Shown here piece after piece: positions 1 to 64,000 of a stretch of 64,000 bases of DNA. This DNA is from Catellatospora vulcania (GTDB lineage: Bacteria; Actinomycetota; Actinomycetes; Mycobacteriales; Micromonosporaceae), in assembly GCF_009720385.1 (NCBI RefSeq), contig NZ_WARX01000001.1, positions 1,054,001 to 1,118,000 of the forward strand, read 5' to 3'. How positions within the stretch are numbered: position 1 is the first letter of the stretch; each line of letters opens with the position of its first letter. The notes under the pieces were generated by a model. It was given only the letters and a program-made list of their open reading frames with translations. It did not search any database and was not told the origin of the DNA. A program made the translations under genes and the position numbers.

Positions 1-1
1 C

Positions 2-85
2 GGATCGCTGCTGAGGCGGCGTTACCCGCAGGCGCGGACGGACCACTTCGGAGACGTCACATTGTTCCGCGTCACAGCGTCTTGA
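2..85 (+). CDS. C-terminal end of an upstream gene (partial)
   Basis: An open frame runs in from the left edge and stops with TGA at 83-85, giving about 27 residues that end DHFGDVTLFRVTAS. The ending looks like the tail of a soluble or extracytoplasmic domain, of the kind seen at the C-termini of some polytopic glycosyltransferases, but this is too short to assign. It is read as coding because codon third positions are G or C as in neighbouring genes and the stop falls just before a promoter. The function is unknown. Confidence 0.4.
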   Translation, partial: GSLLRRRYPQARTDHFGDVTLFRVTAS

Positions 86-112
86 CCTCAACCTTGCTTG
101 AACCAGCAAGAT
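82..112 (+). promoter_or_regulatory. SoxR/MerR-type promoter with 19-bp spacer
   Basis: A -35 element TTGACC (82-87) is followed directly by the dyad TCAA-N6-TTGA (88-101). After a total spacer of 19 bp comes CAAGAT (107-112). A dyad abutting the -35 inside an over-long 19-bp spacer is the layout of SoxR/MerR-activated promoters such as soxS. The transcript would begin at or next to the ATG at 120, so the gene would be leaderless. No MerR-family gene lies in the window. The assignment rests on architecture, not on a known regulator. Confidence 0.5.
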
Positions 113-119
113 CGTATTC

Positions 120-488
120 ATGACTGAGAGCAGCGAATACGGCTACCTGAGCACCGTCGGCCGCAACACCGGCCAGTGGCACACCGTCGAGATCTGGTAC
201 GCGGCCCGCGGCGGGGTGATCTACCTGATGTCCGGCGACCGCGAACGCGCCGACTGGGTGCGCAACATCCTCGCGAACCCGCAGGTCTTATGGCGGCGCG
301 GCGGCCCGCGCGAGCTGACCCCCGACGGCGCGGCGCCCGCCGAGGCCCGCCCCGTCACCGGCGACCCGTACGCCGAGGCGGAGGCCCGCCGCCTGCTCGC
401 CGCCCGCTACCAGGGCTGGCGGGAGGGCGACGAGCTCTCCGACTGGGCGAGCACCGCGATGGTCGTGGCCGTTCACCCGTCGTACTGA
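120..488 (+). CDS. Deazaflavin (F420)-dependent nitroreductase/quinone reductase-like protein
   Basis: A 122-residue cytosolic protein of the DUF385/Ddn split-barrel type. The N-terminal part, with residues YGYLSTVGRNTGQWHTVEIW near positions 8-27, has the fold-start typical of this family, where a T-G-x-x-[HR] stretch is followed by a hydrophobic strand. Family members reduce quinones or nitro compounds with F420H2; the exact substrate cannot be read from sequence. The ATG sits about 7 bases after a candidate -10 with no Shine-Dalgarno, which suggests leaderless translation. A SoxR-like promoter fits a redox-stress role. A PNPOx-like protein binding flavin instead of F420 is the alternative. 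Confidence 0.7.
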   Translation: MTESSEYGYLSTVGRNTGQWHTVEIWYAARGGVIYLMSGDRERADWVRNILANPQVLWRRGGPRELTPDGAAPAEARPVTGDPYAEAEARRLLAARYQGWREGDELSDWASTAMVVAVHPSY

Positions 489-513
489 CGGGACGGAAGG
501 CCAGCCGACGGAC

Positions 514-549
514 CGAGGACGGACACCCCTGGCGGAGCGTCCGTCCTCG
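514..549. terminator. Bidirectional terminator between convergent genes
   Basis: Ten-bp arms (514-523 and 540-549) separated by 16 bases lie in the 74-bp gap between two convergent stop codons. There is no U-tract, as is common in actinomycetes. Confidence 0.5.
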
Positions 550-562
550 TCGGCGTCTTCGA

Positions 563-1120
563 TCAGCTCCAGCGCTGCGAGCTGGTCTGGTTGTCCATCA
601 CCGCGCCGATGTAGGAGTCGGTCGGGCCGTAGCCGATCACGGCGCCGCCGTAGCTGTTGGACTCGTAGTGCTTGACCCAGCAGTTGGCGTAGGTCCTGAA
701 CGACGTGATGACGTTGTTCCAGCCGGCCGGCATGCTGGAGATCTGGTAGTCGACGTTGCCGGTCGGGGTGCTGCACTTGCCCGCGGTGCCGCTCCAGATC
801 AGGGCCGAGCCGCTGAAGTTGGAGCCGGTGTACTCGATGCTGATCACCGTGTTGACGACGTTGATGCCGAAGCCCGCGTTCAGCGCCTCGACCTTGGCCG
901 CGGTGCCGCTGCCCTTGGGCAGGTCGTAGAGCACGCCGCCGCTGGCGAACTGCAGGGCCTTGTCGAACGTGGCGAAGCAGACCGCCTGCGGGGCGGTGGA
1001 GCTGGCGCTGGCGACACAGTACGTGTCGCCTTCCGCCGCGCTCGCCGGTGCGGTCGGGGCTGCGATGCCGATGAGGGCCAGCGCTGCGATCGCCGTGATG
1101 GCCCGGTGGAGCTGTCGCAT
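563..1120 (-). CDS. Small secreted protein, peptidase-inhibitor I36/crystallin-like
   Basis: A 185-residue secreted protein. The start at 1120 is preceded by AGGAGG with a 4-base spacer, and the N-terminus is a classical signal peptide (MRQLHRAITAIAAL, cleavage near APASAAEG). The mature part contains cysteines, a CVASASSTAPQAVCFATFDKA segment and Tyr/Trp-rich beta strands near 'MPAGWNNVITSF', as in actinobacterial I36-family or beta/gamma-crystallin-like secreted proteins. These are small Cys-bridged extracellular proteins, some of which inhibit proteases. No catalytic motif is seen. It is transcribed separately from the GH81 gene upstream, which ends in a hairpin at 1226-1276. Confidence 0.6.
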   Translation of the reverse strand: MRQLHRAITAIAALALIGIAAPTAPASAAEGDTYCVASASSTAPQAVCFATFDKALQFASGGVLYDLPKGSGTAAKVEALNAGFGINVVNTVISIEYTGSNFSGSALIWSGTAGKCSTPTGNVDYQISSMPAGWNNVITSFRTYANCWVKHYESNSYGGAVIGYGPTDSYIGAVMDNQTSSQRWS

Positions 1121-1225
1121 GATTTCCTCCTGCGTCGATGAAGCGGTGACGACAGGTTCCCGCCGGCCCGTCACGGTGACGTCAGGGTCGCGTCATCGCC
1201 GCCGAGCCCGCGCTGCCCCGGGCGT

Positions 1226-1276
1226 AAGGAAGGGCACCTTCTACATCGCGGAACGATGTTGAAGGTGCCCTTCCTT
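1226..1276. terminator. Strong hairpin terminator after GH81 gene
   Basis: Arms of 23 bp (1226-1248 and 1254-1276) with a single mismatch enclose a 5-base loop. The hairpin lies 10 bp downstream of the GH81 stop codon. Confidence 0.75.
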
Positions 1277-1286
1277 GCCTCAGCAA

Positions 1287-4200
1287 CTACGGGGCGTAGA
1301 CCTCGAACTCGAAGAGGGAGTAGCCCCAGGCGGTGGCGCGGGTGGTGGCGTTGACGCGGACGTAGCGGCCGGAGCCGGTCAGGCCGGTGAGGTCGTCGAC
1401 GCCGCCGTCACCGCCGGTGACGGACCGGATGGTGGTCCAGGTGTTGCCGTCCGGCGAGGTCTGGATCTGGTACGCCGACCCGTAGGCCGCCTCCCAGACC
1501 AGCCGCACCCGGCTGATGGAGTACGTCTGACCCAGGTCGACGCGGATCGTCTGCGGGTCGCTGAACGCGCTGGACCAGCGGGTGGTGGTGGCGTTGCCGT
1601 CCACCGCCGCCGAGCCGGGGTAGCCCGCTGCCTCGGTGCTGGACACCAGCACCGGCTTGTTCAGGGCCACGTTGACCGAGGGCTGGCTCGTGGTGCCGGT
1701 GTAGGGCAGCACGACCCGGGACTGGTTGCCGACGCCGAGGGTGGTCGAGGTGCTGCCGATGGCGCTCCAGACCTCGACCCGCACCGAGCCGTTGGCCAAG
1801 TTGGCGAACGCGCCGGTGGTGGTCTTGACCCCGAACGCCTGGGTGTAGTGCTCGTAGCCGGCGACCGGGTCGGTGGGGAAGTAGTTGTACGTCTCCACCC
1901 GGTCGAAGCTGCCGTTGCCGGTGAAGTCGTACGACACCCGGACCTGGGTGGCGTTGCCGACTCCGGTGCCCGCGTCGACGAACATGTCGAAGTTCGTCGC
2001 GCCGCCGTTGTGCGTGGCGTTCAGGCCGGTGGCGTTGAACACCTGGGCGTTGTGCGGGTTGCCGTCCCAGTTGCCGTTGGCCGCGGCCACGACGACCGAG
2101 CCGGCCGCGCTCTGGGTGCCGGGCAGGCCGCCGCCGGACTGCAGGTAGCGGGTCGCGGCGAAGTTGCCCGGCGGGTTCGGCGAGGTCGACGGAGACGGCG
2201 ACGGCGAGGGTGACGGAGACGGAGACGGCGACGTGGGCGGCGACGACGGCGGGTTGGACGGGGTGCCGCCGCCGCAGGCGTTGCCGCCGGTCCAGGTGAA
2301 CGCGCCCGAGGTGACCGTCTTGCAGGCGGGCACGCTCAGCGTGGTGCCGTTGGAGAAGGTCACCGTGATCGCCGTGTTCGCGATGTTCGACGCCACGTAC
2401 GTGCGCACGCCGCTCTTGTTGAACACCTTTGCCAGCGGGTGGTTCGCGGTGATCGTGGTGTCGACGTTGCCGAGCGCGGCCAGGTTGCGGATCCAGTGGT
2501 AGGTGTGCGCCTTGGACTCGCCCTCCTCGGAGGTGAACCCGCTGTTGGCGTTGAAGTTGTTCAGCGCCGTCTGGCCGTTGCCCAGGGCCAGGAACTCCCA
2601 GAGGATGTCCTGCCAGACCGTGGGCGCGCCGCCGTTGTTGGTGACCAGCTCGTTGTAGTTGGTCGACACGTAGGCCGGATTGTCGCCGAGGTAGAAGTGG
2701 CCGCCGGTGATGGGCAGCATGTTGATGCCCTGGATCATCTCCGGCTCGCCCGAGAACCACGTCGCGTACGCGCCGCCGTCGCCCCAGACCATGCCGACCG
2801 TGTTGTGCCCGAAGGCGGTCGGGAAGTTCTGATTGCGCACGTCGAACCAGTACTCGGCGATGGCCGCAGACTGCGTGGTGTAGATGAAGATGCCGGCGTC
2901 GCGCACCGCGGCGTTGCCGGTCGCCTGGCCCCACTGGATCAGGGCGTTGGCGAAGTTCATGCCCTCGGACGAGGACTCCTGGTTGTTGCCCGCGCCGAAC
3001 GCGCCGTGCCCGGCCGCCCAGTCGTGACCGGCGAAGATGTCGAAGTCACGCAGGTACGGGAAGCGGGTGTCGGTGCGGTCGTAGTTGTTGGCGTCGCGGA
3101 TCAGCAGGTCCACCATCCCGCCGTACTGGCTGTTCGTGGCCCAGGTCGGGTCGAACTTGGCCAGCGTCGCCGCGGCGGCCACGAAGTAGCCGTAGTGGAA
3201 GTGGTGGTCGTTGAGTTCCAGGTCGGACCCGTAGGAGGCCGGGTAGCCGAGCAGGGTGCCCCACGCGCTGTTGTAGTAGAAGACCCGGCTGGTCTTGCCG
3301 GCCGAGGCGGTGAACCAGTCGTTGAGGCGGGTCCGGATGGTGCTCAGCGCGGTGTCGCGGATCGAGGTCAGGTTGAGCTGGTCGGCGATCTCGGCGATGC
3401 GCGCCGCCCGGCCCAGGCCCTTGCCGGTCCAGTAGGTGTCGTCGCCGCGGAAGTCGGCCGGGTTGCCCGCCACCGCGTTGAGGTAGTTGGTGATCGTGGT
3501 CAGGTCGCCGCCGGAGCTGTCGGCGACAGCGGGGATCTCCGGCAGCACGCCGGTGTACTTCATCGACGTCGTGAACGAGCCGATCCCGGTGAGGATCTTC
3601 ATCTGTCCGCGGGCGCTCGTGTACGTGTTCGCGAGCGGGGTCGCACCGGTCAGGCTGTTCCACTGGTGCGGGTACAGCGCCGCGACGGTGGCCGTCTGCG
3701 AGCCCTGCCGCGCCGTGGTCAGGTAGGTGTACGTGGTGCTCAGCGTGCTGGCGGCCTGGTTGTAGCTGTAGGACACCCGGGTGCCGGTGACGTGCGCGTG
3801 GGCGTACTGGCCGTAGGTGGTCGCCAGCGCGGCCCGGTCGGCGCCCGCGGGCAGCACGGCGACGGAGAAGAAGCCCTGGCCGTTCAGCGAGGAGCTGATC
3901 GACGTGCCGCTGACCGACCAGGTCGAGCCGGTCGGCGCGTACGCGACGTAGTCGCGCCCGTTGACGTTGAAGCCGATCTGGCCGCCGCTGTTGGACCACA
4001 CGGTCGGCGTCGCCGCGGCGGTGATCTGTGCGTTGCCGCCGGTGACCTGGAAGTACGCGAACGGCAGGCCGTGGCCGATGGTGGCCTTCATGGTCCGCGC
4101 GCCGTCACTCCAGTACGGCGTCACGGTCCAGTCGCTCCACCCGTCGACCTTGGTGTCGGGGGAGTTCAGCCCGGCCACGCCGACGAGCATGTCCTGCACG

Positions 4201-4664
4201 TAGGGGTAGTGGAACTCGCCGGGACCGGTCGCGCTGCCGCTGATCGCCGGGGTGGTGTTGTAGGAGAACCCGAGGCCGCCCGCGAGCGTGTCGTAGGAGA
4301 TCGGGTGGGCGTGCAGCGGCTCGCTGTAGCTGCAGTCGAACTTCTTGAACAGCAGCGACGACCACCAGTCGTTGGTGGGCACGCCGCCGGTGGGCGCGTT
4401 GGCGGTGACGTACTGCCGCGGGTTGGTCGACAGCGAGCCGCAGCCGGCGGGCACCGCCCGGCCCGCGGGCAGGCTGTCGAGGTAGCTGCCGGCGCCGACG
4501 GTGCCCGCCTGGGCGGTCTGCGCGACGGCGATGCCGAACAGGGCTGCGGCCAGGACGGCGACCGAGCCGAGGACGAGGGCGCGGTGGCGCGCCCAGGACT
4601 GACGTCGGCGACCCGCGCGGCGCGAGACGCCGCCTGGGGTCACGGACCGGATGGACGGTTCCAT
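1287..4664 (-). CDS. Secreted GH81 endo-beta-1,3-glucanase with linker, extra module and F5/8C-type CBM
   Basis: A 1125-residue extracellular enzyme that hydrolyses beta-1,3-glucan (laminarin, fungal cell wall). The ATG at 4664 is chosen because GGAGG lies 8 bases upstream; the other ATG, 6 bp earlier, has no space for an SD. A long N-region with a hydrophobic stretch near 29-48 serves as signal peptide or anchor. The GH81 catalytic part spans roughly 55-770, with DHHFHYGY (Asp486) and NQESSSEGMN (Glu563/Glu567) as the conserved catalytic segments. A Cys-bounded strand region and a Pro/Ser linker (800-832) follow, then a beta-rich module of about 150 residues that I do not recognise (833-985), then a discoidin-type carbohydrate-binding domain (CBM32-like, about 990-1125). 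A LacI-type operator lies about 70 bp upstream, consistent with sugar-induced expression. Confidence 0.92.
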   Translation of the reverse strand: MEPSIRSVTPGGVSRRAGRRRQSWARHRALVLGSVAVLAAALFGIAVAQTAQAGTVGAGSYLDSLPAGRAVPAGCGSLSTNPRQYVTANAPTGGVPTNDWWSSLLFKKFDCSYSEPLHAHPISYDTLAGGLGFSYNTTPAISGSATGPGEFHYPYVQDMLVGVAGLNSPDTKVDGWSDWTVTPYWSDGARTMKATIGHGLPFAYFQVTGGNAQITAAATPTVWSNSGGQIGFNVNGRDYVAYAPTGSTWSVSGTSISSSLNGQGFFSVAVLPAGADRAALATTYGQYAHAHVTGTRVSYSYNQAASTLSTTYTYLTTARQGSQTATVAALYPHQWNSLTGATPLANTYTSARGQMKILTGIGSFTTSMKYTGVLPEIPAVADSSGGDLTTITNYLNAVAGNPADFRGDDTYWTGKGLGRAARIAEIADQLNLTSIRDTALSTIRTRLNDWFTASAGKTSRVFYYNSAWGTLLGYPASYGSDLELNDHHFHYGYFVAAAATLAKFDPTWATNSQYGGMVDLLIRDANNYDRTDTRFPYLRDFDIFAGHDWAAGHGAFGAGNNQESSSEGMNFANALIQWGQATGNAAVRDAGIFIYTTQSAAIAEYWFDVRNQNFPTAFGHNTVGMVWGDGGAYATWFSGEPEMIQGINMLPITGGHFYLGDNPAYVSTNYNELVTNNGGAPTVWQDILWEFLALGNGQTALNNFNANSGFTSEEGESKAHTYHWIRNLAALGNVDTTITANHPLAKVFNKSGVRTYVASNIANTAITVTFSNGTTLSVPACKTVTSGAFTWTGGNACGGGTPSNPPSSPPTSPSPSPSPSPSPSPSTSPNPPGNFAATRYLQSGGGLPGTQSAAGSVVVAAANGNWDGNPHNAQVFNATGLNATHNGGATNFDMFVDAGTGVGNATQVRVSYDFTGNGSFDRVETYNYFPTDPVAGYEHYTQAFGVKTTTGAFANLANGSVRVEVWSAIGSTSTTLGVGNQSRVVLPYTGTTSQPSVNVALNKPVLVSSTEAAGYPGSAAVDGNATTTRWSSAFSDPQTIRVDLGQTYSISRVRLVWEAAYGSAYQIQTSPDGNTWTTIRSVTGGDGGVDDLTGLTGSGRYVRVNATTRATAWGYSLFEFEVYAP

Positions 4665-4733
4665 GTGCATGGCCTCCGGGGCTGGGGCTGGCATGGCGGG
4701 GGAGAGCGGAGGTACGTGTGGCGCGGTGAGCGT

Positions 4734-4745
4734 GAGAGCGCTCTC
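4734..4745. promoter_or_regulatory. LacI-family (CebR-like) operator upstream of GH81
   Basis: The perfect 12-bp palindrome GAGAGCGCTCTC has the central CG step of LacI-family sites and resembles the actinobacterial CebR box core. It lies 70 bp upstream of the GH81 start, in the expected promoter zone. The same 12 bp recur at 4871-4882. Confidence 0.6.
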
Positions 4746-4856
4746 CGAGCGCAAACTATCGGGCAATCCCTCGATACGTCAATGTTTCGGGGCCATGGCT
4801 TCTGAGTTAATCCCGGGACGTGGACGCAGCGTGACGGCGGCGGGACGGCACAACGT

Positions 4857-4896
4857 GATACCGGCCCTGTGAGAGCGCTCTCACAGGGCCGGTATC
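4857..4896. promoter_or_regulatory. 40-bp perfect palindrome combining a LacI-type site and a hairpin
   Basis: Forty bases are exactly self-complementary about the 4876/4877 axis. The core (4871-4882) is the same GAGAGCGCTCTC as the operator 137 bp away. It starts 12 bp downstream of the dienelactone hydrolase stop codon and precedes the GH81 promoter, so it could be both that gene's terminator and a second operator. Confidence 0.6.
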
Positions 4897-4908
4897 AATG
4901 GCTCTCCG

Positions 4909-5643
4909 TCAGTGGCGGTGCCGGGTGGTGAAGGAGATGATGCGGTTCCACGCGTCGGTGCAGGCGTCGGCCCACTGCGCGAAGGAGCGGTCGAAGAACG
5001 AGTGCGGAGCGCCGTCGTAGACGTGCATCTCGGGGCCGACGCCGGCCTCCTCCAGCTGCGCGGCGAACTTCTCGAACTCGCTGACCGGGGTGGAGTCCGC
5101 GCCCGCGATGAGCATCAGGATCGGCTTGTCGACCTCGTCGACGACGTCGGCGACCCGCTTGGGCTGGCCGTAGAAGCCGATCACCCCGGCCAGGTCGAGG
5201 TCGCTGGCGGCCAGCCGCCACGACATGCTGCCGCCGAAACAGAACCCGACGGTGTACACCGACGCGTCCGGCTCGTTCTCGCACAGCACCGCCATCGCGG
5301 CCGCCGCGTCGGCGCGCACGTGCTCGGGCGTGACCTGCGGCATGTGCTCCTGGTAGGGGAAGCTCTCGTCGCGCTGGGACACCCCGGCGGTGCGGCCGAA
5401 GTAGTCGATCGCGACCGCCTCGTACCCGGCCTCGGCCAGACGCTGGGTGAGCCCGACGTAGAACGGGTGCAGGCCGCGCACGTCCGGCAGCACGACGATC
5501 TTCATGCCGTTCGGGGTCTGCGGGATCGCCCGGTACGCGGCGAGGGTGTTGCCGTCCTCGGCGTGCAGTTCGAGCGGGCCGTGCCCGGCGACCGCGCCCG
5601 CGTTCGGGGCCTGCGGGGCCTGGCTGTCGTCACTGTGGCACAT
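4909..5643 (-). CDS. Dienelactone hydrolase family protein
   Basis: A 244-residue cytosolic alpha/beta hydrolase. The nucleophile elbow is GFCFGG with Cys135 in place of Ser, Asp183 lies in AGADSTP, and His214 lies in DGAPHSFFD. This is the Cys-Asp-His triad of dienelactone hydrolases, which open dienelactone or related lactone/ester rings. The start at 5643 has GGAG 6 bases upstream and lies 14 bp inside the end of the preceding AlkZ-related gene, so the two are probably co-transcribed and translationally coupled. The natural substrate is not evident, since no aromatic catabolic genes are nearby. Confidence 0.85.
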   Translation of the reverse strand: MCHSDDSQAPQAPNAGAVAGHGPLELHAEDGNTLAAYRAIPQTPNGMKIVVLPDVRGLHPFYVGLTQRLAEAGYEAVAIDYFGRTAGVSQRDESFPYQEHMPQVTPEHVRADAAAAMAVLCENEPDASVYTVGFCFGGSMSWRLAASDLDLAGVIGFYGQPKRVADVVDEVDKPILMLIAGADSTPVSEFEKFAAQLEEAGVGPEMHVYDGAPHSFFDRSFAQWADACTDAWNRIISFTTRHRH

Positions 5644-6412
5644 CGGGTGCTCCTTGGCTGCGATAGGCGGACGCCTGCCGCCGCGCCTGTCCGGCGGCGA
5701 CGAGGGCGTCCAGGTGGGACCGGGCGACGGCGGCGGTCCAGCCGTACGCCCGCGCGAGCTGCGCCGGAGTCGCCTCGACGGCGGTCTCCAGGTAGCGGCG
5801 CGTGGCCGTGGCGGCGTCATGTCCGCCGCCGACGTCGAATCGGCGGCAGGTCAGGTCCACGATGGAGGCCGGCCAGCCGGCGCGCTGCTCGCGCACGCCA
5901 GCGGACGTTACCAGCAGGTGGCGCTGCAGTTCGGTCATGGCGCGGTCGTACGCGGCCCGGTCGCCGATCAGTTCCCGCAGCGCGCGCGAGGTCAGCGGCC
6001 CGGTGAGCAGGGCACGGGCGATCTCGTGCGCCTCGCGTGGCAGGTCGAGGTCCTCATGGTCGTCCAGCTCGCCGGGTCCGGCGTACAGCGCGCGCAGCAG
6101 GGTGGGGGAGAGCAGGCTCGCGCGGCGGAACAGGAACTTGCCGTACCAGGCGAGCCCGGCCTCGGGCAGCGCGTCCTTCCAGGTCCACACGGTGGACTCG
6201 GCCTCGCCCATGCCGTCGGCCCAGGCGACCGCCTCCTCGTCGGCGACGGTCTCGTACAGCGAGGGCGCGAGCGCGTTCGCGGCGGGGAACAGCAGCGCGA
6301 GGCCGACGTCGTCGACGAACCGGCCCGCGTCCTCGACGGTCTGCGGCCTGGTCTCGGGCAGCCAGCGGTCGCCCCGCGCGCGGGCCAGGGCGAGTTCCTG
6401 ATCATCGACCAT
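5630..6412 (-). CDS. AlkZ-related winged-helix protein
   Basis: A 260-residue protein resembling the short AlkZ-related (YcaQ/HTH_42-like) family. The segment WTWKDALPEAGLAWYGKFLF (about 76-95) is characteristic, followed by helical DNA-binding-type repeats. AlkZ proper is a glycosylase that unhooks DNA interstrand crosslinks; whether this shorter relative is catalytic is not known. The start MVDDQELAL at 6412 fits the family, because the open frame further upstream is Arg/Gly-rich and non-coding in character. The gene overlaps the dienelactone hydrolase start by 14 bp. Confidence 0.6.
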   Translation of the reverse strand: MVDDQELALARARGDRWLPETRPQTVEDAGRFVDDVGLALLFPAANALAPSLYETVADEEAVAWADGMGEAESTVWTWKDALPEAGLAWYGKFLFRRASLLSPTLLRALYAGPGELDDHEDLDLPREAHEIARALLTGPLTSRALRELIGDRAAYDRAMTELQRHLLVTSAGVREQRAGWPASIVDLTCRRFDVGGGHDAATATRRYLETAVEATPAQLARAYGWTAAVARSHLDALVAAGQARRQASAYRSQGAPDVPQ

Positions 6413-6845
6413 GCGCCGGAGCCTAACCGCCACCCCCGACGTCCCCGGGCCGTGCCGGGCGGTTTCCCCCCGCTCCGGGCATACCGCGCCGTCGCGCCCG
6501 TCCCGTCCCCGCCGCGACGCTTCCGCCCCGCGCGCCCCTGTCTCCCCGCCCGCCACCGTCCGCACCGCCCGGCCTCGCTGCGAAGATCGTCCGACTTGCC
6601 GGGCACTTGTGCGAATCATGGGCTCGGATACGCGCGGTTGCCGGGCAAGTCAGACGACCTTGGTGGGTCCGGCTGCGTGTTATCGGGATGTAAATCCTTT
6701 TTTGCGGGTTCGGGGTTTCCGCGTGGTGGCGGATGTTTCGGCCCCCCGTTTGGCGGAGTCTTGTTCAGGTGAGGACACCCGGTTAGCCGAGTGGCCCCGC
6801 ACGGCGCCCCAAGACCCCGGGCGCCCATGGAGGAGGAGATCGACT
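6413..6845. other. 433-bp divergent intergenic region
   Basis: This gap separates the AlkZ-related gene from the small HTH-like gene. It holds a 79-bp dispersed inverted-repeat element (6583-6661) and, after it, an AT-richer patch near 6685-6710 that may carry the promoter of the small gene. I see no additional coding sequence with convincing composition. Confidence 0.6.
6583..6661. repeat. 79-bp dispersed inverted-repeat element, copy A
   Basis: Arms of 23 bp (6583-6605 and 6639-6661) pair with 3 mismatches around a 33-bp loop. An ungapped second copy lies at 52334-52412; by my hand alignment 56 of 79 positions match, with identities in the loop as well as the arms. It resembles a REP- or MITE-like element with no coding capacity. 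Confidence 0.75.
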
Positions 6846-7049
6846 GTGTACGTCAACTCTGATCTGGCGCTGTGTCTGGTGGACGAGGCATCTGCCTGTC
6901 GCACCGGTGACGCCGACAAGGTGTGGCGTTCCGCGATCCGTGAGGCCATCGCGTGCAACGTTCCGATCGAACATGTCGCGAACAGGGCAAACGTCTCGGT
7001 CGAGGACATCGCCTCGATAGTGAGCGAGAGCCAGGTCGTGCCGGCGTGA
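6846..7049 (+). CDS. 67-residue HTH-like protein of unknown function
   Basis: A short gene starting at GTG 6846, seven bases after AGGAGGAG. The protein begins VYVNSDLALCLVDEASACRT and ends with a probable helix-turn-helix, IEHVANRANVSVEDIASIVS (41-60). It looks like the small conserved actinobacterial proteins that carry a single HTH and little else. There is no signal peptide or membrane segment. It is monocistronic, with a strong hairpin at 7141-7170. The role is unknown; a small DNA-binding regulator is the simplest guess. Confidence 0.6.
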   Translation: MYVNSDLALCLVDEASACRTGDADKVWRSAIREAIACNVPIEHVANRANVSVEDIASIVSESQVVPA

Positions 7050-7140
7050 CCCGCCCGCCCGACACCGCCGCCGCACGGATGCGACGGGCTTGAGCAGCGT
7101 CGCTCGCCCCCGCACCTGACCAGCCTGCATACCAGCTGAC

Positions 7141-7170
7141 ACAGGGCCCCGACCTCGGTCGGGGCCCTGT
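7141..7170. terminator. Hairpin terminator after small HTH-like gene
   Basis: Thirteen-bp perfect arms (7141-7153 and 7158-7170) enclose the loop CTCG, 92 bp after the stop codon. Confidence 0.75.
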
Positions 7171-7228
7171 TCGCGTGCTGGCTCGTTAGCCCCTGCGTAC
7201 ATCACGCGAGGGCGAGGAGAGGCGACAC

Positions 7229-8629
7229 GTGAACAGGGTTCTCGTCGAGAAGCGGGCCGACGGCGTCACCTCCCCGGCCGAGTCGCGGCCGGGGGTGCCG
7301 CGCCTGGTGGCGTGGGCGGCGTACGCCGGAGCGGGCCTGACCGTGCTCGCCCTGGTCGCCATGGTGCTGCGGCGGCTGCCGACGGGCTCACGCCTGGCCG
7401 GGTGGACCTACCCGTACGACCGCCTGGCGGGGCAGTGGCACGTGGTGTGGCCCGTGCTGGTGGTCGCGCCCGCGGTGCTCGGCCTGCTGTGGCTGTCGCG
7501 GCGGCTGCCCGAGCGCTTCGACGCGGCGGCGGCCGCGGGGTGGTTCCTCGCGGCGATCCCGCTGCAGCTGCTGCTGCGGGTGTACGCCCTGCCGTCGCTG
7601 GGCGCCGTCGTGGCCAGCGACCGGGCCAACTCGTTCTACTCCCCGTCGCAGCGCTGGGGGCTCGGCGAGTTCATAGGGAACTACATGGGACTGGTCGAGC
7701 AGCTTCCGCCGCACGCGCGCACCAACATGCCCGGCAAGACCATGCTCTACTTCGTGCTCGACGCGCTGGGGCTGGGCCCGGCCGCGATGGGCGTCGCCGT
7801 GCTGGCGCTGGCCAACCTGTCCGCCGTGCTGCTGTGGCTCATCGCGCGCGACCTGACCGGCGACCGCCGGATCGCGCTGTACACCCTGGTCCTGGGCCTG
7901 TTCCTGCCTGGCGCGCTGTACTTCGTCCCGGTGCTCAACGCCGTCTCCCCGGTGCCGATCCTGCTCGCGCTGTGGCTGCACGTGCGCTTCCTGAAGACCC
8001 GCCGCGCCGGGTACGCCCTCGGCCTGGGCGGGGCGCTGTACCTGACCGTCTTCTTCGAGGCCCTGCCGCTGGTGCTGGGCATCGTCTTCGCGGCGCTGCT
8101 CGGCGTCGCGCTGCGGCAGCGCACGCTGACCTGGATGGACACCCTGCGCCTGGTCGGGTTCACGCTGGCCGGGTTCGCGGGCTGCTACGCGGCGATGCGC
8201 GGGCTGTTCGGCTACGACCTGTTCGACAACTTCGCCTACGTGCTGGCCGACGCGAACGACTTCAACGCCCGCTGGCGGCCGTACGGCATGTGGGTCACCC
8301 GCAACCTGTGGTACCTGGCGCTGGCGGGCGGGATCGCGTCGTGTGTGATGCTCGCGGCCGCGGGCTGGGACGCGGTGCGCCGCCGGTCGGCACACCCGGC
8401 CGCGGTGCTGACCCTGTCCGGGATCGCGGTGCTGATCGTGCTCGACCTGTGGGGGATCAACCGCGGCGAGACGGTCCGGTTGTGGATCTTCTTGGCGGTG
8501 TACCTCCAGCTCGGCGCGGCCTGGCTGTGCGCCCGCACCGACCGCTTCTGGCCCGCCGCCGTCGTCGTCGCCGCCTCCGTCGCCCAGTCCGGCATCGGCC
8601 TCGCGATGATCGGCTTCGTCCGCATCTGA
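7229..8629 (+). CDS. Polytopic membrane protein, GT-C glycosyltransferase-like
   Basis: A 466-residue integral membrane protein with about ten or eleven hydrophobic segments spread over its length. A periplasmic loop after the second or third segment contains SDRANSFYSPSQRWGLGEFI and the stretch LPPHARTNMPGKT. The architecture and the C-terminal WGINRGETVRLWIFL motif resemble actinobacterial GT-C type proteins (PMT/ArnT-like) that use lipid-linked sugars, but I do not see an unambiguous DD/DE metal site. The start at GTG/ATG 7229 is preceded by GAGGAGAGG. The gene is monocistronic and followed by a 59-bp hairpin. Function remains tentative. Confidence 0.6.
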   Translation: MNRVLVEKRADGVTSPAESRPGVPRLVAWAAYAGAGLTVLALVAMVLRRLPTGSRLAGWTYPYDRLAGQWHVVWPVLVVAPAVLGLLWLSRRLPERFDAAAAAGWFLAAIPLQLLLRVYALPSLGAVVASDRANSFYSPSQRWGLGEFIGNYMGLVEQLPPHARTNMPGKTMLYFVLDALGLGPAAMGVAVLALANLSAVLLWLIARDLTGDRRIALYTLVLGLFLPGALYFVPVLNAVSPVPILLALWLHVRFLKTRRAGYALGLGGALYLTVFFEALPLVLGIVFAALLGVALRQRTLTWMDTLRLVGFTLAGFAGCYAAMRGLFGYDLFDNFAYVLADANDFNARWRPYGMWVTRNLWYLALAGGIASCVMLAAAGWDAVRRRSAHPAAVLTLSGIAVLIVLDLWGINRGETVRLWIFLAVYLQLGAAWLCARTDRFWPAAVVVAASVAQSGIGLAMIGFVRI

Positions 8630-8680
8630 CCGCGCCTCCCCACCCGCCACCCGCCACCCCACCCGCCCACTCACCTGCGA

Positions 8681-8739
8681 CAACTCTTAAAGACTTGCGG
8701 CCACAGGAGCCTCCTGTGGCCGCAAGTCTTTAAGAGTTG
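8681..8739. terminator. 59-bp perfect hairpin, probable terminator
   Basis: Two 29-bp perfect arms (8681-8709 and 8711-8739) are separated by one base. It lies about 50 bp downstream of the membrane-protein gene and ahead of the RpiR promoter. It is unusually long and near-palindromic for a terminator. Confidence 0.65.
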
Positions 8740-8780
8740 CGGGCCGCCGGAGGGCGGGGGGTCTGATGGGGAGGGTGAGC

Positions 8781-8824
8781 AAAATTATTGCTGGGGTGTA
8801 ACGGGTTGGGGCGTCAATAATTTT
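8781..8824. promoter_or_regulatory. Candidate RpiR operator (AAAATTATTG inverted repeat)
   Basis: The 10-bp arms AAAATTATTG (8781-8790) and CAATAATTTT (8815-8824) are perfect complements 24 bp apart, just upstream of the -35 of the RpiR gene. Such AT-rich sequence is exceptional in this genome. A related TAATTTT recurs in the -10 at 8860. Autoregulation by the adjacent RpiR protein is inferred. Confidence 0.5.
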
Positions 8825-8836
8825 TGTTGGTGGGCA

Positions 8837-8865
8837 TTGACACTTTGGAGTGTGGGTCGTAATTT
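8837..8865 (+). promoter_or_regulatory. Sigma-70 type promoter of the RpiR gene
   Basis: TTGACA (8837-8842), a 17-bp spacer and TAATTT (8860-8865) give a near-consensus promoter. The predicted transcription start is near 8872, so the coding start must be downstream of that. Confidence 0.7.
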
Positions 8866-8899
8866 TCTTCATCAACGGACCATGATGAAGGGAATTCTT

Positions 8900-9844
8900 G
8901 TGCAGGGTGTGATCGGCCGGATGCGGATGGAGCTGCCCAACCTGCCCGACGCGTTGCAGCGGGTGGCGGAGCAGATCCTGGAAGACCCCGTGCTCGCCGC
9001 GCAGGCCTCCATCGTGGACCTCGCCGAGCGGGCCGGCACGTCGACCGCGACGGTGACCCGGTTCTGCCGGGTGCTGGGCTTCAAGGGATACGCCGCGCTG
9101 CGGGTCGCCATCGCCACCGAGAGCGGGCGGGAGGCGCAGGCGCGCTGGGAGACCGACATCGATCGGGAGATCGAGCCCGGCGACCCGATGGACCGGGTGC
9201 TCGGCGTGATCGCCAGCGCGGACGCCCGTGCCATCCAGGAGACCGCGGCCCGGCTCGACCTCGTGCAGGTCGCGCGGGTCGCCGACGCGATCGCCGGGGC
9301 CAACCGGGTGGAGCTGTTCGGCCTGGGCAGCAGCGGCACCGCGGCCCGTGAGCTGGCGTTCCGGCTGGAGCGCATCCGGGTGCCCTGCTGGCACCGGGAG
9401 GACGCGCACAAGGCGCTGACCAACGCGGCCCTGCTCGGTCCCGGCGACGTCGCGATCGGGCTGTCGCACAGCGGCCGCACCCGCGAGGTCATCGAGGTGC
9501 TGGCCGAGGCCGCCGACCAGGGCGCGCTCACCGTCGCGGTGACCTCGTTCGACAAGTCGCCGCTGGCCGAGGCCGTGGACGTGGTGCTGACCACGGCGGT
9601 GCACGAGACCACGTTCCGGCTCGCGGCGCTGTCGGCGCTGCACGGGCAGCTGGTCGCCCTCGATCTGATCTACGTCGCGGTGGCGCAGCGGACGTATGCG
9701 CGTACCACCGAGGCTTTCGAGGTGACGGCGCGTGCGGTGCAGGCGCACCGGCTGCACGACGAGCCGACCTCGCACCGCCGCCGCGCGGCGCGGGAGGCGG
9801 CGGACCTGTCCCGGCCGGTCGTGCCCCGCAACCCCGCGGACTGA
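8900..9844 (+). CDS. MurR/RpiR family transcriptional regulator
   Basis: A 314-residue regulator with an N-terminal winged HTH of the RpiR type (RAGTSTATVTRFCRVLGFKG, about 40-60) and a C-terminal SIS sugar-phosphate binding domain (LFGLGSSGTAARELAFRLER, then IGLSHSGRTREVIEVLAEAA). GTG 8900 is taken as start because AAGGGA lies 6-7 bases upstream and the promoter (-10 at 8860) leaves a leader of about 28 bases; ATG 8882 or 8885 is possible but lacks an SD. It heads the amino-sugar locus and probably senses a GlcNAc- or MurNAc-derived phosphate, controlling itself and the downstream uptake genes. The C-terminal 25 residues are a charged tail. Confidence 0.88.
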   Translation: MQGVIGRMRMELPNLPDALQRVAEQILEDPVLAAQASIVDLAERAGTSTATVTRFCRVLGFKGYAALRVAIATESGREAQARWETDIDREIEPGDPMDRVLGVIASADARAIQETAARLDLVQVARVADAIAGANRVELFGLGSSGTAARELAFRLERIRVPCWHREDAHKALTNAALLGPGDVAIGLSHSGRTREVIEVLAEAADQGALTVAVTSFDKSPLAEAVDVVLTTAVHETTFRLAALSALHGQLVALDLIYVAVAQRTYARTTEAFEVTARAVQAHRLHDEPTSHRRRAAREAADLSRPVVPRNPAD

Positions 9845-10056
9845 GGACCGACTCCGGCGGACGTACCGGGGGACATGCGAACCAGGCCGCCGGGCAGGAC
9901 CGGGCGGTCCGTGGGAACGCGCCCTCGGGCGGGCCGGGCAGACGCCGGGACCGGGCCGCCGGGGACCGGGGCCGCCGGGGGCAGTACGGCAGGCGGCCAC
10001 GTGGCGGACCGGTCCCGGTGGGGCGACCGGTCAGGACAGCACAACGAAGGAGCGAG

Positions 10057-10791
10057 ATGAACGCGCAGACGTACCTGGAAGCCATCACCGAGCTGGTCGG
10101 CAAGGTGGGCACCGAGCAGGCCGGCAACGTGCAGCGGGCCGCGGACCTGATCACCGACAGCCTGAATGCGGGCGGGGTGGTGCAGGCCTTCGGCAGCGGC
10201 CACTCCGAGGCCCTGGCCATGGAGATCGCGGGGCGGGCCGGCGGGCTGGTGCCGACCAACCGCATCGCGCTGCGCGACATCGTGCTGTGGGGCGGCGAGC
10301 CGGTCGAGGTCCTGGAGGACCAGCTGCTGGAGCGGCGCACCGAGGTGGCGCACCGGCTCTACGAGCTGGCCCCGATCCAGCCCGCGGACGTGTTCGTGCT
10401 GGCGTCGAACTCCGGCATCAACGGGGTCGTGGTCGAGCTGGCGCTGCTGATCAAGGAGCGCGGGCACGGCCTGATCGCGGTGACCTCGCTGGAGCACACA
10501 GCGCGTTCGGAGCCGCGGCACCCGTCCGGCAAGCGGCTGAGCGAGATCGCCGACGTGGTGCTGGACAACGGCGCCCCGTACGGCGACGTGATCGGAGAGA
10601 ACCAGTCCGGCGCGGTGTCGTCGGTGACCGCGGCCGTGCTGGCCCAGATGGTGGTCACCGAGGTGGTCCGGCGCCTGCAGGAGGCGGGGCAGACCCCGCC
10701 CATCTACCTGTCCGCGAACATCGCGGGCGGCTATGAGCACAACCAGCAGTTGGAAGCGCGATACGCCGGGCGCATCCGGCGTATCGCCTAA
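10057..10791 (+). CDS. SIS domain sugar isomerase-like protein (UPF0309 type)
   Basis: A 244-residue cytosolic protein made of one SIS domain: AFGSGHSEALAMEIAGRAGG (about 46-65) forms the phosphate-binding loop region, and VFVLASNSGINGVVVELALL is the second strand-helix unit. It belongs with the UPF0309 SIS proteins found beside amino-sugar transport genes; an isomerase, etherase or lyase role on GlcNAc/MurNAc phosphates is plausible but unproven. ATG 10057 is preceded by GAAGGAG. It follows the RpiR gene after a 212-bp gap and precedes the binding-protein gene by 34 bp. Confidence 0.82.
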   Translation: MNAQTYLEAITELVGKVGTEQAGNVQRAADLITDSLNAGGVVQAFGSGHSEALAMEIAGRAGGLVPTNRIALRDIVLWGGEPVEVLEDQLLERRTEVAHRLYELAPIQPADVFVLASNSGINGVVVELALLIKERGHGLIAVTSLEHTARSEPRHPSGKRLSEIADVVLDNGAPYGDVIGENQSGAVSSVTAAVLAQMVVTEVVRRLQEAGQTPPIYLSANIAGGYEHNQQLEARYAGRIRRIA

Positions 10792-10825
10792 CCCATCAAC
10801 CCAGCAGTGCATGAAGGGCGACATG

Positions 10826-12217
10826 ATGAACCTTACAAGACGTAGCGCGCTGGCCGGCGTGGCCGCGGTCGCGGCGAGCACGGGCCTGGCGGCCTGCGCC
10901 ACCGCGGGCGGCGACGACGGCGACAAGGTCAAGCAGGGCGACACCAGTGCCGAGAACCCCCTGGGTGTATCCGCCGACGCCGCGCTCGAGGTCGTGATCT
11001 TCAAGGGTGGGTACGGCGACCAGTACGCGATCGACGCCGGGTCCAGCCTGAAGCAGAAGTTCCCGAAGGTCGCCGTCGACCACAAGGGCATCCAGGGCGT
11101 CGGCGAGGTGCTGCAGCCGCGTTTCGTGGCCGACAGCCCGCCGGACGTCGTCGACAACAGCGGTGCGGGCCGCCTCGACCTGGCCACGCTCGTCTCGGCG
11201 GGCAAGCTCACCGACCTGACGTCGCTGCTGGACGCGCCGAGCCTGGACGACCCGAGCAAGAAGGTCCGCGACACCCTGATGCCCGGCGTGATCGAGGACG
11301 GCACGTTCGACGGCAAGCCGCTGGTGCTCAACTACTCGTCGGTGCTGTGGGGCGTCTGGTACTCCAAGTCGCTGTTCGCCAAGCACGGGTGGACGTTCCC
11401 GAAGACGTGGGACGAGATGCTCACCCTCAACGACGAGATCAAGAAGGCCGGTCTGCACCCGTGGACCTGGCAGGGCAAGTACCCGGAGTACCTCAACGAC
11501 CCGCTGGTGTCGCTGGCGGCCAAGGCCGGCGGCTTCGACCTGGTGAAGTCGATCGACAACCTGGCGCCCGGGGCGTGGCAGAGCCCGGCGATGCTGGCCG
11601 CCGCCGAGGCGATCCACCAGCTCGCGGTACGCGGCCACATCATGCCCGGCTCGGAGGGCCTGTCCCACACCGAGGCGCAGAACGCCTGGTGCAAGGGCCA
11701 GGTCGCGTTCATCCCGTGCGGGTCGTGGCTGGAGGGTGAGCAGCAGGCGGTCACCCCGGCCGGCTTCGACATGGTGATGGGCACCGTGCCCGCGCTGACC
11801 GGCTCGGACAAGCTGCCCAACGGGGCGGTCATGGCGGCCAGCAGCGAGTCGTTCATCGTGCCCGCCAAGGCCAAGAACGTGCCCGGCGGCCTGGAGTTCC
11901 TGCGGCACCTGTTCTCGCAGAAGGTGGCCCGCGGCTTCGCCGAGAACGCCAAGGCGCTGCCGGTGGTCACCGGCGCGACCGACGGGCTGAGCCTGACCAG
12001 CGGTCTGGGCTCGGTCGCCGAGGCGGTCAAGGCGGCCGGTCCGAACGTGTTCAGCTACAAGTTCCGGACCTGGTACGCGCCGCTGAGCAAGGCGCTCGAC
12101 GACGCCACCGGCGAGCTGGCCACCAAGCGGATCAACCCGCAGCAGTGGGCCGAGCGCGTGCAGAAGGCCGCCGACGCGGTGGCCAAGGACAGCTCCATCG
12201 TCAAACACCAGCGGTGA
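10826..12217 (+). CDS. ABC transporter substrate-binding lipoprotein (NgcE-like)
   Basis: A 463-residue lipoprotein. The signal sequence has twin arginines (LTRRSALAG) and the lipobox LAAC with Cys24, so it is probably Tat-exported and lipid-anchored. The mature part is a cluster B/MalE-fold sugar-binding protein; the start VIFKGGYGDQYAIDAG and the segment LNYSSVLWGVWYSKSLFAKHGW resemble the N-acetylglucosamine/chitobiose binder NgcE. ATG 10826 is 7 bases from GAAGGG; ATG 10823 is an alternative. It heads a three-gene transporter operon with no ATPase gene, as for NgcEFG, which borrows a shared MsiK-type ATPase encoded elsewhere. Confidence 0.82.
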   Translation: MNLTRRSALAGVAAVAASTGLAACATAGGDDGDKVKQGDTSAENPLGVSADAALEVVIFKGGYGDQYAIDAGSSLKQKFPKVAVDHKGIQGVGEVLQPRFVADSPPDVVDNSGAGRLDLATLVSAGKLTDLTSLLDAPSLDDPSKKVRDTLMPGVIEDGTFDGKPLVLNYSSVLWGVWYSKSLFAKHGWTFPKTWDEMLTLNDEIKKAGLHPWTWQGKYPEYLNDPLVSLAAKAGGFDLVKSIDNLAPGAWQSPAMLAAAEAIHQLAVRGHIMPGSEGLSHTEAQNAWCKGQVAFIPCGSWLEGEQQAVTPAGFDMVMGTVPALTGSDKLPNGAVMAASSESFIVPAKAKNVPGGLEFLRHLFSQKVARGFAENAKALPVVTGATDGLSLTSGLGSVAEAVKAAGPNVFSYKFRTWYAPLSKALDDATGELATKRINPQQWAERVQKAADAVAKDSSIVKHQR

Positions 12218-12223
12218 GGGGCC

Positions 12224-13099
12224 ATGCGGCACGGCAAGTACCGGTTCCTGGCGGGGGCGCTGATCGTGCCCCTGACGCTGTACGGCGTGTTCGTGCTGTC
12301 GCCGTACCTGCAGGCGTTCCAGTTGGCGTTCACGAACTGGAACGGCGTGGACAGCGCGCCGGAGTTCACCGGGTTCGACAACTTCAGCAAGCTGTGGGAT
12401 GACCCGCTGTTCCTGGCGGGCCTGCGCAACAACGGGCTGATGCTGCTTGTCGTGCCGCTGGCCGTCATCGTGCTGGCGCTGGCCCTGGCGGCCGGCACCA
12501 GGGGGACCAGGGTCTACCGGGTGGTGTACTTCTTCCCCCAGCTGCTCAGCGTCGCGATCATCGCGGTGCTCTGGCAGTTCGTGTACACCCCCAATAGCGG
12601 GCTGCTCAACGGCGCGCTGGCGGCCCTGGGCCTGGACTCCTGGCGGCAGTCCTGGCTGGCCGAGCCGAACCTGGCGCTGTGGTGCGTGATGGCCGTGATG
12701 ATCTGGTCGTCGGTGGGCTTCTACGTGGTGCTGTTCTCGGCCGCGATGGAGTCGGTCCCCGACGACATCATGGAGGCCGCCGCGATCGACGGGGCCGGCC
12801 CGATGACCGTGTTCCGGCGCATCACGATCCCGCTGATCTGGGAGAGCGTGCAGGTCGGCTGGATCTACCTCGGCATCGCGGCGCTCGACGGCTTCGCCCT
12901 GGTGCAGATCATGACGGTCGGGCCGGGCGGCCCGGACAACAGCACCGAGGTCATGGGCCTGGGGCTGTACCGGACCGCCTTCACATTCGGCAAGTTCGGC
13001 TACGCCTCGGCGATGGGCGTGGCGATCTTCTTCCTGACCCTGTCCATCGCGGTGCTGCTGCTGCGGGTCACCAAGCGGGAAAGGGTGGAGCTGGCATGA
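12224..13099 (+). CDS. Sugar ABC transporter permease (NgcF/MalF-like)
   Basis: A 291-residue inner-membrane permease with six hydrophobic segments. The EAA loop that docks the ATPase reads EAAAIDGAGPMTVFRRITIP (about 185-204). MalF-class permeases end with a short basic tail, as here. The gene starts 7 bp after the lipoprotein stop and its TGA overlaps the ATG of the next permease (ATGA at 13096), indicating tight coupling. The substrate is inferred from the neighbouring NgcE-like protein and the GlcNAc-type kinase. Confidence 0.88.
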   Translation: MRHGKYRFLAGALIVPLTLYGVFVLSPYLQAFQLAFTNWNGVDSAPEFTGFDNFSKLWDDPLFLAGLRNNGLMLLVVPLAVIVLALALAAGTRGTRVYRVVYFFPQLLSVAIIAVLWQFVYTPNSGLLNGALAALGLDSWRQSWLAEPNLALWCVMAVMIWSSVGFYVVLFSAAMESVPDDIMEAAAIDGAGPMTVFRRITIPLIWESVQVGWIYLGIAALDGFALVQIMTVGPGGPDNSTEVMGLGLYRTAFTFGKFGYASAMGVAIFFLTLSIAVLLLRVTKRERVELA

Positions 13100-13905
13100 G
13101 GATCAAACACGCCTTCCTGACCCTGTGGGCCGTGCTGGTGACGCTGCCGCTGCTGTGGGCGCTGATGTCGTCGTTCAAGACCGACGCCGAGATCTTCGAC
13201 AGCCCGTGGACGCCGCCCGCCTCGCCGCAGTTCGACAACTGGTCGCGGGCCTGGGAGCATGCCTCGATCGGGCAGTACCTGTTCAACACGTTGATCGTGG
13301 TGGGCGGCTCGCTGGCGCTGACCATGCTGCTCGGCGCGCTCACCGCGTACTGCCTGGCCCGCTACGAGTTCCCGGGCAACCGGTTCCTGTACTACACGCT
13401 GATCGCGGGGATGCTGTTCCCGGTGTTCCTGGCACTGGTCCCGCTGTTCTTCGTGGTCGACAACCTCGGCATGCTCGGCACCTACCACGGGCTGATCCTC
13501 GTGTACGCCGCGTACGCCCTGCCGTTCACGGTCTTCTTCCTGCACGGCTTCTTCCGCTCGCTGCCCGGCGCGGTCGCCGAGGCCGCGTTCCTCGACGGCG
13601 CTTCGCACGCCGGGGTGTTCTTCCGGGTCATGCTGCCCATGGCCCGGCCCGGGATGGTCAGCGTCGGCATCTTCAACTTCCTCGGCCTGTGGAACCAGTA
13701 CCTGCTGCCGCGGGTGCTCAACCCCGACCCCGACCACTACGTGATCTCCCAGGGCCTCGCCGCGCTCGCGGTGAGCCAGGGCGCGCGCAGCGACTGGAGC
13801 GGCCTGTTCGCCGGGCTGGTCATCGCGATCCTGCCGGTCCTGCTCGCGTACGTCTTCTTCCAACGGCAGATCCGCGCCGGGCTGACCTCCGGCGCGCTCA
13901 AGTAA
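13096..13905 (+). CDS. Sugar ABC transporter permease (NgcG/MalG-like)
   Basis: A 269-residue MalG-class permease with six membrane segments. The EAA motif EAAFLDGASHAGVFFRVMLP lies about 160-179, and the C-terminus RAGLTSGALK is typical of MalG-type partners. The ATG at 13096 overlaps the preceding stop, so the two permeases form a matched heterodimer. Transcription probably ends at the hairpin 14021-14055. Confidence 0.88.
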   Translation: MRIKHAFLTLWAVLVTLPLLWALMSSFKTDAEIFDSPWTPPASPQFDNWSRAWEHASIGQYLFNTLIVVGGSLALTMLLGALTAYCLARYEFPGNRFLYYTLIAGMLFPVFLALVPLFFVVDNLGMLGTYHGLILVYAAYALPFTVFFLHGFFRSLPGAVAEAAFLDGASHAGVFFRVMLPMARPGMVSVGIFNFLGLWNQYLLPRVLNPDPDHYVISQGLAALAVSQGARSDWSGLFAGLVIAILPVLLAYVFFQRQIRAGLTSGALK

Positions 13906-14020
13906 CACCCACAGACCGCACGGCCGAGCGTTTACGCCGAACTCGGGGAGAGCGCGCTCGTCGGCGTGCCCGACCGTGCCCGCAAGAAGGCACCTCCCAC
14001 GGACCACGGGGGCAGAAAGA

Positions 14021-14055
14021 CCCCGGCGCGCCGCCTCTCACGCGGCGCGCCGGGG
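14021..14055. terminator. Hairpin terminator after the ABC transporter operon
   Basis: Fourteen-bp perfect arms (14021-14034 and 14042-14055) enclose a 7-base loop. It is followed directly by the leader of the GH16 gene. Confidence 0.75.
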
Positions 14056-14096
14056 CTGCCCACCACCGTAGTCCGCCACCCCGAAAGGAGAGAACA

Positions 14097-15320
14097 GTGT
14101 CCCTCCGACGTCCCATCGTCGCCGCAGTGGGCGCGACTGTGACGGCGCTCGCCGCCGGCACGCTGGTCGCGCTGACCGCGGGCACCACCGCGGTCGCCTC
14201 GGCGGCTGTCTGCAACGCCCTGTTCGACGACTTCAGCTACAGCGGCCCGGCCGACCCGCTGATCAACCAGCGCGGCTGGTCGGTGCGCACCAACTCCGGC
14301 GGCCCCGGCATCCCGGGCGCCTCCTGGCCGGCGTCCAACGTCTCGTTCCCGACCGTGGACGGCGCCAAGTCCCTGCAACTGCAGGCGTCCACCGACGGCA
14401 CGTCCGGCGGCACCAGCCAGGCGGAGTTCCTGCACCAGCAGAAGTTCTTCGAGGGCACGTACGCCTCGCGGGTCAAGTTCACCGACGCGCCGGTCACCGG
14501 CAACGACGGCGACCACCTGGTGGAGACGTTCTTCACCATCACCCCGCTGGCCGCCCCGATGGACCCCAACTACGGCGAGATCGACTTCGAGTACCTGCCG
14601 AACGGCGGCTGGGGCGAGCCGTCGAACATCATGTACGAGACCACGTGGGAGACCTACCGCCCCGACCCGTGGGAGGCCGTCAACGCCCACGGCGAGCAGC
14701 GGCAGTCCTACGCGGGCTGGCACGACCTGGTGTTCACGGTCTCGGCCGGGCACGTGAAGTACTACATCGACGGGACGTTGGTCGCCGACCACAGCGGCAT
14801 CTACTACCCCGAGACGAACATGTCGATCAACTTCAACCTGTGGTTCATCGACTCGGCCGCGCACACCGGCGGCCTGGCGACGTACCGCCAGCAGGTCGAC
14901 TACCTGCTGTACACGCAGAACGAGGTGCTCACCCCGGCGCAGGCCAACGCCCGCGTCGCGTCGTACCGGGCGCAGGGGGTCAGCCACACCGACAGCGTCG
15001 GGGCCGGCGGCACCTGCCCGACCGCGTCGCCGAGCACCGGCCCGAGCACCCCGCCGTCGTCCTCGCCGTCGCCGCGGCCGAGCGCGTCCCCGTCGCCGTC
15101 GGCCCCGCCGACCGGCGGCACGGGCTGCGTCAACGCGCCGCTGTGGAACATCAGCGGCGTCTACACGACCGGCAACCAGGTCAAGTGGGAGCGCAGCGCC
15201 AATGGCAACCCCGGCGGCCCGAAGTCCGGCGACGGCGTGCACCTGTGGCGCGCCCGCTGGTGGACGCAGGGCAGCGAACCCGGCTGGACCCAGCAGTGGG
15301 AGGACCTGGGCCGCTGCTGA
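14097..15320 (+). CDS. Secreted GH16 glycosidase with CBM5/12
   Basis: A 407-residue exported protein. GTG 14097 follows GAAAGGAG. The signal peptide ends near VASAAVC. The GH16 jelly-roll (about 38-285) carries the catalytic signature GEIDFEYL, with Glu161 as nucleophile, Asp163 and Glu165 as acid/base; this is the ExDxE form without the extra residue. A Pro/Ser linker follows, and the last 60 residues form a CBM5/12 module (APLWNISGVYTTGNQVKW, HLWRARWWTQGSEPG) with the aromatic residues used for chitin or cellulose binding. Its place between a chitobiose-type transporter and a GlcNAc kinase suggests action on a chitin-associated polymer, perhaps mixed fungal wall glucan. The substrate is not certain. 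Confidence 0.85.
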   Translation: MSLRRPIVAAVGATVTALAAGTLVALTAGTTAVASAAVCNALFDDFSYSGPADPLINQRGWSVRTNSGGPGIPGASWPASNVSFPTVDGAKSLQLQASTDGTSGGTSQAEFLHQQKFFEGTYASRVKFTDAPVTGNDGDHLVETFFTITPLAAPMDPNYGEIDFEYLPNGGWGEPSNIMYETTWETYRPDPWEAVNAHGEQRQSYAGWHDLVFTVSAGHVKYYIDGTLVADHSGIYYPETNMSINFNLWFIDSAAHTGGLATYRQQVDYLLYTQNEVLTPAQANARVASYRAQGVSHTDSVGAGGTCPTASPSTGPSTPPSSSPSPRPSASPSPSAPPTGGTGCVNAPLWNISGVYTTGNQVKWERSANGNPGGPKSGDGVHLWRARWWTQGSEPGWTQQWEDLGRC

Positions 15321-15365
15321 GGCAGCACTGTCCAGGTTCGTTCTGAAGTGAAAGGATCAGCGCCC

Positions 15366-16283
15366 GTGACACTCGTCCTCGGCCTCGACGTCGGCGGCAC
15401 CTCGTCGCGGGCGCTGATAACCACCCTCGACGGCGTCCACGCCGGCTTCGGCCGCGCTGGCGCCGGCAACCCGGTGTCCGTGCCGCTCGCCGACGCCGCG
15501 ACCGAGGTCGCGGCCGCCGTGCGGGCGGCACTGTCCGGTCTGGACCCGCGTGCGGTGCGCGCGGCCGTGATGGGCATCGCCGGGACCGGCCGGTTCGCCG
15601 ATCCGGTGGTGGCCGCCGCCTACGCGGAGGCCTTCGCCGGGCTCGGGTTGACCGTGCCGGTGCGGCCGGTCGGCGACGTCGAGGTCGCTTACGCGGCAGG
15701 CACGCTGGAGCCGTGCGGCACCGTGCTCATCTCGGGAACCGGGGCCATCGCCGCCCGCATCGAGGACGGGCTGATGACCGCCAGCGCCGACGGCATCGGT
15801 TGGCTGCTCGGCGACCTGGGTTCCGGCTTCTGGCTGGGCCGGGAGGCCGCCGCGCTGACGGCGCGTGAGCTGTACACCCGTGTCCCGGAAGGCAGGCTGG
15901 CCCGCAGTGTCGCCGTGACGGTGCTCGGCGCGGTGCCCGCGGTGCCCTCCCGCCAGGCCGCCGACGACCTGATCGGCGCGCTGCACGCCGAGCCGCCACG
16001 CCACCTGTCCCGCCTGGCGCCGTTGGTCACCGAAGCCGCCGAACACGGCGACCCGCAGGCGCTGGCGCTCGTCGACCGGGCGGCCGTGCACCTCGCCGAC
16101 TGCCTCGCCGAAGTCCACACCGACGGCCCGGTCGTGCTCGCCGGCAGCGTCCTGACGACCTCCGCGCCCGTACGCACCGCAGTGATCCAACTGCTGGCAA
16201 CCCGATTTTCGGGCACGCCCACCATCGTCGCCGAACCAGGCGAAGCCGGTGCAGCCCGCCTCGCCGCCCGCGCTCTGGCCTGA
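15366..16283 (+). CDS. N-acetylglucosamine kinase of the BadF/BadG/BcrA/BcrD family
   Basis: A 305-residue cytosolic sugar kinase of the ASKHA fold. The phosphate-1 motif is LGLDVGGTSSRALITT (about 4-19), phosphate-2 is LISGTGAIAA, and the signature GWLLGDLGSGFWLGREA matches GlcNAc/glucosamine kinases. It would phosphorylate the amino sugar brought in by the NgcEFG-like transporter. GTG 15366 is preferred over GTG 15348 because AAAGGA lies 9 bases upstream. It is the last gene of the locus before the low-GC island. Confidence 0.85.
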   Translation: MTLVLGLDVGGTSSRALITTLDGVHAGFGRAGAGNPVSVPLADAATEVAAAVRAALSGLDPRAVRAAVMGIAGTGRFADPVVAAAYAEAFAGLGLTVPVRPVGDVEVAYAAGTLEPCGTVLISGTGAIAARIEDGLMTASADGIGWLLGDLGSGFWLGREAAALTARELYTRVPEGRLARSVAVTVLGAVPAVPSRQAADDLIGALHAEPPRHLSRLAPLVTEAAEHGDPQALALVDRAAVHLADCLAEVHTDGPVVLAGSVLTTSAPVRTAVIQLLATRFSGTPTIVAEPGEAGAARLAARALA

Positions 16284-17136
16284 CATGAACGATCAGACTT
16301 CATCCGTTGGCCACCACAGCCCTGGGATGCGCACAAGTCCGGCACTGAGGCCTCACCGGTAGACCATGCGGGGAAATCAGTAGGGCAGTCAACCTGGTGC
16401 CACTCCAGCCCACGCGGCACATCCTTAACTGCCGCCAGGCCTGGCGGAGGTTCTCACGGCGGCATTGGCGTGCAATGGGAGTCGCCGCAACACGAGAGGT
16501 CGAGTCGCTTTCGGCATCCAAGGATCATCAGGGGGCCGCGATGTTCTGTCTTGCAGGCACCCTGCTCACTGGAGATCCGGCCATGCCGTATTAGTTCAGA
16601 AACCGACTTGAGCTGTCCGTACCAGATCCATATCAACTACCGATATACGAGCCACTTATACTGGCTACCTCGCAACGTGGCTAGCTGCTTTGTGAGACGT
16701 CGAGCTTCCTGCCGGCACGTAACCGGGCCCTTCTCCAACTCGTGCCATGGCTCTTGCGCTGGGCTCGCGACCACTACGCCACCACGTCACACCTGACGGA
16801 ATCATGTCCGTTGATCAATTAGCCCCACGAACTTGTGGGGACAGTTGCGCCGCCGGTTCAGCGCCGACAGTCGTCGTCGCTATCGTGTTGTCAATCGCGT
16901 AGTCCTTCGCTTGATCTTATGAGCTGGCTGATGATCAGTGCGCGAGACAGGCTCGGCCTGCCCCTTGGGATTTCTGCCAATTGCTCCTGCATCGTGGTTC
17001 AAAGCTCACGACGTCCAGACGTCCACAGTCGGCACGCTGGTCCTCTTGTAGAAATCGACGTGCGGTGCGATGCTGCTAAACAGCGAACGTCGTCAATATC
17101 ACAAGCAGCTCTATCGGTCGAAGATTGGATGGATCA
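16284..17136. other. 853-bp gene-free, lower-GC left flank of an island
   Basis: No open frame here has the codon bias of the flanking genes. The sequence is visibly richer in A and T than the DNA to its left. The only structure I see is a small hairpin, CCCCAC-N6-GTGGGG, at 16823-16840. I recognise no transposase, integrase or attachment duplication. It probably holds the promoter of the gene at 17137 and decayed DNA. Confidence 0.6.
16823..16840. terminator. Small GC hairpin in gene-free region
   Basis: Perfect 6-bp arms CCCCAC and GTGGGG enclose a 6-base loop. There is no gene directly upstream on either strand, so its function is unclear. Confidence 0.25.
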
Positions 17137-17868
17137 ATGATTGACTCGCTCAAGCTGGAAAACTGGGTGTATTCGGAATTCTTCGACGTACCGACCGATG
17201 TCGAGCTCGACCCAGCCGTCGAGGAGCTCGAGACTTACATCGACGAAATTAGACTTCAAGAGCACCCCTTCTTTTCGAGCGCAATGGCCGATGTAGAGGC
17301 ACTGCGGCTCTGGGTGTCCCAGGAGCTGGTCATGACCAACGCGTTCTCGCAAATAGTCCTGAGTGCAGCGTCAGCAATTCAGAACGTGCATCTGAGAGCA
17401 GTTCTGGCGGAGGTGGCCTATGGTGAACATGGAGCGCTTAAAGGTAGTAAGGCCGCCAAGTCGCATCCATGGCTGTTGAACCAGCTGCGCGACTCGTTGA
17501 ACATCAGTCCAGAAGAGGTCAGGCCGATGCCGCCCACCGTTCGTTTCGTTGAGCGGTTGGTGCATTTTCTGGATGATCCGCTAACCGCCGTCGCCGCGAT
17601 CGGCGTCGGTAACGAGCGGTTGATCATTCCCGAGTACACGGCGGTAAGAAAATGCTTCTCGAACTTGCTGCCGAATGCAGTATTCCAGCCATTCCTTGAT
17701 GCAAACACCACCGAGGACATCGTCCATTCTCGGCTGTGCTACGAGGCTGCATCGAGAATGATCGCCTTGAGCAACGGCAATTCCCGGAAGCTCTACCTCG
17801 AGGCAGGAAAGTCCAGTATCGACAGTCGTGTGAAGTACTTCGACGAACTTGCCGAAATGATTGATTGA
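17137..17868 (+). CDS. Heme-oxygenase-like diiron oxidase/oxygenase (HDO) family protein
   Basis: A 243-residue helical protein of the iron-containing redox enzyme (heme-oxygenase-like) type. Possible metal ligands sit in the expected order: Glu92 and His98 in AEVAYGEHG, Glu160/Glu166 in GVGNERLIIPEY, and Asp194-x2-His197 in EDIVHSRL. Relatives such as UndA, BesC and SznF use a dinuclear iron site to oxidise fatty or amino acids, often in biosynthetic pathways. ATG 17137 has only a weak GGATGGA upstream. Codon use is clearly less GC-rich than in the flanks. Its stop is 7 bp from that of the convergent FAD oxidase. The substrate is unknown; an amino-acid substrate is suggested by that neighbour. 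Confidence 0.7.
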   Translation: MIDSLKLENWVYSEFFDVPTDVELDPAVEELETYIDEIRLQEHPFFSSAMADVEALRLWVSQELVMTNAFSQIVLSAASAIQNVHLRAVLAEVAYGEHGALKGSKAAKSHPWLLNQLRDSLNISPEEVRPMPPTVRFVERLVHFLDDPLTAVAAIGVGNERLIIPEYTAVRKCFSNLLPNAVFQPFLDANTTEDIVHSRLCYEAASRMIALSNGNSRKLYLEAGKSSIDSRVKYFDELAEMID

Positions 17869-17875
17869 CAATCGA

Positions 17876-19009
17876 TCAAAAAAGGCCGGGTCGCTCAGGT
17901 CGCAGGTCATGCAACTCCGCGAACGCGGTGGCAGCGCTTTCCCCTGCGATCGCCGCTGCCAGAGCAGCGGCGATCGCAGGGGCTAATGTGATTCCAAGGC
18001 CACCAAGTCCAAGGGCGACGAGCAAGTTGGGAGAGCCGTAGCAGCCAATGACTGGACGGTTGTCGTACGTGGTAGGACGCCAGGACTTCCACGTGTTCAA
18101 TATCTCGGCCCTGGCTATCTCCGGAACGATGCTTATCGCCGCAGTCATTTTAGTTATTGCTCCGCCGACGGACACGCTGTTGGTATTCTCGTCCATGCCG
18201 TCCTCGTGGAAGTCATAGTTCGTTCCCAGCAACAGTCGACCATCCCGCCTTGGAGTGATAAAACTGTCGCCTCTGTACAGGCAGCGAGAGGCAAGTGGTG
18301 TCGCCGGCATCACCTCAATGAGTTCTCCTCGCACGCGGTGAAGTGGAATCTGAGGCATCCCAGCAACCTCGCAACGACCGTAGCCGGTGCAGAGAACGGC
18401 GGCGTCGAACTCTTCGGCATTATCGGGTAAGGTCACGGTCACGTAGCTATATGAACGACTCGGGTCAACCCTGAGAACTCGACTTGGACACCTAACATTG
18501 ACGCCGAGTAGGTCGAGCGCCTTGATTGATGCCCGCAGGAGCTGCCGGGTGTCGATGCGGGTCTCCTCCATGTAATGGATTGCAGCCGTGGTTTGCGTTG
18601 AAAGGGCGCCTTCAAGCTTTCTGGCGTCATTGCCGTCGAGAAGGGCAACCGGATACCCTGCCTGCCCCAGCTCCAGGAAGCGCGCCTCGGACTTCTCACC
18701 CTCCTCGCCGAGGAAGACCTCAAGAACACCACCTGCGTCGAGGTCAATCGGTAGGCCGGTGGTAACGGTCAACCATTCGACGTGGTCGACGTAGCGCTGC
18801 ACTCCTTGCTCGGCAAGCTTCGTCACTGTCGAAGATGAATTGTGATCAGAATACGGGGTCAAGGCGCCGTTCGCAGCCCAGCTTACGCTTCCCGCCAGCG
18901 AATTTTGCTCGAACAACGTCACATCGCAGCCGGCTTTGCGTAACTCCAAGGCGGTGGACATTCCAATTATCCCGCCACCGACCACAGCGATGCGTCGTGC
19001 AAGACCCAT
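17876..19009 (-). CDS. FAD-dependent oxidoreductase, D-amino acid/glycine oxidase (DadA) family
   Basis: A 377-residue flavoprotein. The N-terminal Rossmann motif IAVVGGGIIGMSTALELRKA binds FAD. The C-terminal part contains SWRPTTYDNRPVIGCYGS and LVALGLGGLGITLAPA, the second FAD-binding segment of the DAO family. Members oxidise the C-N bond of D-amino acids, glycine or sarcosine to imines. The ATG at 19009 has GAGG 8 bases upstream and puts the FAD motif at the usual distance; starts at 19033 or 19039 are possible. It is divergent from the dehydrogenase gene, sharing a gap of about 100 bp, and convergent with the HDO gene. The region encoding AAALAAAIA contains an 18-bp perfect inverted repeat (17941-17982). 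Confidence 0.82.
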   Translation of the reverse strand: MGLARRIAVVGGGIIGMSTALELRKAGCDVTLFEQNSLAGSVSWAANGALTPYSDHNSSSTVTKLAEQGVQRYVDHVEWLTVTTGLPIDLDAGGVLEVFLGEEGEKSEARFLELGQAGYPVALLDGNDARKLEGALSTQTTAAIHYMEETRIDTRQLLRASIKALDLLGVNVRCPSRVLRVDPSRSYSYVTVTLPDNAEEFDAAVLCTGYGRCEVAGMPQIPLHRVRGELIEVMPATPLASRCLYRGDSFITPRRDGRLLLGTNYDFHEDGMDENTNSVSVGGAITKMTAAISIVPEIARAEILNTWKSWRPTTYDNRPVIGCYGSPNLLVALGLGGLGITLAPAIAAALAAAIAGESAATAFAELHDLRPERPGLF

Positions 19010-19112
19010 CTGACTTGCCTCGCTTCTCTCCATGCCCACACGAGGGTAGACATGGTCCCAAGTTGGAGGGTAGTTGCTTTGCTGCTTACGCCGAAGATGT
19101 TACTCTAAACCG

Positions 19113-20129
19113 GTGAGAAGTCTACTTATTACGGGAGCGCCCATTTCTGATCAATGGGCTATGCGCTTCACCGAACTCGGATTCGAGGTCACCAACGGGT
19201 CCACCGAGGCTCTCTTGAAGCTCGGCGTGCCTCATTCGGAAGCTAACCGGGAGATGAATGAATCTGAACTCACCAGGTTTTTGGCTACCGGCGTGGAAGT
19301 GTATGTCTATGGCGGCCTCGAACCTGCTTCCCGGACCGCATTGGCAAGCGCCGCAAAACTGAAGCTTATCGCCTTCCTGGGCACTGGCTGGGCGGATCCT
19401 GGCTGCATCGACTCTGTCGCGTCAGCCGAGAAGGGGATTCTGGTCAGCAATACGCCTCACGCCAATGCCCACTCGGTTGCCGAGTACGCGCTTGGCGCGA
19501 TGATCGGTGCCGCGCGGAACATGTATGCGATGGCTGGCACTGCGGATGGAAAGACCGGCCCGACAGCAGGGTTCGATCTATACGGCAAGAGCCTAGCGAT
19601 CATCGGACTGGGCGCGATCGGATCGCGATTGGCGCGATTTGCCCACAACGGCCTTGGTATGCGAATTCTTTACTTCGGACCAAGCCGGAAGGCCAGCCTG
19701 GAGCAGGAATTAGGAGCGCAACGAGTCACGGACCTTGAGGACCTCTTCGCTCAAGCCGACGTTGTATCGGTGCACGCTTCCTCAACAGCTGACACCAGGG
19801 GCCTCGTCGACGGCACGGTCCTTGCCGCCGTCACGCGACCGATTGTGCTCGTGAACTGCGCCGTCGCCAACATCGTCGACGGACATGCGCTTTACTCCGC
19901 GTTGAGAAATGGCGGAGTTAAGACCGCGGTATTCGATGAGAGTTATCACGACGGCGATCTCACCCGCAAGCTCAGGGGTCTCGGGCCGCTGAAGTACATA
20001 GAATTCCCCCATGCTGCAGGCTCGACGGGAGAGTCCTACGAGCGAATGACATCCATGAGTTTCGACTGCGTGAGTGCCTATGTCAAAGGCGCACCCATAC
20101 CGTACCTGGTTCAGGGGCGCCAGGCCTAG
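19113..20129 (+). CDS. D-isomer 2-hydroxyacid dehydrogenase-like protein lacking key catalytic residues
   Basis: A 338-residue protein with the two-domain fold of NAD-dependent D-2-hydroxyacid dehydrogenases. The dinucleotide motif GLGAIG is at 165-170 and the catalytic His is kept (FPHAAGST, His300). The Arg that binds the substrate carboxylate, normally in a VNTARG segment, is replaced: the text reads VNCAVANIVD with Val251. The Glu after the DVF motif is also absent (FDESY). It may use an atypical substrate or have a non-enzymatic role. GTG 19113 has no SD, but TACTCT lies 7 bases upstream as a -10, so it is probably leaderless; the alternative TTG at 19074 adds an un-family-like Cys/Arg tail. 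Confidence 0.75.
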   Translation: MRSLLITGAPISDQWAMRFTELGFEVTNGSTEALLKLGVPHSEANREMNESELTRFLATGVEVYVYGGLEPASRTALASAAKLKLIAFLGTGWADPGCIDSVASAEKGILVSNTPHANAHSVAEYALGAMIGAARNMYAMAGTADGKTGPTAGFDLYGKSLAIIGLGAIGSRLARFAHNGLGMRILYFGPSRKASLEQELGAQRVTDLEDLFAQADVVSVHASSTADTRGLVDGTVLAAVTRPIVLVNCAVANIVDGHALYSALRNGGVKTAVFDESYHDGDLTRKLRGLGPLKYIEFPHAAGSTGESYERMTSMSFDCVSAYVKGAPIPYLVQGRQA

Positions 20130-20133
20130 GATG

Positions 20134-20176
20134 CTGGCTGGGTTCCAGCTCGTGATGCGAACTGGAACCCAGCCAG
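20134..20176. terminator. Bidirectional terminator between dehydrogenase and NACHT genes
   Basis: Fifteen-bp perfect arms (20134-20148 and 20162-20176) lie between convergent stop codons at 20129 and 20182. Confidence 0.75.
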
Positions 20177-20181
20177 AACGA

Positions 20182-22821
20182 TCAGGGAAGATCCAAGCTG
20201 GAAATCACGACCCGGAAACCTTGGTCCGCGTAGGAGTTGCATGGTGGATCCCAGGACCGAAACCTGATCGATCGAGCCGCCTCGGCTGTGGCCAACCACG
20301 AGCCACCGCGCGTGACGATTTCCCGCATTTCCGTGGCCGCGTGGTCGAGAGGTCGATTCAAGTATTCGTCCGCTGCGGACAATGTCATGTCGAAAACGTT
20401 TCCGATCATGTCACGACAACCGAGATGGGAGTCTACCCAATCAAAGGTTCCAATGGACACCGCTGAAGCGATCCATGGCGTATTTCGCATGTGGCACTTG
20501 GACGGATCCCAGTCAGAGCCCCAGGGATGTACATGATTTTCCGGGCCGGCTGCGAATTCCCATTCTTCCTCGGTTGGCAACCGGCATATCTTGTCGGCCC
20601 CGATCCGACCCGCTACGCGCATGAGGTCTGTCAGCCAGGCGCAATATGCCTTAGCTTCCCATAGATTGACACCGACCACTGGTTGATTCGGCCTGTTGAA
20701 TCGGGGATCGTGCCAGTGAAGAGGCTCTCGTCTCAAAATCAGCTTGCGGATGAATTGGTCTCGCATCGTCTCGTAATCGACGACGCTCATGAATCCGGCT
20801 TGAATGTCTTTACGGTAGTGAAGGCCTAGGGAATCCTGAACGATTGGCATCAGCTGGTCTAGCGTCTTCTCGTCCTGCGCGAGCCACATCTTGGCTTCCG
20901 GCGAATGCCAGTATCGGGTGTTGTCGTATCCCCCTGCCTCGATGAATTTTGCGTATTCGTAGTTCGTTACTGGGTGGATGCCGACATCATAGGACTCTAG
21001 CCTTGTCTCATACGGCGGGTACCAGTGAATCTTTTCGTACTTCGGCTTATCGCCTATCGTGTCGATCGACAGTGACGACCCGATCTTCGCAACGCCACCG
21101 CTTACTGGCACCGTCGGGTAGTCCACAGGCAGACCTGCCAAGAGCGGGTCGCCGATGACTGCTAATGAGTTGCCGGCACGGACGCGATCGGACAGAGGAT
21201 AGGCGCCACTCGATCTCACGGCTGCGAGACTTTTAGCGACCCTCTCGCTGCACCGTATCAACCAGCGTTGCCTGACGGTGGTGGCTGTGTCCTTGATGGC
21301 ACCGAGCAACTCACCTGCCAAAAGCAGATATTGAAGGTCGCTCTCGTCGAGGAGATCCTCGATCAGGACCACCGCTGAATCGATTTCGCCTGTGTATGCG
21401 CACATCTGACCCCAGATCACGAGCTCGGCGCAGTCCTCGCGCGAGGCGATGGTCGTCATGAGCGTTTCTCGGGGCATGTTGGCGAGGTAACCGCCCGCGA
21501 AATACATCCGGAACGCGTCATCGGCGAATCCGAACTCGTTCGGTGCAAGCTCACCGAATAGGCCGACGCCGTCATGGGCCATATTGACGAAGATGACCTC
21601 AGTTGTAGAGGCCATTTTGATCGAGTAGCGATCAGTGCCAGCCAGCACCTGACGGACACAGGCCGCGAGGTCGACTGCAGCAAGTGAGGCCAATGGTGAG
21701 TTTCGCTGACGTTCCCCGGAACTCCAGGCGACCAGCTGCAGCACTGGAAGAAGGATCTCATTTCCAAGGCGCGGTGCATCGGGAGTCAACGAAAGTGTTC
21801 CGGACCGGTTGAACGAATCGCTAAGGCAAACCTTCGTCAGCTCGTAGCAAATCCCACCCAACCCTGGTGGTAGGTGGCCGGTTTGCTCGACAACGAACAT
21901 CGCCAGGGCAAGCATGAGGGGGCGCCTTAGCAGGTTACCCAGCCATGGTTCGGCGCCGATTCGGGCTTTCAGCCGTTCCGCGTACGCTTCATCGATCCTT
22001 CGTGAGTGCTTCTCGAAAACATCGACGAAGTTGGCGACATCGGATAGCGAAAGTGGCTGGAGTGCGAAGCATGTGGTGCTCCGCCGGAGCGGCTCGCAGC
22101 TATCGCTAAACCAGACGTCGTCGCGACTGCCCAGTAGAATCAAGCTCTTGGGGTGTTGTGACTCCACGCGACTGAGGAAACGGGTGAATTTGGCCAGGGC
22201 GCCGCCGAGAGAGTCGAAGTCTAGCTGGTCAATGGCATCAACCAGGACCAGCAAACTGACTCCTGGACGCTTGGTGAGCTCGTCGAGCTCCGAAGCCAGG
22301 ATGGTGTTTTGATCGGCGATCCACGGACTGGCCATTCGTAGAATCGTCATTGGATCACCGCTGACGAGGTCAATTTCTGCGCCGAGCACGGTAACCGCCG
22401 GAAGCCAGATGGGAAGGCGTCCCACACCAGTCTCCAAGAGTGAGCGCGCTTCGCGTATTGCTATCATCTCGAACGCCGTTGATTTGCCGAGCCCGCTCGG
22501 CCCCACAATTGCAACGGTCGAAGTCGCCGGCGCGTCGGTGTCACGCCCACGCAGTAGGCTTTCCAGGGGTACGCCGAGAGCTTCGTTGTCCTCTGGAGGG
22601 ACCCCTGCAGCACTGGCGTCGATTGGTATCAGTCGCCTGTCCAGCCAGCTTTCGCCCAACGGCAACGTCGTATTGACAATGCCTCCTAGGCGTTCTGGGG
22701 GAAAGTTGAGGCGGCCGACTATTTCTCTCAGGTAGCGCTTGGTCTCAAATCCTAGGTTCTCGACTGAAGACCTGGGAGGCACCACTTGTGGAACGACTCT
22801 TTCGACACGCTCAATGCCCAT
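20182..22821 (-). CDS. NACHT-type STAND ATPase fused to an FGE-sulfatase (SUMF1-like) domain
   Basis: An 879-residue protein. Residues 100-310 form a NACHT ATPase: Walker A GPSGLGKST (107-115), Walker B LLVLVDAIDQLD (190-201), and a sensor-like LILLGSRDD (227-235). An all-helical middle part follows (about 310-570). Residues 575-876 are an FGE-sulfatase/C-lectin-like domain: HPVTNYEYAKFIEAGGY, QPVVGVNLWEAKAYCAW, CRLPTEEEWEFAA, GNVFDMT, RGGSW and a final GFRVV. Such domains bind or modify peptides. The start at 22821 has GAGGAG 5 bases upstream. The 2-TM gene ends 14 bp before it, so the pair forms an operon. No membrane segment is seen. STAND-FGE fusions are known in multicellular bacteria as suspected conflict or signalling proteins; this one's trigger is unknown. 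Confidence 0.82.
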   Translation of the reverse strand: MGIERVERVVPQVVPPRSSVENLGFETKRYLREIVGRLNFPPERLGGIVNTTLPLGESWLDRRLIPIDASAAGVPPEDNEALGVPLESLLRGRDTDAPATSTVAIVGPSGLGKSTAFEMIAIREARSLLETGVGRLPIWLPAVTVLGAEIDLVSGDPMTILRMASPWIADQNTILASELDELTKRPGVSLLVLVDAIDQLDFDSLGGALAKFTRFLSRVESQHPKSLILLGSRDDVWFSDSCEPLRRSTTCFALQPLSLSDVANFVDVFEKHSRRIDEAYAERLKARIGAEPWLGNLLRRPLMLALAMFVVEQTGHLPPGLGGICYELTKVCLSDSFNRSGTLSLTPDAPRLGNEILLPVLQLVAWSSGERQRNSPLASLAAVDLAACVRQVLAGTDRYSIKMASTTEVIFVNMAHDGVGLFGELAPNEFGFADDAFRMYFAGGYLANMPRETLMTTIASREDCAELVIWGQMCAYTGEIDSAVVLIEDLLDESDLQYLLLAGELLGAIKDTATTVRQRWLIRCSERVAKSLAAVRSSGAYPLSDRVRAGNSLAVIGDPLLAGLPVDYPTVPVSGGVAKIGSSLSIDTIGDKPKYEKIHWYPPYETRLESYDVGIHPVTNYEYAKFIEAGGYDNTRYWHSPEAKMWLAQDEKTLDQLMPIVQDSLGLHYRKDIQAGFMSVVDYETMRDQFIRKLILRREPLHWHDPRFNRPNQPVVGVNLWEAKAYCAWLTDLMRVAGRIGADKICRLPTEEEWEFAAGPENHVHPWGSDWDPSKCHMRNTPWIASAVSIGTFDWVDSHLGCRDMIGNVFDMTLSAADEYLNRPLDHAATEMREIVTRGGSWLATAEAARSIRFRSWDPPCNSYADQGFRVVISSLDLP

Positions 22822-22835
22822 AGTTACTCCTCGCT

Positions 22836-23510
22836 CTACAGTTCAGTACATGCCTCTGTGTGCGTTTGGACAACAGTGGAGCTATTCAGTACGCCGGATC
22901 CGTCAATGGTCCAGCCCTGGTGTTCGCGATCAGAGAAGTGAAGATCAATTAGATAGGCCTGGGTCGCATCATCGGTGGATATGGGAAGATCAAACAGGTT
23001 GGATTCGGGCAAAAGCACGCCGTGACGGAGGTGGCATGCGTGCCAATCCTCGCCGTTTCCTCCGGTTTGGGGGCGAGCAACCCATCGGTGTACCGGATAC
23101 CTGGTCCCGTTCCTGATCACCAATTGCCAGCGGCGCTGTCCATCTTGCGACCGAACGGGTTCTAGCCAAGCAGCCAGATCGCGAAGTTCGGTCTCTCGCG
23201 CCCTTCTTCTGAGTTTTGCATTGTCCCAAAGAGTTATCGAGACCGCCACTAAGGTTGCCAATGCGGCCGCCCACTCACCGAAATTCCCGGCTTTGTTCGT
23301 GTCTAGATTGCCTCCGAAGAGCGTGAGCCCGAAGGCATCGAGGCCCAGCAGGAAAGCCACCGCCGTGACCAAGATCCATTTTGTGGATCCATGTGCCCAC
23401 GCGCGGCGAGCGGCTCCCCAAAGCATGGTTTTTTTGTCCACGGGTTCTCGCGATCGATCTTGGGTTAAGAATCGGGCAGGTCGATACCGCTCGACCCATT
23501 GACGGTTCAT
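22836..23510 (-). CDS. Two-TM membrane protein partner of the NACHT-FGE protein
   Basis: A 224-residue protein I do not recognise. A basic N-terminal tail of about 45 residues is followed by two hydrophobic segments (about 46-67, WILVTAVAFLLGLDAFGLTL; about 76-95, EWAAALATLVAVSITLW). Then comes a charged stretch, LWDNAKLRRRARETELRDL, and a soluble beta-rich domain of about 120 residues containing RRWQLVIRNGTRYPVHRW. Both termini are predicted cytosolic. It is the first gene of the pair and ends 14 bp before the NACHT-FGE start. The layout of a small membrane protein plus a STAND sensor fits an effector-sensor arrangement, but this is inference. The start at 23510 lacks a good SD. Confidence 0.6.
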   Translation of the reverse strand: MNRQWVERYRPARFLTQDRSREPVDKKTMLWGAARRAWAHGSTKWILVTAVAFLLGLDAFGLTLFGGNLDTNKAGNFGEWAAALATLVAVSITLWDNAKLRRRARETELRDLAAWLEPVRSQDGQRRWQLVIRNGTRYPVHRWVARPQTGGNGEDWHACHLRHGVLLPESNLFDLPISTDDATQAYLIDLHFSDREHQGWTIDGSGVLNSSTVVQTHTEACTEL

Positions 23511-23832
23511 TGTGGCTCAAGACTCTGGCCGGCGCCAGTTGGATGAAGCGGGGTTTCTCGCTGGACCTTTAGTCCTAGCGATACATGCGAGCCGGGTTCA
23601 TGAAAGGCGCCATGTCGCGTTGGAATCGCGATGATCATGCGTTCGTCGTGGTGATGGGCATTGGTGAGACGTCGTTGACATCTGCGAACCCGCGCCGGGA
23701 CTCAGAAGAGGGGTTGCGTTCGGAGTCTCTGTCGAGTGTCGAGTGGCACCCGCAAGGGTGAAACGGTCGCAGTCCACGGCGTCGAGGCCCACCTGAATAT
23801 CCAATTAATGACTTGACGCGATCTTTATTCGA

Positions 23833-23852
23833 AAAAGTGTTTTTGCACTTTT
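23833..23852. terminator. A/T-rich hairpin in island flank
   Basis: Seven-bp arms AAAAGTG (23833-23839) and CACTTTT (23846-23852) enclose a 6-base loop. With no obvious gene upstream its role is uncertain. Confidence 0.3.
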
Positions 23853-23946
23853 GGTGGTTCAATGCCCTAATTCATCCGGCTGTTTCGCCTACGTATCCGT
23901 GACACGGTAGGCGGGGACCGCATGATCAGCGAGTTGTGCACAGTAG

Positions 23947-23976
23947 TTGTGCATGAACTGTTTGCAGAAGTACTGT
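23947..23976 (+). promoter_or_regulatory. Promoter and operator region of the ArsR-type gene
   Basis: TTGTGC (23947-23952), an 18-bp spacer and TACTGT (23971-23976) place a transcription start at about the ATG 23984. The region repeats the word TGTGCA/TGCACA three times (from 23935 on), as expected for a dimeric repressor site. Confidence 0.45.
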
Positions 23977-23983
23977 GCATGTC

Positions 23984-24580
23984 ATGGACGATAAGACCGG
24001 CGCTGCCCCGCACAGCGTCGTACGCCTGAACGCGCTGCAGATCCGTATGCTGGCCCACCCCCTGCGGGCCCGCCTGCTGGGCCTGCTGCGCGTCGACGGG
24101 CCCGCCACCGCGACCACCCTCGCCCGGCTGCTGGACACCAACACCGGCGCGACCAGCTACCACCTGCGCCAGCTCGCCGACGTGGGACTCGTGGCCGAGG
24201 AAGCCGAGCTGGGCACCAGCCGCCAGCGCTTCTGGCGGGCCGCCCACGACGCCAGCACCTGGCTGCCGACCGACTTCGACGACGACCCCGACGCCCGCGC
24301 GGCCGCCGAGTGGATCGAGAGCCAGCAGGTGCAGCTCATGAGCGAGCAGGCCGAGCGGTGGCTGGCGTCACGGCAGCAGGCCCCGCAGGCCTGGCGGGAG
24401 GCCTCGACGATCAGCGACGCGATGCTGACCCTCGCGCCGCAGCGGCTGCGCGAGCTGAACGACGAGATCTGGGCGCTGATCCTCAAATACCGGCAGGACC
24501 CCGCGCTCGCCGCGGAGGAGGACGCCGCCCAGGTCCACATGTTCCTGGTGAACTTCCCGCGGGCGGAGGAGCTGCGATGA
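23984..24580 (+). CDS. ArsR-type winged-helix transcriptional regulator
   Basis: A 198-residue protein with an N-terminal ArsR/HTH_20 winged helix (ALQIRMLAHPLRARLLGLLR, then ATTLARLLDTNTGATSYHLR as recognition helix, about 15-75) and a helical C-terminal half (TSRQRFWRAAHDASTWLPTD onward) of the type found in actinobacterial regulators of drug exporters. No cysteine metal site is visible, so a small-molecule ligand is likelier than a metal. The ATG at 23984 sits 7 bases after a candidate -10, so it is probably leaderless. Its stop overlaps the ATG of the MFS gene (ATGA at 24577), marking a regulator-pump pair. Confidence 0.82.
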   Translation: MDDKTGAAPHSVVRLNALQIRMLAHPLRARLLGLLRVDGPATATTLARLLDTNTGATSYHLRQLADVGLVAEEAELGTSRQRFWRAAHDASTWLPTDFDDDPDARAAAEWIESQQVQLMSEQAERWLASRQQAPQAWREASTISDAMLTLAPQRLRELNDEIWALILKYRQDPALAAEEDAAQVHMFLVNFPRAEELR

Positions 24581-25857
24581 GCGCGCTGACGGTCAAGCAG
24601 GTGCGCCGCCGGTTCCTGCTGCTGCACGGGCTGCGCTGGCTGCCCGCCGGGCTCATCATCCCGGTGCTGATCCTGCTCATGCAGGAGCGCGGCCTGACCC
24701 TGCCGCAGATCGGGCTCGTCGCCACCGCGCAGGGCATCCTCGTGCTCGCCCTGGAACTGCCCACCGGAGGGCTGGCCGACGCGCTCGGCCGCAAACCCGT
24801 GCTGGCGACCGCGTGGGCGGTGAACCTGCTCTCGCTCGGGCTGTTCGTGGTGGCCGATTCGGTCGCGCTGTTCTTCGCCGTCTGGGCGCTGCAGGGCATC
24901 CACCGGGCACTCGACAGCGGCCCGCTGGAGTCCTGGTACGTCGACGCCACCCTGGCCGCCGACCCGGAGGCGAACTACGAATCCGGCCTCGGTTACGCGG
25001 GTACCGTCATCGGCGTGGCGATCTCCGCCGGGGCGCTGCTCAGCGGCGGCCTGATCGCGCTGGGCCCGTTCGGCCCGTTCAGCGCGCTCACCGTGCCGGT
25101 GCTCGCCGCCACGGCGATGCAGGTGGTCGCCCTGATCGTGCTGCTCGGGCTGATGGTCGAGACGCGCCCCGCGCGCGGGGCGGCCGCGCTGCGGGCCTCG
25201 GTGCGGCAGGCGCCCCGGATGATCGGGCAGGCGTTCGGCCTGCTGCGTCGGTCCCGCGTGCTGCTCGCGCTGGTGGCCGTCGAGCTGTTCTGGGGCTTCG
25301 GCATGGTCACCTTCGAGTCGCTGCTGCCGGTCCGGCTCGCCGAGGTCGTCGGCGACGCCGACCGGGCCGCCGCGCTGCTCGGCCCGGCCACGTCGGCGGC
25401 CTGGCTCGTCTCGGCAGCCGGAGCCGCGCTGACCCCGCTGCTGCTGCGCTGGCCCGGGGCCGCACCCGGGGCCGCGCTGCTGCACATTCTGCAGGGCGTG
25501 ACCGTGGTCGGCATGGGACTGTTCGCCGGACCCGTCGGCGTGCTGGTCGCGTTCCTGGCCTGCTACGCCGTGCACGGGGCGGCGAACCCGCTGCACACCG
25601 GGCTGCTGCACCGGCAGGTCGACGGGCCGTACCGGACCAGCGTCATCTCGCTGAACTCGATGATGGGCCAGCCCGCCGGGGCGCTTGGCGGGGTGGTGCT
25701 CACCGCGCTCGCCGCCGCGACGAGCATCAGCACGGCCATGCTGGTCGGCGCGGTCGTACTCGCCGCGGCCGCCCCGCTCTACCTCCCCGCCTGGCGCGCA
25801 GCGCGGCGCAGGCCGGTGCCCGAGTCCGAGGTCGCCGAGTTGGTGCCCACCGGCTGA
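24577..25857 (+). CDS. MFS transporter, probable drug or metabolite exporter
   Basis: A 426-residue inner-membrane protein with 12 hydrophobic segments. The loop 2-3 signature of MFS antiporters is present as GGLADALGRKPVL (about 66-78). The ESWYVDATLAADPEANY loop is typical of the tetracycline/3-phenylpropionate-like MFS branch often paired with ArsR- or PadR-type regulators. The ATG overlaps the regulator's stop by 4 bp, so expression is coupled and probably repressed by it. The substrate is unknown. Confidence 0.82.
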   Translation: MSALTVKQVRRRFLLLHGLRWLPAGLIIPVLILLMQERGLTLPQIGLVATAQGILVLALELPTGGLADALGRKPVLATAWAVNLLSLGLFVVADSVALFFAVWALQGIHRALDSGPLESWYVDATLAADPEANYESGLGYAGTVIGVAISAGALLSGGLIALGPFGPFSALTVPVLAATAMQVVALIVLLGLMVETRPARGAAALRASVRQAPRMIGQAFGLLRRSRVLLALVAVELFWGFGMVTFESLLPVRLAEVVGDADRAAALLGPATSAAWLVSAAGAALTPLLLRWPGAAPGAALLHILQGVTVVGMGLFAGPVGVLVAFLACYAVHGAANPLHTGLLHRQVDGPYRTSVISLNSMMGQPAGALGGVVLTALAAATSISTAMLVGAVVLAAAAPLYLPAWRAARRRPVPESEVAELVPTG

Positions 25858-25874
25858 CGCCGCTCACCGGCAGT

Positions 25875-25896
25875 GCCCCGCCCCCGTGGGCGGGGC
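25875..25896. terminator. Bidirectional terminator
   Basis: GCCCCGCCC and GGGCGGGGC (9-bp perfect arms, 4-base loop) lie between convergent stops at 25857 and 25918. Confidence 0.65.
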
Positions 25897-25917
25897 TCTG
25901 CCGGCGGCTGACGGGGA

Positions 25918-26301
25918 TCACTCCCCGGAGTAGGTGCCGAAACTCCAGATCACGCCCTGCGGGTCGCGGACACTGAAGCCCCGCGAGCCGTAGTCCTCGT
26001 CGCGCAGTCCGCGTAGCACGGTCGCCCCGGCGGCCACCGCCCGCGCGAACAGCGCATCCGGCTGGTCGGTCACCAGGTAGACCAGGCCCTGGTCGGCGGG
26101 GATGTCGTGCACGTTGTCCGGGCGCGGGCTGCCGAGCATGATCCCGCCGCCGGGCGGCCAGCGCAGCTCCGCGTGCGCGACGACCTCGCCTTCGCCGTGC
26201 ACGGCGGTGGCCTTGAAGCCGAACGCCTCCTCCAGGAACGCGATGGCGGCGTGCGCGTCGGTGTAGGTCAGGCAGGGCCAGACCATGGCGTTGTCACTCA
26301 T
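25918..26301 (-). CDS. VOC family (glyoxalase/bleomycin-resistance-like) protein
   Basis: A 127-residue single-polypeptide VOC protein with paired beta-alpha-beta-beta-beta units. The start MVWPCLTYTDAHAAIAFLEEAFGF and the end YGSRGFSVRDPQGVIWSFGTY are typical, with metal-ligand-type positions at His37/Glu41-like residues of the first unit and the DPQGxxW motif in the second. Such proteins bind or convert small hydrophobic molecules. Its ATG overlaps the stop of the AraC-type regulator (26298-26301), so it is the second gene of a two-gene operon. Confidence 0.8.
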   Translation of the reverse strand: MSDNAMVWPCLTYTDAHAAIAFLEEAFGFKATAVHGEGEVVAHAELRWPPGGGIMLGSPRPDNVHDIPADQGLVYLVTDQPDALFARAVAAGATVLRGLRDEDYGSRGFSVRDPQGVIWSFGTYSGE

Positions 26302-27116
26302 ACGTCCAGGGTGGCCGCGTCGGCGTCCTGCAGGCTTGGATTAATGGGAAGTTCCTCCGCCTGCGCCCAGTGCGACGGCGCGACACCCGCGAACTCGCGC
26401 CACTCGCGGGCCAGATGAGCCTGGTCGTAGTACCCGCACCTGGCGGCGATCTCGGCCAGCGCGGGCCGGTGGATGTCGCGCACCAGCCGCGCCGAGCGTC
26501 CGAAGCGGACCAGGCGCAGCGCATCCTTGGGCCCGACACCGAACTCGGCGGCGAACCGCGCACACAGGTGACGGCGGCTCCAGCCGGTCTCGGCGGCGAG
26601 TTCGCCGACCCGCAGCGCGCCGCCCGAGCGCATGATCCGCCGCCAGGCGAAGGACAGCTCCGGTGCGGGCTCCACCGGGTCGAGGCGGCGGGTGAGCGCC
26701 GCGTCGAGCAGGTCGAACCGCTGCCGCCACGACGCCGTACGCAACCGGTCCGTCAGCGGTTCGAGCGACAGCGGCGCGACCGCCGCCGCGAGCGCCGCGG
26801 CCGGCATGCCGAACAGGGCGCGGGCGCCCGCCGGGGTGAGCGCGAGCTGCACCCCGAACTGGGTGCCGTCGTGGTGGATGAACGCGGGAGCCAGGGTCAG
26901 CCCGCTGGCCAGGGCCTGGTAGCCGCTCGGCGGGCGGTCGCCGGTCAGCGCCACCAGGGTCGGCTCCTCGAAACTGATCACCACGGTCAGGTCGGGTGAG
27001 GGCAGGCCGAGGTGCACACCCGGGGCGAACCCGCGGTAGTGGTAGCCGAGGTACTGGCGGACGTAGGGCCGCAGGTGCGGGGCCGGCACGCCGTCCACAT
27101 GCTCCGCGATAGTCAT
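26298..27116 (-). CDS. AraC family transcriptional regulator
   Basis: A 272-residue regulator with an N-terminal ligand domain containing YVRQYLGYHYRGFAPGVHLG and VVISFEEPTLVAL, and a C-terminal AraC double HTH (ALRVGELAAETGWSRRHLCA, then HRPALAEIAARCGYYDQAHL). The DUF6597-like N-domain is common in actinobacterial AraC proteins linked to VOC genes. It is co-transcribed with the VOC gene through an ATGA overlap and divergent from the SulP gene. An autoregulated ligand sensor is likely. Confidence 0.85.
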   Translation of the reverse strand: MTIAEHVDGVPAPHLRPYVRQYLGYHYRGFAPGVHLGLPSPDLTVVISFEEPTLVALTGDRPPSGYQALASGLTLAPAFIHHDGTQFGVQLALTPAGARALFGMPAAALAAAVAPLSLEPLTDRLRTASWRQRFDLLDAALTRRLDPVEPAPELSFAWRRIMRSGGALRVGELAAETGWSRRHLCARFAAEFGVGPKDALRLVRFGRSARLVRDIHRPALAEIAARCGYYDQAHLAREWREFAGVAPSHWAQAEELPINPSLQDADAATLDV

Positions 27117-27228
27117 ACGTCACTCATTCTCCCACGGTGGGCGCAGGTGCGACGCAGGGCGGCCAACCGGGTCAATCGCCTGTTCGGAGGCCATCGCATT
27201 CCTAGGATCTAGGCATGGCGGTGACGGG

Positions 27229-28896
27229 GTGCTGAGCCGGTGGCGGCAATACCGTCCGGAGTGGCTGCGTCCCGACACGATCGCCGGGCTCACCGTGTGG
27301 GCGGTGCTCGTGCCCGAGTGCCTGGCGTACGCCACGATCGCCGGGGTCCCGCCCGTGATCGGGCTCTACGCCGCCGCGCCCGCCCTCGTGCTGTACGCGA
27401 TCTTCGGCAGTTCCCGGCACCTGGTGGTGGGCCCGATGGCCGCCACCGCGGCGCTGTCGGCCAGCGTGGTCGCGGTGTACGCCGGGCCGGGCGAACGCTT
27501 CGTCGCGATGACCACCGCGCTGGCGCTCGTCGTCGGCGTCCTCGCGCTGATCGCCGGGCTGGCCCGGCTGGGCTTCCTGGCGTCGTTCATCTCCGAGCCG
27601 GTGCTCAAGGGGTTCATCGTCGGGCTGGCGCTGACCATCATCGCCGGGCAGCTGCCGAAGCTGTTCGGCGTGCCCAAGGGCGAGGGGAACTTCTTCGCCC
27701 AGCTCTGGCACTTCCTCACCCACCTGGGCCAGACGAACCCGTGGACGCTCGCGATCGGCGCGGTGTGCCTGGCCGTCGTGATCGGGCTCAAGGAGCTCAA
27801 GCCGGTGGTGCCCGGCTCGCTGGTCGCGGTCGCGCTGGGCATCCTCGCGGTCGCCGTGCTGCACCTGGACCGCCGCGGCGTCGCGATCGTCGGGCACATC
27901 GACCCGGGCCTGCCCGCCCTCGGCCTGCCCGGCATCGCCGCCGCCGACTGGCTGAAACTCGTCGGCCCGGCGGTCGGCGTCGCGCTGATCGGGTTCGCCG
28001 AAGGACTGGGGGCTGCGAAGACGTACGCGGCGCGGTTCGGGTACACCGTGGACGCGAACCGGGAGCTGATCGGGCTGGGCACGGCCAACATGGGCGCGGG
28101 CCTGGCCTCGGGCATGGTCGTCAACGGCAGCCTGTCCAAGACCGCGGTCAACGCCGGGGCCGGGGCGCGCAGCCAGCTGTCCGGGCTGGTCGTGGCGGTG
28201 CTCACGGTGGTGACGCTGCTGTTCCTCACCGGGCTGTTCGAGCAGCTGCCGGAGGCGGCGCTGGCCGCGGTCGTGATCGCGGCGCTGGTGGAGCTGGTCG
28301 ACATCCGGGGACTGCGGCGGCTGTGGCGGGTGTCCACCGCGCCGCGCGGCACACCTGCGTCGCTGATCACCCGGCCCGACTTCGTCGCCGCGATCGCCGC
28401 GCTGCTGGGCGTGCTCGTCTTCGACACGCTGCCGGGCCTGGTCATCGGCATGGCGGTCTCGCTGGTCCTGCTCCTGTACCGGGCGTCACGCCCGATCGTC
28501 GCGATGCTGGGGCGCACCGGCGACGGCCGGTGGGTTGACCGGTCCCGGCACGACGACGCGCGACCCGCCCCGGGTGTGGTCGTGCTGCGGCCCGAGGGAG
28601 CCGTCTTCTTCGCCAACGCCGATCACGTCCGCGACCGGGTACGCGCCGCCGCGGCGGCGCCCGGCACGCGGGCGGTGGTGCTCGACGGCGAGAGCGTGCC
28701 GCTGGTCGACGTGACCGCCGCGACGACGCTGTCCGACCTGGTCGACGACCTACGCGGCCAGGGCGTCGAGCTGTACGTCGCGCACGACCTGGGCCAGGTC
28801 CGCGACATCCTGCGCCGCGCCGGCGTCACCCTGCCCCACGTGTACGCCACCATCGATGACGCGGTCCGCGCCGCCACCAGCACCCCCGCGCCCTGA
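27229..28896 (+). CDS. SulP family anion transporter with STAS domain
   Basis: A 555-residue membrane protein. The first third contains the SulP signature region PDTIAGLTVWAVLVPECLAY, followed by LVVGPMAATAALSASVVAV, and about 10-12 membrane segments run to residue 430. A STAS domain occupies the last 110 residues (VVVLRPEGAVFFANADHVRD, then VVLDGESVPLVDVTAATTL); the Ser that is phosphorylated in SpoIIAA-type STAS domains is replaced around the LVDVTA position. The substrate may be sulfate, bicarbonate or dicarboxylate. GTG 27229 is the first start that gives the whole domain. Confidence 0.87.
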   Translation: MLSRWRQYRPEWLRPDTIAGLTVWAVLVPECLAYATIAGVPPVIGLYAAAPALVLYAIFGSSRHLVVGPMAATAALSASVVAVYAGPGERFVAMTTALALVVGVLALIAGLARLGFLASFISEPVLKGFIVGLALTIIAGQLPKLFGVPKGEGNFFAQLWHFLTHLGQTNPWTLAIGAVCLAVVIGLKELKPVVPGSLVAVALGILAVAVLHLDRRGVAIVGHIDPGLPALGLPGIAAADWLKLVGPAVGVALIGFAEGLGAAKTYAARFGYTVDANRELIGLGTANMGAGLASGMVVNGSLSKTAVNAGAGARSQLSGLVVAVLTVVTLLFLTGLFEQLPEAALAAVVIAALVELVDIRGLRRLWRVSTAPRGTPASLITRPDFVAAIAALLGVLVFDTLPGLVIGMAVSLVLLLYRASRPIVAMLGRTGDGRWVDRSRHDDARPAPGVVVLRPEGAVFFANADHVRDRVRAAAAAPGTRAVVLDGESVPLVDVTAATTLSDLVDDLRGQGVELYVAHDLGQVRDILRRAGVTLPHVYATIDDAVRAATSTPAP

Positions 28897-28938
28897 CCCC
28901 GGGGCTCGTCGGCCCGGGCCCGTGGCCGGCCGGCGGGT

Positions 28939-29005
28939 GGAGATCACTGTCTGGGGGCCGGATCTGTGGTCTGGCCGCAGTTTCTGACCCGATACAGCGA
29001 TCTCC
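28939..29005. terminator. Long inverted repeat between convergent genes
   Basis: Twelve-bp arms (28939-28950 and 28994-29005, one mismatch) flank a 43-base loop between stops at 28896 and 29013. It may be a bidirectional terminator or a small repeat element. Confidence 0.45.
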
Positions 29006-29012
29006 GTCCGGG

Positions 29013-29936
29013 TCAGGACCGCAGCGCAGCGATCACGGGCCCGAAGGCCTCCAGGTAGGGGTCGTGGACGGTCAGGTAGGTGAAGCCGTAGCGGTCGCGC
29101 TGCCGCCGCAGCTGGGCGGCCATCTCCTCGACCGTGCCGAACAGCAGGAACGGCGACTCCAGCGCCTGCTCGACGGTCACCGCGCCGCCGGTGTCGACGC
29201 TGACCTGCTCCGCCGCGGCGTGCCGGTCACCGGTCTCGACCACCCGCTGGATCAGCGCGTGCCATTCGATCCGCCCGGCGCGCGGCCCGGCGTGTGTTCG
29301 CGCGAAGGCGACCCGCTCGTCGGCCTCCGTCGCGGACGCCAGCCGGAACGTGCCCGGCTCCGCACCCTTGACCTGATACGCCCCGGCCACGGAGACGATG
29401 TCGGCGTGCTGCGCGGCGAGGCGCAGGATCCGGTCGCCGGTGCCGCCGACGATCAGCGGCGGCCCGTACCCGCCGAAGCCGTGCTTCTGCACCGGCCGGG
29501 GCGGTGCGCCGCCCCGCAGCGGTTTCGTGTCGTCGGTCCGGAACCAGCGTCCCAGCTCGCCGATCATCCGGTCGAGCTGCCCCACCCGGACGCCGAACGG
29601 GGCGAACGGCAGACCAGCCGCGTCGAACTCCCACTTCATGTGCCCCGCGCCGAGGCCGACCTCCAGCCGACCGCCGGTTAGCAGGTCCGTCGTGGCGATC
29701 TCGCGGGCCAGCAGGGCCGGGTTCCAGAACGGCACGTTGAGCACCAGCGTGCCGACCCGCAGCCGCTGGGTCGCCGCCGCGGCCGCGACCAGCACCGGAA
29801 ACGGCGCGGGCGCGCCCAGATGGTCGACGGCGAACATGGTGTCGTAGCCGAGCTGTTCGGCCAGCCGGCAGCGCTGCACGAAGGCGTCGCCCGAGGGCAC
29901 CGAGAACACGTTCGACGAGAACCGGAACTCACGCAT
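29013..29936 (-). CDS. LLM class F420-dependent oxidoreductase
   Basis: A 307-residue TIM-barrel protein of the luciferase-like family. It begins MREFRFSSNVFSVPSGDAFV, then LAEQLGYDTMFAVDHLGAPA, has GGRLEVGLGAGHMKWEFDAAG (the cofactor phosphate-binding region), and ends in YGFTYLTVHD. The TIGR03621-like subgroup uses F420 rather than FMN. The start at 29936 has AAGG 7 bases upstream; the Arg-rich frame before it is excluded. It is divergent from a small membrane-anchored gene. The substrate is unknown. Confidence 0.85.
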   Translation of the reverse strand: MREFRFSSNVFSVPSGDAFVQRCRLAEQLGYDTMFAVDHLGAPAPFPVLVAAAAATQRLRVGTLVLNVPFWNPALLAREIATTDLLTGGRLEVGLGAGHMKWEFDAAGLPFAPFGVRVGQLDRMIGELGRWFRTDDTKPLRGGAPPRPVQKHGFGGYGPPLIVGGTGDRILRLAAQHADIVSVAGAYQVKGAEPGTFRLASATEADERVAFARTHAGPRAGRIEWHALIQRVVETGDRHAAAEQVSVDTGGAVTVEQALESPFLLFGTVEEMAAQLRRQRDRYGFTYLTVHDPYLEAFGPVIAALRS

Positions 29937-30027
29937 GCGTCGACCTTGCCGGGTCGCGAGGCGACACGCCAGTGCTGCGCCGCATCGCCGGGCGGGGCTC
30001 TTGCGGCCGTCGCGCACAGTGGTCGCC

Positions 30028-30471
30028 ATGACGCCTCTGCCACCCGGTCCGCCGCAGCCCAAGAGCCCGGTACGCAAGATCCTTATCATCGTCGCCATCG
30101 TCCTGCTGCTGTGCTGCGGCGGTGCGGCCGTCGCCGGCTACTTCGCGTACCGCGGCATCGAGGCGGCGACCGGCCCCGCCCGGGACGCCGCGACGGCCTA
30201 CGCCGACGACCTGGTCGCCCGCGACTACGCCGGCGCCTACGCGGGGCTGTGCAGCCGTACCCGCGCGCTGACCAGCGAGCAGCAGTTCATCGCGGAGCAG
30301 ACCGCCGGGCCGCGGATCAGCGATTACTCGGTGGCGGGAGTCAACGTCGAGCAGCACAACTCGACCGTGAGCGGCGTCGTCACCTTGGAGCTGACCAGGG
30401 CCGACGGTTCGCAGTCCGTGCTGGGGGTGCCGCTGCTCAAGGAGGACGGGCAGTGGCGGGTGTGTCTGTAG
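30028..30471 (+). CDS. Membrane-anchored DUF4878-like protein
   Basis: A 147-residue protein. A short Pro-rich cytosolic tail (TPLPPGPPQPKSPVRK) is followed by one membrane helix rich in Leu/Cys (about 20-45). An extracytoplasmic NTF2-like domain follows (ATAYADDLVARDYAGAYAGL, then GVVTLELTRADGSQSVLGVP and LLKEDGQWRVCL). This cone-shaped fold is common in actinobacterial surface proteins of unknown role. It is monocistronic and terminated by the hairpin at 30504-30538. Confidence 0.68.
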   Translation: MTPLPPGPPQPKSPVRKILIIVAIVLLLCCGGAAVAGYFAYRGIEAATGPARDAATAYADDLVARDYAGAYAGLCSRTRALTSEQQFIAEQTAGPRISDYSVAGVNVEQHNSTVSGVVTLELTRADGSQSVLGVPLLKEDGQWRVCL

Positions 30472-30503
30472 ACGGCCGGCTCGCCGGGAAGAGGGCGGGG
30501 TGA

Positions 30504-30538
30504 AGCGGGCGGCCGGGTTCTCTGCCCGGCCGCCCGCT
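30504..30538. terminator. Bidirectional terminator
   Basis: Fourteen-bp perfect arms (30504-30517 and 30525-30538) around a 7-base loop lie between convergent stops at 30471 and 30544. Confidence 0.75.
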
Positions 30539-30543
30539 GCCGG

Positions 30544-32865
30544 TCAGCGGCAGTGGTGGATGTCGCTGGTGGCCGAGGCGAGCACGATGTCGGCGCTGAC
30601 ACCCAGCGTCGGCGGGACGACGAGGTGCACGCCGTGCACGGTGAGCCCGCCGTCGACGGGAGTCTGCTCGTTGAACACGATCTTCGCGCCGGGCACACCC
30701 GGGATCGCGACGATGCTGTTCGGACCGGTCGTCACGGTCACCGGGACGCCGCCGACGAGCAGCTGCCCGACGGTGACCGCGCCGGTGGACCCGGCGCAGC
30801 CGGTGACGGACGTGGTGCGGATGTCGCGCAGCGCGATCGCGGGCAGGCCGGGCAGGCCCAGCTCGACCGAGCCGACCGTCGCGGTCGCCGTCGAGCCGCC
30901 GGGCGCGGTACGGGTGGTGACGTTCGCGCACAGCGCCGCGGCGCGCAGCACCAGCACGTTCACCGTGGCCGTACACGGCGTGGCGGTCGTCGACGGGTCG
31001 GCTACGCGCACCGCGCCGGTGTCCGGGGCGGCGGGCAGCGTCGCCGCGCCGACCAGGACCTTCAGCTTGCCGGAGACGCCGTACGCCCGGCCGGTCTCGT
31101 ATTGCAGGCCCACCGTCGCGGCGGCCTGGCTCGGCTCGTAGAAGGCGCTGCCGGTGTAGCGCGCCGACACGGGCAGCCTGCCGTCGGCGGCCAGCGGCTG
31201 CGCGACGTCGGCGATCACGCAGCCGGCGGTGCCCGTGGCGTCGGTGTCGGCGGTGCAGGACTGCGCGGACGGGCCGCTGCCCAGCGTCAGCGTGACCGGG
31301 GCCCCCGCGACGGGCGTGCCGTCACCGGGCAGCGGCGGAGCCGAACCCTCGGTGAGCCGGGCGGCCAGCCGGGCGGGCTCGTCGTTGGCGACGTTCACCT
31401 CGCCCGTGTACGCCAGCCGGGTCTGCTCCTTGGTCACGGTGAAGTCCGCCGTCGCGGTGCTGGGCAGGTGCACCTCGTCCCCGGCGTAGGCGGCGGTCGC
31501 CGAGTACGGGCCCGGGGTCTCCTGCGGCACGACCGTGCAGCTCGCGACGCCGTCGCCGCCGGTGACGGCGTCGCACGACTCGGTCGCGTTCAGGGCGAGG
31601 GTGACCGGCTCGCCGGGCAGTGCCGCGCCGGTGCCGGTCAGGGTCAGCTTCGCGGCCAGCGTCACCGGGTCGTGGTAGTCGCCGGTGACGTCGCCGGTCC
31701 AGGCCAGCGTGGTCGGCTTGCGCTTGACCTCGTACGACGTGGACACGCTCGACGCGTGCCGGATGGTGTCCCCGGCGTACGAGGCGGTCAGCGTGCGGGT
31801 GTCCGCGGGCGCCTGCGGGGTGACCGTGCACGCCGCCTCACCGGCCGCGTCGGTGACCGCGCTGCAGCCCGGCGTCCCGGCCAGCGCGAACTGGACCGTC
31901 GCGCCCGGGATCGGCGCTCCGCCGGTGGTGTACGTGAGCCGGGCGCGCAGCTGCGCCGGTGCGCCGACCGGGCCCGAGGTCGCGCCGAGGTAGCTCAGGG
32001 TCGTGTCGCGTACCTGGTAGGAGATGGTGACCGAGGCGTCGTCGGCGGTCTCGGCGATGCTGACGCCGCTCACACCGGCGGCGGTGTGGCTCGCGCCCGA
32101 ACCGCCGTTGCCGCCGTCGAACCCGGCCAGCAGCGGAGCCGGGGGAGCGCCGCCGGACGAGCCGCCGCCCCCGCCGTACCAGCCGCCGCCCCCGCCGCCG
32201 CCGCCTCCGCCGGTGGTGCCGGGCGCGAGCGCGCCGACCCCGCCCACGGCGTACGCGCCGGGGAAGCCGACCAGTCCGAGCGGCCCGAACGGCAGGCCGC
32301 CGTTACCGGCCCCGGTCGCGGTGCCGTCACCGCCGTCCCCGGACGGGGCGCAACTCGCGGCGAAGCAGCCGCCACCCCCGCCGCCCCCGCCACCGGCGAC
32401 GACCAGCCGCGACGCGGCCGAGTCACACGGGCTGCCCAGCGAGCAGGTGCGCAGGTCCGAGGCGCCGCCGCCCGCGCCGCCGTTGAACGGCGACCCCGCG
32501 CCGCCCTCGCCGCCACCGCCGAAGCCGGGGAACGCGCCGTCGCCGCCGTCGCCGCCGCGCTCGCCGACCTCGACCCACAGCCTGGTCACGCCCGCTGGGA
32601 TCGCCAGATCGGCCTCGACCCGCGCGCCGGGGCGGCCGTCCTCGCCGCTGCCGTCGCCGTCGCCGCCGCGTGCGCCGACCACGACGACGTGCACGTTCGT
32701 CACGCCCGCGGGCACGTTCCAGACCTGCTCACCGCCGGTGGCGGCGTACGTCGCCGTCACCTGGTGGTCGGCCCAGGCGGGCGACCCGCCCGCGATCACC
32801 CCGGCGCCGGCCACGGCCACGCCCACCAGCGCAGCCAGCCCCGCCCTGCTCGCCCGTCCGCGCAC
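30544..32865 (-). CDS. Large secreted Gly-rich protein with Ig-like repeats and choice-of-anchor P-like C-terminus
   Basis: A 773-residue exported protein. The signal peptide ends at SPAWADHQV. Residues about 35-290 form a Gly-rich domain with runs of up to about ten Gly and a beta-start YAATGGEQVWNVPAGVTNVH, resembling the glycine-rich domain seen in ALK-type receptors and bacterial surface proteins. Three Ig-like repeats follow (about 300-590), each starting with a strand such as TTLSYLGAT, TTLAWTGDV or TRLAYTGEV and containing a SYAGDT-type motif. The last 180 residues, GRAYGVSGKLKVLVGAATLP onward, look like choice-of-anchor P family domains. It is probably a cell-surface or matrix protein. 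No LPXTG or membrane anchor is visible. Confidence 0.72.
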   Translation of the reverse strand: MRGRASRAGLAALVGVAVAGAGVIAGGSPAWADHQVTATYAATGGEQVWNVPAGVTNVHVVVVGARGGDGDGSGEDGRPGARVEADLAIPAGVTRLWVEVGERGGDGGDGAFPGFGGGGEGGAGSPFNGGAGGGASDLRTCSLGSPCDSAASRLVVAGGGGGGGGGCFAASCAPSGDGGDGTATGAGNGGLPFGPLGLVGFPGAYAVGGVGALAPGTTGGGGGGGGGGWYGGGGGSSGGAPPAPLLAGFDGGNGGSGASHTAAGVSGVSIAETADDASVTISYQVRDTTLSYLGATSGPVGAPAQLRARLTYTTGGAPIPGATVQFALAGTPGCSAVTDAAGEAACTVTPQAPADTRTLTASYAGDTIRHASSVSTSYEVKRKPTTLAWTGDVTGDYHDPVTLAAKLTLTGTGAALPGEPVTLALNATESCDAVTGGDGVASCTVVPQETPGPYSATAAYAGDEVHLPSTATADFTVTKEQTRLAYTGEVNVANDEPARLAARLTEGSAPPLPGDGTPVAGAPVTLTLGSGPSAQSCTADTDATGTAGCVIADVAQPLAADGRLPVSARYTGSAFYEPSQAAATVGLQYETGRAYGVSGKLKVLVGAATLPAAPDTGAVRVADPSTTATPCTATVNVLVLRAAALCANVTTRTAPGGSTATATVGSVELGLPGLPAIALRDIRTTSVTGCAGSTGAVTVGQLLVGGVPVTVTTGPNSIVAIPGVPGAKIVFNEQTPVDGGLTVHGVHLVVPPTLGVSADIVLASATSDIHHCR

Positions 32866-33096
32866 GCAGACCCTCCTCGATAGACCAAACTCGACCGTTC
32901 AACGAGGTGATCGAGGCGGCCGAGGTATCAGCAAGCCGACACGTCCTGCGTGCGAGAGCAGGCCGCGTCCCCGCCCCGGCCCGCACCGGGGACCGGTTCT
33001 GGCCTGCGGCCTGCGGATATGTACCGTGGCCGGTCCGATGTGGGCGCATCCGGCGCTACGTTCGCCCATCATCGGGACGGGCAGGAGGAAGACGCC

Positions 33097-33396
33097 ATGT
33101 GGAGGCTCTGGTACGCGGTGGGAGTGGCGCTGGCCGGGTTCGGGCTGCTGATCGGGACGGGGGCCGTGTACGGGTACACGCAGCTCGTCGACGAGCAGGC
33201 GTACGCGGAGCAGTTGCTGCTCCAGTCGGAGGGGGAGGCAGAGTTCCGGATGCGGCAGGTGCGGATCGCCGGTATCGAGGACGACAAGGCCAACAACATC
33301 GTGACCGGGATCGGCACCCTGGTGCCGATCGGGGGCGGCGTGGCCCTCGTGGTGCTCAGCCACCGCCGACTCAAGGAGCGCCGGCGCGCCCGATAA
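33097..33396 (+). CDS. Small two-TM protein of unknown function
   Basis: A 99-residue protein preceded by CAGGAGGAAG. Two hydrophobic segments (about 7-27, VGVALAGFGLLIGTGAVYGY; about 66-85, IVTGIGTLVPIGGGVALVVL) flank an acidic Gln/Glu-rich loop, which is probably extracytoplasmic, and a basic tail (RRLKERRRAR) ends it. I recognise no family. A 59-bp repeat element follows its stop directly. Confidence 0.6.
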   Translation: MWRLWYAVGVALAGFGLLIGTGAVYGYTQLVDEQAYAEQLLLQSEGEAEFRMRQVRIAGIEDDKANNIVTGIGTLVPIGGGVALVVLSHRRLKERRRAR

Positions 33397-33398
33397 TC

Positions 33399-33457
33399 GA
33401 CGTTGGCCTATCTGGTCGAGTTCGATCTCAAAATTCTCAACCAGATAGGCCAATGTC
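33399..33457. repeat. 59-bp dispersed inverted-repeat element, copy 1
   Basis: Eighteen-bp arms surround a 23-bp loop, placed 3 bp after the stop at 33396 and before the convergent Tex stop at 33492. The reverse complement of 54487-54545 aligns without gaps over all 59 positions; by hand 52 match, including the loop word CAAAATTCTCA. It may act as a bidirectional terminator, but the conserved loop suggests a multiplied element. Confidence 0.78.
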
Positions 33458-33491
33458 TATGAAAAACGCGTCGGCGACCGTACCGGCCGGG

Positions 33492-35921
<2,430 letters not shown>

Positions 35922-35992
35922 GGTGAGACATTCTGCCCGCACCCCGCCGTCCTGGCACGCAGGGGGCGGGGTGCGGGCCGTGCGGTGTCAGG

Positions 35993-36817
35993 TCACGCGC
36001 TGGTGGTCAGGGGTGCGGTGAGGAAGTCGGCGATAGGGTCGACGAGCCGGGGCGGGGCGATGGCGATGGCGTCGTGGCGGGCCCCGGCGACGACCATCGT
36101 GCGGGACCGGGCGATGACCCGGGCCAGTTTGTCGTGGTGTTCCTCGAAGTAGCCGGGGGCGTTGGCGCCGCAGGCCAGCAGCACGTCGGCGGTCACTGCC
36201 GCGTACGCGTCGGCGGAGCCTCCGCGGGCCTGCACCTGCCGGATCTCGAACATGGTCATCGGCAGCAGGTCGCCCATCTGGCGGCCGATCGGGGTGCGCA
36301 GGAACACGCGGCAGATCGCGGTGCGCACGCTCAGGGGCCACCGCGACACCACGGAGTGGGTGTTGACCCCGGCGGCCACGATCGCGACGGCACGGGCGGT
36401 CCTGCCCGCGCGCAGTGCCTCGTCCACGGCGTCGAGGTAGGTCCCGTCCGGCGTGCCGTCGATGTGCAGCGCCGCGTCGTAGAGGGCGAGACGTTCGATC
36501 GGCAGGCGCAGCGCGGCCCGCAGGGCGACGAATCCGCCGTAGCTGTGTCCGATGACGTTGCGCGCTCCGGTGTGCTCCAGTACCGCGCCGAGGTCTTCGA
36601 TCTCCTGCTCGACCGAGTAGGGCTCGCGCCGGGCAGGTGCGTCGAGGCGGCCGCGCCGGTTGTAGGCGTGCACGGTGCACCGGTCGGAGAGCCGGGCGAT
36701 CAGCCGCCGGTACTCGTTGATGGTGACCCCGCCGCCGTGCACCAGCACGACGCCCGGCCCGGTGCCGCTCGTGTGCAGGGCGATGCTCGCGCCGTCCGGC
36801 GCCGTGACCCGTTGCAT
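35993..36817 (-). CDS. Alpha/beta hydrolase
   Basis: A 274-residue cytosolic hydrolase. The oxyanion region VVLVHGGGVTINEYR, the nucleophile elbow IGHSYGG (Ser about 92), an acid in the C-terminal third and His in VVAGARHDAIA form the fold and triad. The substrate is not predictable. Its start has GGGAG upstream. A 25-bp dyad at 36837-36861 covers its promoter and looks like a TetR-type operator, although no TetR gene is nearby. The MFS gene lies upstream on the same strand across a 94-bp gap, so they may or may not be co-transcribed. Confidence 0.78.
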   Translation of the reverse strand: MQRVTAPDGASIALHTSGTGPGVVLVHGGGVTINEYRRLIARLSDRCTVHAYNRRGRLDAPARREPYSVEQEIEDLGAVLEHTGARNVIGHSYGGFVALRAALRLPIERLALYDAALHIDGTPDGTYLDAVDEALRAGRTARAVAIVAAGVNTHSVVSRWPLSVRTAICRVFLRTPIGRQMGDLLPMTMFEIRQVQARGGSADAYAAVTADVLLACGANAPGYFEEHHDKLARVIARSRTMVVAGARHDAIAIAPPRLVDPIADFLTAPLTTSA

Positions 36818-36836
36818 GGCTGCTCCCCTCAGTCGT

Positions 36837-36861
36837 AAACAGCGAACGCTGTTCGCAGTTT
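36837..36861. promoter_or_regulatory. TetR-like operator dyad
   Basis: AAAC-N-GCGAAC-GCT-GTTCGC-N-GTTT is a 25-bp dyad with 10 paired positions per arm. It lies 20 bp upstream of the hydrolase start codon and is AT-richer than its surroundings. Confidence 0.55.
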
Positions 36862-36911
36862 AGCCGCACGTGGCATCGGGGCGCATCCGGGATGTGAGGG
36901 GCGCGGTTCGC

Positions 36912-38123
36912 TCAGCCTGCCGAGGGGAGCGTGGCGGGGAAGCCCTCGCGCCGCCCGTACGCGACGCCGAACACTCCGGCGCAGGTCAGCAGCGCGGCGA
37001 CGACAGGCAGCGCGGCCGGTCCCCAGCCGGCGAGCACCAGCCCGCCGACCAGCGCGCCGCCGCCGATGCCGACGTTGAACGCCGACGCGTTCAGGGCGGC
37101 GGCGGTGTCGGCGGCGCCGCTCGGGGCGGCGCGCAGGATCGCGGCCTGCACCAGGGTGGCTAGGGCGTTGAGGGCCATGCCGGCGACGGCGGCCGACGCG
37201 ACGGCCAGCGTGGGGGAGTGGCCGGCCAGGGCCAGCCCGATCAGCGCGACGGTCAGCGTGGCGGTGCCGGCCAGCATCGCGAACCGGGGCCGCTTGTCGA
37301 CCAGCAGCCCGGCGGCGAGCAGGCCGACCGCCCCGGCCGCGCCGTAGCCGAGCAGCGCAGGGCTCAGCGCCGCCTCGCTCAGGCCGGTGGACTGCAGGAA
37401 CGGCGAGATGTAGGTGTAGAAGCTGAAGTAGCCGAGCATGGTCACCGCGGTGGTGACCACGACGATCGCCACCGACGGCGTACGCAGCACCTGGAACAGG
37501 CTCATCCCGCCGCCCGGGGTCTCGCCGGGGTAGTCGGGCAGCAGCCGCCAGCCGACGAAGGCCAGGATCAGCGCGACACCGGCGAGCACGGCGAAGGCGG
37601 CCCGCCAGCCGATGGCGACGCCGAGCGCGGTGCCCGCGGGCACGCCGAGCAGGATCGCCACGGTGCCTCCGGTGAACACCAGGGTCACCGCCCGGCCGAC
37701 CCGGTCGGCGGTGACCATGCGGGCGACGTATCCGGCGCACATGGCCCAGAACGCGCCGTGGGTCAGGCCGCCGATCAGCCGGGCGGCCGCTGCGAGCGGA
37801 TACACGGTGCTCAACGCCATGATCACGTTGCTGGCGGCGTACGCGACGAGCGTGCCGACCAGCAGCCCGCGGCGTGGGAACCGCGCGGTCAGGCGTCCCA
37901 GCGGCGCGGCGAACAGCGCCACCATCAGCGCGTATCCGGTGACGAGCAGCCCGATGGTGGGCTCGGACACGTCGAGGTCGCGGCTGATCGAGCTGAGCAG
38001 GCCCATCGGCAGCATCTCGGTCGTCACCGACAGGAAGGTGCCCGCGGCGACCACGAGCAGCCCCGCCAGCGGCCACGGTGCCCGGGTCGCTGCGGCGGTC
38101 TCGTGCTCGGTCGTCGCGGTCAT
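36912..38123 (-). CDS. MFS transporter (DHA1, AraJ/NepI-like)
   Basis: A 403-residue 12-TM exporter. The start has the DHA1 pattern, ATGTFLSVTTEMLPMGLLSS, with PLGRLTARFPRRGLLVGTLV as the loop 2-3 signature and GAFWAMCAGYVARM in helix 4. AraJ/NepI/SotB relatives export sugars, purine nucleosides or drugs. An operator-like 12-bp palindrome (CTCCCGCGGGAG, 38140-38151) and flanking GGTAAAC/GTTTACC lie just upstream of its start. Confidence 0.82.
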   Translation of the reverse strand: MTATTEHETAAATRAPWPLAGLLVVAAGTFLSVTTEMLPMGLLSSISRDLDVSEPTIGLLVTGYALMVALFAAPLGRLTARFPRRGLLVGTLVAYAASNVIMALSTVYPLAAAARLIGGLTHGAFWAMCAGYVARMVTADRVGRAVTLVFTGGTVAILLGVPAGTALGVAIGWRAAFAVLAGVALILAFVGWRLLPDYPGETPGGGMSLFQVLRTPSVAIVVVTTAVTMLGYFSFYTYISPFLQSTGLSEAALSPALLGYGAAGAVGLLAAGLLVDKRPRFAMLAGTATLTVALIGLALAGHSPTLAVASAAVAGMALNALATLVQAAILRAAPSGAADTAAALNASAFNVGIGGGALVGGLVLAGWGPAALPVVAALLTCAGVFGVAYGRREGFPATLPSAG

Positions 38124-38131
38124 CGCTTGAC

Positions 38132-38169
38132 GGTAAACGCTCCCGCGGGAGAACCCGTCCGGGTTTACC
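38132..38169. promoter_or_regulatory. Nested palindromes upstream of MFS gene
   Basis: GGTAAAC (38132-38138) pairs with GTTTACC (38163-38169), and the perfect palindrome CTCCCGCGGGAG (38140-38151) lies between them. The block sits 9-46 bp upstream of the MFS start and on the leader side of the multicopper oxidase gene. Operator function is inferred. Confidence 0.35.
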
Positions 38170-38302
38170 CCGTGAACTCAGACACAAGGCCGGGAAAGAC
38201 CCTGGCTCGTCCCCGGTATCGCCGCCGATCGCTCGACTCGGCCCCACCCGCCCAGGCACCCTGTCTGCGCTCAGAAGGACGCGGGGAAGGGAGCTGGTCA
38301 GG

Positions 38303-39820
38303 GTGCGCCTCAGGAGGGTGCTGGCGATCGTCGGCGTGGTGGTGCTGCTGCTGTGCACGGTCTGCGCCGGAGCCGGTGTGTGGATCTGGAACGCGCAGGT
38401 GATCTCGACGGCGGACCAGGTCGACTTCACCCGGCCGCTGGCGGTGCCGCCGCTCGCGCCGTCGCGGCTGGAGGACGGCCGCCGGGTGTTCGACCTCAAG
38501 GCGCAGGCCGGGGAGCATGACTTCGGCCGCGGCGCGACGCCGACCTGGGGGTTCAACGGCGGCTTCCTCGGCCCGACGCTGCGGGCGACCCGCGGCGAGC
38601 AGGTCCAGGTCAACGTGACCAACGCTTTGGACGAGACCACCACGGTGCACTGGCACGGCATGCACCTGCCCGCGGAAGCCGACGGCGGCCCGCACCAGCT
38701 CGTCGGGCCGGGGAAGTCCTGGTCGCCGACCTGGAAGCTGGACCAGCCCGCGGCGACGCTGTGGTACCACCCGCACCTGCACGGCGAGACCGCCGGGCAC
38801 GTGTACCGCGGCCTGGCCGGGCTGTTCCTCGTCGACGACCCGGCGACGTCGGTGGACGCGCTGCCGCACGAGTACGGCGTCGACGACATCCCGCTGATCG
38901 TGCAGGACAAGAAGTTCGACGGCGACGGCGAACTCGACGACAGCTCCGCGTTCCTGGGCGGGGTCGGGGTGCTCGGCGACACCGTCGCGGTCAACGGCAC
39001 CGTCGGGCCCTACCTCGACGTGACCACCGAGCGGGTGCGGCTGCGGCTGCTCAACGGGTCCAATGCCCGCTCCTACGAGTTCGGGTTCCCCGACGGGCGC
39101 CGGTTCGCGCTGGTCGGCACGGACGGCGGGCTGCTGGAGTCGGCGTACGACACGGACCGGATCATGCTGTCGCCCGGTGAGCGCGCCGAGATCGTGGTGA
39201 CGGTCGAGCCGGGCGAACGGACCGTGCTGCGCAGCTATCCGCAGCCGCTGGAGACGGGGCTGCTCGGCGACCGGTTCACCGGCGGCGCGGACACCCTCGA
39301 CATCCTGCAGCTGCGCGCCGCGGGCACGCTCGCGCCGCGCCCGGCGGTGCCGCAGCGGCTGGTCGCCACCCCTCGGCTGAACCGCGCCGACGCCGTGCAG
39401 CAGCGGCCGTTCAAGCTCAGCGGTCATGCCATCAACGGGCAGCAGATGGACATGACCCGCGTCGACGCCGCGCCCGAGCGCGGCAGCGTGGAGATCTGGA
39501 AGGTCGTCAACAACGACGGCACCCCGCACAACTTCCACATCCACGACGTGCAGTTCCAGGTCCTCACCAAGGGCGGGGCCGCGCCGCCGCCGCAGCTGTC
39601 GGGCTGGAAGGACACCGTCTACCTGCCGCCGAACGTCACCTTCGAGCTGATCATGCGGTTCAGCGACTACGAGGATGCGGACACCCCCTACATGTTCCAC
39701 TGCCACGTGCTCTACCACGAGGACGCGGGCATGATGGGCCAGTTCGTGGTGGTGCCGCCCGGTGGCAGGCCGGGCGTCGTCGACCATGCGTCGCACCTGG
39801 CCCACGCCGGGCACCACTGA
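38303..39820 (+). CDS. Multicopper oxidase (CueO/CotA-like), membrane-anchored
   Basis: A 505-residue extracytoplasmic oxidase held by one N-terminal helix (LRRVLAIVGVVVLLLCTVCA). The four copper motifs are present in order: HWHGMHL (about 110), WYHPHLHGET (about 150), PHNFHIHDVQF (about 410) and MFHCHVLYHEDAGMM (about 460). The HCH plus Met positions give the type 1 and trinuclear sites. Substrates may be cuprous or ferrous ions or phenols; there is no Met-rich insert. The C-terminus is His-rich (DHASHLAHAGHH). GTG 38303 is chosen because it begins a signal-anchor directly. Confidence 0.9.
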   Translation: MRLRRVLAIVGVVVLLLCTVCAGAGVWIWNAQVISTADQVDFTRPLAVPPLAPSRLEDGRRVFDLKAQAGEHDFGRGATPTWGFNGGFLGPTLRATRGEQVQVNVTNALDETTTVHWHGMHLPAEADGGPHQLVGPGKSWSPTWKLDQPAATLWYHPHLHGETAGHVYRGLAGLFLVDDPATSVDALPHEYGVDDIPLIVQDKKFDGDGELDDSSAFLGGVGVLGDTVAVNGTVGPYLDVTTERVRLRLLNGSNARSYEFGFPDGRRFALVGTDGGLLESAYDTDRIMLSPGERAEIVVTVEPGERTVLRSYPQPLETGLLGDRFTGGADTLDILQLRAAGTLAPRPAVPQRLVATPRLNRADAVQQRPFKLSGHAINGQQMDMTRVDAAPERGSVEIWKVVNNDGTPHNFHIHDVQFQVLTKGGAAPPPQLSGWKDTVYLPPNVTFELIMRFSDYEDADTPYMFHCHVLYHEDAGMMGQFVVVPPGGRPGVVDHASHLAHAGHH

Positions 39821-39834
39821 GCAGGCGTGCGGAC

Positions 39835-39867
39835 GTCGCCGGCGGGAGAGCTGCTCCCGCCGGCGAC
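39835..39867. terminator. Bidirectional terminator
   Basis: Fourteen-bp perfect arms (39835-39848 and 39854-39867) enclose a 5-base loop between convergent stops at 39820 and 39872. Confidence 0.75.
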
Positions 39868-39871
39868 ACCG

Positions 39872-40393
39872 TCACCTGAGGAACCAGTCGTTGCTCGTGT
39901 AGTCGGCGCGGCCGTCGGCGTCGGTGAAGTCGGTGCTGGTCCACACCCGCAGGTAGGTCGACCCGTACCAGGCCTCGGTGCGAGCCCAGACGTCCACCGT
40001 CTTGTAGCTGTAGGTGTACGTCGCCCTGACCCAGCCGTCGCTCATCCGGACGGTGTTGCGCCATCCCCAGTCACAGGCGGGGGTGCAGGCTCCCCACGGG
40101 CGGATCCGGAAGTAGCTCGTCCCCCCGGTGCAGACGCCGGTGTCCGCGTCGCAGACGATCACGTCGTTGCAGACGAACTGCACCTGCGTGCGGATGATGG
40201 ACCTGGTGGCGGGGTCGATGTTGTGCCAGTCGCCTTCCATCGGCTGGGTGACGCACAGGGCCTGTGCGGGCGTCGCCGTGACGACGTTGGCGGTGACGGA
40301 CAGGCCGAGCGTGAGCAGTGTCGCCGCGAGCAGCGTCGCGGCCAGCCGGGTCGGCCGACCGCGTCGAACACGTCTTTCCACGTCGGTTGCCAT
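39872..40393 (-). CDS. Small secreted Cys-containing protein, unknown
   Basis: A 173-residue secreted protein. A basic N-region (TDVERRVRRGRPTRL) and a hydrophobic core (AATLLAATLLTLGLSVTANV) form the signal peptide, with cleavage likely near TPAQALC. The mature part has six cysteines clustered before residue 110 (VCNDVIVCDADTGVCTGG, GACTPACDWGWRN), then Tyr/Trp-rich strands such as ATYTYSYKTVDVW. It looks like a disulfide-bonded extracellular protein. I recognise no family. ATG 40393 has GGGAGAG upstream. Confidence 0.6.
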   Translation of the reverse strand: MATDVERRVRRGRPTRLAATLLAATLLTLGLSVTANVVTATPAQALCVTQPMEGDWHNIDPATRSIIRTQVQFVCNDVIVCDADTGVCTGGTSYFRIRPWGACTPACDWGWRNTVRMSDGWVRATYTYSYKTVDVWARTEAWYGSTYLRVWTSTDFTDADGRADYTSNDWFLR

Positions 40394-40522
40394 GGGAACC
40401 ACTCTCCCTGTGATCGATGAGCGTGAGTTCGCTCGCCGGTCAAGGTAGGCGGCCGCCATGGGGTCGGCCGCTGACTGTCGGTTACTCAGCAGCGCCGCGG
40501 CCGTACGGTTAGTGACAGTGGC

Positions 40523-41620
40523 TCAGGCGATCCGGACCTCGTGCGCCGCTGCCTCGGGGGCGGCGAAGGCCAGCAGCCGCGCCCCCTCCTGCGCCACCGC
40601 GTCACGGTCGGCGGCGGTGAAAGCCGTGAACGGCTCGACGGCCAGCACGGCCCGGCCGCGTTCGCGCTCGATGCGCCACATCCCGGCGACGAAGCCCCCG
40701 ATCAGGACGGTCGCCCGGATGATGCCGTTGATCGTGAAGATGCGTTTGCGGTGCTCGTCGGAGATGATCCGGGTGCGGTCGGCGTGCGCCAGCAGCACAC
40801 TGTCGAACTCGCCCAGCAGGCGTACCGGCGCGGGCACGTCGGCGTCCGGGCGGGGCGCGTCGGGCAGGTCGAACAGGGCGACGCTCTGCTCGTCGCGGAA
40901 GGTCGACAGCCGTGGCCGCAGCCGTTCGACGACCTCCTTCAGCCGGGTCATGCCCGCCCAGGCCTGCACGTCGCGGACACTGGCCGGGCCGTACGCGGCC
41001 AGGTAACGCAGCACCATGTCGTCCGCGGACGGGACGGACAGTCCGGCGGACAGCCACGACTCCGCCGAGGTGTGCGCGGCCTGCCCGCTCGACCCCCACA
41101 GCCCGCGCGGCGGCACCTGCACCAGCGGCACCCGCACGCGCACCACCCGTGGCAGCACCTCGGCGTCCTGGCCCGGGAAGCGGGCCGCGAGCAGCGTGCC
41201 CAGCTCCGCGAACGTGCGCGGCTGCGCCTCCACCAGCTCGCGGCCGTAGGCGGCGACCGCGTCCACGTCCAGGCCGGTCAGCTCCTTGCCGCGGGTGGCG
41301 GCCAGGGCTCTTTCCAGGGCCGGCGCCAGCACCGCGCGCAGGGCCAGGCAGTCCTCGGCGGTGACCAGGTGGATCGTCGAGCGCATCAGTGCGATGCGGA
41401 CCACCCGCCGGTCGGTGATCAGCTGCGACAGCTCGCCGGGCACGAAGTCCGCGAGCCGGTTCCACAGCGCGACGTACGGCGGGTTCGGGGCCTGCGCCTG
41501 CAGCCCGAACAGGTGCGCGACCGCGTCGTGCACCGGGATCCGCGCACGTTCCAGCAGCAGCTGCCGCGACAGCAGGGCACGGTTGAGTGTTTGACGACTG
41601 AGCACGGGGGCCATAGGCAT
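40523..41620 (-). CDS. Winged-helix DNA-binding protein of the HTH_42 (AlkX/YcaQ-like) family
   Basis: A 365-residue protein with the HTH_42 family pattern: VHDAVAHLFGLQAQAPNPPY, RIALMRSTIHLVTAEDCLAL, a central RYLAAYGPASVRDVQAWAGM and a C-terminal TINGIIRATVLIGGFVAGMW. AlkX and AlkZ of this superfamily are DNA glycosylases acting on alkylated or crosslinked DNA; most actinobacterial paralogues are untested. The ATG at 41620 or 41614 is possible; a TAGCTT about 8 bases before the latter could allow leaderless expression. It is divergent from the amidase operon. Confidence 0.82.
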   Translation of the reverse strand: MPMAPVLSRQTLNRALLSRQLLLERARIPVHDAVAHLFGLQAQAPNPPYVALWNRLADFVPGELSQLITDRRVVRIALMRSTIHLVTAEDCLALRAVLAPALERALAATRGKELTGLDVDAVAAYGRELVEAQPRTFAELGTLLAARFPGQDAEVLPRVVRVRVPLVQVPPRGLWGSSGQAAHTSAESWLSAGLSVPSADDMVLRYLAAYGPASVRDVQAWAGMTRLKEVVERLRPRLSTFRDEQSVALFDLPDAPRPDADVPAPVRLLGEFDSVLLAHADRTRIISDEHRKRIFTINGIIRATVLIGGFVAGMWRIERERGRAVLAVEPFTAFTAADRDAVAQEGARLLAFAAPEAAAHEVRIA

Positions 41621-41676
41621 TTAAGCTACGTGGTGCGCCCGCCGGTCCGGCCGGGCGCTCGTGGTAGGAGAGTGCG

Positions 41677-42840
41677 ATGACCGAGCTGCCGATCCCCGGC
41701 CCGTACGTGCCCTGGGTGGACGACATCCCGTCGCGCCCGGCGGCCGGCGGCCCGCTGCAAGGCGTGCGCCTGGCCGTCAAGGACCTGTTCGACGTGACCG
41801 GCCTGCCCACCGGGGCGGGCAACCCGACCTGGCTCGCCACGCATCCGCCGGCGATCCGCGACGCGGCGGCGGTGGCCGTGCTGACCGGGGCCGGCGCGCA
41901 CATCGTCGGCAAGACCCACACCGACGAGATGGCGTACAGCCTGTTCGGCACCAACGCGCACTACGGCGCGCCGGACAACCCGGCCGCTCCCGGGCACCTC
42001 ACCGGCGGCTCCTCCAACGGCACCGCCGCCGCGGTCGCGGAGGGCTCGGCCGACCTGGGGCTGGGCACCGACACCGGCGGTTCGGTGCGCATCCCCGCCG
42101 GCTGGTGCGGCCTGTACGGCCTGCGTCCCAGTCACAGCCGGGTCAGCCGGGCCGGGGTCGTGCCGCTGTGCGGCTCGTTCGACGTGCCGGGCCTGCTGAC
42201 CCGTGACCTGGCGCTGCTGCGCACGGGAACCGGCGTGCTGCTGACCGGCGGCCCCGACACCACCCCGATCCGCGGGCTGGTCGCCCCGGCCGACCTGTGG
42301 GAGCTCGCCGAACCGGCGGTGCGCCAGGCGCTGCAACCGGCCCTGGAACGGCTGGCCGCGACGCTGCCCTGCGACGAGAAGCCGCTGTGGGGCTCGGCTC
42401 CCGCGCCGGACTACCGGTTCGCGTACGCGGTGCGCACCGGCTGGGAGTTCTGGCAGCGCCACGGCGACTGGGTACGCGAGCACGAACCCGCCTTCGGCCC
42501 CGGCGTCGGCGAGCGGGTGCGTGCGGCGCAGGCGCGTACCCACGAGGAACTGATGGCCGCTGACCGGGAGATCACCGCGGTCCGGACCACGATGGCGCGG
42601 CTGCTCGACGGCGCGGTGCTGGTCATCCCGACCGCGCCGGCCCCCGCCCCCGGTCGCGGCGTCGACACCGGCCCGCTGCGCGGCCCGATCCTGGGTCTGA
42701 CCGGCATCTCCAGCGTCGCGGGCCTGCCCGCGCTCAGCGTCCCCGGCGCCGCCGTGGACGGTCTTCCCGTGGGGCTGTGCCTGGTCGGCGCACCCGGCAC
42801 GGACGAGTCCCTGCTCGAACTCGCGGAGGTTCTCCGATGA
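41677..42840 (+). CDS. Amidase signature family enzyme
   Basis: A 387-residue cytosolic amidase. The Ser-cisSer-Lys triad is visible: Lys35 in AVKDLFDVTG, Ser112 in GGSSNGTAAAVAEG and the nucleophile Ser136 in TDTGGSVRIP. It is shorter than typical GatA (about 480) and resembles actinobacterial small-molecule amidases (AtzF/AMI-like). It is the first gene of a three-gene operon in which each start overlaps the previous stop by 4 bp. The substrate is unknown. Confidence 0.88.
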   Translation: MTELPIPGPYVPWVDDIPSRPAAGGPLQGVRLAVKDLFDVTGLPTGAGNPTWLATHPPAIRDAAAVAVLTGAGAHIVGKTHTDEMAYSLFGTNAHYGAPDNPAAPGHLTGGSSNGTAAAVAEGSADLGLGTDTGGSVRIPAGWCGLYGLRPSHSRVSRAGVVPLCGSFDVPGLLTRDLALLRTGTGVLLTGGPDTTPIRGLVAPADLWELAEPAVRQALQPALERLAATLPCDEKPLWGSAPAPDYRFAYAVRTGWEFWQRHGDWVREHEPAFGPGVGERVRAAQARTHEELMAADREITAVRTTMARLLDGAVLVIPTAPAPAPGRGVDTGPLRGPILGLTGISSVAGLPALSVPGAAVDGLPVGLCLVGAPGTDESLLELAEVLR

Positions 42841-43577
42841 CCGAACCGGGCGCGCTCGCGCCGGCCGACGCCGACCTCGACGTCCGCGACGCCCCACCGC
42901 CGGGGCTGTGGGCGCGGATGAAGGCCGACCCCCAGTACGCTCCCGAGCACCTGGCGCTGGAGGCGGTGGCCCGGATCGGGCCGCAGGCCGCGGCGTGGGT
43001 CACCCGCATGCGCACCATGTACCCGAACATGCACCCCGACGGCCTGGCCCAGCAGGCGGTCAAGCGGTTCCGGCGGCACGCGCGGTTCACCGGGGCGGTG
43101 TCGGGCTCGGTCGGCCTGCCCGGCGCGATCGCCGACCTGGCGACCCTGGCCTGGACGCAGAGCCGCCTGGTGCTGCACCTGGCCGCCGTGTACGGCGTCG
43201 ACCCGACCCACCCCGACCGGGCCACCGACCTGCTGGTGCTGCAGCGGGTGCACAAGGCGACCGAGGCGGCCCGGCTGGCGCTCGGCGTCGCCCAGGGCCG
43301 TGAGGGCGTCGGGGCCGCGCTGGCCAAGGGGGTCGGCACCACCGCGAGCCGGGCCCCGGTCGGCCGGGCGCTCGGGCGGTTGAGCTGGAAGCTCGCACAG
43401 ATGGCCGGGATGCGGGCGGTGCGCAAGGTCGCCGCGAAGGCGATCCCGTTCGCCGCGATCGTGTTCGGCGCGTGGGCGAACTCGTCGACCGTCAACGACC
43501 TGGCCTCGCGCGCGATCAACCTGTACCGTCCGCCCGCGCTGACGGCCGTGCCGCACCCGCGCCCGGCCTCGCAGTGA
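42837..43577 (+). CDS. EcsC family protein
   Basis: A 246-residue protein with EcsC-like features: an acidic N-region, the stretch HARFTGAVSGSVGLPGAIADLATLAWTQ with a hydrophobic helical hairpin, and a C-terminal MRAVRKVAAKAIPFAAIVFG, matching the conserved 'KaiPfvGa' type region of this family. EcsC proteins are peripheral membrane proteins of unclear function linked to an ABC transporter in Bacillus. It overlaps the amidase stop (ATGA) and the LacI start (GTGA). Confidence 0.75.
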   Translation: MTEPGALAPADADLDVRDAPPPGLWARMKADPQYAPEHLALEAVARIGPQAAAWVTRMRTMYPNMHPDGLAQQAVKRFRRHARFTGAVSGSVGLPGAIADLATLAWTQSRLVLHLAAVYGVDPTHPDRATDLLVLQRVHKATEAARLALGVAQGREGVGAALAKGVGTTASRAPVGRALGRLSWKLAQMAGMRAVRKVAAKAIPFAAIVFGAWANSSTVNDLASRAINLYRPPALTAVPHPRPASQ

Positions 43578-44638
43578 CCGCTGTCGACCCGGCCGCGCCG
43601 ACCGGGCGCGCCGCCAAGGGCGTGCCCGTGGCGCGGCGGGGCAGGCGGCGCGGCGAGACCACGGTCGCGGTCGTCGCGCGGCTGGCCGGGGTGTCCGCGC
43701 CCACGGTGTCCAAAGTGCTCAACGGGCACCCCGGCGTCGCCGCCGAGACCCGCGAGCGGGTCGAGCAGGTGCTGCGGGAGCAGAACTACCGCCGCCCCGA
43801 CGCGGTCACCCAGGCGCCGATGCTGGAGGTCGCGTTCCAGGCGCTGGAGAGCCACCTCGCCATCGAGATCATGCGCGGGGTGGCGCAGGTCGCGGGCGCG
43901 CGGCAGCTCGCCGTCGGCTTCACCGAGACGGCGTCGGCCCCCGGCTGGCTCGACCAGGTGCTACGGCGGCGTCCGGTCGCGGTCATCGCCGTGTACGGCG
44001 CGGCCATGCGCCGTGAGCACGCCCGGCTGGCGGCCAGCGGCATCCCGCTGGTGGCGCTCGACCCGACGGGCGAGCCGGTGCACAGCGTGCCCTCGGTCGG
44101 CGCGGCGAACTGGAACGGCGGCCTGACCGCCACCCGCCACCTGCTGGAATTGGGCCACCGTCGGATCGCGATGATCGGCGGGCCGCCCGGCTTCCTGGCC
44201 GCGCGGGCCCGCCTCGACGGCTTCCGGGCCGCGATGGACGCCGCCGGGGCGCCCGTCGAGGCGTCGCTGCTGCGTTCCGGCACGCTGTCCTACGAGGACG
44301 GCCTGCGCCACGGGCGGGACCTGCTCGCCCTGTCCGCGCCGCCGACGGCCGTGTTCTGCTGCAACGACCTGCTGGCCCTCGGCGTGTACGAGGCGGCCCG
44401 CCGGGCCGGCCGCCGGGTGCCCGACGACCTGAGCGTCGTCGGCTTCGACGACCTGGAGTTCGCCCGCTGGAGCGGGCCCGCGCTGACCACGGTCCGCCAG
44501 CCGCTGGCCGAGATGGGCGCGGCCGCCGCGGAGCTGGCCCTCACCCTGGCCGCCGGGGACGTCCCGCCGCGGCTGCGCGTCGAGCTGGCCACCGACCTCG
44601 TCCTGCGCGCGAGCACCGCGTCGCCGTTCGCTGCCTGA
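43574..44638 (+). CDS. LacI family transcriptional regulator
   Basis: A 354-residue repressor. After a basic 28-residue N-tail comes the LacI HTH (TTVAVVARLAGVSAPTVSKV, hinge region LREQNYRRPD), then a periplasmic-binding-protein-like effector domain (LGHRRIAMIGGPPGFLAARA, VPDDLSVVGFDDLEFARW, LTTVRQPLAEMGAAAAELAL). It starts with GTG at 43574 inside the EcsC stop, so it is translated with that operon. The CBM2 esterase gene starts 132 bp downstream behind two palindromes, one of them of LacI type (GAAACGTTTC), so this protein is the likely repressor of that gene, responding to a hemicellulose-derived sugar. Confidence 0.9.
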   Translation: MTAVDPAAPTGRAAKGVPVARRGRRRGETTVAVVARLAGVSAPTVSKVLNGHPGVAAETRERVEQVLREQNYRRPDAVTQAPMLEVAFQALESHLAIEIMRGVAQVAGARQLAVGFTETASAPGWLDQVLRRRPVAVIAVYGAAMRREHARLAASGIPLVALDPTGEPVHSVPSVGAANWNGGLTATRHLLELGHRRIAMIGGPPGFLAARARLDGFRAAMDAAGAPVEASLLRSGTLSYEDGLRHGRDLLALSAPPTAVFCCNDLLALGVYEAARRAGRRVPDDLSVVGFDDLEFARWSGPALTTVRQPLAEMGAAAAELALTLAAGDVPPRLRVELATDLVLRASTASPFAA

Positions 44639-44668
44639 CGGCCCGAAAGTACCGGTCCCCGGCTTGCC

Positions 44669-44698
44669 TTGACCCTGCTTCGTATCGACGTCTATGGT
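44669..44698 (+). promoter_or_regulatory. Sigma-70 promoter of the CBM2 esterase gene
   Basis: TTGACC (44669-44674), an 18-bp spacer and TATGGT (44693-44698) predict a start near 44705. That lies inside the adjacent palindrome. Confidence 0.6.
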
Positions 44699-44702
44699 TC
44701 GG

Positions 44703-44736
44703 GCGAATGCATTCGCTTACACATTGGAAACGTTTC
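44703..44736. promoter_or_regulatory. Two operator-like palindromes over the esterase transcription start
   Basis: The 14-bp perfect palindrome GCGAATGCATTCGC (44703-44716) covers the predicted start site. A 10-bp one, GAAACGTTTC (44727-44736), with the central CG of LacI-family sites, lies just downstream. Binding by the LacI protein encoded upstream would block initiation. Confidence 0.6.
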
Positions 44737-44770
44737 TCAGTGGCGCTGCCCCGCCACGGGAGGAGACACC

Positions 44771-46126
44771 ATGCGAAGAGGAATCAGGTCGCTGCTGGCG
44801 GTCGCCGCATCGGCCCTGGCCGTCGTGGCGGGACTGGTGGTAGCCACCCCACCTGCCGCGGCGGCGACGCTCACCGAGGTGACCAGCTTCGGCGCCAACC
44901 CCAGCAACCTGCGCATGCACCTGTACGTGCCCGACAACATCGGCACCCGGCCCGCGGTCGTGGTCGCCGTGCACTACTGCACCGGCACCGGCCCGGCCTT
45001 CTACTCGGGCACGCAGTTCGCGCAGCTCGCCGACCAGTACAAGTTCATCGTGATCTACCCGTCGGCGACGCGCAGCGGCGCATGCTTCGACGTGTCGTCG
45101 CCGGCGTCGCTGACCCACAACGGCGGCAGCGACTCGCTCAGCATCGTCTCGATGGTGCGCTGGGTGGTCAGCAACCGCGGCGGTGACGCCGACCGCGTCT
45201 ACGCCACCGGCGCGTCGTCCGGCGGCATGATGACCAACGTCCTGCTGGGGGCGTACCCGGACGTCTTCAAGGCGGGCTCGTCCTTCATGGGCGTGCCGTT
45301 CGGGTGCTTCGCCACCACCGACGGCTCGATGTGGAACAGCACCTGCGCCAACGGCCAGCTGATCAAGACGGCCCAGCAGTGGGGCGACCAGGTCCGCGCG
45401 GCCTACCCGGGCTATACCGGCCCCCGGCCGCGCATGCAGCTGTTCCACGGCACCGACGACGCGACGCTGCGCTACCCGAACTTCGGCGAGGCGATCAAGC
45501 AGTGGACCAACGTGCACGGCCTGAGCCAGACCCCGACGTACACCGACACCCCGCAGTCCGGATGGACCCGGACCCGCTACGGCGGCTCGGGAGCCAACGT
45601 CGCCGTCGAGGGCGTCAGCCTGGCCGGGGTCGGCCACAACCTGCCGCTGTCCGGCCAGGCGCTGATGGCCATCCAGTTCTTCGGCCTCACCTCCGCGCCG
45701 CCGAGCCCGTCGGCCCCGCCGTCGCCGAGCACGCCCCCGTCGCCGAGCACCCCGCCCTCGCCCAGCACCCCGCCTTCGCCGAGCGTGCCGCCGAGCCCGC
45801 AGCCGCAGGGCGCGTGCCGGGTGGCGTACACGGTCAGCGCCTGGAACACCGGCCTGACCGCGAACATCACCATCACCAACACCGGCACGTCCACGGTCAA
45901 CGGCTGGGCGCTGGCGTTCACCCTGCCCACCGGGCAGGCGATCACCTCCGGCTGGAACGCGACCTACTCGCCCGCCAGCGGCGCGGTGACCGCCCGGAAC
46001 CTGAGCTACAACGGCACCCTCGCGCCCGGCGCGAGCACCACCATCGGGTTCAACGCCAACCACACCGGCAACACCGGCAAACCGCCGTCGTTCACGCTGA
46101 ACGGCAGCACCTGCACCATCGCGTGA
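44771..46126 (+). CDS. Secreted PHB-depolymerase-type esterase with CBM2 (acetylxylan/feruloyl esterase-like)
   Basis: A 451-residue secreted enzyme; ATG 44771 follows GGGAGGAGA. The signal peptide ends at PPAAAATL. The alpha/beta hydrolase domain (33-305) has Ser149 in the elbow GASSGG, Asp229/230 in HGTDDATL and His289 in GVGHN; this family includes acetylxylan and feruloyl esterases that debranch hemicellulose. A Pro/Ser/Thr linker with repeated PPSPST units (about 309-345) joins a CBM2 cellulose-binding domain (348-451: CRVAYTVSAWNTGLTANITI, WALAFTLPTGQAITSGWNA). It probably helps plant-cell-wall breakdown. Control by the upstream LacI protein is likely. Confidence 0.88.
   Translation: MRRGIRSLLAVAASALAVVAGLVVATPPAAAATLTEVTSFGANPSNLRMHLYVPDNIGTRPAVVVAVHYCTGTGPAFYSGTQFAQLADQYKFIVIYPSATRSGACFDVSSPASLTHNGGSDSLSIVSMVRWVVSNRGGDADRVYATGASSGGMMTNVLLGAYPDVFKAGSSFMGVPFGCFATTDGSMWNSTCANGQLIKTAQQWGDQVRAAYPGYTGPRPRMQLFHGTDDATLRYPNFGEAIKQWTNVHGLSQTPTYTDTPQSGWTRTRYGGSGANVAVEGVSLAGVGHNLPLSGQALMAIQFFGLTSAPPSPSAPPSPSTPPSPSTPPSPSTPPSPSVPPSPQPQGACRVAYTVSAWNTGLTANITITNTGTSTVNGWALAFTLPTGQAITSGWNATYSPASGAVTARNLSYNGTLAPGASTTIGFNANHTGNTGKPPSFTLNGSTCTIA
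45707..45795 (+). repeat. Tandem 18-bp repeats encoding the PPSPST linker
   Basis: About four to five diverged 18-bp units of the form CCGCCGTCGCCGAGCACG encode the linker of the esterase. The repeats are within frame. Confidence 0.7.
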
Positions 46127-46143
46127 CCAGGCGATGACCGCAG

Positions 46144-46187
46144 GCTCCGGTCATGCTCTGCGACCGACCGCAGAGCATGACCGGAGC
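46144..46187. terminator. Bidirectional terminator
   Basis: Nineteen-bp perfect arms (46144-46162 and 46169-46187) with a 6-base loop lie between convergent stops at 46126 and 46197. Confidence 0.8.
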
Positions 46188-46196
46188 AGGCGGTCC

Positions 46197-47570
46197 TCAG
46201 GAGGCCCGCGCACCGCCTGGCCGGTCCCGGCCCGGGGAGGGCAGCGGCCGCCGAATGCGGCACGCCCACACCGAGGCGACCGCAGCGAGCATCCACACAC
46301 CGACCAGGATCTCCCGCCACCACCAGGTCCACCAGGGCGTGGCCAGACCGAACGGCCACCCGTGCGGCTCACCGGCCAACGCGCCCGCCGCCCAGATCAG
46401 GCAGCGCGTGTCGAGCTCCGGGTCCGCCGTCACGACACGGCGCGGCCCCGCCGGCTCCAGCAGCACCGTGGACGCGTACCCCTCGCCGGTGTCCGGCAGG
46501 TTCAGCGGCACGGCAGGGACGTCGCCGGCCCAGCTCGCGCCGCACGGCGTCGTCACATGATCCACTGTGGCCGAACCGCGCTCGCCGCCGTCGCTCAGCG
46601 AGAACCGCCGCACCGCGGCCCTGTCTTCGCCGGCGGAGAGATACTCCGAGACCAGCAGCTCGGTGCCGTCCGGGGAGGTCGCCGGAGACCACTGATTCAG
46701 GTGGCCGTCTTGCCGCCAGCCGTCGGCCGGGCGCAGCGTGACCGCGCCTACCGGCGCTCCGGCGAGGTCGGTGGTCGTCGCGGTGACCGCGTAGCCGGGT
46801 GCCGCGGGGTCGTCGCCCGTCGCCTTGACCCACACCAGCCGATCGTCGCCGGCCCAGCCTGCGGGGTGGCCGAGGTCATTGCGCGGCGCGAATCGCACCG
46901 ACCCGTCCATGCCCAGGATCGCCGCCCCCGGCGTCACCGGCGGCAGACTTGCATGCAGCAGCAGATGCGCACCGTCCGGGGACCAGAAGTTCGGGGACTG
47001 GCCGGCCACCAGGTACGCCGAGGGCCGTCCGATCGTCGCGTCGCCGATCGAAGGAAACGACGTGGTCCGGCCCGTGGCGAGGTCACGGATGACATACGGG
47101 CCGTCCTGGTCGGTGAGGTAGCCCAGCCGGCGTCCGTCCGGCGACAGCGCGGGCCAGTCGCCGGTGCCGCCGAAGTGCGGGGCCAGCCGCCACAGGTGCC
47201 CGTGCTCGGAGAACACGTGCCAGCCATCCGTCTCGCTCTCCTGGTCGACGATCTCCACCAACCCGGCGACCGGGCCCGGCCGCTCGGGCAGCTCACCGAT
47301 CCACCACTGGTGCCCGATGCGCTGCGGATACCCGGTGACGCCGGCCTCGCCACCTGCCGGGGTCAGCGCCCGCGGTCCGCCCGCCCATGGCAGCACCGTC
47401 ATCGCCAGCACCGCCAACGCGGTCACCGCCAGGCTCGACGTGGTGAGCAGGCGGCGGGTGCGGCGGCGGCGCCCGGCCCGCCACGCGGTGCGGCCCAGGT
47501 CGTCGCGGACCACGAACGGGGCGACCTCGGCCGTCAGATCGTCGAACGCGTCACTCAGCCTGCTGGTCAT
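46197..47570 (-). CDS. Membrane protein with TolB-like beta-propeller, partner of SigE-type sigma factor
   Basis: A 457-residue protein. A cytosolic N-region of about 42 residues (LSDAFDDLTAEVAPFV) is followed by a membrane helix (LLTTSSLAVTALAVLAMTVL), then an extracytoplasmic beta-propeller with repeated units such as WPALSPDGRRLGYLTD, FWSPDGAHLLLH and WSPATSPDGTELLV, and a C-terminal helix (LVGVWMLAAVASVWAC) with a basic tail. Its ATG overlaps the sigma-factor stop by 4 bp and has GGAGG upstream. Such genes coupled to SigE-family factors are often anti-sigma-like, but I see no ZAS zinc motif, so an anti-sigma role is only inferred. Confidence 0.72.
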   Translation of the reverse strand: MTSRLSDAFDDLTAEVAPFVVRDDLGRTAWRAGRRRRTRRLLTTSSLAVTALAVLAMTVLPWAGGPRALTPAGGEAGVTGYPQRIGHQWWIGELPERPGPVAGLVEIVDQESETDGWHVFSEHGHLWRLAPHFGGTGDWPALSPDGRRLGYLTDQDGPYVIRDLATGRTTSFPSIGDATIGRPSAYLVAGQSPNFWSPDGAHLLLHASLPPVTPGAAILGMDGSVRFAPRNDLGHPAGWAGDDRLVWVKATGDDPAAPGYAVTATTTDLAGAPVGAVTLRPADGWRQDGHLNQWSPATSPDGTELLVSEYLSAGEDRAAVRRFSLSDGGERGSATVDHVTTPCGASWAGDVPAVPLNLPDTGEGYASTVLLEPAGPRRVVTADPELDTRCLIWAAGALAGEPHGWPFGLATPWWTWWWREILVGVWMLAAVASVWACRIRRPLPSPGRDRPGGARAS

Positions 47571-48094
47571 CGTGCCTCCACCGGGGTGCCGGGGCCGAAC
47601 GTGTCGGCGAGTTCGGGGGCGAGCTGCCGCAGGCGCTCCAGCGCGTGCCGGGTCTGCGACTTGACGGTGCTCACCGAGCAGTTCAGCGCCTCGGCGGTCT
47701 GCACCTCGGTGAGGTCCTCGTAGAAGCGGAGCACCAGCACCGCGCGCTGGCGCGGGGTCAGCCGGGCGAGCGCGTCGCGCAGCACCAGCCGACGGGTCAC
47801 CGCCTCCGCGTCGTCGGGATGGCAGCGCAGCTCGGGCCGCTGCTGCGCGGCCGCCTCGTGCAGGGCCTGCCGGCGCCGGCGGCTGCGCCAGCCGTCGACC
47901 GCACGGGTGTACAGCATGCGCCGCACGTAGGGCTCCGGGTCGCCGCCGCGGACCACCGTCCGCCATCGTTCCGCGACCCGCGACAGGGTGTCCTGCAGCA
48001 GCTCCTCGGCCTGATGCCGGTCGCCGGTGAGCAGGTACGCCGTACGCGCGAGCGCGTTCGACCGCCCCCGCACGAAGTCCTCGAAGTCCTCCAC
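47567..48094 (-). CDS. SigE family ECF-type RNA polymerase sigma factor
   Basis: A 175-residue sigma factor. Region 2 reads FEDFVRGRSNALARTAYLLT, then HQAEELLQDTLSRVAERW; region 4 reads LARLTPRQRAVLVLRFYEDL and VQTAEALNCSVSTVKSQTRH. This matches the SigE subfamily (ECF41-like size but without the SnoaL tail). GTG 48094 is chosen because GAGGAGG is 5 bases upstream; further upstream the frame is not conserved-like. It is translationally coupled to the beta-propeller membrane protein. It is divergent from cutA. Confidence 0.88.
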   Translation of the reverse strand: MEDFEDFVRGRSNALARTAYLLTGDRHQAEELLQDTLSRVAERWRTVVRGGDPEPYVRRMLYTRAVDGWRSRRRRQALHEAAAQQRPELRCHPDDAEAVTRRLVLRDALARLTPRQRAVLVLRFYEDLTEVQTAEALNCSVSTVKSQTRHALERLRQLAPELADTFGPGTPVEAR

Positions 48095-48243
48095 CCATGC
48101 CTCCTCGACGGGTACACGTCTGTCACCGCCGCGGCGGGTGGAACCCGTCGCCAAGCCGGGCTGAGCATTATGCGGTGCCGCGTCGTGGCTGCCCACAGGG
48201 TGGGCGCTAACGTGACCGGTACGCGGCGATGACGGAGGTGGAG

Positions 48244-48570
48244 ATGGGCGACGCGGAGTTCGTCCAGGTCGTCACGACTCTGGACGACCGGGACGCGGCG
48301 CTGGCGCTGGCCCGTTCGGCGGTCGAGGCACGGGTCGCGGCCTGCGCGCAGCTCGGCGGCCCGATCCGCAGCGTGTACCGCTGGCAGGGCGCGATCGAGG
48401 AGTCCGACGAGTACCCGCTCGTCTTCAAGACCACGGCGGCCGGCTACCCGGCGCTGGAGCGGCACATCCTCGACCGGCACCCGTACCAGACGCCCGAGAT
48501 CGTCTGCACGCCCGTCGTCGCGGGCAACCCCGACTACCTCGACTGGGTCGCCGCCGAAACCGGCCGGTGA
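48244..48570 (+). CDS. cutA: CutA divalent-cation tolerance protein
   Basis: A 108-residue PII-like trimeric protein. It starts FVQVVTTLDDRDAALALARS, then AACAQLGGPIRSVYRWQGAI, and ends in CTPVVAGNPDYLDWVAAETG, all CutA1 features, including the Cys in AAACAQ and the acidic EEYPLVFKT-like strand (here ESDEYPLVFKT). CutA1 binds copper and affects metal tolerance in E. coli; its role elsewhere is unclear. ATG 48244 has GGAGG upstream and gives the usual length; ATG 48229 adds five residues. Confidence 0.9.
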   Translation: MGDAEFVQVVTTLDDRDAALALARSAVEARVAACAQLGGPIRSVYRWQGAIEESDEYPLVFKTTAAGYPALERHILDRHPYQTPEIVCTPVVAGNPDYLDWVAAETGR

Positions 48571-48696
48571 CGGCAGCGGCGGCGCGAACTCCTGGCACGT
48601 CTGCCGGTCGGGGTGTCTACATTCCAGCGGCCGGGTCCTGGCCGGCGTGACCGGAAAACCGACTCTCCAGGATTTTTCGCCGATAGGCTCTGAGCT

Positions 48697-50247
48697 GTGC
48701 GTATGGGTGGCGAAGGTGACGGTTACACGCCGGACCCGCGCCGCTGGCGTGCACTGAGTGTGTGCCTGGTGGGCGGGTTCATGGCGCTGCTCGACGTCAG
48801 CATCGTCAACGTCGCGCTGCCGTCGATCCGCGAGGGCCTGCACGCCTCCGACAGCGCCCTGCAGTGGGTCGTCTCCGGATACGCCCTGGCCTTCGGTCTG
48901 CTGCTGGTGCCCGCCGGCCGGTTCGGCGACATGAAAGGGCGGCGCAACGCGTTCGTCGCCGGTGTCGCGCTGTTCACCATGGCCAGCGCCGCGGCCGGGC
49001 TGGCGCAGGGCGCGCTGTGGCTGGTCGTCGCGCGCATCGTGCAGGGCGCGGCGGGCGGAATCATCAACCCGCAGATCAGCGGGCTCATCCAGCAGCTGTT
49101 CCGGGGCGCGGAGCGGGGCCGCGCGTTCGGCATGCTCGGCGCGACCGTCGGCATCTCCACCGCCATCGGCCCGCTGCTCGGCGGCCTGCTGATCCAGGCC
49201 GCCGGGACGGCCGAGGGCTGGCGCTGGGTGTTCTACGTCAACGTGCCGGTCGGCGCGCTGGCGATCGGGCTGGCGTACCGCTTCATTCCGAAGTTCTGCG
49301 ACGACCAGCGGCGCAAGGAGAGCTTCGACCCGGTCGGGGTGGTGCTGCTGGCCGCCGGCGTGGTGCTGGTGCTGCTGCCGCTGATCCAGGAAGAGGTATG
49401 GGTCGGGCAGGGCAAGTGGCTGCTGCTCGCCGCCGGGGTGGCGGTGCTGGCCGGCTTCGTCGTCTGGGAGCGCCGGTACGCCCGGCACGGGCATCCGATG
49501 GTCGACCTGAGCCTGTTCCGCCGCCGCTCGTACGCCCTCGGCGCGCTGCTGGGGCTGGCCTACTTCGCCGGGTTCACCGCGATCTTCTTCATCTTCACCC
49601 TCTACCTGCAGCAGGGCCTGCACTACACGGCGCTGCAGGCGGGTGTCGCGACGGTGCCGTTCGCGCTCGGCTCGGCGGTCTCGGCCAGCCTCGGCGGGCG
49701 GGTGGTGACCCGGGTCGGCCGCGCCCTGATCGCGATCGGACTCGGGCTGGTGCTGATCGGCCTGGTCGGCGTCGAGATCGCGGTCGAGCTGGTGCCGGGC
49801 CGCCACGACGGCTGGGCGACGGCGCTGCCGCTGCTCATCGCGGGTATCGGCAGCGGCCTGGTCATCGCGCCGAACCAGACGCTGACCCTGGCCGAGGTGC
49901 CCGTCGCGGGCGCGGGCAGCGCCGGGGGAGTGCTGCAGACAGGCCAGCGCATCGGCGCGGCGGTGGGCATCGCCGTCGTCGGCGCGGTCTTCTTCGCCAC
50001 GGTCGCGGGGACCGGCGGCGACTTCGCGCTCGCGTTCCGCCACGGCCTGTGGGTGACCATCGGCTTCGTCGTGGTCTCGCTGGTCATCGCGCTGCTCGAC
50101 GTGTACGCGAGCCGCCGTGCCGCGTTCGGCCGCCATGCGGCCCCCGAGGGTCCGCCCCATGTCGCCGCTGCCGAACGCCCGCACCCGTCGCCCGACCAGT
50201 CCCCGCAGACCCGTGCGGTCACCGGCCAGGCGTTCTTCGACGCCTGA
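48697..50247 (+). CDS. MFS drug exporter, DHA2 (EmrB/QacA) family
   Basis: A 516-residue 14-TM transporter. Helix 1 motif FMALLDVSIVNVALPSIREG, the antiporter motif A equivalent GRFGDMKGRRNAFV and the helix-5 motif GATVGISTAIGPLLGGLL identify DHA2. A proton-coupled efflux of hydrophobic drugs is typical. GTG 48697 has no SD but sits 7 bases after TAGGCT, so it is probably leaderless. The 30-residue C-terminal tail is Pro/His-rich. Confidence 0.87.
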   Translation: MRMGGEGDGYTPDPRRWRALSVCLVGGFMALLDVSIVNVALPSIREGLHASDSALQWVVSGYALAFGLLLVPAGRFGDMKGRRNAFVAGVALFTMASAAAGLAQGALWLVVARIVQGAAGGIINPQISGLIQQLFRGAERGRAFGMLGATVGISTAIGPLLGGLLIQAAGTAEGWRWVFYVNVPVGALAIGLAYRFIPKFCDDQRRKESFDPVGVVLLAAGVVLVLLPLIQEEVWVGQGKWLLLAAGVAVLAGFVVWERRYARHGHPMVDLSLFRRRSYALGALLGLAYFAGFTAIFFIFTLYLQQGLHYTALQAGVATVPFALGSAVSASLGGRVVTRVGRALIAIGLGLVLIGLVGVEIAVELVPGRHDGWATALPLLIAGIGSGLVIAPNQTLTLAEVPVAGAGSAGGVLQTGQRIGAAVGIAVVGAVFFATVAGTGGDFALAFRHGLWVTIGFVVVSLVIALLDVYASRRAAFGRHAAPEGPPHVAAAERPHPSPDQSPQTRAVTGQAFFDA

Positions 50248-50357
50248 CCGGCGCTTGATCGCCAGCGCGCAGGCTGACATCTCGGCAGGCGCCGGCGCTC
50301 CGCGGAGCGCGGTAAAACCCGGTGCCGGGCTGTCCGCCGCTGTGGCAGCGTGGCGGC

Positions 50358-51089
50358 GTGCCCGTCGACCAACTGCTGACCGTGCTCGCCGCATCCCTTG
50401 CGGCGTACGCGCTGGCAGTGCTGTCGGCGGTGGCCGGGTTCGGCGGCGGGGTGCTGCTGCTGCCGGTGTTCACCGCCCTGTTCGGACTTCGGGTGGCGGT
50501 GCCGATGCTGACGCTGACGCAGCTGTCCAGCAACGCATCACGGGTCTGGCTCAACCGGGGCGAGCTGCGGTGGCGGCTGATCGGCTGGTTCGCGCTCGGC
50601 GCGGTTCCCTGCGCGGTCGCGGGTGGCCTGCTGCTGGCGCACGCGCCGCTCGGACCGCTGAAGCGGCTGCTCGGCGTGTTCCTGATCGGGGTGGTGGTGT
50701 GGCGGCGGTTCAACCCGCATCCGCGCAGGCCCGCCGATCCGGCCTTCGCCGCCGTCGGCGCGGCCTCGGGCCTGGGCTCGGCGCTGCTGGGTTCGGTCGG
50801 GCCGCTGACGGCGCCGTTCTTCCTCGCCTACGGGCTGACCCGCGCCGCGTACATCGGCACGGAAGCCGCCAGCGCGCTGACCATGCATCTGGCCAAGCTC
50901 GGCGCATACGGACTCGGTGACCTGCTCACCGCCGACATCCTGGTCTACGGGCTGGCGCTGACCCCGGCGACCCTGGCCGGGGCCTGGACCGGCCGGAAAC
51001 TGCTCACGCGGGTCGGCGACCGGTTCTTCGTCCGGCTCATCGAGGCCGGGCTGCTCGTCTCCGGCGTGCTGTTCCTGGCCGGCTTCTGA
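50358..51089 (+). CDS. TauE/SafE family sulfite/organosulfur exporter
   Basis: A 243-residue membrane protein with about 7-8 hydrophobic segments and the two repeated TauE units: AVAGFGGGVLLLPVFTAL in the first and AASGLGSALLGSVGPLTAPF in the second. TauE/SafE proteins export sulfite, sulfoacetate or related anions. GTG 50358 starts just before the first helix. It is on the same strand as the DHA2 gene but 110 bp away. Confidence 0.85.
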   Translation: MPVDQLLTVLAASLAAYALAVLSAVAGFGGGVLLLPVFTALFGLRVAVPMLTLTQLSSNASRVWLNRGELRWRLIGWFALGAVPCAVAGGLLLAHAPLGPLKRLLGVFLIGVVVWRRFNPHPRRPADPAFAAVGAASGLGSALLGSVGPLTAPFFLAYGLTRAAYIGTEAASALTMHLAKLGAYGLGDLLTADILVYGLALTPATLAGAWTGRKLLTRVGDRFFVRLIEAGLLVSGVLFLAGF

Positions 51090-51123
51090 CCGGCGCGGTC
51101 GGCGGCACGCGGCGCGGTGATGT

Positions 51124-52305
51124 TCAGAAGTCGCCGAAGTCGCCGAAGCCGGAGTCGAAACCGCCCGAGTCGTAGCCGCCGGGGTCATAGCCGCCTGCCT
51201 CGTAGCCGCCGCCGGAGTCCGGCCCGCCCTGGCCCTGGTCGTAGCCGGTGTCGGCGTAGGTGTCGGCCGTGCCCGCGTCCTGGGCGTCCGTCGCGGCGGG
51301 GTCCTGGCCGTCGCCGGCGGCGGCGTCGGCGGCGACGTCCGGGGTCATCGCATCGTGGATCATGTCGCCGACGATCATGCCGCCGAGGAAGCCCAGCGCG
51401 GCGCCGCCCAGCCCGGCTCCGATCATCGTGCCGGCGCCGCGGTAGCCGCCGTAGCGGTAGCCGCCGGACCCCTGGCCCGGGTAGGCGTAGGGCTTGCGGG
51501 GCTGACCGGGCGCGCCCGGCCCGGCCTGCACCGGCGGTCGCATGAACGATCCGGGGTCCTGGTCGGGCAGCGCCGCGACCCGGTCCAGGGCGCGGCGCAC
51601 CCAGCCGTCGACCAGCTCGATCCACTGCGCCGGCTGCGCGATCAGCTGCCGGAACTCCGGCTCGGTCACCCGGTGCACCTCGCCGGGGCCGGGCCGTCCG
51701 GCGAGTTCGGCGACCACAGTGAGCCCCTGCGGGTCGGCGGCGAAGGTGAACGCCAGCTGCGGGATGTGCGGGCCGACGGGCTGGCCCTGCGGGACGGGGG
51801 CGTAGAACGTGATCGCCTGGGTCGTCGGCGAGCCGGGGCGCAGCTCGCTGCGTACGAAGCGGCAGCCGATGGTGCCCAGCGCGTCGAGCACGGCCTGCTG
51901 GATCTCGGTCGGTTCCATGCCCAGCGGGTCGAAGTCGGTCTTCGCCGAGCCCTGGGCGACGGTGACCTCGGTGCGCACGCCGACGGCGACCCCGGGCATC
52001 GGGTGCCCGTAGACCAGCGTGACGGGCGCGGCGTACGGAGTGGCCAGGTGGAACCCGACCGCGTGGCCGGTGCCGCCGGTCAGTGGCAGCCGGTCGGCTA
52101 CGGGATAGCGGGCCAGCTCGAGCTGCGTGCCGCCGGAGTTCGCGACCAGCAGCAACTGCACCGAGGTGATCTCGACATCACCCTTGGCATGCAGCCTGAC
52201 CTGCCCGGAGAACGCGCCGCCCGGCCGGGTCGCCGGCGTGGACAGCACCGTGTCCACGTCCACTCCGCCGAACCCCAGGCTGTTCAGAATGCGCCGCAGG
52301 ACCAT
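51124..52305 (-). CDS. Spo0M/SpoOM-like sporulation protein with low-complexity tail
   Basis: A 393-residue protein. Residues 1-240 match the arrestin-like Spo0M family: LRRILNSLGFGGVDVDTVLS, PGGAFSGQVRLHAKGDVEIT and GHAVGFHLATPYAAPVTLVY. A membrane-like Gly/Ala segment near 300-325 (AGTMIGAGLGGAALGFLGGM) follows, then an acidic tail of repeated Gly-Gly-Tyr/Phe-Asp motifs (GGYDPGGYDSGGFDSGF) ending GDFGDF. Spo0M affects sporulation in Bacillus and Streptomyces. ATG 52305 is directly preceded by GGAGGT with almost no spacer, which is unusual. A 79-bp repeat element lies 29 bp upstream. Confidence 0.8.
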   Translation of the reverse strand: MVLRRILNSLGFGGVDVDTVLSTPATRPGGAFSGQVRLHAKGDVEITSVQLLLVANSGGTQLELARYPVADRLPLTGGTGHAVGFHLATPYAAPVTLVYGHPMPGVAVGVRTEVTVAQGSAKTDFDPLGMEPTEIQQAVLDALGTIGCRFVRSELRPGSPTTQAITFYAPVPQGQPVGPHIPQLAFTFAADPQGLTVVAELAGRPGPGEVHRVTEPEFRQLIAQPAQWIELVDGWVRRALDRVAALPDQDPGSFMRPPVQAGPGAPGQPRKPYAYPGQGSGGYRYGGYRGAGTMIGAGLGGAALGFLGGMIVGDMIHDAMTPDVAADAAAGDGQDPAATDAQDAGTADTYADTGYDQGQGGPDSGGGYEAGGYDPGGYDSGGFDSGFGDFGDF

Positions 52306-52333
52306 ACCTCCATCATGCCGCCGCAGCGCCCCC

Positions 52334-52412
52334 AAGATCTGCGAACCTGCCTGGCGCCTGTGCGTATCTTGGACGCGCTTTCGCCCAGGTGCCAGGCAAG
52401 TCGAGCGATCTT
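52334..52412. repeat. 79-bp dispersed inverted-repeat element, copy B
   Basis: This is the same length and orientation as 6583-6661, aligned without gaps. Its own arms extend a few bases beyond the shared core, since G/C runs flank it on both sides. It lies between the flavin reductase stop (52499) and the Spo0M start (52305), 29 bp before the latter, so it may sit in that gene's leader or promoter. Confidence 0.75.
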
Positions 52413-52498
52413 GGGGGGTCCGGGCGGTTGCTCGGAGCTGGAGGCCGGGGCCCGTCCCGGCTGATGCCCGAGCCGGGGTGGGCGTGTGCGGAGCGCCG

Positions 52499-53137
52499 TC
52501 AGGCGGGGGTGAGGCGGCGGTCGTGCGGCATCTGCCAGCCGGCGGCGAGGCGGGACGGGTGCACGTTGTCGCCCCCGCCGAAGAACTCGCAGAACTTCAT
52601 GATCAGCGGGTCCCAGGCGACCGGGTCCACGTGGTGCGTGCCGGGGATGATCAGGTGCTGTTCGACGTGGGCGCGGCGGACCTCGGCGACGAACGCCGTG
52701 CCGAACGGCTCCGGGCCGCCGATCGGGAACGAGCCGCTGACCTGGCACTCCAGCTGGATCGGGCACTGCGCCACGCGGTCCGGCGCGACCAGCTCCGACG
52801 GCTGCGGACTCAGCCCGGCGGCGGCGAACTTGTCGGCCACGTGCCGGTAGCCCATCGCCAGCTTGCCCGCCGACGGGTGCGGCGACCCGGTGGTCAGCGC
52901 CAGCCGGTCCACCGCGTCGACCAGCGTCGACGGCACCAGGTTGAGCACGCACTCACGCTCGCGCCGCAGGTTCGCGGCCGTCTGCGCGCTGTCGCCCAGA
53001 CCGAGCACGCAGGTGCTGCCCAGCCACCAGGCCGACGACATCGGGGCCAGGTTGGTCGTGCCGTCCGGGTTGCGGGAACTGATGATCACTACCGGGGTGC
53101 CGAAGTACAGCACCTTCAGATCGAGCGTCTGGTGCAC
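52499..53137 (-). CDS. Flavin reductase (split-barrel) family protein
   Basis: A 212-residue FMN-binding split-barrel protein: LYFGTPVVIISSRNPDGTTN, LAPMSSAWWLGSTCVLGLGD, then FPIGGPEPFGTAFVAEVRRA. Family members supply reduced flavin or carry out small-molecule reductions. The C-terminal HPSRLAAGWQMPHDRR is a conserved extension in actinobacterial members. It is separated from DUF2277 by about 100 bp, and its likely promoter lies there. Confidence 0.8.
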   Translation of the reverse strand: MHQTLDLKVLYFGTPVVIISSRNPDGTTNLAPMSSAWWLGSTCVLGLGDSAQTAANLRRERECVLNLVPSTLVDAVDRLALTTGSPHPSAGKLAMGYRHVADKFAAAGLSPQPSELVAPDRVAQCPIQLECQVSGSFPIGGPEPFGTAFVAEVRRAHVEQHLIIPGTHHVDPVAWDPLIMKFCEFFGGGDNVHPSRLAAGWQMPHDRRLTPA

Positions 53138-53240
53138 TGCCGTCCTAACGTCGCGTCCGTGCCCCGCCGTGCCGGGGGCGGCTTCGAGCCTGCCGGGACG
53201 ACAGCCGCCGCGCTGGCGGGGAACGGACGCGGCATCCGGG

Positions 53241-53456
53241 CTAGCGGCGCACCTGCAGCGTGGACAGCAGTTCGGCGGTCGCGGCGGCGACGGCGGCCAC
53301 CGCCTTGTCGAAGGCCTCGGTGTTGTGTGCGGCCGGGGCGCGGAAACCGGAGATCTTGCGGACGTACTGCAGCGCGGCGGCCTGCACGTCCTCCTCGGTG
53401 ACGATCTCCTGGAACGGCGGGCGGAGGGTCTTGATACTGCGGCACATGGTTGCCAT
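53241..53456 (-). CDS. DUF2277 domain protein
   Basis: A 71-residue protein that is almost entirely the DUF2277 domain: MCRSIKTLRPPFQEIVTEED, then AALQYVRKISGFRAPAAHNT and AVAAVAAATAELL. The family is conserved in actinobacteria and of unknown function. Met1 or Met4 may be used. It is divergent from the membrane protein at 53482, with only 25 bp between starts. Confidence 0.85.
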   Translation of the reverse strand: MATMCRSIKTLRPPFQEIVTEEDVQAAALQYVRKISGFRAPAAHNTEAFDKAVAAVAAATAELLSTLQVRR

Positions 53457-53481
53457 TGTGCTCGCTGGGCATCATTGACGG

Positions 53482-54387
53482 GTGTCCGCTACCACGCCGA
53501 TGACCGAGAGCCGACCCGCCGCCGTACGCGTGCTGGCCGTTCTGCTTGGTGTGACCGCCCTGGCCGCAGCGTCGGTCGAGTGGCTCAACTGGTACTACGC
53601 CGAGGACGGCGGCTACCCGCTGTTCGTGCGTACCGCCTGGGCGCTGCTGCGCTCGATGCTGTTCCTGGTGCTGATCTTCCACCTGTGGCGGGGCAGGCAC
53701 GGCGCCGCGCCGTTCGGGCTGATCCTGGCGGTGACGACGCTGTTCGCGCTGGCCCGGCTGGTGGTGCCGAAGCAGGGTTCCCCGACGGTGCCCGGGGTCA
53801 TCGGGTTCGGCGTGGTCGCGGCGCTGTGCATAACCGTGGTGGTGCTGCTGTACCGGTCCGCGAGCGTGCAGGAGTACCTTGCCCGGCCGAAGCTGCGGTG
53901 GTGGATCAGCCGTGACGGGCTCACCCGCAAGCAGATGCCGCCCCGCCCGCAGGTGCCCGGATGGGTGCTGACCACCCGGGTCGCCGTGTTCAGTTACAGC
54001 GCCCTGATGCTGGTCGCCTGCGTGGTGGCGGCGGGTCGGCTGTTCGACGGTGAGATCACCCTGCTGCCCCTGGTCGTCGGCTGGTTCGTGTTCGCGCTGT
54101 TGGTCAGCTTCGTGGCGCTGTTTCTGAGCATCTTCCTGGTCAAGGGTAAGCGGTGGGTCCGGTTGCAGCTGGTGCTGATGACCCTGCTGGTGCTGCTGGT
54201 GGACCTGCCGCTGTGCCTGCTCCTGCTCGGCGTGGACGGGCTGGTCCGCGACGGCGGCCCGCTGCTGGTGGCGGCGCTGCTGGCGCTCTGGGGCCTGTGG
54301 CGCGCCGGCCGCAACGGCCACTTCGTCCCCGCCGCCCAACGCTCCACCAACCAGCCGGGCCCGGCCACGACGACAGCCACCCGCTGA
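53482..54387 (+). CDS. Polytopic membrane protein of unknown function
   Basis: A 301-residue protein with about eight hydrophobic segments (from AAVRVLAVLLGVTALAAASV to LLVAALLALWGLWRAG), one cytosolic loop (LARPKLRWWISRDGLTRKQM) and a Thr/Pro-rich C-terminus. I recognise no transport motif or family. GTG 53482 has no SD and lies 25 bp from the divergent DUF2277 start, so short overlapping promoters are implied. Confidence 0.65.
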   Translation: MSATTPMTESRPAAVRVLAVLLGVTALAAASVEWLNWYYAEDGGYPLFVRTAWALLRSMLFLVLIFHLWRGRHGAAPFGLILAVTTLFALARLVVPKQGSPTVPGVIGFGVVAALCITVVVLLYRSASVQEYLARPKLRWWISRDGLTRKQMPPRPQVPGWVLTTRVAVFSYSALMLVACVVAAGRLFDGEITLLPLVVGWFVFALLVSFVALFLSIFLVKGKRWVRLQLVLMTLLVLLVDLPLCLLLLGVDGLVRDGGPLLVAALLALWGLWRAGRNGHFVPAAQRSTNQPGPATTTATR

Positions 54388-54484
54388 CTCGCCGCGCCCC
54401 ACTCGTCTCGGCCACGCACTACCGAGCTGGGCCGCCCGCACATCACTGGAACGGCCGCGCGCGTCCCTCCAACCCTCCCAGCGG

Positions 54485-54547
54485 TAGACGTTGGCCTATC
54501 TGGATGAGAATTTTGTGATCAACCCCAACCAGATAGGCCAACGTCTA
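54485..54547. repeat. 59-bp dispersed inverted-repeat element, copy 2 (inverted)
   Basis: Arms TAGACGTTGGCCTATCTGG and its complement (19 bp, perfect) flank a 25-bp loop. Its core (54487-54545) is the reverse complement of 33399-33457 without gaps. It too lies between convergent genes (stops 54387 and 54577). Confidence 0.78.
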
Positions 54548-54576
54548 TGACGGCGGGGCGCGGCGCGAGCCCGCGG

Positions 54577-55542
54577 TCAGGCAGCCGTGCGGAAGGTGCG
54601 GCGGTAGGCGAGCGGGGCGGTGCCGACCGTGGCGCGCAGGTGCTGGCGCAGGGAGACCGCCGTGCCGAAGCCGGCCCGTTCGGCGACCTGGTCGATGGTC
54701 AGGTCGGTGCTCTCCAGCAGGTGCCGGGCATGTTCGACGCGCTGCCGGGTGAGCCAGCGCCCCGGGGACTGCCCGGTCTCCTCCCGGAACCGCCTGGTGA
54801 ACGTACGCACGCTCATGCGCGCGTGGCGGGCGAGCTGGTCCAGGTCGAGGGGGTCGCCGAGGCGGGCGAGCACCCATTCGCGGGTGGCCGCGGTGGAGGT
54901 GTCGCCGGGGGCGGGCAACGGGCGTTCGATGAATTGGGACTGGCCGCCGTCGCGCCAGGGGGCGACGACGCAGCGGCGGGCGGCCCGGTTGGCGACCTCA
55001 CTGCCGTGGTCGCGGCGGACCACGTGCAGGCAGAGGTCTAGCCCGGCGGCGACCCCGGCGGAGGTGAGCACCTGCCCGTCGTCGATGAACAGCACGTCGG
55101 CGTCGAGTGCGACCTGCGGGTACCGGCCGCGGAAGTCCTCGGCGTAGGCCCAGTGGGTGGCGGCGGGGCGGCCGTCGAGCAGCCCGGCGGCGGCCAGCAC
55201 GTATGCCCCGGTGCAGATGGACATGATCCGTTTGCCGGTGGTGTGGGCGGCGCGGAGCGCGGTCATCGCCGCGACGGTGGTGGGGGCGGCCAGGCGCTCG
55301 CGGTGGATGCCGGGCACGATCACGGTGTCGGCCCAGTCGAGCAGGTCGAGGCCGTGGTCGGGCTGCACGGAGAAACCTGCGCTGGCGCGGATCGGGCCGC
55401 CGTCGGGCGTGCAGACCCGGGTCTCGTAGAGCCGGTGGCCGGCGCTGTCGGTGGCGCAGCCGAACACCTGGCTCGGGATGCCGAGGTCCAGGGCCATCAC
55501 TCCGTCGAGGGCGAGCACGGCGACACGGTGGCGTACGGTCAT
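54577..55542 (-). CDS. GlxA family transcriptional regulator (DJ-1/PfpI plus AraC HTH)
   Basis: A 321-residue regulator. The N-terminal DJ-1/PfpI-like domain starts VAVLALDGVMALDLGIPSQV and carries SICTGAYVLAAAGLLDG around the elbow Cys. A C-terminal AraC HTH pair (LDQLARHARMSVRTFTRRFR, LTIDQVAERAGFGTAVSLRQ) follows. GlxA proteins are amidase-like sensors that have usually lost catalysis. It is divergent from the MFS gene at 55605 and probably regulates it. Confidence 0.9.
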   Translation of the reverse strand: MTVRHRVAVLALDGVMALDLGIPSQVFGCATDSAGHRLYETRVCTPDGGPIRASAGFSVQPDHGLDLLDWADTVIVPGIHRERLAAPTTVAAMTALRAAHTTGKRIMSICTGAYVLAAAGLLDGRPAATHWAYAEDFRGRYPQVALDADVLFIDDGQVLTSAGVAAGLDLCLHVVRRDHGSEVANRAARRCVVAPWRDGGQSQFIERPLPAPGDTSTAATREWVLARLGDPLDLDQLARHARMSVRTFTRRFREETGQSPGRWLTRQRVEHARHLLESTDLTIDQVAERAGFGTAVSLRQHLRATVGTAPLAYRRTFRTAA

Positions 55543-55557
55543 GGCCGAATTCTTTCA

Positions 55558-55578
55558 TATAGTGGCGGTCAGGCCACT
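55558..55578 (+). promoter_or_regulatory. -10 box and operator-like dyad in GlxA-MFS gap
   Basis: TATAGT (55558-55563) is the only strong -10 in the 62-bp divergent gap. AGTGGC-N6-GCCACT (55561-55578) overlaps it and could be the regulator's site. There is no clear -35. Confidence 0.4.
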
Positions 55579-55604
55579 GGTTGCGGGCGCATGAATTCCG
55601 GAGC

Positions 55605-56906
55605 ATGGACGGCGTGACGTTGCTGGAAACAAGGGTGAAGCGGACAAGAAGCCAGAATCTCGCCTGGGCGGTCGCCGCCGTGGCGCTGGTGTCCATCGTC
55701 GGCGCGGCCGGGTTCCGGGCCACGCCCGGCGTGCTCATCGAGCCGCTGGAGCAGGCGTTCGGCTGGTCGCGCGGCACCATCTCGGCCGCCGTGTCGATCA
55801 ACCTGGTGCTGTACGGGCTGACCTCGCCCTTCGCCGCCGCGCTGATGGAACGCTTCGGCATGCGCCGGGTGGTGGCCGGGGCGCTGCTGCTGGTCGCCGC
55901 GGGCAGCGGGCTGACCGTGTTCATGACCGCGAGCTGGCAGCTGATGCTGCTGTGGGGCGTGCTGGTGGGCCTGGGCACCGGCTCCATGGCCCTGGCGTTC
56001 GTGGCCACGTTCACCAACCGCTGGTTCGTCAAGCACCGCGGCCTGGTGACCGGGGTGCTGACCGCGGGCGGCGCGGCCGGTCAGCTGGTGTTCCTGCCGC
56101 TGCTGGCGAGCCTGGTGCAGGCGTACGACTGGCGGGTGGCGGCGCTGACCGTCGCCGGGTCGGCGCTGCTGGTGGTGCCGCTGGTGCTGTGGCTGCTCCG
56201 CGACGACCCGGCCGACCTGGGCATCACGGCGTACGGCGCGGACCCTGACACGCCCCCGGCGGCCCCGGCGGCGAGCACGGGTGCGGCACGCCGGGCCCTG
56301 GGCGCGCTGCGCGATGCCGCGAAGACGCGTACGTTCTGGCTGCTGGCGGGCGGCTTCGCGATCTGCGGTGCGACCACCAACGGCCTGGTGGGCACGCACT
56401 TCATCCCGGCCGCGCACGACCACGGCATGCCCACCACGACCGCGGCGAGCCTGCTGGCGCTGGTCGGGATCTTCGACATCGTGGGCACCATCGCGTCGGG
56501 GTGGCTCACCGACCGGTTCGATCCGCGCTGGCTGCTGGGCGTCTACTACGCGCTGCGCGGGCTGTCGCTGATGCTGCTGCCGGGGCTGTTCGCCGCCGAC
56601 CCGCACCCGAGCATGCTGGTCTTCATCCTGTTCTACGGGCTGGACTGGGTGGCCACCGTGCCGCCGACGATCGCGTTGTGCCGGCAGCACTTCGGCGCGT
56701 CCGGGGCGATCGTGTTCGGCTGGGTGTTCGCCTCGCACCAGTTCGGGGCGGCCGGAATCGCGCTGGTCGCGGGCCTGGTCCGCGACAGCAGCGGCTCGTA
56801 CGCCGCGGCGTTCTACGGGGCGGGGCTGCTGTCACTGGCTGCGACGGCGATGTCCCTGTCGATCACCCGGCCGGGGGTGCTCAGGCGCTGGCGGCTGGCC
56901 TCCTGA
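55605..56906 (+). CDS. MFS transporter (oxalate/formate antiporter-like branch)
   Basis: A 433-residue 12-TM protein: FRATPGVLIEPLEQAFGWSR in helix 1-2, GLTSPFAAALMERFGMRRVV as motif A, and AFVATFTNRWFVKHRGLVTG in the central region, as in monocarboxylate/OFA-type MFS proteins. ATG 55605 is chosen; GTG 55614 with GGAG 10 bases upstream is an alternative. It is divergent from the GlxA regulator. The substrate is unknown. Confidence 0.82.
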   Translation: MDGVTLLETRVKRTRSQNLAWAVAAVALVSIVGAAGFRATPGVLIEPLEQAFGWSRGTISAAVSINLVLYGLTSPFAAALMERFGMRRVVAGALLLVAAGSGLTVFMTASWQLMLLWGVLVGLGTGSMALAFVATFTNRWFVKHRGLVTGVLTAGGAAGQLVFLPLLASLVQAYDWRVAALTVAGSALLVVPLVLWLLRDDPADLGITAYGADPDTPPAAPAASTGAARRALGALRDAAKTRTFWLLAGGFAICGATTNGLVGTHFIPAAHDHGMPTTTAASLLALVGIFDIVGTIASGWLTDRFDPRWLLGVYYALRGLSLMLLPGLFAADPHPSMLVFILFYGLDWVATVPPTIALCRQHFGASGAIVFGWVFASHQFGAAGIALVAGLVRDSSGSYAAAFYGAGLLSLAATAMSLSITRPGVLRRWRLAS

Positions 56907-56918
56907 GCGTGGGCTGAA

Positions 56919-56952
56919 CCTGCCCCGACCCGCACCGGGAGGTCGGGGCAGG
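56919..56952. terminator. Hairpin terminator between MFS and GT4 genes
   Basis: Twelve-bp perfect arms CCTGCCCCGACC and GGTCGGGGCAGG enclose a 10-base loop, 12 bp after the MFS stop. Confidence 0.75.
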
Positions 56953-56975
56953 CATGAAAAACGGTTACTCCGGGT

Positions 56976-58193
56976 ATGCAGACACCCGTGATAACCACGC
57001 TGGTGAAGGGTGTACCCACGCCCGAACATCTCGCCAGGGTGCAGAGCACCCTGCCTGCCAACGGCCACGCCCCGTTGAAGATCGCGATGGTGGCGCCGCC
57101 TTACTTCGACGTGCCACCGGCCGCGTACGGGGGGATCGAGGCCGTTCTCGCCGATCTGTCCAACGCGCTGGTCGACCTGGGGCACCGAGTCACCATGATC
57201 GGCGCCGGCCGGGACGGCACCCGGGCAAGGTTCTGGCAGGTGTGGGACCGGGCCGTGCCGGAACGGCTGGGCGAACCCGGGCCCGAGATCATCTACGCCA
57301 CGCTGACCCGCCGGGTGGTGGAGCAGCTGGCCGCCGCGGGTGAGGTCGACGTGGTCCACGACCACACCTTCGCCGGGCCGCTCAACGCACCCGCGTACGA
57401 CGCGATGGGCCTGCCCACGATCGCCACCGTGCACGGGCCGGTCGACTCGGAGCTGCGCGGCTACTACCAGACCCTGGACCGTGACCTGTCGCTGGTCGGC
57501 ATCAGCCAGCGGCAGCGCTCGCTGGCCCCGGAGCTGAACTGGATCGGCGTCGTGCACAACGGGCTGCGCCCGGCCGACTGGCCGTTCCAGCGGGAGAAGA
57601 AGGACTACGCGCTGTTCCTGGGCCGGTTCAGTGCCGACAAGGGCGCGCACACCGCAGTGCTCGCCGCGCACGCCGCCGGGCTGCCGTTGATCCTGGCGGG
57701 CAAATGTTCCGAGCCCGCGGAGAAGAAGTACTACGCCGAGCAGGTCGAGCCGCTGCTCGGACCGAACGACCAGATGATCGGCATCGCAGACGCGACACTC
57801 AAGCGTGAGTTGCTGGCAAATGCCCGCTGTCTGCTGTTTCCTGTGCAGTGGGAGGAACCTTTCGGCATGGTGATGATCGAGGCGATGGTCTGCGGCACGC
57901 CCGTGGTGGCGCTGCGCGGCGGTGCGGTGCCCGAGGTGGTGGAGCACGGCGTCAGCGGCTTCATCTGCGACGACCCGGCAGAGCTGCCGGCGGCACTGCG
58001 TGCGGTGTCGGAACTGGACCCGGCGGAGTGCCGCGAGCAGGTGGTGCGGCGCTTCAGCGACGAGCGGATGGCGGTCGGTTACGTGCAGGCATATCGGGCG
58101 GCGCTGGCGGAGCGGCGCAAGCCGCAACTGCCCGGCCGGGGCACTCGCGCGGGAGCCCGCGCCGGACGGCTGACCACGGCGGGTGAGCGGTGA
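56976..58193 (+). CDS. Glycosyltransferase family 4 (GT-B) protein
   Basis: A 405-residue retaining glycosyltransferase. The N-terminal donor-side start KIAMVAPPYFDVPPAAYGGI, the interdomain FLGRFSADKGAHTAVLAA and the C-terminal signature EEPFGMVMIEAMVCGTPVVA with the E-x7-E pair are standard for GT4. It overlaps the debranching enzyme by 4 bp (GTGA at 58190), so the two work together, probably in storage-glucan or oligosaccharide metabolism. The last 30 residues form a basic tail. Confidence 0.9.
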   Translation: MQTPVITTLVKGVPTPEHLARVQSTLPANGHAPLKIAMVAPPYFDVPPAAYGGIEAVLADLSNALVDLGHRVTMIGAGRDGTRARFWQVWDRAVPERLGEPGPEIIYATLTRRVVEQLAAAGEVDVVHDHTFAGPLNAPAYDAMGLPTIATVHGPVDSELRGYYQTLDRDLSLVGISQRQRSLAPELNWIGVVHNGLRPADWPFQREKKDYALFLGRFSADKGAHTAVLAAHAAGLPLILAGKCSEPAEKKYYAEQVEPLLGPNDQMIGIADATLKRELLANARCLLFPVQWEEPFGMVMIEAMVCGTPVVALRGGAVPEVVEHGVSGFICDDPAELPAALRAVSELDPAECREQVVRRFSDERMAVGYVQAYRAALAERRKPQLPGRGTRAGARAGRLTTAGER

Positions 58194-60286
58194 CGAATCC
58201 GGCACCGCTCAACGCAGGCGACCCGCAGCCGCTCGGCCAGGGTCAGGTCACCATCGTCGAAGGCACCACGTTCGCGATCTGCGCGCCCGACGGGGACATG
58301 GACCCGGGAGGCGCGCAGGGCCTGTTCTTCCGCGACACCCGGATCATCTCGCGCTGGCAGCTGCGCATCGACGGGCAGCAGCCGCAGCCGCTGTCGGTGG
58401 CCGACACCGACACGTTCGCGTCGCGGTTCATGCTGCGCCGCGCGCCCGCGTCCGGGCACGCCGACAGCACGCTGCTGGTGGTGCGGCAGCGGGTCGTCGG
58501 CGAGGGCATGCGCGAGGTCATCACGCTGACCAACGTCGGCCGCGAGGCGACCCTGGTGCACCTGGAACTGCACGTCGACGCCGACTTCGCCGACCTGTTC
58601 GCGGTCAAGGAGGGCCACGCCGCGGGTTCGGCCACGCACGCCCAGGCCAGCGGGGTCAACCTGGTGTTCAGCCGGCCCGACAACTCGCGCGGCCTGCTCG
58701 TGCACGCGACCGGCGAGCCCGTCAGCAGCCACAACGGACTGAGCTGGCAGGTCGTGATCCCGGCCCGGGACGAGTGGCGCACCGAGATCATCGTGCATCC
58801 GGTGGTGGAGAGCCGGCGCATCGAGCCGCGCTTCCGCGAGCACCTGACGCCCGAGGAGGCCGAGGAGCACTCGTGGCGCCGCCAGGTCACCTCGATCCGT
58901 ACCCAGAACGAGGATCTGGGCCTGGTGCTGCGGCGCAGCGTGCGTGACCTCGACGCGCTGCGCATCGCGGCGGGGGAGGACTCCGCGCACACCTTCGTGG
59001 CCGCGGGCGCGCCCTGGTTCATGACCCTGTTCGGCCGCGACAGCCTGCTCACCTCGTGGATGGCGCTGCCGCTGGACCCGTCGCTGGCCGTCGGCACGCT
59101 GTACACCCTCGCCGCGCTGCAGGGCCGCCAGGTCGACCCGTGCAACGAGGAGGAGCCGGGGCGCATCCTGCACGAGCTGCGGCTGGGCCCGCAGAGCACA
59201 TCCGCGCTGGGTGGCTCGCACTACTACGGCACCATCGACGCCAGCCCGCTGTTCGTGGCGCTGCTCGGCGAGGCCTGGAAGTGGGGGGCTGCCGAATCCG
59301 ACGTACGGGCGCTGCTGCCGGCCGCCGACGCGGTGCTGTCCTGGATCGACGGCTTCGGCGACCGGGACGGCGACGGGTTCATCGAGTACCAGCGGGCTAC
59401 CGACCGCGGCTTGTTCAACCAGGGCTGGAAGGACAGCTGGGACGGGGTCAACGACGCGGCGGGCCAGCTCGCCGAGCCGCCGGTGGCGCTGGCCGAGGTG
59501 CAGGGGTACGCGTACGCGGCCTGGCTGGCCCGCGCGGACCTGGCCGACGCGTTCGGCGAGACGGCGTTGGCCGAGTCCTGCCGGGCGCGTGCCGACAAGC
59601 TGCGTTCGCTGTTCGCCGAGGCGTTCTGGCTGCCCGACGAGGGCTACTTCGCGATCGCGCTGGACGGGCGCAAGCGCCGGATGGACGCCATGTCCAGCAA
59701 CCCCGGGCACTGCCTGTGGACCGGCATCGTCACCGACGAGCACGCCGAGCGGCTGATCGCGCGGCTGTCCGAGCCGGACATGGACAGCGGGTACGGGCTG
59801 CGCACGCTGTCGGACCGGATGGGCGCGTACAACCCGATGAGCTACCACAACGGGTCGGTGTGGCCGCACGACACCGCGCTGTGCGTGGCCGGGCTGATGC
59901 GCTACGCCCACATCCCCGGTGCGGTGGAACTGGCGCACCGGCTCACCGACGGGCTGCTGCGGGCCGCGATGTCGTTCGGCGGGCGGCTGCCCGAGCTGTT
60001 CTGCGGCTTCCCCGCCGACCGGTACCAGCCCCCGGTGCCGTACCCGACCTCGTGCTCGCCGCAGGCGTGGGCCAGCGGGGCGCCGCTGCTGATCGTGCGC
60101 GCCTTCCTCGGCCTGGATCTGGACGTGCCCAAGCGCAGCATGGTGCTGCGCCCGCGGCTGCCCAAGGAGTGGGGCACCGTGACCCTGGACCGGCTGCCGT
60201 TCGCCGGGTCACTGCTGAAGATCACGGCCTCGGGTACCGACGCCGAGGTCCGCGGCCTGCCTGAACCCTCCACTGTGATCAACTGA
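58190..60286 (+). CDS. Glycogen-debranching (amylo-alpha-1,6-glucosidase) family protein
   Basis: A 698-residue cytosolic enzyme. The N-terminal GDE domain spans about 20-220 (FAICAPDGDMDPGGAQGLFF, DTRIISRWQLRIDGQQPQPL). The (alpha/alpha)6 barrel spans about 270-690 with WFMTLFGRDSLLTSWMALPL, LFNQGWKDSWDGV and SYHNGSVWPHDTALCVAGL, the last two around the catalytic acids of MGH1/GH15-like debranchers. It would cleave alpha-1,6 branch points or related glucans. It is translated with the GT4 gene, and its end overlaps the convergent SigF-like gene by 8 bp. Confidence 0.9.
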   Translation: MTNPAPLNAGDPQPLGQGQVTIVEGTTFAICAPDGDMDPGGAQGLFFRDTRIISRWQLRIDGQQPQPLSVADTDTFASRFMLRRAPASGHADSTLLVVRQRVVGEGMREVITLTNVGREATLVHLELHVDADFADLFAVKEGHAAGSATHAQASGVNLVFSRPDNSRGLLVHATGEPVSSHNGLSWQVVIPARDEWRTEIIVHPVVESRRIEPRFREHLTPEEAEEHSWRRQVTSIRTQNEDLGLVLRRSVRDLDALRIAAGEDSAHTFVAAGAPWFMTLFGRDSLLTSWMALPLDPSLAVGTLYTLAALQGRQVDPCNEEEPGRILHELRLGPQSTSALGGSHYYGTIDASPLFVALLGEAWKWGAAESDVRALLPAADAVLSWIDGFGDRDGDGFIEYQRATDRGLFNQGWKDSWDGVNDAAGQLAEPPVALAEVQGYAYAAWLARADLADAFGETALAESCRARADKLRSLFAEAFWLPDEGYFAIALDGRKRRMDAMSSNPGHCLWTGIVTDEHAERLIARLSEPDMDSGYGLRTLSDRMGAYNPMSYHNGSVWPHDTALCVAGLMRYAHIPGAVELAHRLTDGLLRAAMSFGGRLPELFCGFPADRYQPPVPYPTSCSPQAWASGAPLLIVRAFLGLDLDVPKRSMVLRPRLPKEWGTVTLDRLPFAGSLLKITASGTDAEVRGLPEPSTVIN

Positions 60287-61136
60287 CATCACCCGCCAGG
60301 CCCTGGGCCCCCAGGGCCTGGCGCAGGTGTTGCAGGCACCGGGTGAGCAGGCGCGACACGTGCATCTGGGACAGTCCCAGCCGCTGCGCGATCTCGGCCT
60401 GGGTCAGGTCGGCGGCGAAGCGCAGCGCGAGGATGTGCCGGTCCCGGGCCGACAGCCCGGCCACCGCGCGGCCGATGGCATGCCGGTCGGGCAGCGACTC
60501 CAGCCGCCGGTCCTGCTCGCCGAGCAGCTCGCCCAGCTCGGCGAAGCCGCTGCCGCTGCGCACCACGCTGTTGAGCGAGCCGATGGCGTACGCGTGCGCG
60601 CACTCCAGCCCGTCGCGGATGTCGTTCTCGTCCCGGTCCAGGAACTGGGCCAGGTCGCGGATCTCGGGTGTGCGCTGCAGGGCCTGGGACAGTTGCGGCA
60701 CCGCCCGGCTGATCTCCAGGTGCAGTTCCTGCAGCCGGCGGTGCACGCGCAGTGCCCAGCCCCGGTCGCGGAAGTGCCGGCGCAGCTCGCCGAGCATGGT
60801 CGGCCCGGCGAAGTGTTCGAACCGGACGCCGTGGCTGCTGTCGTAGCGGTCCACCGACTTGATCAGGCCCAGTAGCGCGACCTGGACCAGGTCGTCGGGG
60901 TCCTCGCCACGGAAGCTGAACCGCCGGGCCAGCCGTTTGGCCAGCGGCATGCCGGCCTGGATCACGGCGGTGCGGGCCCGTTCCCGGGCGGGGTCGCCGG
61001 GCGGCAGCCGGTGCAGCCTTTCCAGCGCCACGGACACCCGGCGGTCGCGCTCGGCGGTCCAGCCTTCTCCCGCGGGTTCCGCGAGGCCCGCGCTCAGCCC
61101 GGTATCGATCCTCAACGCGTCCGCATGGGTGCTCAT
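60279..61136 (-). CDS. SigB/SigF/SigG family RNA polymerase sigma factor
   Basis: A 285-residue alternative sigma factor. Region 2 is DLVQVALLGLIKSVDRYDSS with GELRRHFRDRGW (DNA melting), region 3 follows (QLSQALQRTPEIRDLAQFLD), and region 4 is DRHILALRFAADLTQAEIAQ with LGLSQMHVSRLLTRCL. The SigF-like group handles stress and development in actinomycetes and is usually controlled by RsbW-type anti-sigmas; none is adjacent here. ATG 61136 is preferred over Met codons 9 or more bases upstream, without strong SD support for any. The coding end contains a GC hairpin near 60296-60322. Confidence 0.9.
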   Translation of the reverse strand: MSTHADALRIDTGLSAGLAEPAGEGWTAERDRRVSVALERLHRLPPGDPARERARTAVIQAGMPLAKRLARRFSFRGEDPDDLVQVALLGLIKSVDRYDSSHGVRFEHFAGPTMLGELRRHFRDRGWALRVHRRLQELHLEISRAVPQLSQALQRTPEIRDLAQFLDRDENDIRDGLECAHAYAIGSLNSVVRSGSGFAELGELLGEQDRRLESLPDRHAIGRAVAGLSARDRHILALRFAADLTQAEIAQRLGLSQMHVSRLLTRCLQHLRQALGAQGLAGDVS

Positions 61137-61212
61137 CGCCGCCATCCGCCGGTCACGCCGGTCGTGCCGCCCTACGCGGCATCGGGTCACCGGCCTTCAG
61201 CAGTCAGACTCA

Positions 61213-61626
61213 CTAAGCGGATTTTAGCGACATGTCAGCTTCGGTGGCCGAGGATGCCGCCTTTCTAGGGCGCGGCAACCTCGCCACCTCCGCCCGCACC
61301 GCCGTACCGTACGCGCAGATCTCGATCCACGACTCGGTGATCGGCCGGTGGTCGAACCGCATGGCCAGCACGGCGTTGGCGCCCATGCCCAGCGCCACCC
61401 GCGCCATCCGGTCGACGGCCTCCAGCCGGCACTCGGTCAGCATGTGGATGCGCACGTCCATGCTCACCCCGCTGCCGTCCGTGTACGACTTGAAGCCCTC
61501 GGTGTACGGGCTGAGCGTGCGCGCGGACAGACCCAGCACCTCGCCGAAGACGGCCTGGACGACGTGTCCTGGCAGCTGGTCGGTGGTCACCACCAGCACG
61601 CCCCCGCGGTTGACGGCATCACGCAT
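61213..61626 (-). CDS. YbjQ (UPF0145) family protein
   Basis: A 137-residue protein with the YbjQ/UPF0145 fold: VLVVTTDQLPGHVVQAVFGE, then CRLEAVDRMARVALGMGANAV, then WIEICAYGTAVRAE. Family proteins form pentamers and are annotated as heavy-metal-binding with weak evidence. ATG 61626 is about 8 bases from AGGAGGTGG, better placed than GTG 61635. The C-terminal PRPRKAASSATEADMSLKSA is a tail not found in most members. It lies 76 bp upstream of the SigF-like gene on the same strand. Confidence 0.82.
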   Translation of the reverse strand: MRDAVNRGGVLVVTTDQLPGHVVQAVFGEVLGLSARTLSPYTEGFKSYTDGSGVSMDVRIHMLTECRLEAVDRMARVALGMGANAVLAMRFDHRPITESWIEICAYGTAVRAEVARLPRPRKAASSATEADMSLKSA

Positions 61627-61692
61627 GAACACCACCTCCTGAAAGCGTCCGATAAGAGTGGTATGTCCATCGTGAATGAAACCGTAATCATT

Positions 61693-61708
61693 TGGTACTC
61701 ATTTACCA
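61693..61708. promoter_or_regulatory. AT-rich dyad in the YbjQ-NUDIX divergent gap
   Basis: TGGTA-N6-TACCA lies in the only AT-rich stretch (about 61660-61725) of the 140-bp gap between the divergent starts. It may be a regulator site or part of a promoter. No -35/-10 pair is convincing. Confidence 0.3.
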
Positions 61709-61766
61709 CCTTTTTGTGTTAATGGGGCGAACGGGGCCCCGTCCGGAGCTGTGGCAGCATCACGTC

Positions 61767-62252
61767 ATGCCGCTCACTCCGATCATCGCCACCCTCGCCT
61801 ACGTGCTGTCCCCCGACGGGGGCAGCGTGCTGCTGCTGCACCGCGACAAGCGGCCCGACGACATCCACTTCGGAAAGCACGTCGGCCTGGGCGGGCGGGT
61901 CGAGCGCGACGAGGACGTGCTGACCGGCGTGAAGCGCGAGGTCGAGGAGGAGTCGGGACTGATCGCCCGGCGGCTGTCACTGCGCGGCACGGTCTCCTGG
62001 CCGGGCTTCGGCCGCCGCGGCGAGGACTGGTTCGGGTTCGTGTTCCGGGTCGACGAGTTCGCCGGCGAGCCGCACCAGGGCAACCACGAGGGCACGCTCG
62101 GCTGGGTGCCCCGCGAGCGCCTGTACGAGGTGCCGATGTGGGCCAGCGACCACGAGTGGCTGCCGATGGTCTTCGACGACGACCCGCGCCCGTTCCACGG
62201 AGTCATGCCCTACCGCGACGGCGAGATGGTGAGCTGGAGCTTCGTGCGCTGA
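61767..62252 (+). CDS. NUDIX hydrolase (MutT-like)
   Basis: A 161-residue pyrophosphohydrolase. The Nudix box is complete: G-x5-E-x7-REVEEESGL, within VGLGGRVERDEDVLTGVKRE and VEEESGL. Flanking strands (TPIIATLAYVLSPDGGSVLL) and HFGKHVGLGG resemble the 8-oxo-dGTP/MTH1-like branch. The ATG at 61767 gives the whole domain. A role in nucleotide sanitation is plausible but the substrate is not proven. Confidence 0.9.
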   Translation: MPLTPIIATLAYVLSPDGGSVLLLHRDKRPDDIHFGKHVGLGGRVERDEDVLTGVKREVEEESGLIARRLSLRGTVSWPGFGRRGEDWFGFVFRVDEFAGEPHQGNHEGTLGWVPRERLYEVPMWASDHEWLPMVFDDDPRPFHGVMPYRDGEMVSWSFVR

Positions 62253-62411
62253 CCGCCGGTGCCCGACGCGGTTCACACAGTCGGATCGGTCAATATATCT
62301 GCCGCTGTATGCGCCGCCGCCTACAGTGTGCTGATCGCGGCCCGGGTACGGGGGTGCGGTCGCGGGGAAGCGGTGATGGCCCGACCATCCCACGCTGGCA
62401 GCGCGAGCTGC

Positions 62412-64000
62412 CTACGGAGGGTGTGGGAGGGTCGGGTCAGCACCGGTGAGAAACGTCTCCATCGGCTGCTCGTCCGGGGCGCCGTACAGGTCGAACAGCC
62501 CGGTCGCCGTGTTGCGGCTGTGCGCGGCCGCCGCGTGGTCGCCGAGCGCCGCCTGCACCTTGCCCAGATGGCGCAGGGCCGAGCCCCGGCGGACGGGGTC
62601 GTTGATCTCGATCGCCCGCTGCAGCGCTTCGGCGGCGTCGGCGTGGGCCAGCTCGGGCCGTCGCGCCCGCAGGAGAATCTCGGCCCGGCACAGCTTCATG
62701 TCCAGCCAGTGCGCGTGATCGTGCAGCGCGGCCGACAGCGCCACGCTGCGGGTGCAGTAGTGGATCGCCGGTCGGACCCTGCCGAGCTGCGCGTACAGCA
62801 CCCCGAGTTGGCCCAGCGCCATCATGCGGTGCGTGGTCGCGGCACCGGTGCCGATGAGACGCAGGCTGCGCCGGACGGACAGGACGGCCTCCTCGAAGCG
62901 CCGCAACCCGGCGAGCGCCTCGGCGGCGTTGGTGATCACGATCGACTGCAGGCGTGCGTCGCCGGTGGCCTCCAGCGCTTCGCGGCTCATGTCGTACCAG
63001 CGCAGTGCCTCATCGAACTGCCCGATGCGTCCGTTGAGGATGCCCAGGCCGTTGGCCGCGGCGGCGACGCCGTCCAGGTCGCCGAGCGACTGCCAGGCGG
63101 CGAGCGCACGCATCAGGCCGACCCGGGACTCGTCGTAGCGGCGCTGGTAGTAGCGGGCCTGGCCGAGCGAGTTGTGGGCGATCGGCTCGGCGGCGAGGTC
63201 GTCGGGGGTGCGCAGGCGGAGCGCGGTCTCGGCCAGCCGGATGAACCCGTCGGTGTCGCGGCGCAGCGCGTAGTTGCTCGTGGCGCGCAGCAGCTGCGTC
63301 GGGTAGCGGCGAGCCGTGCCGGTGGCCTCGCCGGCCTGCTCGGCGGCGGCGAACGCGCACACCAGCTCCGCGTCGAGCCAGCGGCGGGCGTCCTGCGTCG
63401 TCGAGAGCTCGACCAGGTCGGTGCCCTCCGGACCGGTCAGCGCCGGATCGATGGGCCGGGCCACGCCGGCGAAGTGCTGCACCGCCCGGCGGGCCGTGCC
63501 CACGTAGTACACGAGCAGGCGGCGCAGCGCCTCGGCGCGCCAGGACGGTGAGTCCTCGGCCAGCGCGCACTCCGCGGCGTACAGCCGCAGCAGGTCGTGC
63601 AGCCGGAAGCGGCCGGCGTCGACCTCGACCATGCGCGCGTCGACGAGCCGGTCCAGCGCCGACGCGGCGGCCGACCGCGAGTCGCCCAGCAGCGCGGCCA
63701 TCGCCGCGACGCTCAGGTGCGGCACGCGGGCCAGGCCCGCCAGCCGGAACGCGCGCGCGGCCGCCGGGTCGAGGGCGTGGTAGCTGGCCTGGAAGCAGGA
63801 CCGGATCGCCATGTCGTCGGTGTGCAGCTCGTCGAGGCGGTGGCGCTCGTCGACCAGCCGGTCCACCAGGTCCTGCGCCGACCAGTCCGGGCGGGCGGCG
63901 AGCCGGGCGGCGGCGATGCGCAACGCGAGCGGGAGCCGGTCGCACATGGCCACCAGCCGCTGCGCGGCGGCCGCGTCGTCGGGGCGGCCCAGCATACGCA
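62412..64000 (-). CDS. AfsR/SARP-like regulator, C-terminal NB-ARC and TPR part (truncated by window edge)
   Basis: The gene enters from the right edge; about 528 residues remain, ending at TAG 62412. The first visible part, CDRLPLALRIAAARLAARPD, is the GLPLA-type motif of NB-ARC ATPases, followed by the winged-helix part (ARVPHLSVAAMAALLGDSRS, RLHDLLRLYAAECAL). From about residue 230 TPR-like repeats follow (NSLGQARYYQRRYDESRVGL, LGILNGRIGQFDEALRWYD, LGKVQAALGDHAAAAHSRNT). This is the C-terminal arrangement of AfsR-type regulators, whose SARP and BTAD domains would lie beyond the window. These control secondary metabolism or development. Confidence 0.82.
   Translation of the reverse strand, partial: RMLGRPDDAAAAQRLVAMCDRLPLALRIAAARLAARPDWSAQDLVDRLVDERHRLDELHTDDMAIRSCFQASYHALDPAAARAFRLAGLARVPHLSVAAMAALLGDSRSAAASALDRLVDARMVEVDAGRFRLHDLLRLYAAECALAEDSPSWRAEALRRLLVYYVGTARRAVQHFAGVARPIDPALTGPEGTDLVELSTTQDARRWLDAELVCAFAAAEQAGEATGTARRYPTQLLRATSNYALRRDTDGFIRLAETALRLRTPDDLAAEPIAHNSLGQARYYQRRYDESRVGLMRALAAWQSLGDLDGVAAAANGLGILNGRIGQFDEALRWYDMSREALEATGDARLQSIVITNAAEALAGLRRFEEAVLSVRRSLRLIGTGAATTHRMMALGQLGVLYAQLGRVRPAIHYCTRSVALSAALHDHAHWLDMKLCRAEILLRARRPELAHADAAEALQRAIEINDPVRRGSALRHLGKVQAALGDHAAAAHSRNTATGLFDLYGAPDEQPMETFLTGADPTLPHPP

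Follow-up and report, generated by a model that had tools for sequence, protein, structure and literature searches.

What role does a gene akin to the immune receptors of animals and plants play on a short block of foreign-looking DNA, and why do genes for small-molecule enzymes lie next to it? The question is raised by a locus of Catellatospora vulcania, which we analysed within a window of 64,000 nucleotides. The following features were delimited in the window:

16285–23946, no strand: low-GC island of 7,662 bp with all five genes, defined by the empty site in relatives and by GC
16285–17124, no strand: left-hand end of the island, ~840 bp, in which no gene is recognisable; ORFs of 108 and 101 aa are listed there, neither with a Pfam match
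17125–17868, forward: HDO, haem-oxygenase-like (PF14518), 247 aa from TTG, or starting at ATG 17137
17876–19039, reverse: DAO, FAD-dependent amino-acid-oxidase family, glycine-oxidase (ThiO) like (PF01266, 1.3e-55)
about 19113–20129, forward: HADH, D-2-hydroxyacid-dehydrogenase-like (PF02826, 9.3e-31; PF00389, 1.5e-13), GTG start
20182–22821, reverse: NACHT-FGE STAND protein of 879 aa with its P-loop at residues 107–115 and FGE (C-type-lectin fold) at about residues 570–872
22836–23510, reverse: two-helix membrane protein (224 aa) ending in a beta-rich tail, proposed to be an effector or anchor

The five genes were brought by one insertion event. An empty site is present in five of the seven same-genus relatives fetched (G373, G391, G404, G384 and G407; the comparison covered seven of ten such relatives, leaving out G308, G398 and G410). 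These genomes match the window up to positions 16271–16284, continue for 17–534 bp and match again from 23932–23947. The lateral acquisition that a sequence-only reading had inferred from base composition is thereby supported, and the lower GC itself was confirmed (0.54–0.60 across 16.5–24.0 kb versus 0.72–0.77 on either side; 0.47–0.62 in most 200-bp steps of the island). By contrast, the gene-free flanks described in that reading do not exist, as HDO, DAO and HADH occupy the same low-GC block. No tRNA was found between positions 12000 and 28000, and the search for direct or inverted repeats at the island ends returned just an 11-base and a 10-base match.

Both ORFs of the receptor pair were confirmed (879 and 224 aa, separated by 14 bp), as was the FGE-sulfatase-like domain of the larger protein (PF03781, E 4.3e-35). 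The P-loop and the NACHT-type Walker A and B motifs place this protein among the STAND/NACHT NTPases. Its ATPase had been described as intact, which holds for Walker A (GPSGLGKST) but is too strong for the domain as a whole, because the sequence at Walker B is DAIDQ, against DGLDE in the four nearest relatives. The window NACHT is a divergent one, with Q replacing E in the Walker B region, and scores 17.9 bits against PF05729, under the cut-off of 26.7, whereas the domain is clear in the relatives G399 (67.0 bits) and G414 (49.9 bits). Furthermore, a profile of five NACHT-FGE members matches the structures of NLRC4 (5.5e-8) and NLRP3 (2e-5). NACHT starts near residue 100 and no domain precedes it, so that the N-terminally fused effector of antiviral STAND/bNACHT proteins is absent; at this locus a separate two-helix gene stands in its place. 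PADLOC gave no model better than E 0.011 for the protein.

The solved sequences closest to the FGE part are the sulfoxide/selenoxide synthases EgtB and OvsA. The cysteine pair of the FGE active site is located in the stretch after RG[GS]SW. All five core members lack two cysteines there, which leaves the domain unsupported as a catalyst. Likewise, the metal-binding His of EgtB is supplied by a DinB-like domain, and no DinB family was detected at E<=1, so the protein does not qualify as an EgtB/OvoA-type sulfoxide synthase. We propose that the FGE active site has been lost in the NACHT-FGE protein and that the domain is one of C-type-lectin fold.

The two-helix partner matches no family, as previously noted: Pfam and PADLOC gave nothing at E<=1, and a single NCBIfam match is at chance level (E 0.11). 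The Pfam result extends to the SLATT domain, of which a divergent member could be missed. The layout of two transmembrane helices followed by a beta-rich tail reappears in a low-confidence structural model (mean pLDDT 47.8), which is too poor for a fold search. One match besides its own was found in 298 same-order genomes, and tblastn against plasmids gave none at E<=0.01. A contig scan with two short peptide patterns matched 58 stretches, one of them a distant relative that was of no use. The suspected association of the partner with STAND genes has one further case, in G414, where its relative adjoins NACHT-FGE and HADH genes in a compact HADH/two-helix/NACHT-FGE array, but the relative in G186 has no NACHT match within the 18 kb fetched. 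Moreover, the two-helix gene occurs at both loci whose NACHT-FGE protein lacks an N-terminal extension and at none of the seven others. We propose that it encodes a membrane effector or anchor.

The three enzymes come from families whose substrates are amino acids, 2-oxo acids or 2-hydroxy acids. HDO scores 35.5 bits against PF14518 (cut-off 28.9), and its AlphaFold model (pLDDT 77.5, the best of five; the others reached 67.0, 51.4, 49.5 and 36.0) has the expected fold, matching CADD (Foldseek 1.2e-6), HrmI, BesC and PolF. It also matches TenA, which is not a diiron oxygenase, nearly as well as it does the diiron enzymes; identities are 9–19% over the matches listed, and a two-member HDO profile found no PDB sequence at E<=1. 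Residues E67, E101, H102, E164, D198 and H201 are invariant across the three members compared (the relatives are in G399 and G308), and D-x2-H at the last helix presumably fits the diiron-ligand pattern. The HDO subfamily occurs in 3 of 300 family genomes, in two of them beside NACHT-FGE, and has no plasmid match at E<=1e-3. DAO belongs to PF01266 at the family level; its 193 bits against TIGR02352 lie under the cut-off of 250.8 for the ThiO equivalog, and the best solved structure is the glycine oxidase 6j38 (9.6e-23). Glycine-oxidase-like enzymes yield H2O2. The active site of D-2-hydroxyacid dehydrogenases uses an Arg and a His. Both are kept in the HADH copies of G414 and G399, whereas in the aligned window copy His is kept and Arg is replaced by Val, so that the protein does not qualify as a D-2-hydroxyacid dehydrogenase and may not be an active one.

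Similar enzymes recur beside NACHT-FGE genes elsewhere. G399 carries HDO (35% identity), HADH (35%) and DAO (27%) beside a NACHT-FGE protein with an N-terminal DUF4062 domain. In this set (A; three loci including the window) HADH alone is common to all, since neither HDO nor DAO lies near the G414 genes, and the enzymes do not add up to a complete pathway. Set B comprises a WelO5-like 2OG oxygenase, a methyltransferase, an aminotransferase and RidA; G336 and a proteobacterial plasmid, whose NACHT-FGE proteins are 43% identical, share the methyltransferase (42%), aminotransferase (37%) and RidA (53%). Between window and plasmid, DAO identity is just 22%. A DeoC aldolase adjoins NACHT-FGE at two loci, and set D, an MNIO (MbnB/TglH/ChrH) with a radical SAM protein, both of peptide-modifying type, is found at two more, which are not very independent since their enzymes are 64–73% identical. 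With each locus left out of its own panel, an enzyme matching one from another NACHT-FGE locus was present at 9 of 9 NACHT-FGE loci and at 0 of 18 NACHT loci without FGE, a contrast that is post hoc because the panel was picked from the loci under test. The controls were 17 of 18 listed NACHT-only matches, a frame with one TAG (G404:C49) being excluded, plus G646. Two loci stand outside the nine and were compared with a narrower panel: that of Herpetosiphon has no match to it, and that of G408, truncated by a contig end, lacks such enzymes on the side that can be seen. FGE loci with no recognised NACHT gave one weak methyltransferase match to this narrower panel, in which aldolase, SDR, MNIO and radical SAM are not represented. 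Across 396 phylum genomes the NACHT-FGE profile found its own genome and at least one NACHT-only match (G646); as two candidates per genome were scored, such counts are lower bounds. Within this scope, NACHT-FGE repeatedly co-occurs with amino-acid-type enzymes.

The enzyme sets follow three clades of the FGE tree. These are B, C and D, with supports of 99/100, 85/88 and 100/99, respectively; clade A, to which the window belongs, has no resolution in the tree. N-terminal effectors vary within clades A, B and C; of the nine NACHT-FGE proteins, six bear a TM, caspase, DUF4062, TIR or CHAT region and two are accompanied by the separate two-helix gene. These N-terminal domains, the empty site and the independent NACHT-FGE/two-helix pair in G414 fit the earlier view of a laterally acquired STAND module of conflict type. 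That module had, however, been drawn too small, given that three enzyme genes arrived together with the pair and are found again near NACHT-FGE in other genomes.

The reading we favour, to which we give a little less than an even chance, is that of an NLR-like conflict receptor, spread horizontally, in which the FGE domain senses a small molecule and the neighbouring enzymes control that molecule. The domain, having lost its active site, would offer a ligand pocket of C-type-lectin fold, and NACHT would be the switch that assembles the receptor. The two-helix protein would act as membrane effector or anchor, equivalent to the TM, caspase, DUF4062, TIR and CHAT regions fused in other members. 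HDO, DAO and HADH would make, trim or deplete the compound; a phage or other non-self insult would shift its level and trip the receptor, upon which the cell would kill or arrest itself. Control could run either way, with the product or its loss activating the receptor. We infer ligand binding by FGE, the trigger, the direction of control, the membrane action and the defence phenotype. A wider and more tentative extension, with about one chance in three, is that bacterial NLRs gated by metabolites form a general class, in which each receptor would be matched to the product of the adjoining enzyme set (amino-acid-derived for sets A and B, aldolase-derived for C, a modified peptide for D) and the killing domain, the two-helix protein included, freely swapped. 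In that case the cell would itself produce a compound signalling danger or self and an NLR would read it, like a cyclic-nucleotide alarm drawn from ordinary or peptide metabolites.

Alternatively, biosynthesis may come first, the islands being small natural-product clusters in which NACHT-FGE, as a regulator of STAND type or a device for self-recognition, times production or kills cells that lack the product. The make-up of sets B and D suits this, as do peptide-processing modules described near STAND ATPases (PMC7159879). We nevertheless consider it unlikely: among the five island genes no carrier, synthetase or dedicated exporter can be recognised, and the N-terminal domains of the relatives are of death type, not DNA-binding. 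Slightly less likely still, the enzymes could themselves be the attack, whereby NACHT-FGE fires and HDO, DAO and HADH then turn a common amino acid into something toxic or into peroxide, or drain it, stopping phage or cell growth. DAO is glycine-oxidase-like and the fold relatives of HDO include BesC, PolF and HrmI, which make unusual amino acids; against this, the N-terminal effector-type regions and two-helix genes already present mean that a further effector is not needed, and the set D enzymes are peptide-modifying rather than amino-acid drains. That enzymes and receptor are unrelated passengers of one mobile island would agree with the single insertion, the alternating direction of the five genes and the seemingly inactive window HADH, but is improbable in view of the same enzyme kinds lying with NACHT-FGE in other genomes and another phylum, in compact co-directional arrays. 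Finally, that FGE is an oxygenase or formylglycine-type step in a pathway, coupled to ATP by NACHT, is very improbable, since the kinship with EgtB and OvsA is outweighed by the missing cysteine pair and DinB domain.

The favoured receptor reading can be set beside known systems. Avs is a bacterial antiviral STAND. Antiviral STAND/bNACHT proteins (as covered in PMC12169576) share with the window a central NACHT, a C-terminal sensor, an effector at or near the N-terminus and a mobile-DNA setting; the window differs in its separate two-helix effector gene, FGE/C-lectin sensor and dedicated enzyme genes. The DGR-diversified STAND-CLec/FGE putative antigen sensors likewise combine NACHT with a C-terminal FGE-type CLec, some with peptidase or TIR effectors; the passages of PMC10907252 on them mention no small-molecule enzymes, which the window has, and describe STAND-linked CLec domains as so far without experimental characterisation. 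The repeat search does not support the window gene as a DGR target: in its own genome the 3' 299 bp match themselves and, apart from chance matches of 33 and 22 bp, nothing else, and with no second copy there is no sign of a template repeat. The VMAP ternary and GAP1 conflict systems, as portrayed in the relevant parts of PMC7159879, resemble the locus in their FGS domain, 2TM effectors (including SLATT ones) and biosynthetic peptide-modifying genes; unlike them, the island has no MoxR or vWA among its five genes, its partner has no Pfam SLATT match and its enzymes, by family, act on amino-acid-type substrates. Swarozyc, a DUF4062 NADase according to the text of PMC13174449, recalls the N-terminus of the G399 relative, whereas the window has no DUF4062 and adds NACHT-FGE and an enzyme set. 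The predicted fold of the window HDO is that of the BesC/PolF/HrmI/CADD haem-oxygenase-like diiron enzymes. If each receptor does travel with enzymes controlling its ligand, the alarm molecules of bacterial immunity would come to include modified peptides and ordinary small metabolites, and the ligand would be findable from a small gene set by metabolomics, which makes the idea directly testable. The plasmid also carries restriction-modification genes, and the G336 locus has AbiEii and Gp49 families, contexts that suit defence.

The gene-free flanks described in the sequence-only reading turned out to be occupied: the low-GC stretch extends past the two genes first noticed and includes genes for a haem-oxygenase-like protein (HDO; PF14518), a glycine-oxidase-like member of the FAD amino-acid-oxidase family (DAO) and a D-2-hydroxyacid-dehydrogenase-like protein (HADH). 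The left-flank kinase is found in 11 out of 11 genomes in an own-genus search. For the empty-site comparison, 7 of 10 same-genus relatives were fetched, and in five of them (G373, G391, G404, G384 and G407) the right-flank ArsR-like gene lies 17-534 bp beyond the end of the kinase gene; therefore, 16285-23946 represents one insertion. In the other two relatives, G359 and G341, the ArsR-like/MFS stretch is missing too. No tRNA or long end repeats were seen at the island ends. Full-length NACHT-FGE is found in 1 of the 11 genomes of the genus. Both previously proposed genes are present and separated by 14 bp (listed here after the left end of the island):

16285-17124, left island end, ~840 bp, no recognisable gene
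20182-22821, minus strand, NACHT-FGE, 879 aa
22836-23510, minus strand, two-helix membrane protein (partner), 224 aa

In line with the sequence-only reading, the partner has no Pfam or PADLOC match at E<=1. In the window NACHT-FGE, Pfam detects FGE-sulfatase with confidence (E 4.3e-35) and NACHT weakly (17.9 bits vs the cut-off of 26.7), NACHT being strong in relatives; NLRC4 and NLRP3 are matched when a profile of the family is used. The suggestion of an intact ATPase holds for Walker A, but the Walker B stretch is DAIDQ, whereas the other four of five core members, the NACHT-FGE proteins aligned for motifs, have DGLDE. Together with the long branch of the window NACHT (2.62 changes per column), this suggests that ATP hydrolysis by its switch may be slow or absent. 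The FGE active site, judged by its cysteine-pair motif, is absent in all five core members.

The best of five HDO models (pLDDT 77.5) is closest to CADD, followed by HrmI, TenA, BesC and PolF. The HDO profile matches 3 of 300 family genomes, namely, the window's, G399 and the same-genus G308. HDO of G308, ~42% identical to that of the window, is encoded in a lower-GC patch (L069 10693-11451, minus strand) together with an unassigned, N-terminally membrane-spanning protein (11473-12360, minus strand), possibly forming another HDO-linked conflict pair; a transposase-like fragment was read nearby. Window DAO retains an Arg-Pro motif that lines up with that of glycine oxidases, where it presumably has a functional role. 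In the window HADH (19113-20129), Val replaces the active-site Arg, which is kept in the G414 and G399 copies, and the protein may thus bind its substrate rather than turn it over.

At E<=1e-25, a profile built from the window NACHT-FGE and its plasmid relative described below matches at least 8 of 300 family genomes, a minimum since scoring was limited to two candidates per genome. The G399 locus encodes, on one strand throughout, HDO, methyltransferase, HADH, DAO, DUF4062-NACHT-FGE and a second methyltransferase. G414 has a compact array, HADH/two-helix gene/NACHT-FGE, bounded by a thioredoxin-domain gene and purK-like genes, assigned by reading the sequence. A plasmid of Alisedimentitalea scapharcae encodes a full-length NACHT-FGE, 26% identical to the window's over the whole length, preceded by genes for a WelO5-like 2OG oxygenase, methyltransferase, aminotransferase, DAO, RidA and a 292-aa protein, and the locus adjoins genes annotated as cytosine methyltransferase and MvaI/BcnI restriction enzyme. 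The 292-aa protein (L036 15311-16189, between RidA and NACHT-FGE) has no Pfam match and is racemase-like only by eye. In G336, caspase-NACHT-FGE is found with methyltransferase, a fatty-acid-desaturase-like protein, RidA and aminotransferase; identity to the A. scapharcae enzymes is 42% for methyltransferase, 53% for RidA and 37% for aminotransferase, a likeness that would cross phyla, assuming that the window's genome and its relatives are actinomycetes. Toxin-type genes of the AbiEii and Gp49 families (L057 3710-4384 and 6360-6731, respectively) lie a few kb from the G336 receptor gene. In G357 (TIR-NACHT-FGE) and in G236, the receptor gene is accompanied by a gene for a DeoC-type aldolase, adjacent or three genes away (43% identity between the two aldolases), and by a nearby SDR-family gene, the two SDRs having no mutual match at threshold. 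Beside the receptor genes of G347 and G436 (CHAT-NACHT-FGE) lie an MbnB/TglH/ChrH-type gene (MNIO and DUF2063) and a radical SAM gene, making up a predicted RiPP-like module coupled to an NLR-like gene.

The last two kinds of NACHT-FGE loci
L037 6525-11663 and L061 4942-10546, with DeoC-type aldolase and SDR-family gene
L062 6276-12627 and L063 4946-11803, CHAT-NACHT-FGE flanked by MbnB/TglH/ChrH and radical SAM genes

Based on enzyme content, the loci fall into four sets.

Enzyme sets beside NACHT-FGE
A: HADH, HDO, DAO
B: methyltransferase, aminotransferase, RidA; plus DAO and 2OG oxygenase in one locus, desaturase in the other
C: aldolase
D: MNIO, radical SAM

In the FGE-domain tree of nine loci, A+B (100/99), B (99/100), D (100/99) and C (85/88) are recovered, and A is not resolved. 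Effectors vary within A (two-helix gene, DUF4062), B (caspase, and a TM region read from the sequence) and C (TIR, one without assigned domain) and do not vary within D. We favour a receptor whose FGE domain would read a compound controlled by the neighbouring enzymes, as trigger or restraint, on two grounds: for sets B, C and D the kind of enzyme, unlike the killing domain, tracks the FGE clade, and the five core members lack the FGE active site.

Enzyme linkage was compared by tblastn with a panel of 26 enzymes encoded in these loci (E<=1e-8, query coverage of one half; ~7.5 kb each side; no protein scored against its own locus). Matches were found at 9 of 9 NACHT-FGE loci vs 0 of 18 NACHT loci without FGE (17 from the window genome's family, one of them in its own genome, and G646), a post hoc contrast since the panel was drawn from the cases. 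Counting against the linkage, the Herpetosiphon NACHT-FGE locus had no match to a smaller enzyme panel, and the G408 locus had none on its visible side, the other side ending at the contig end. STAND-FGE/CLec sensors (PMC10907252) and peptide-processing modules near STANDs (PMC7159879) have already been described. No report of STAND-FGE coupled to amino-acid enzymes or aldolase was found in the literature covered, which excludes subscription journals and most preprints, leaving absence unproven.

The two-helix gene is present in both loci whose NACHT-FGE has no N-terminal extension and was not found in the other seven, from which we infer that its product replaces the fused effector. Linkage of partner homologues to STAND genes had been proposed as a check: the one in G414 adjoins NACHT-FGE, but around the one in G186 the 18 kb fetched contain no NACHT match, and the family of the partner thus extends beyond STAND systems.
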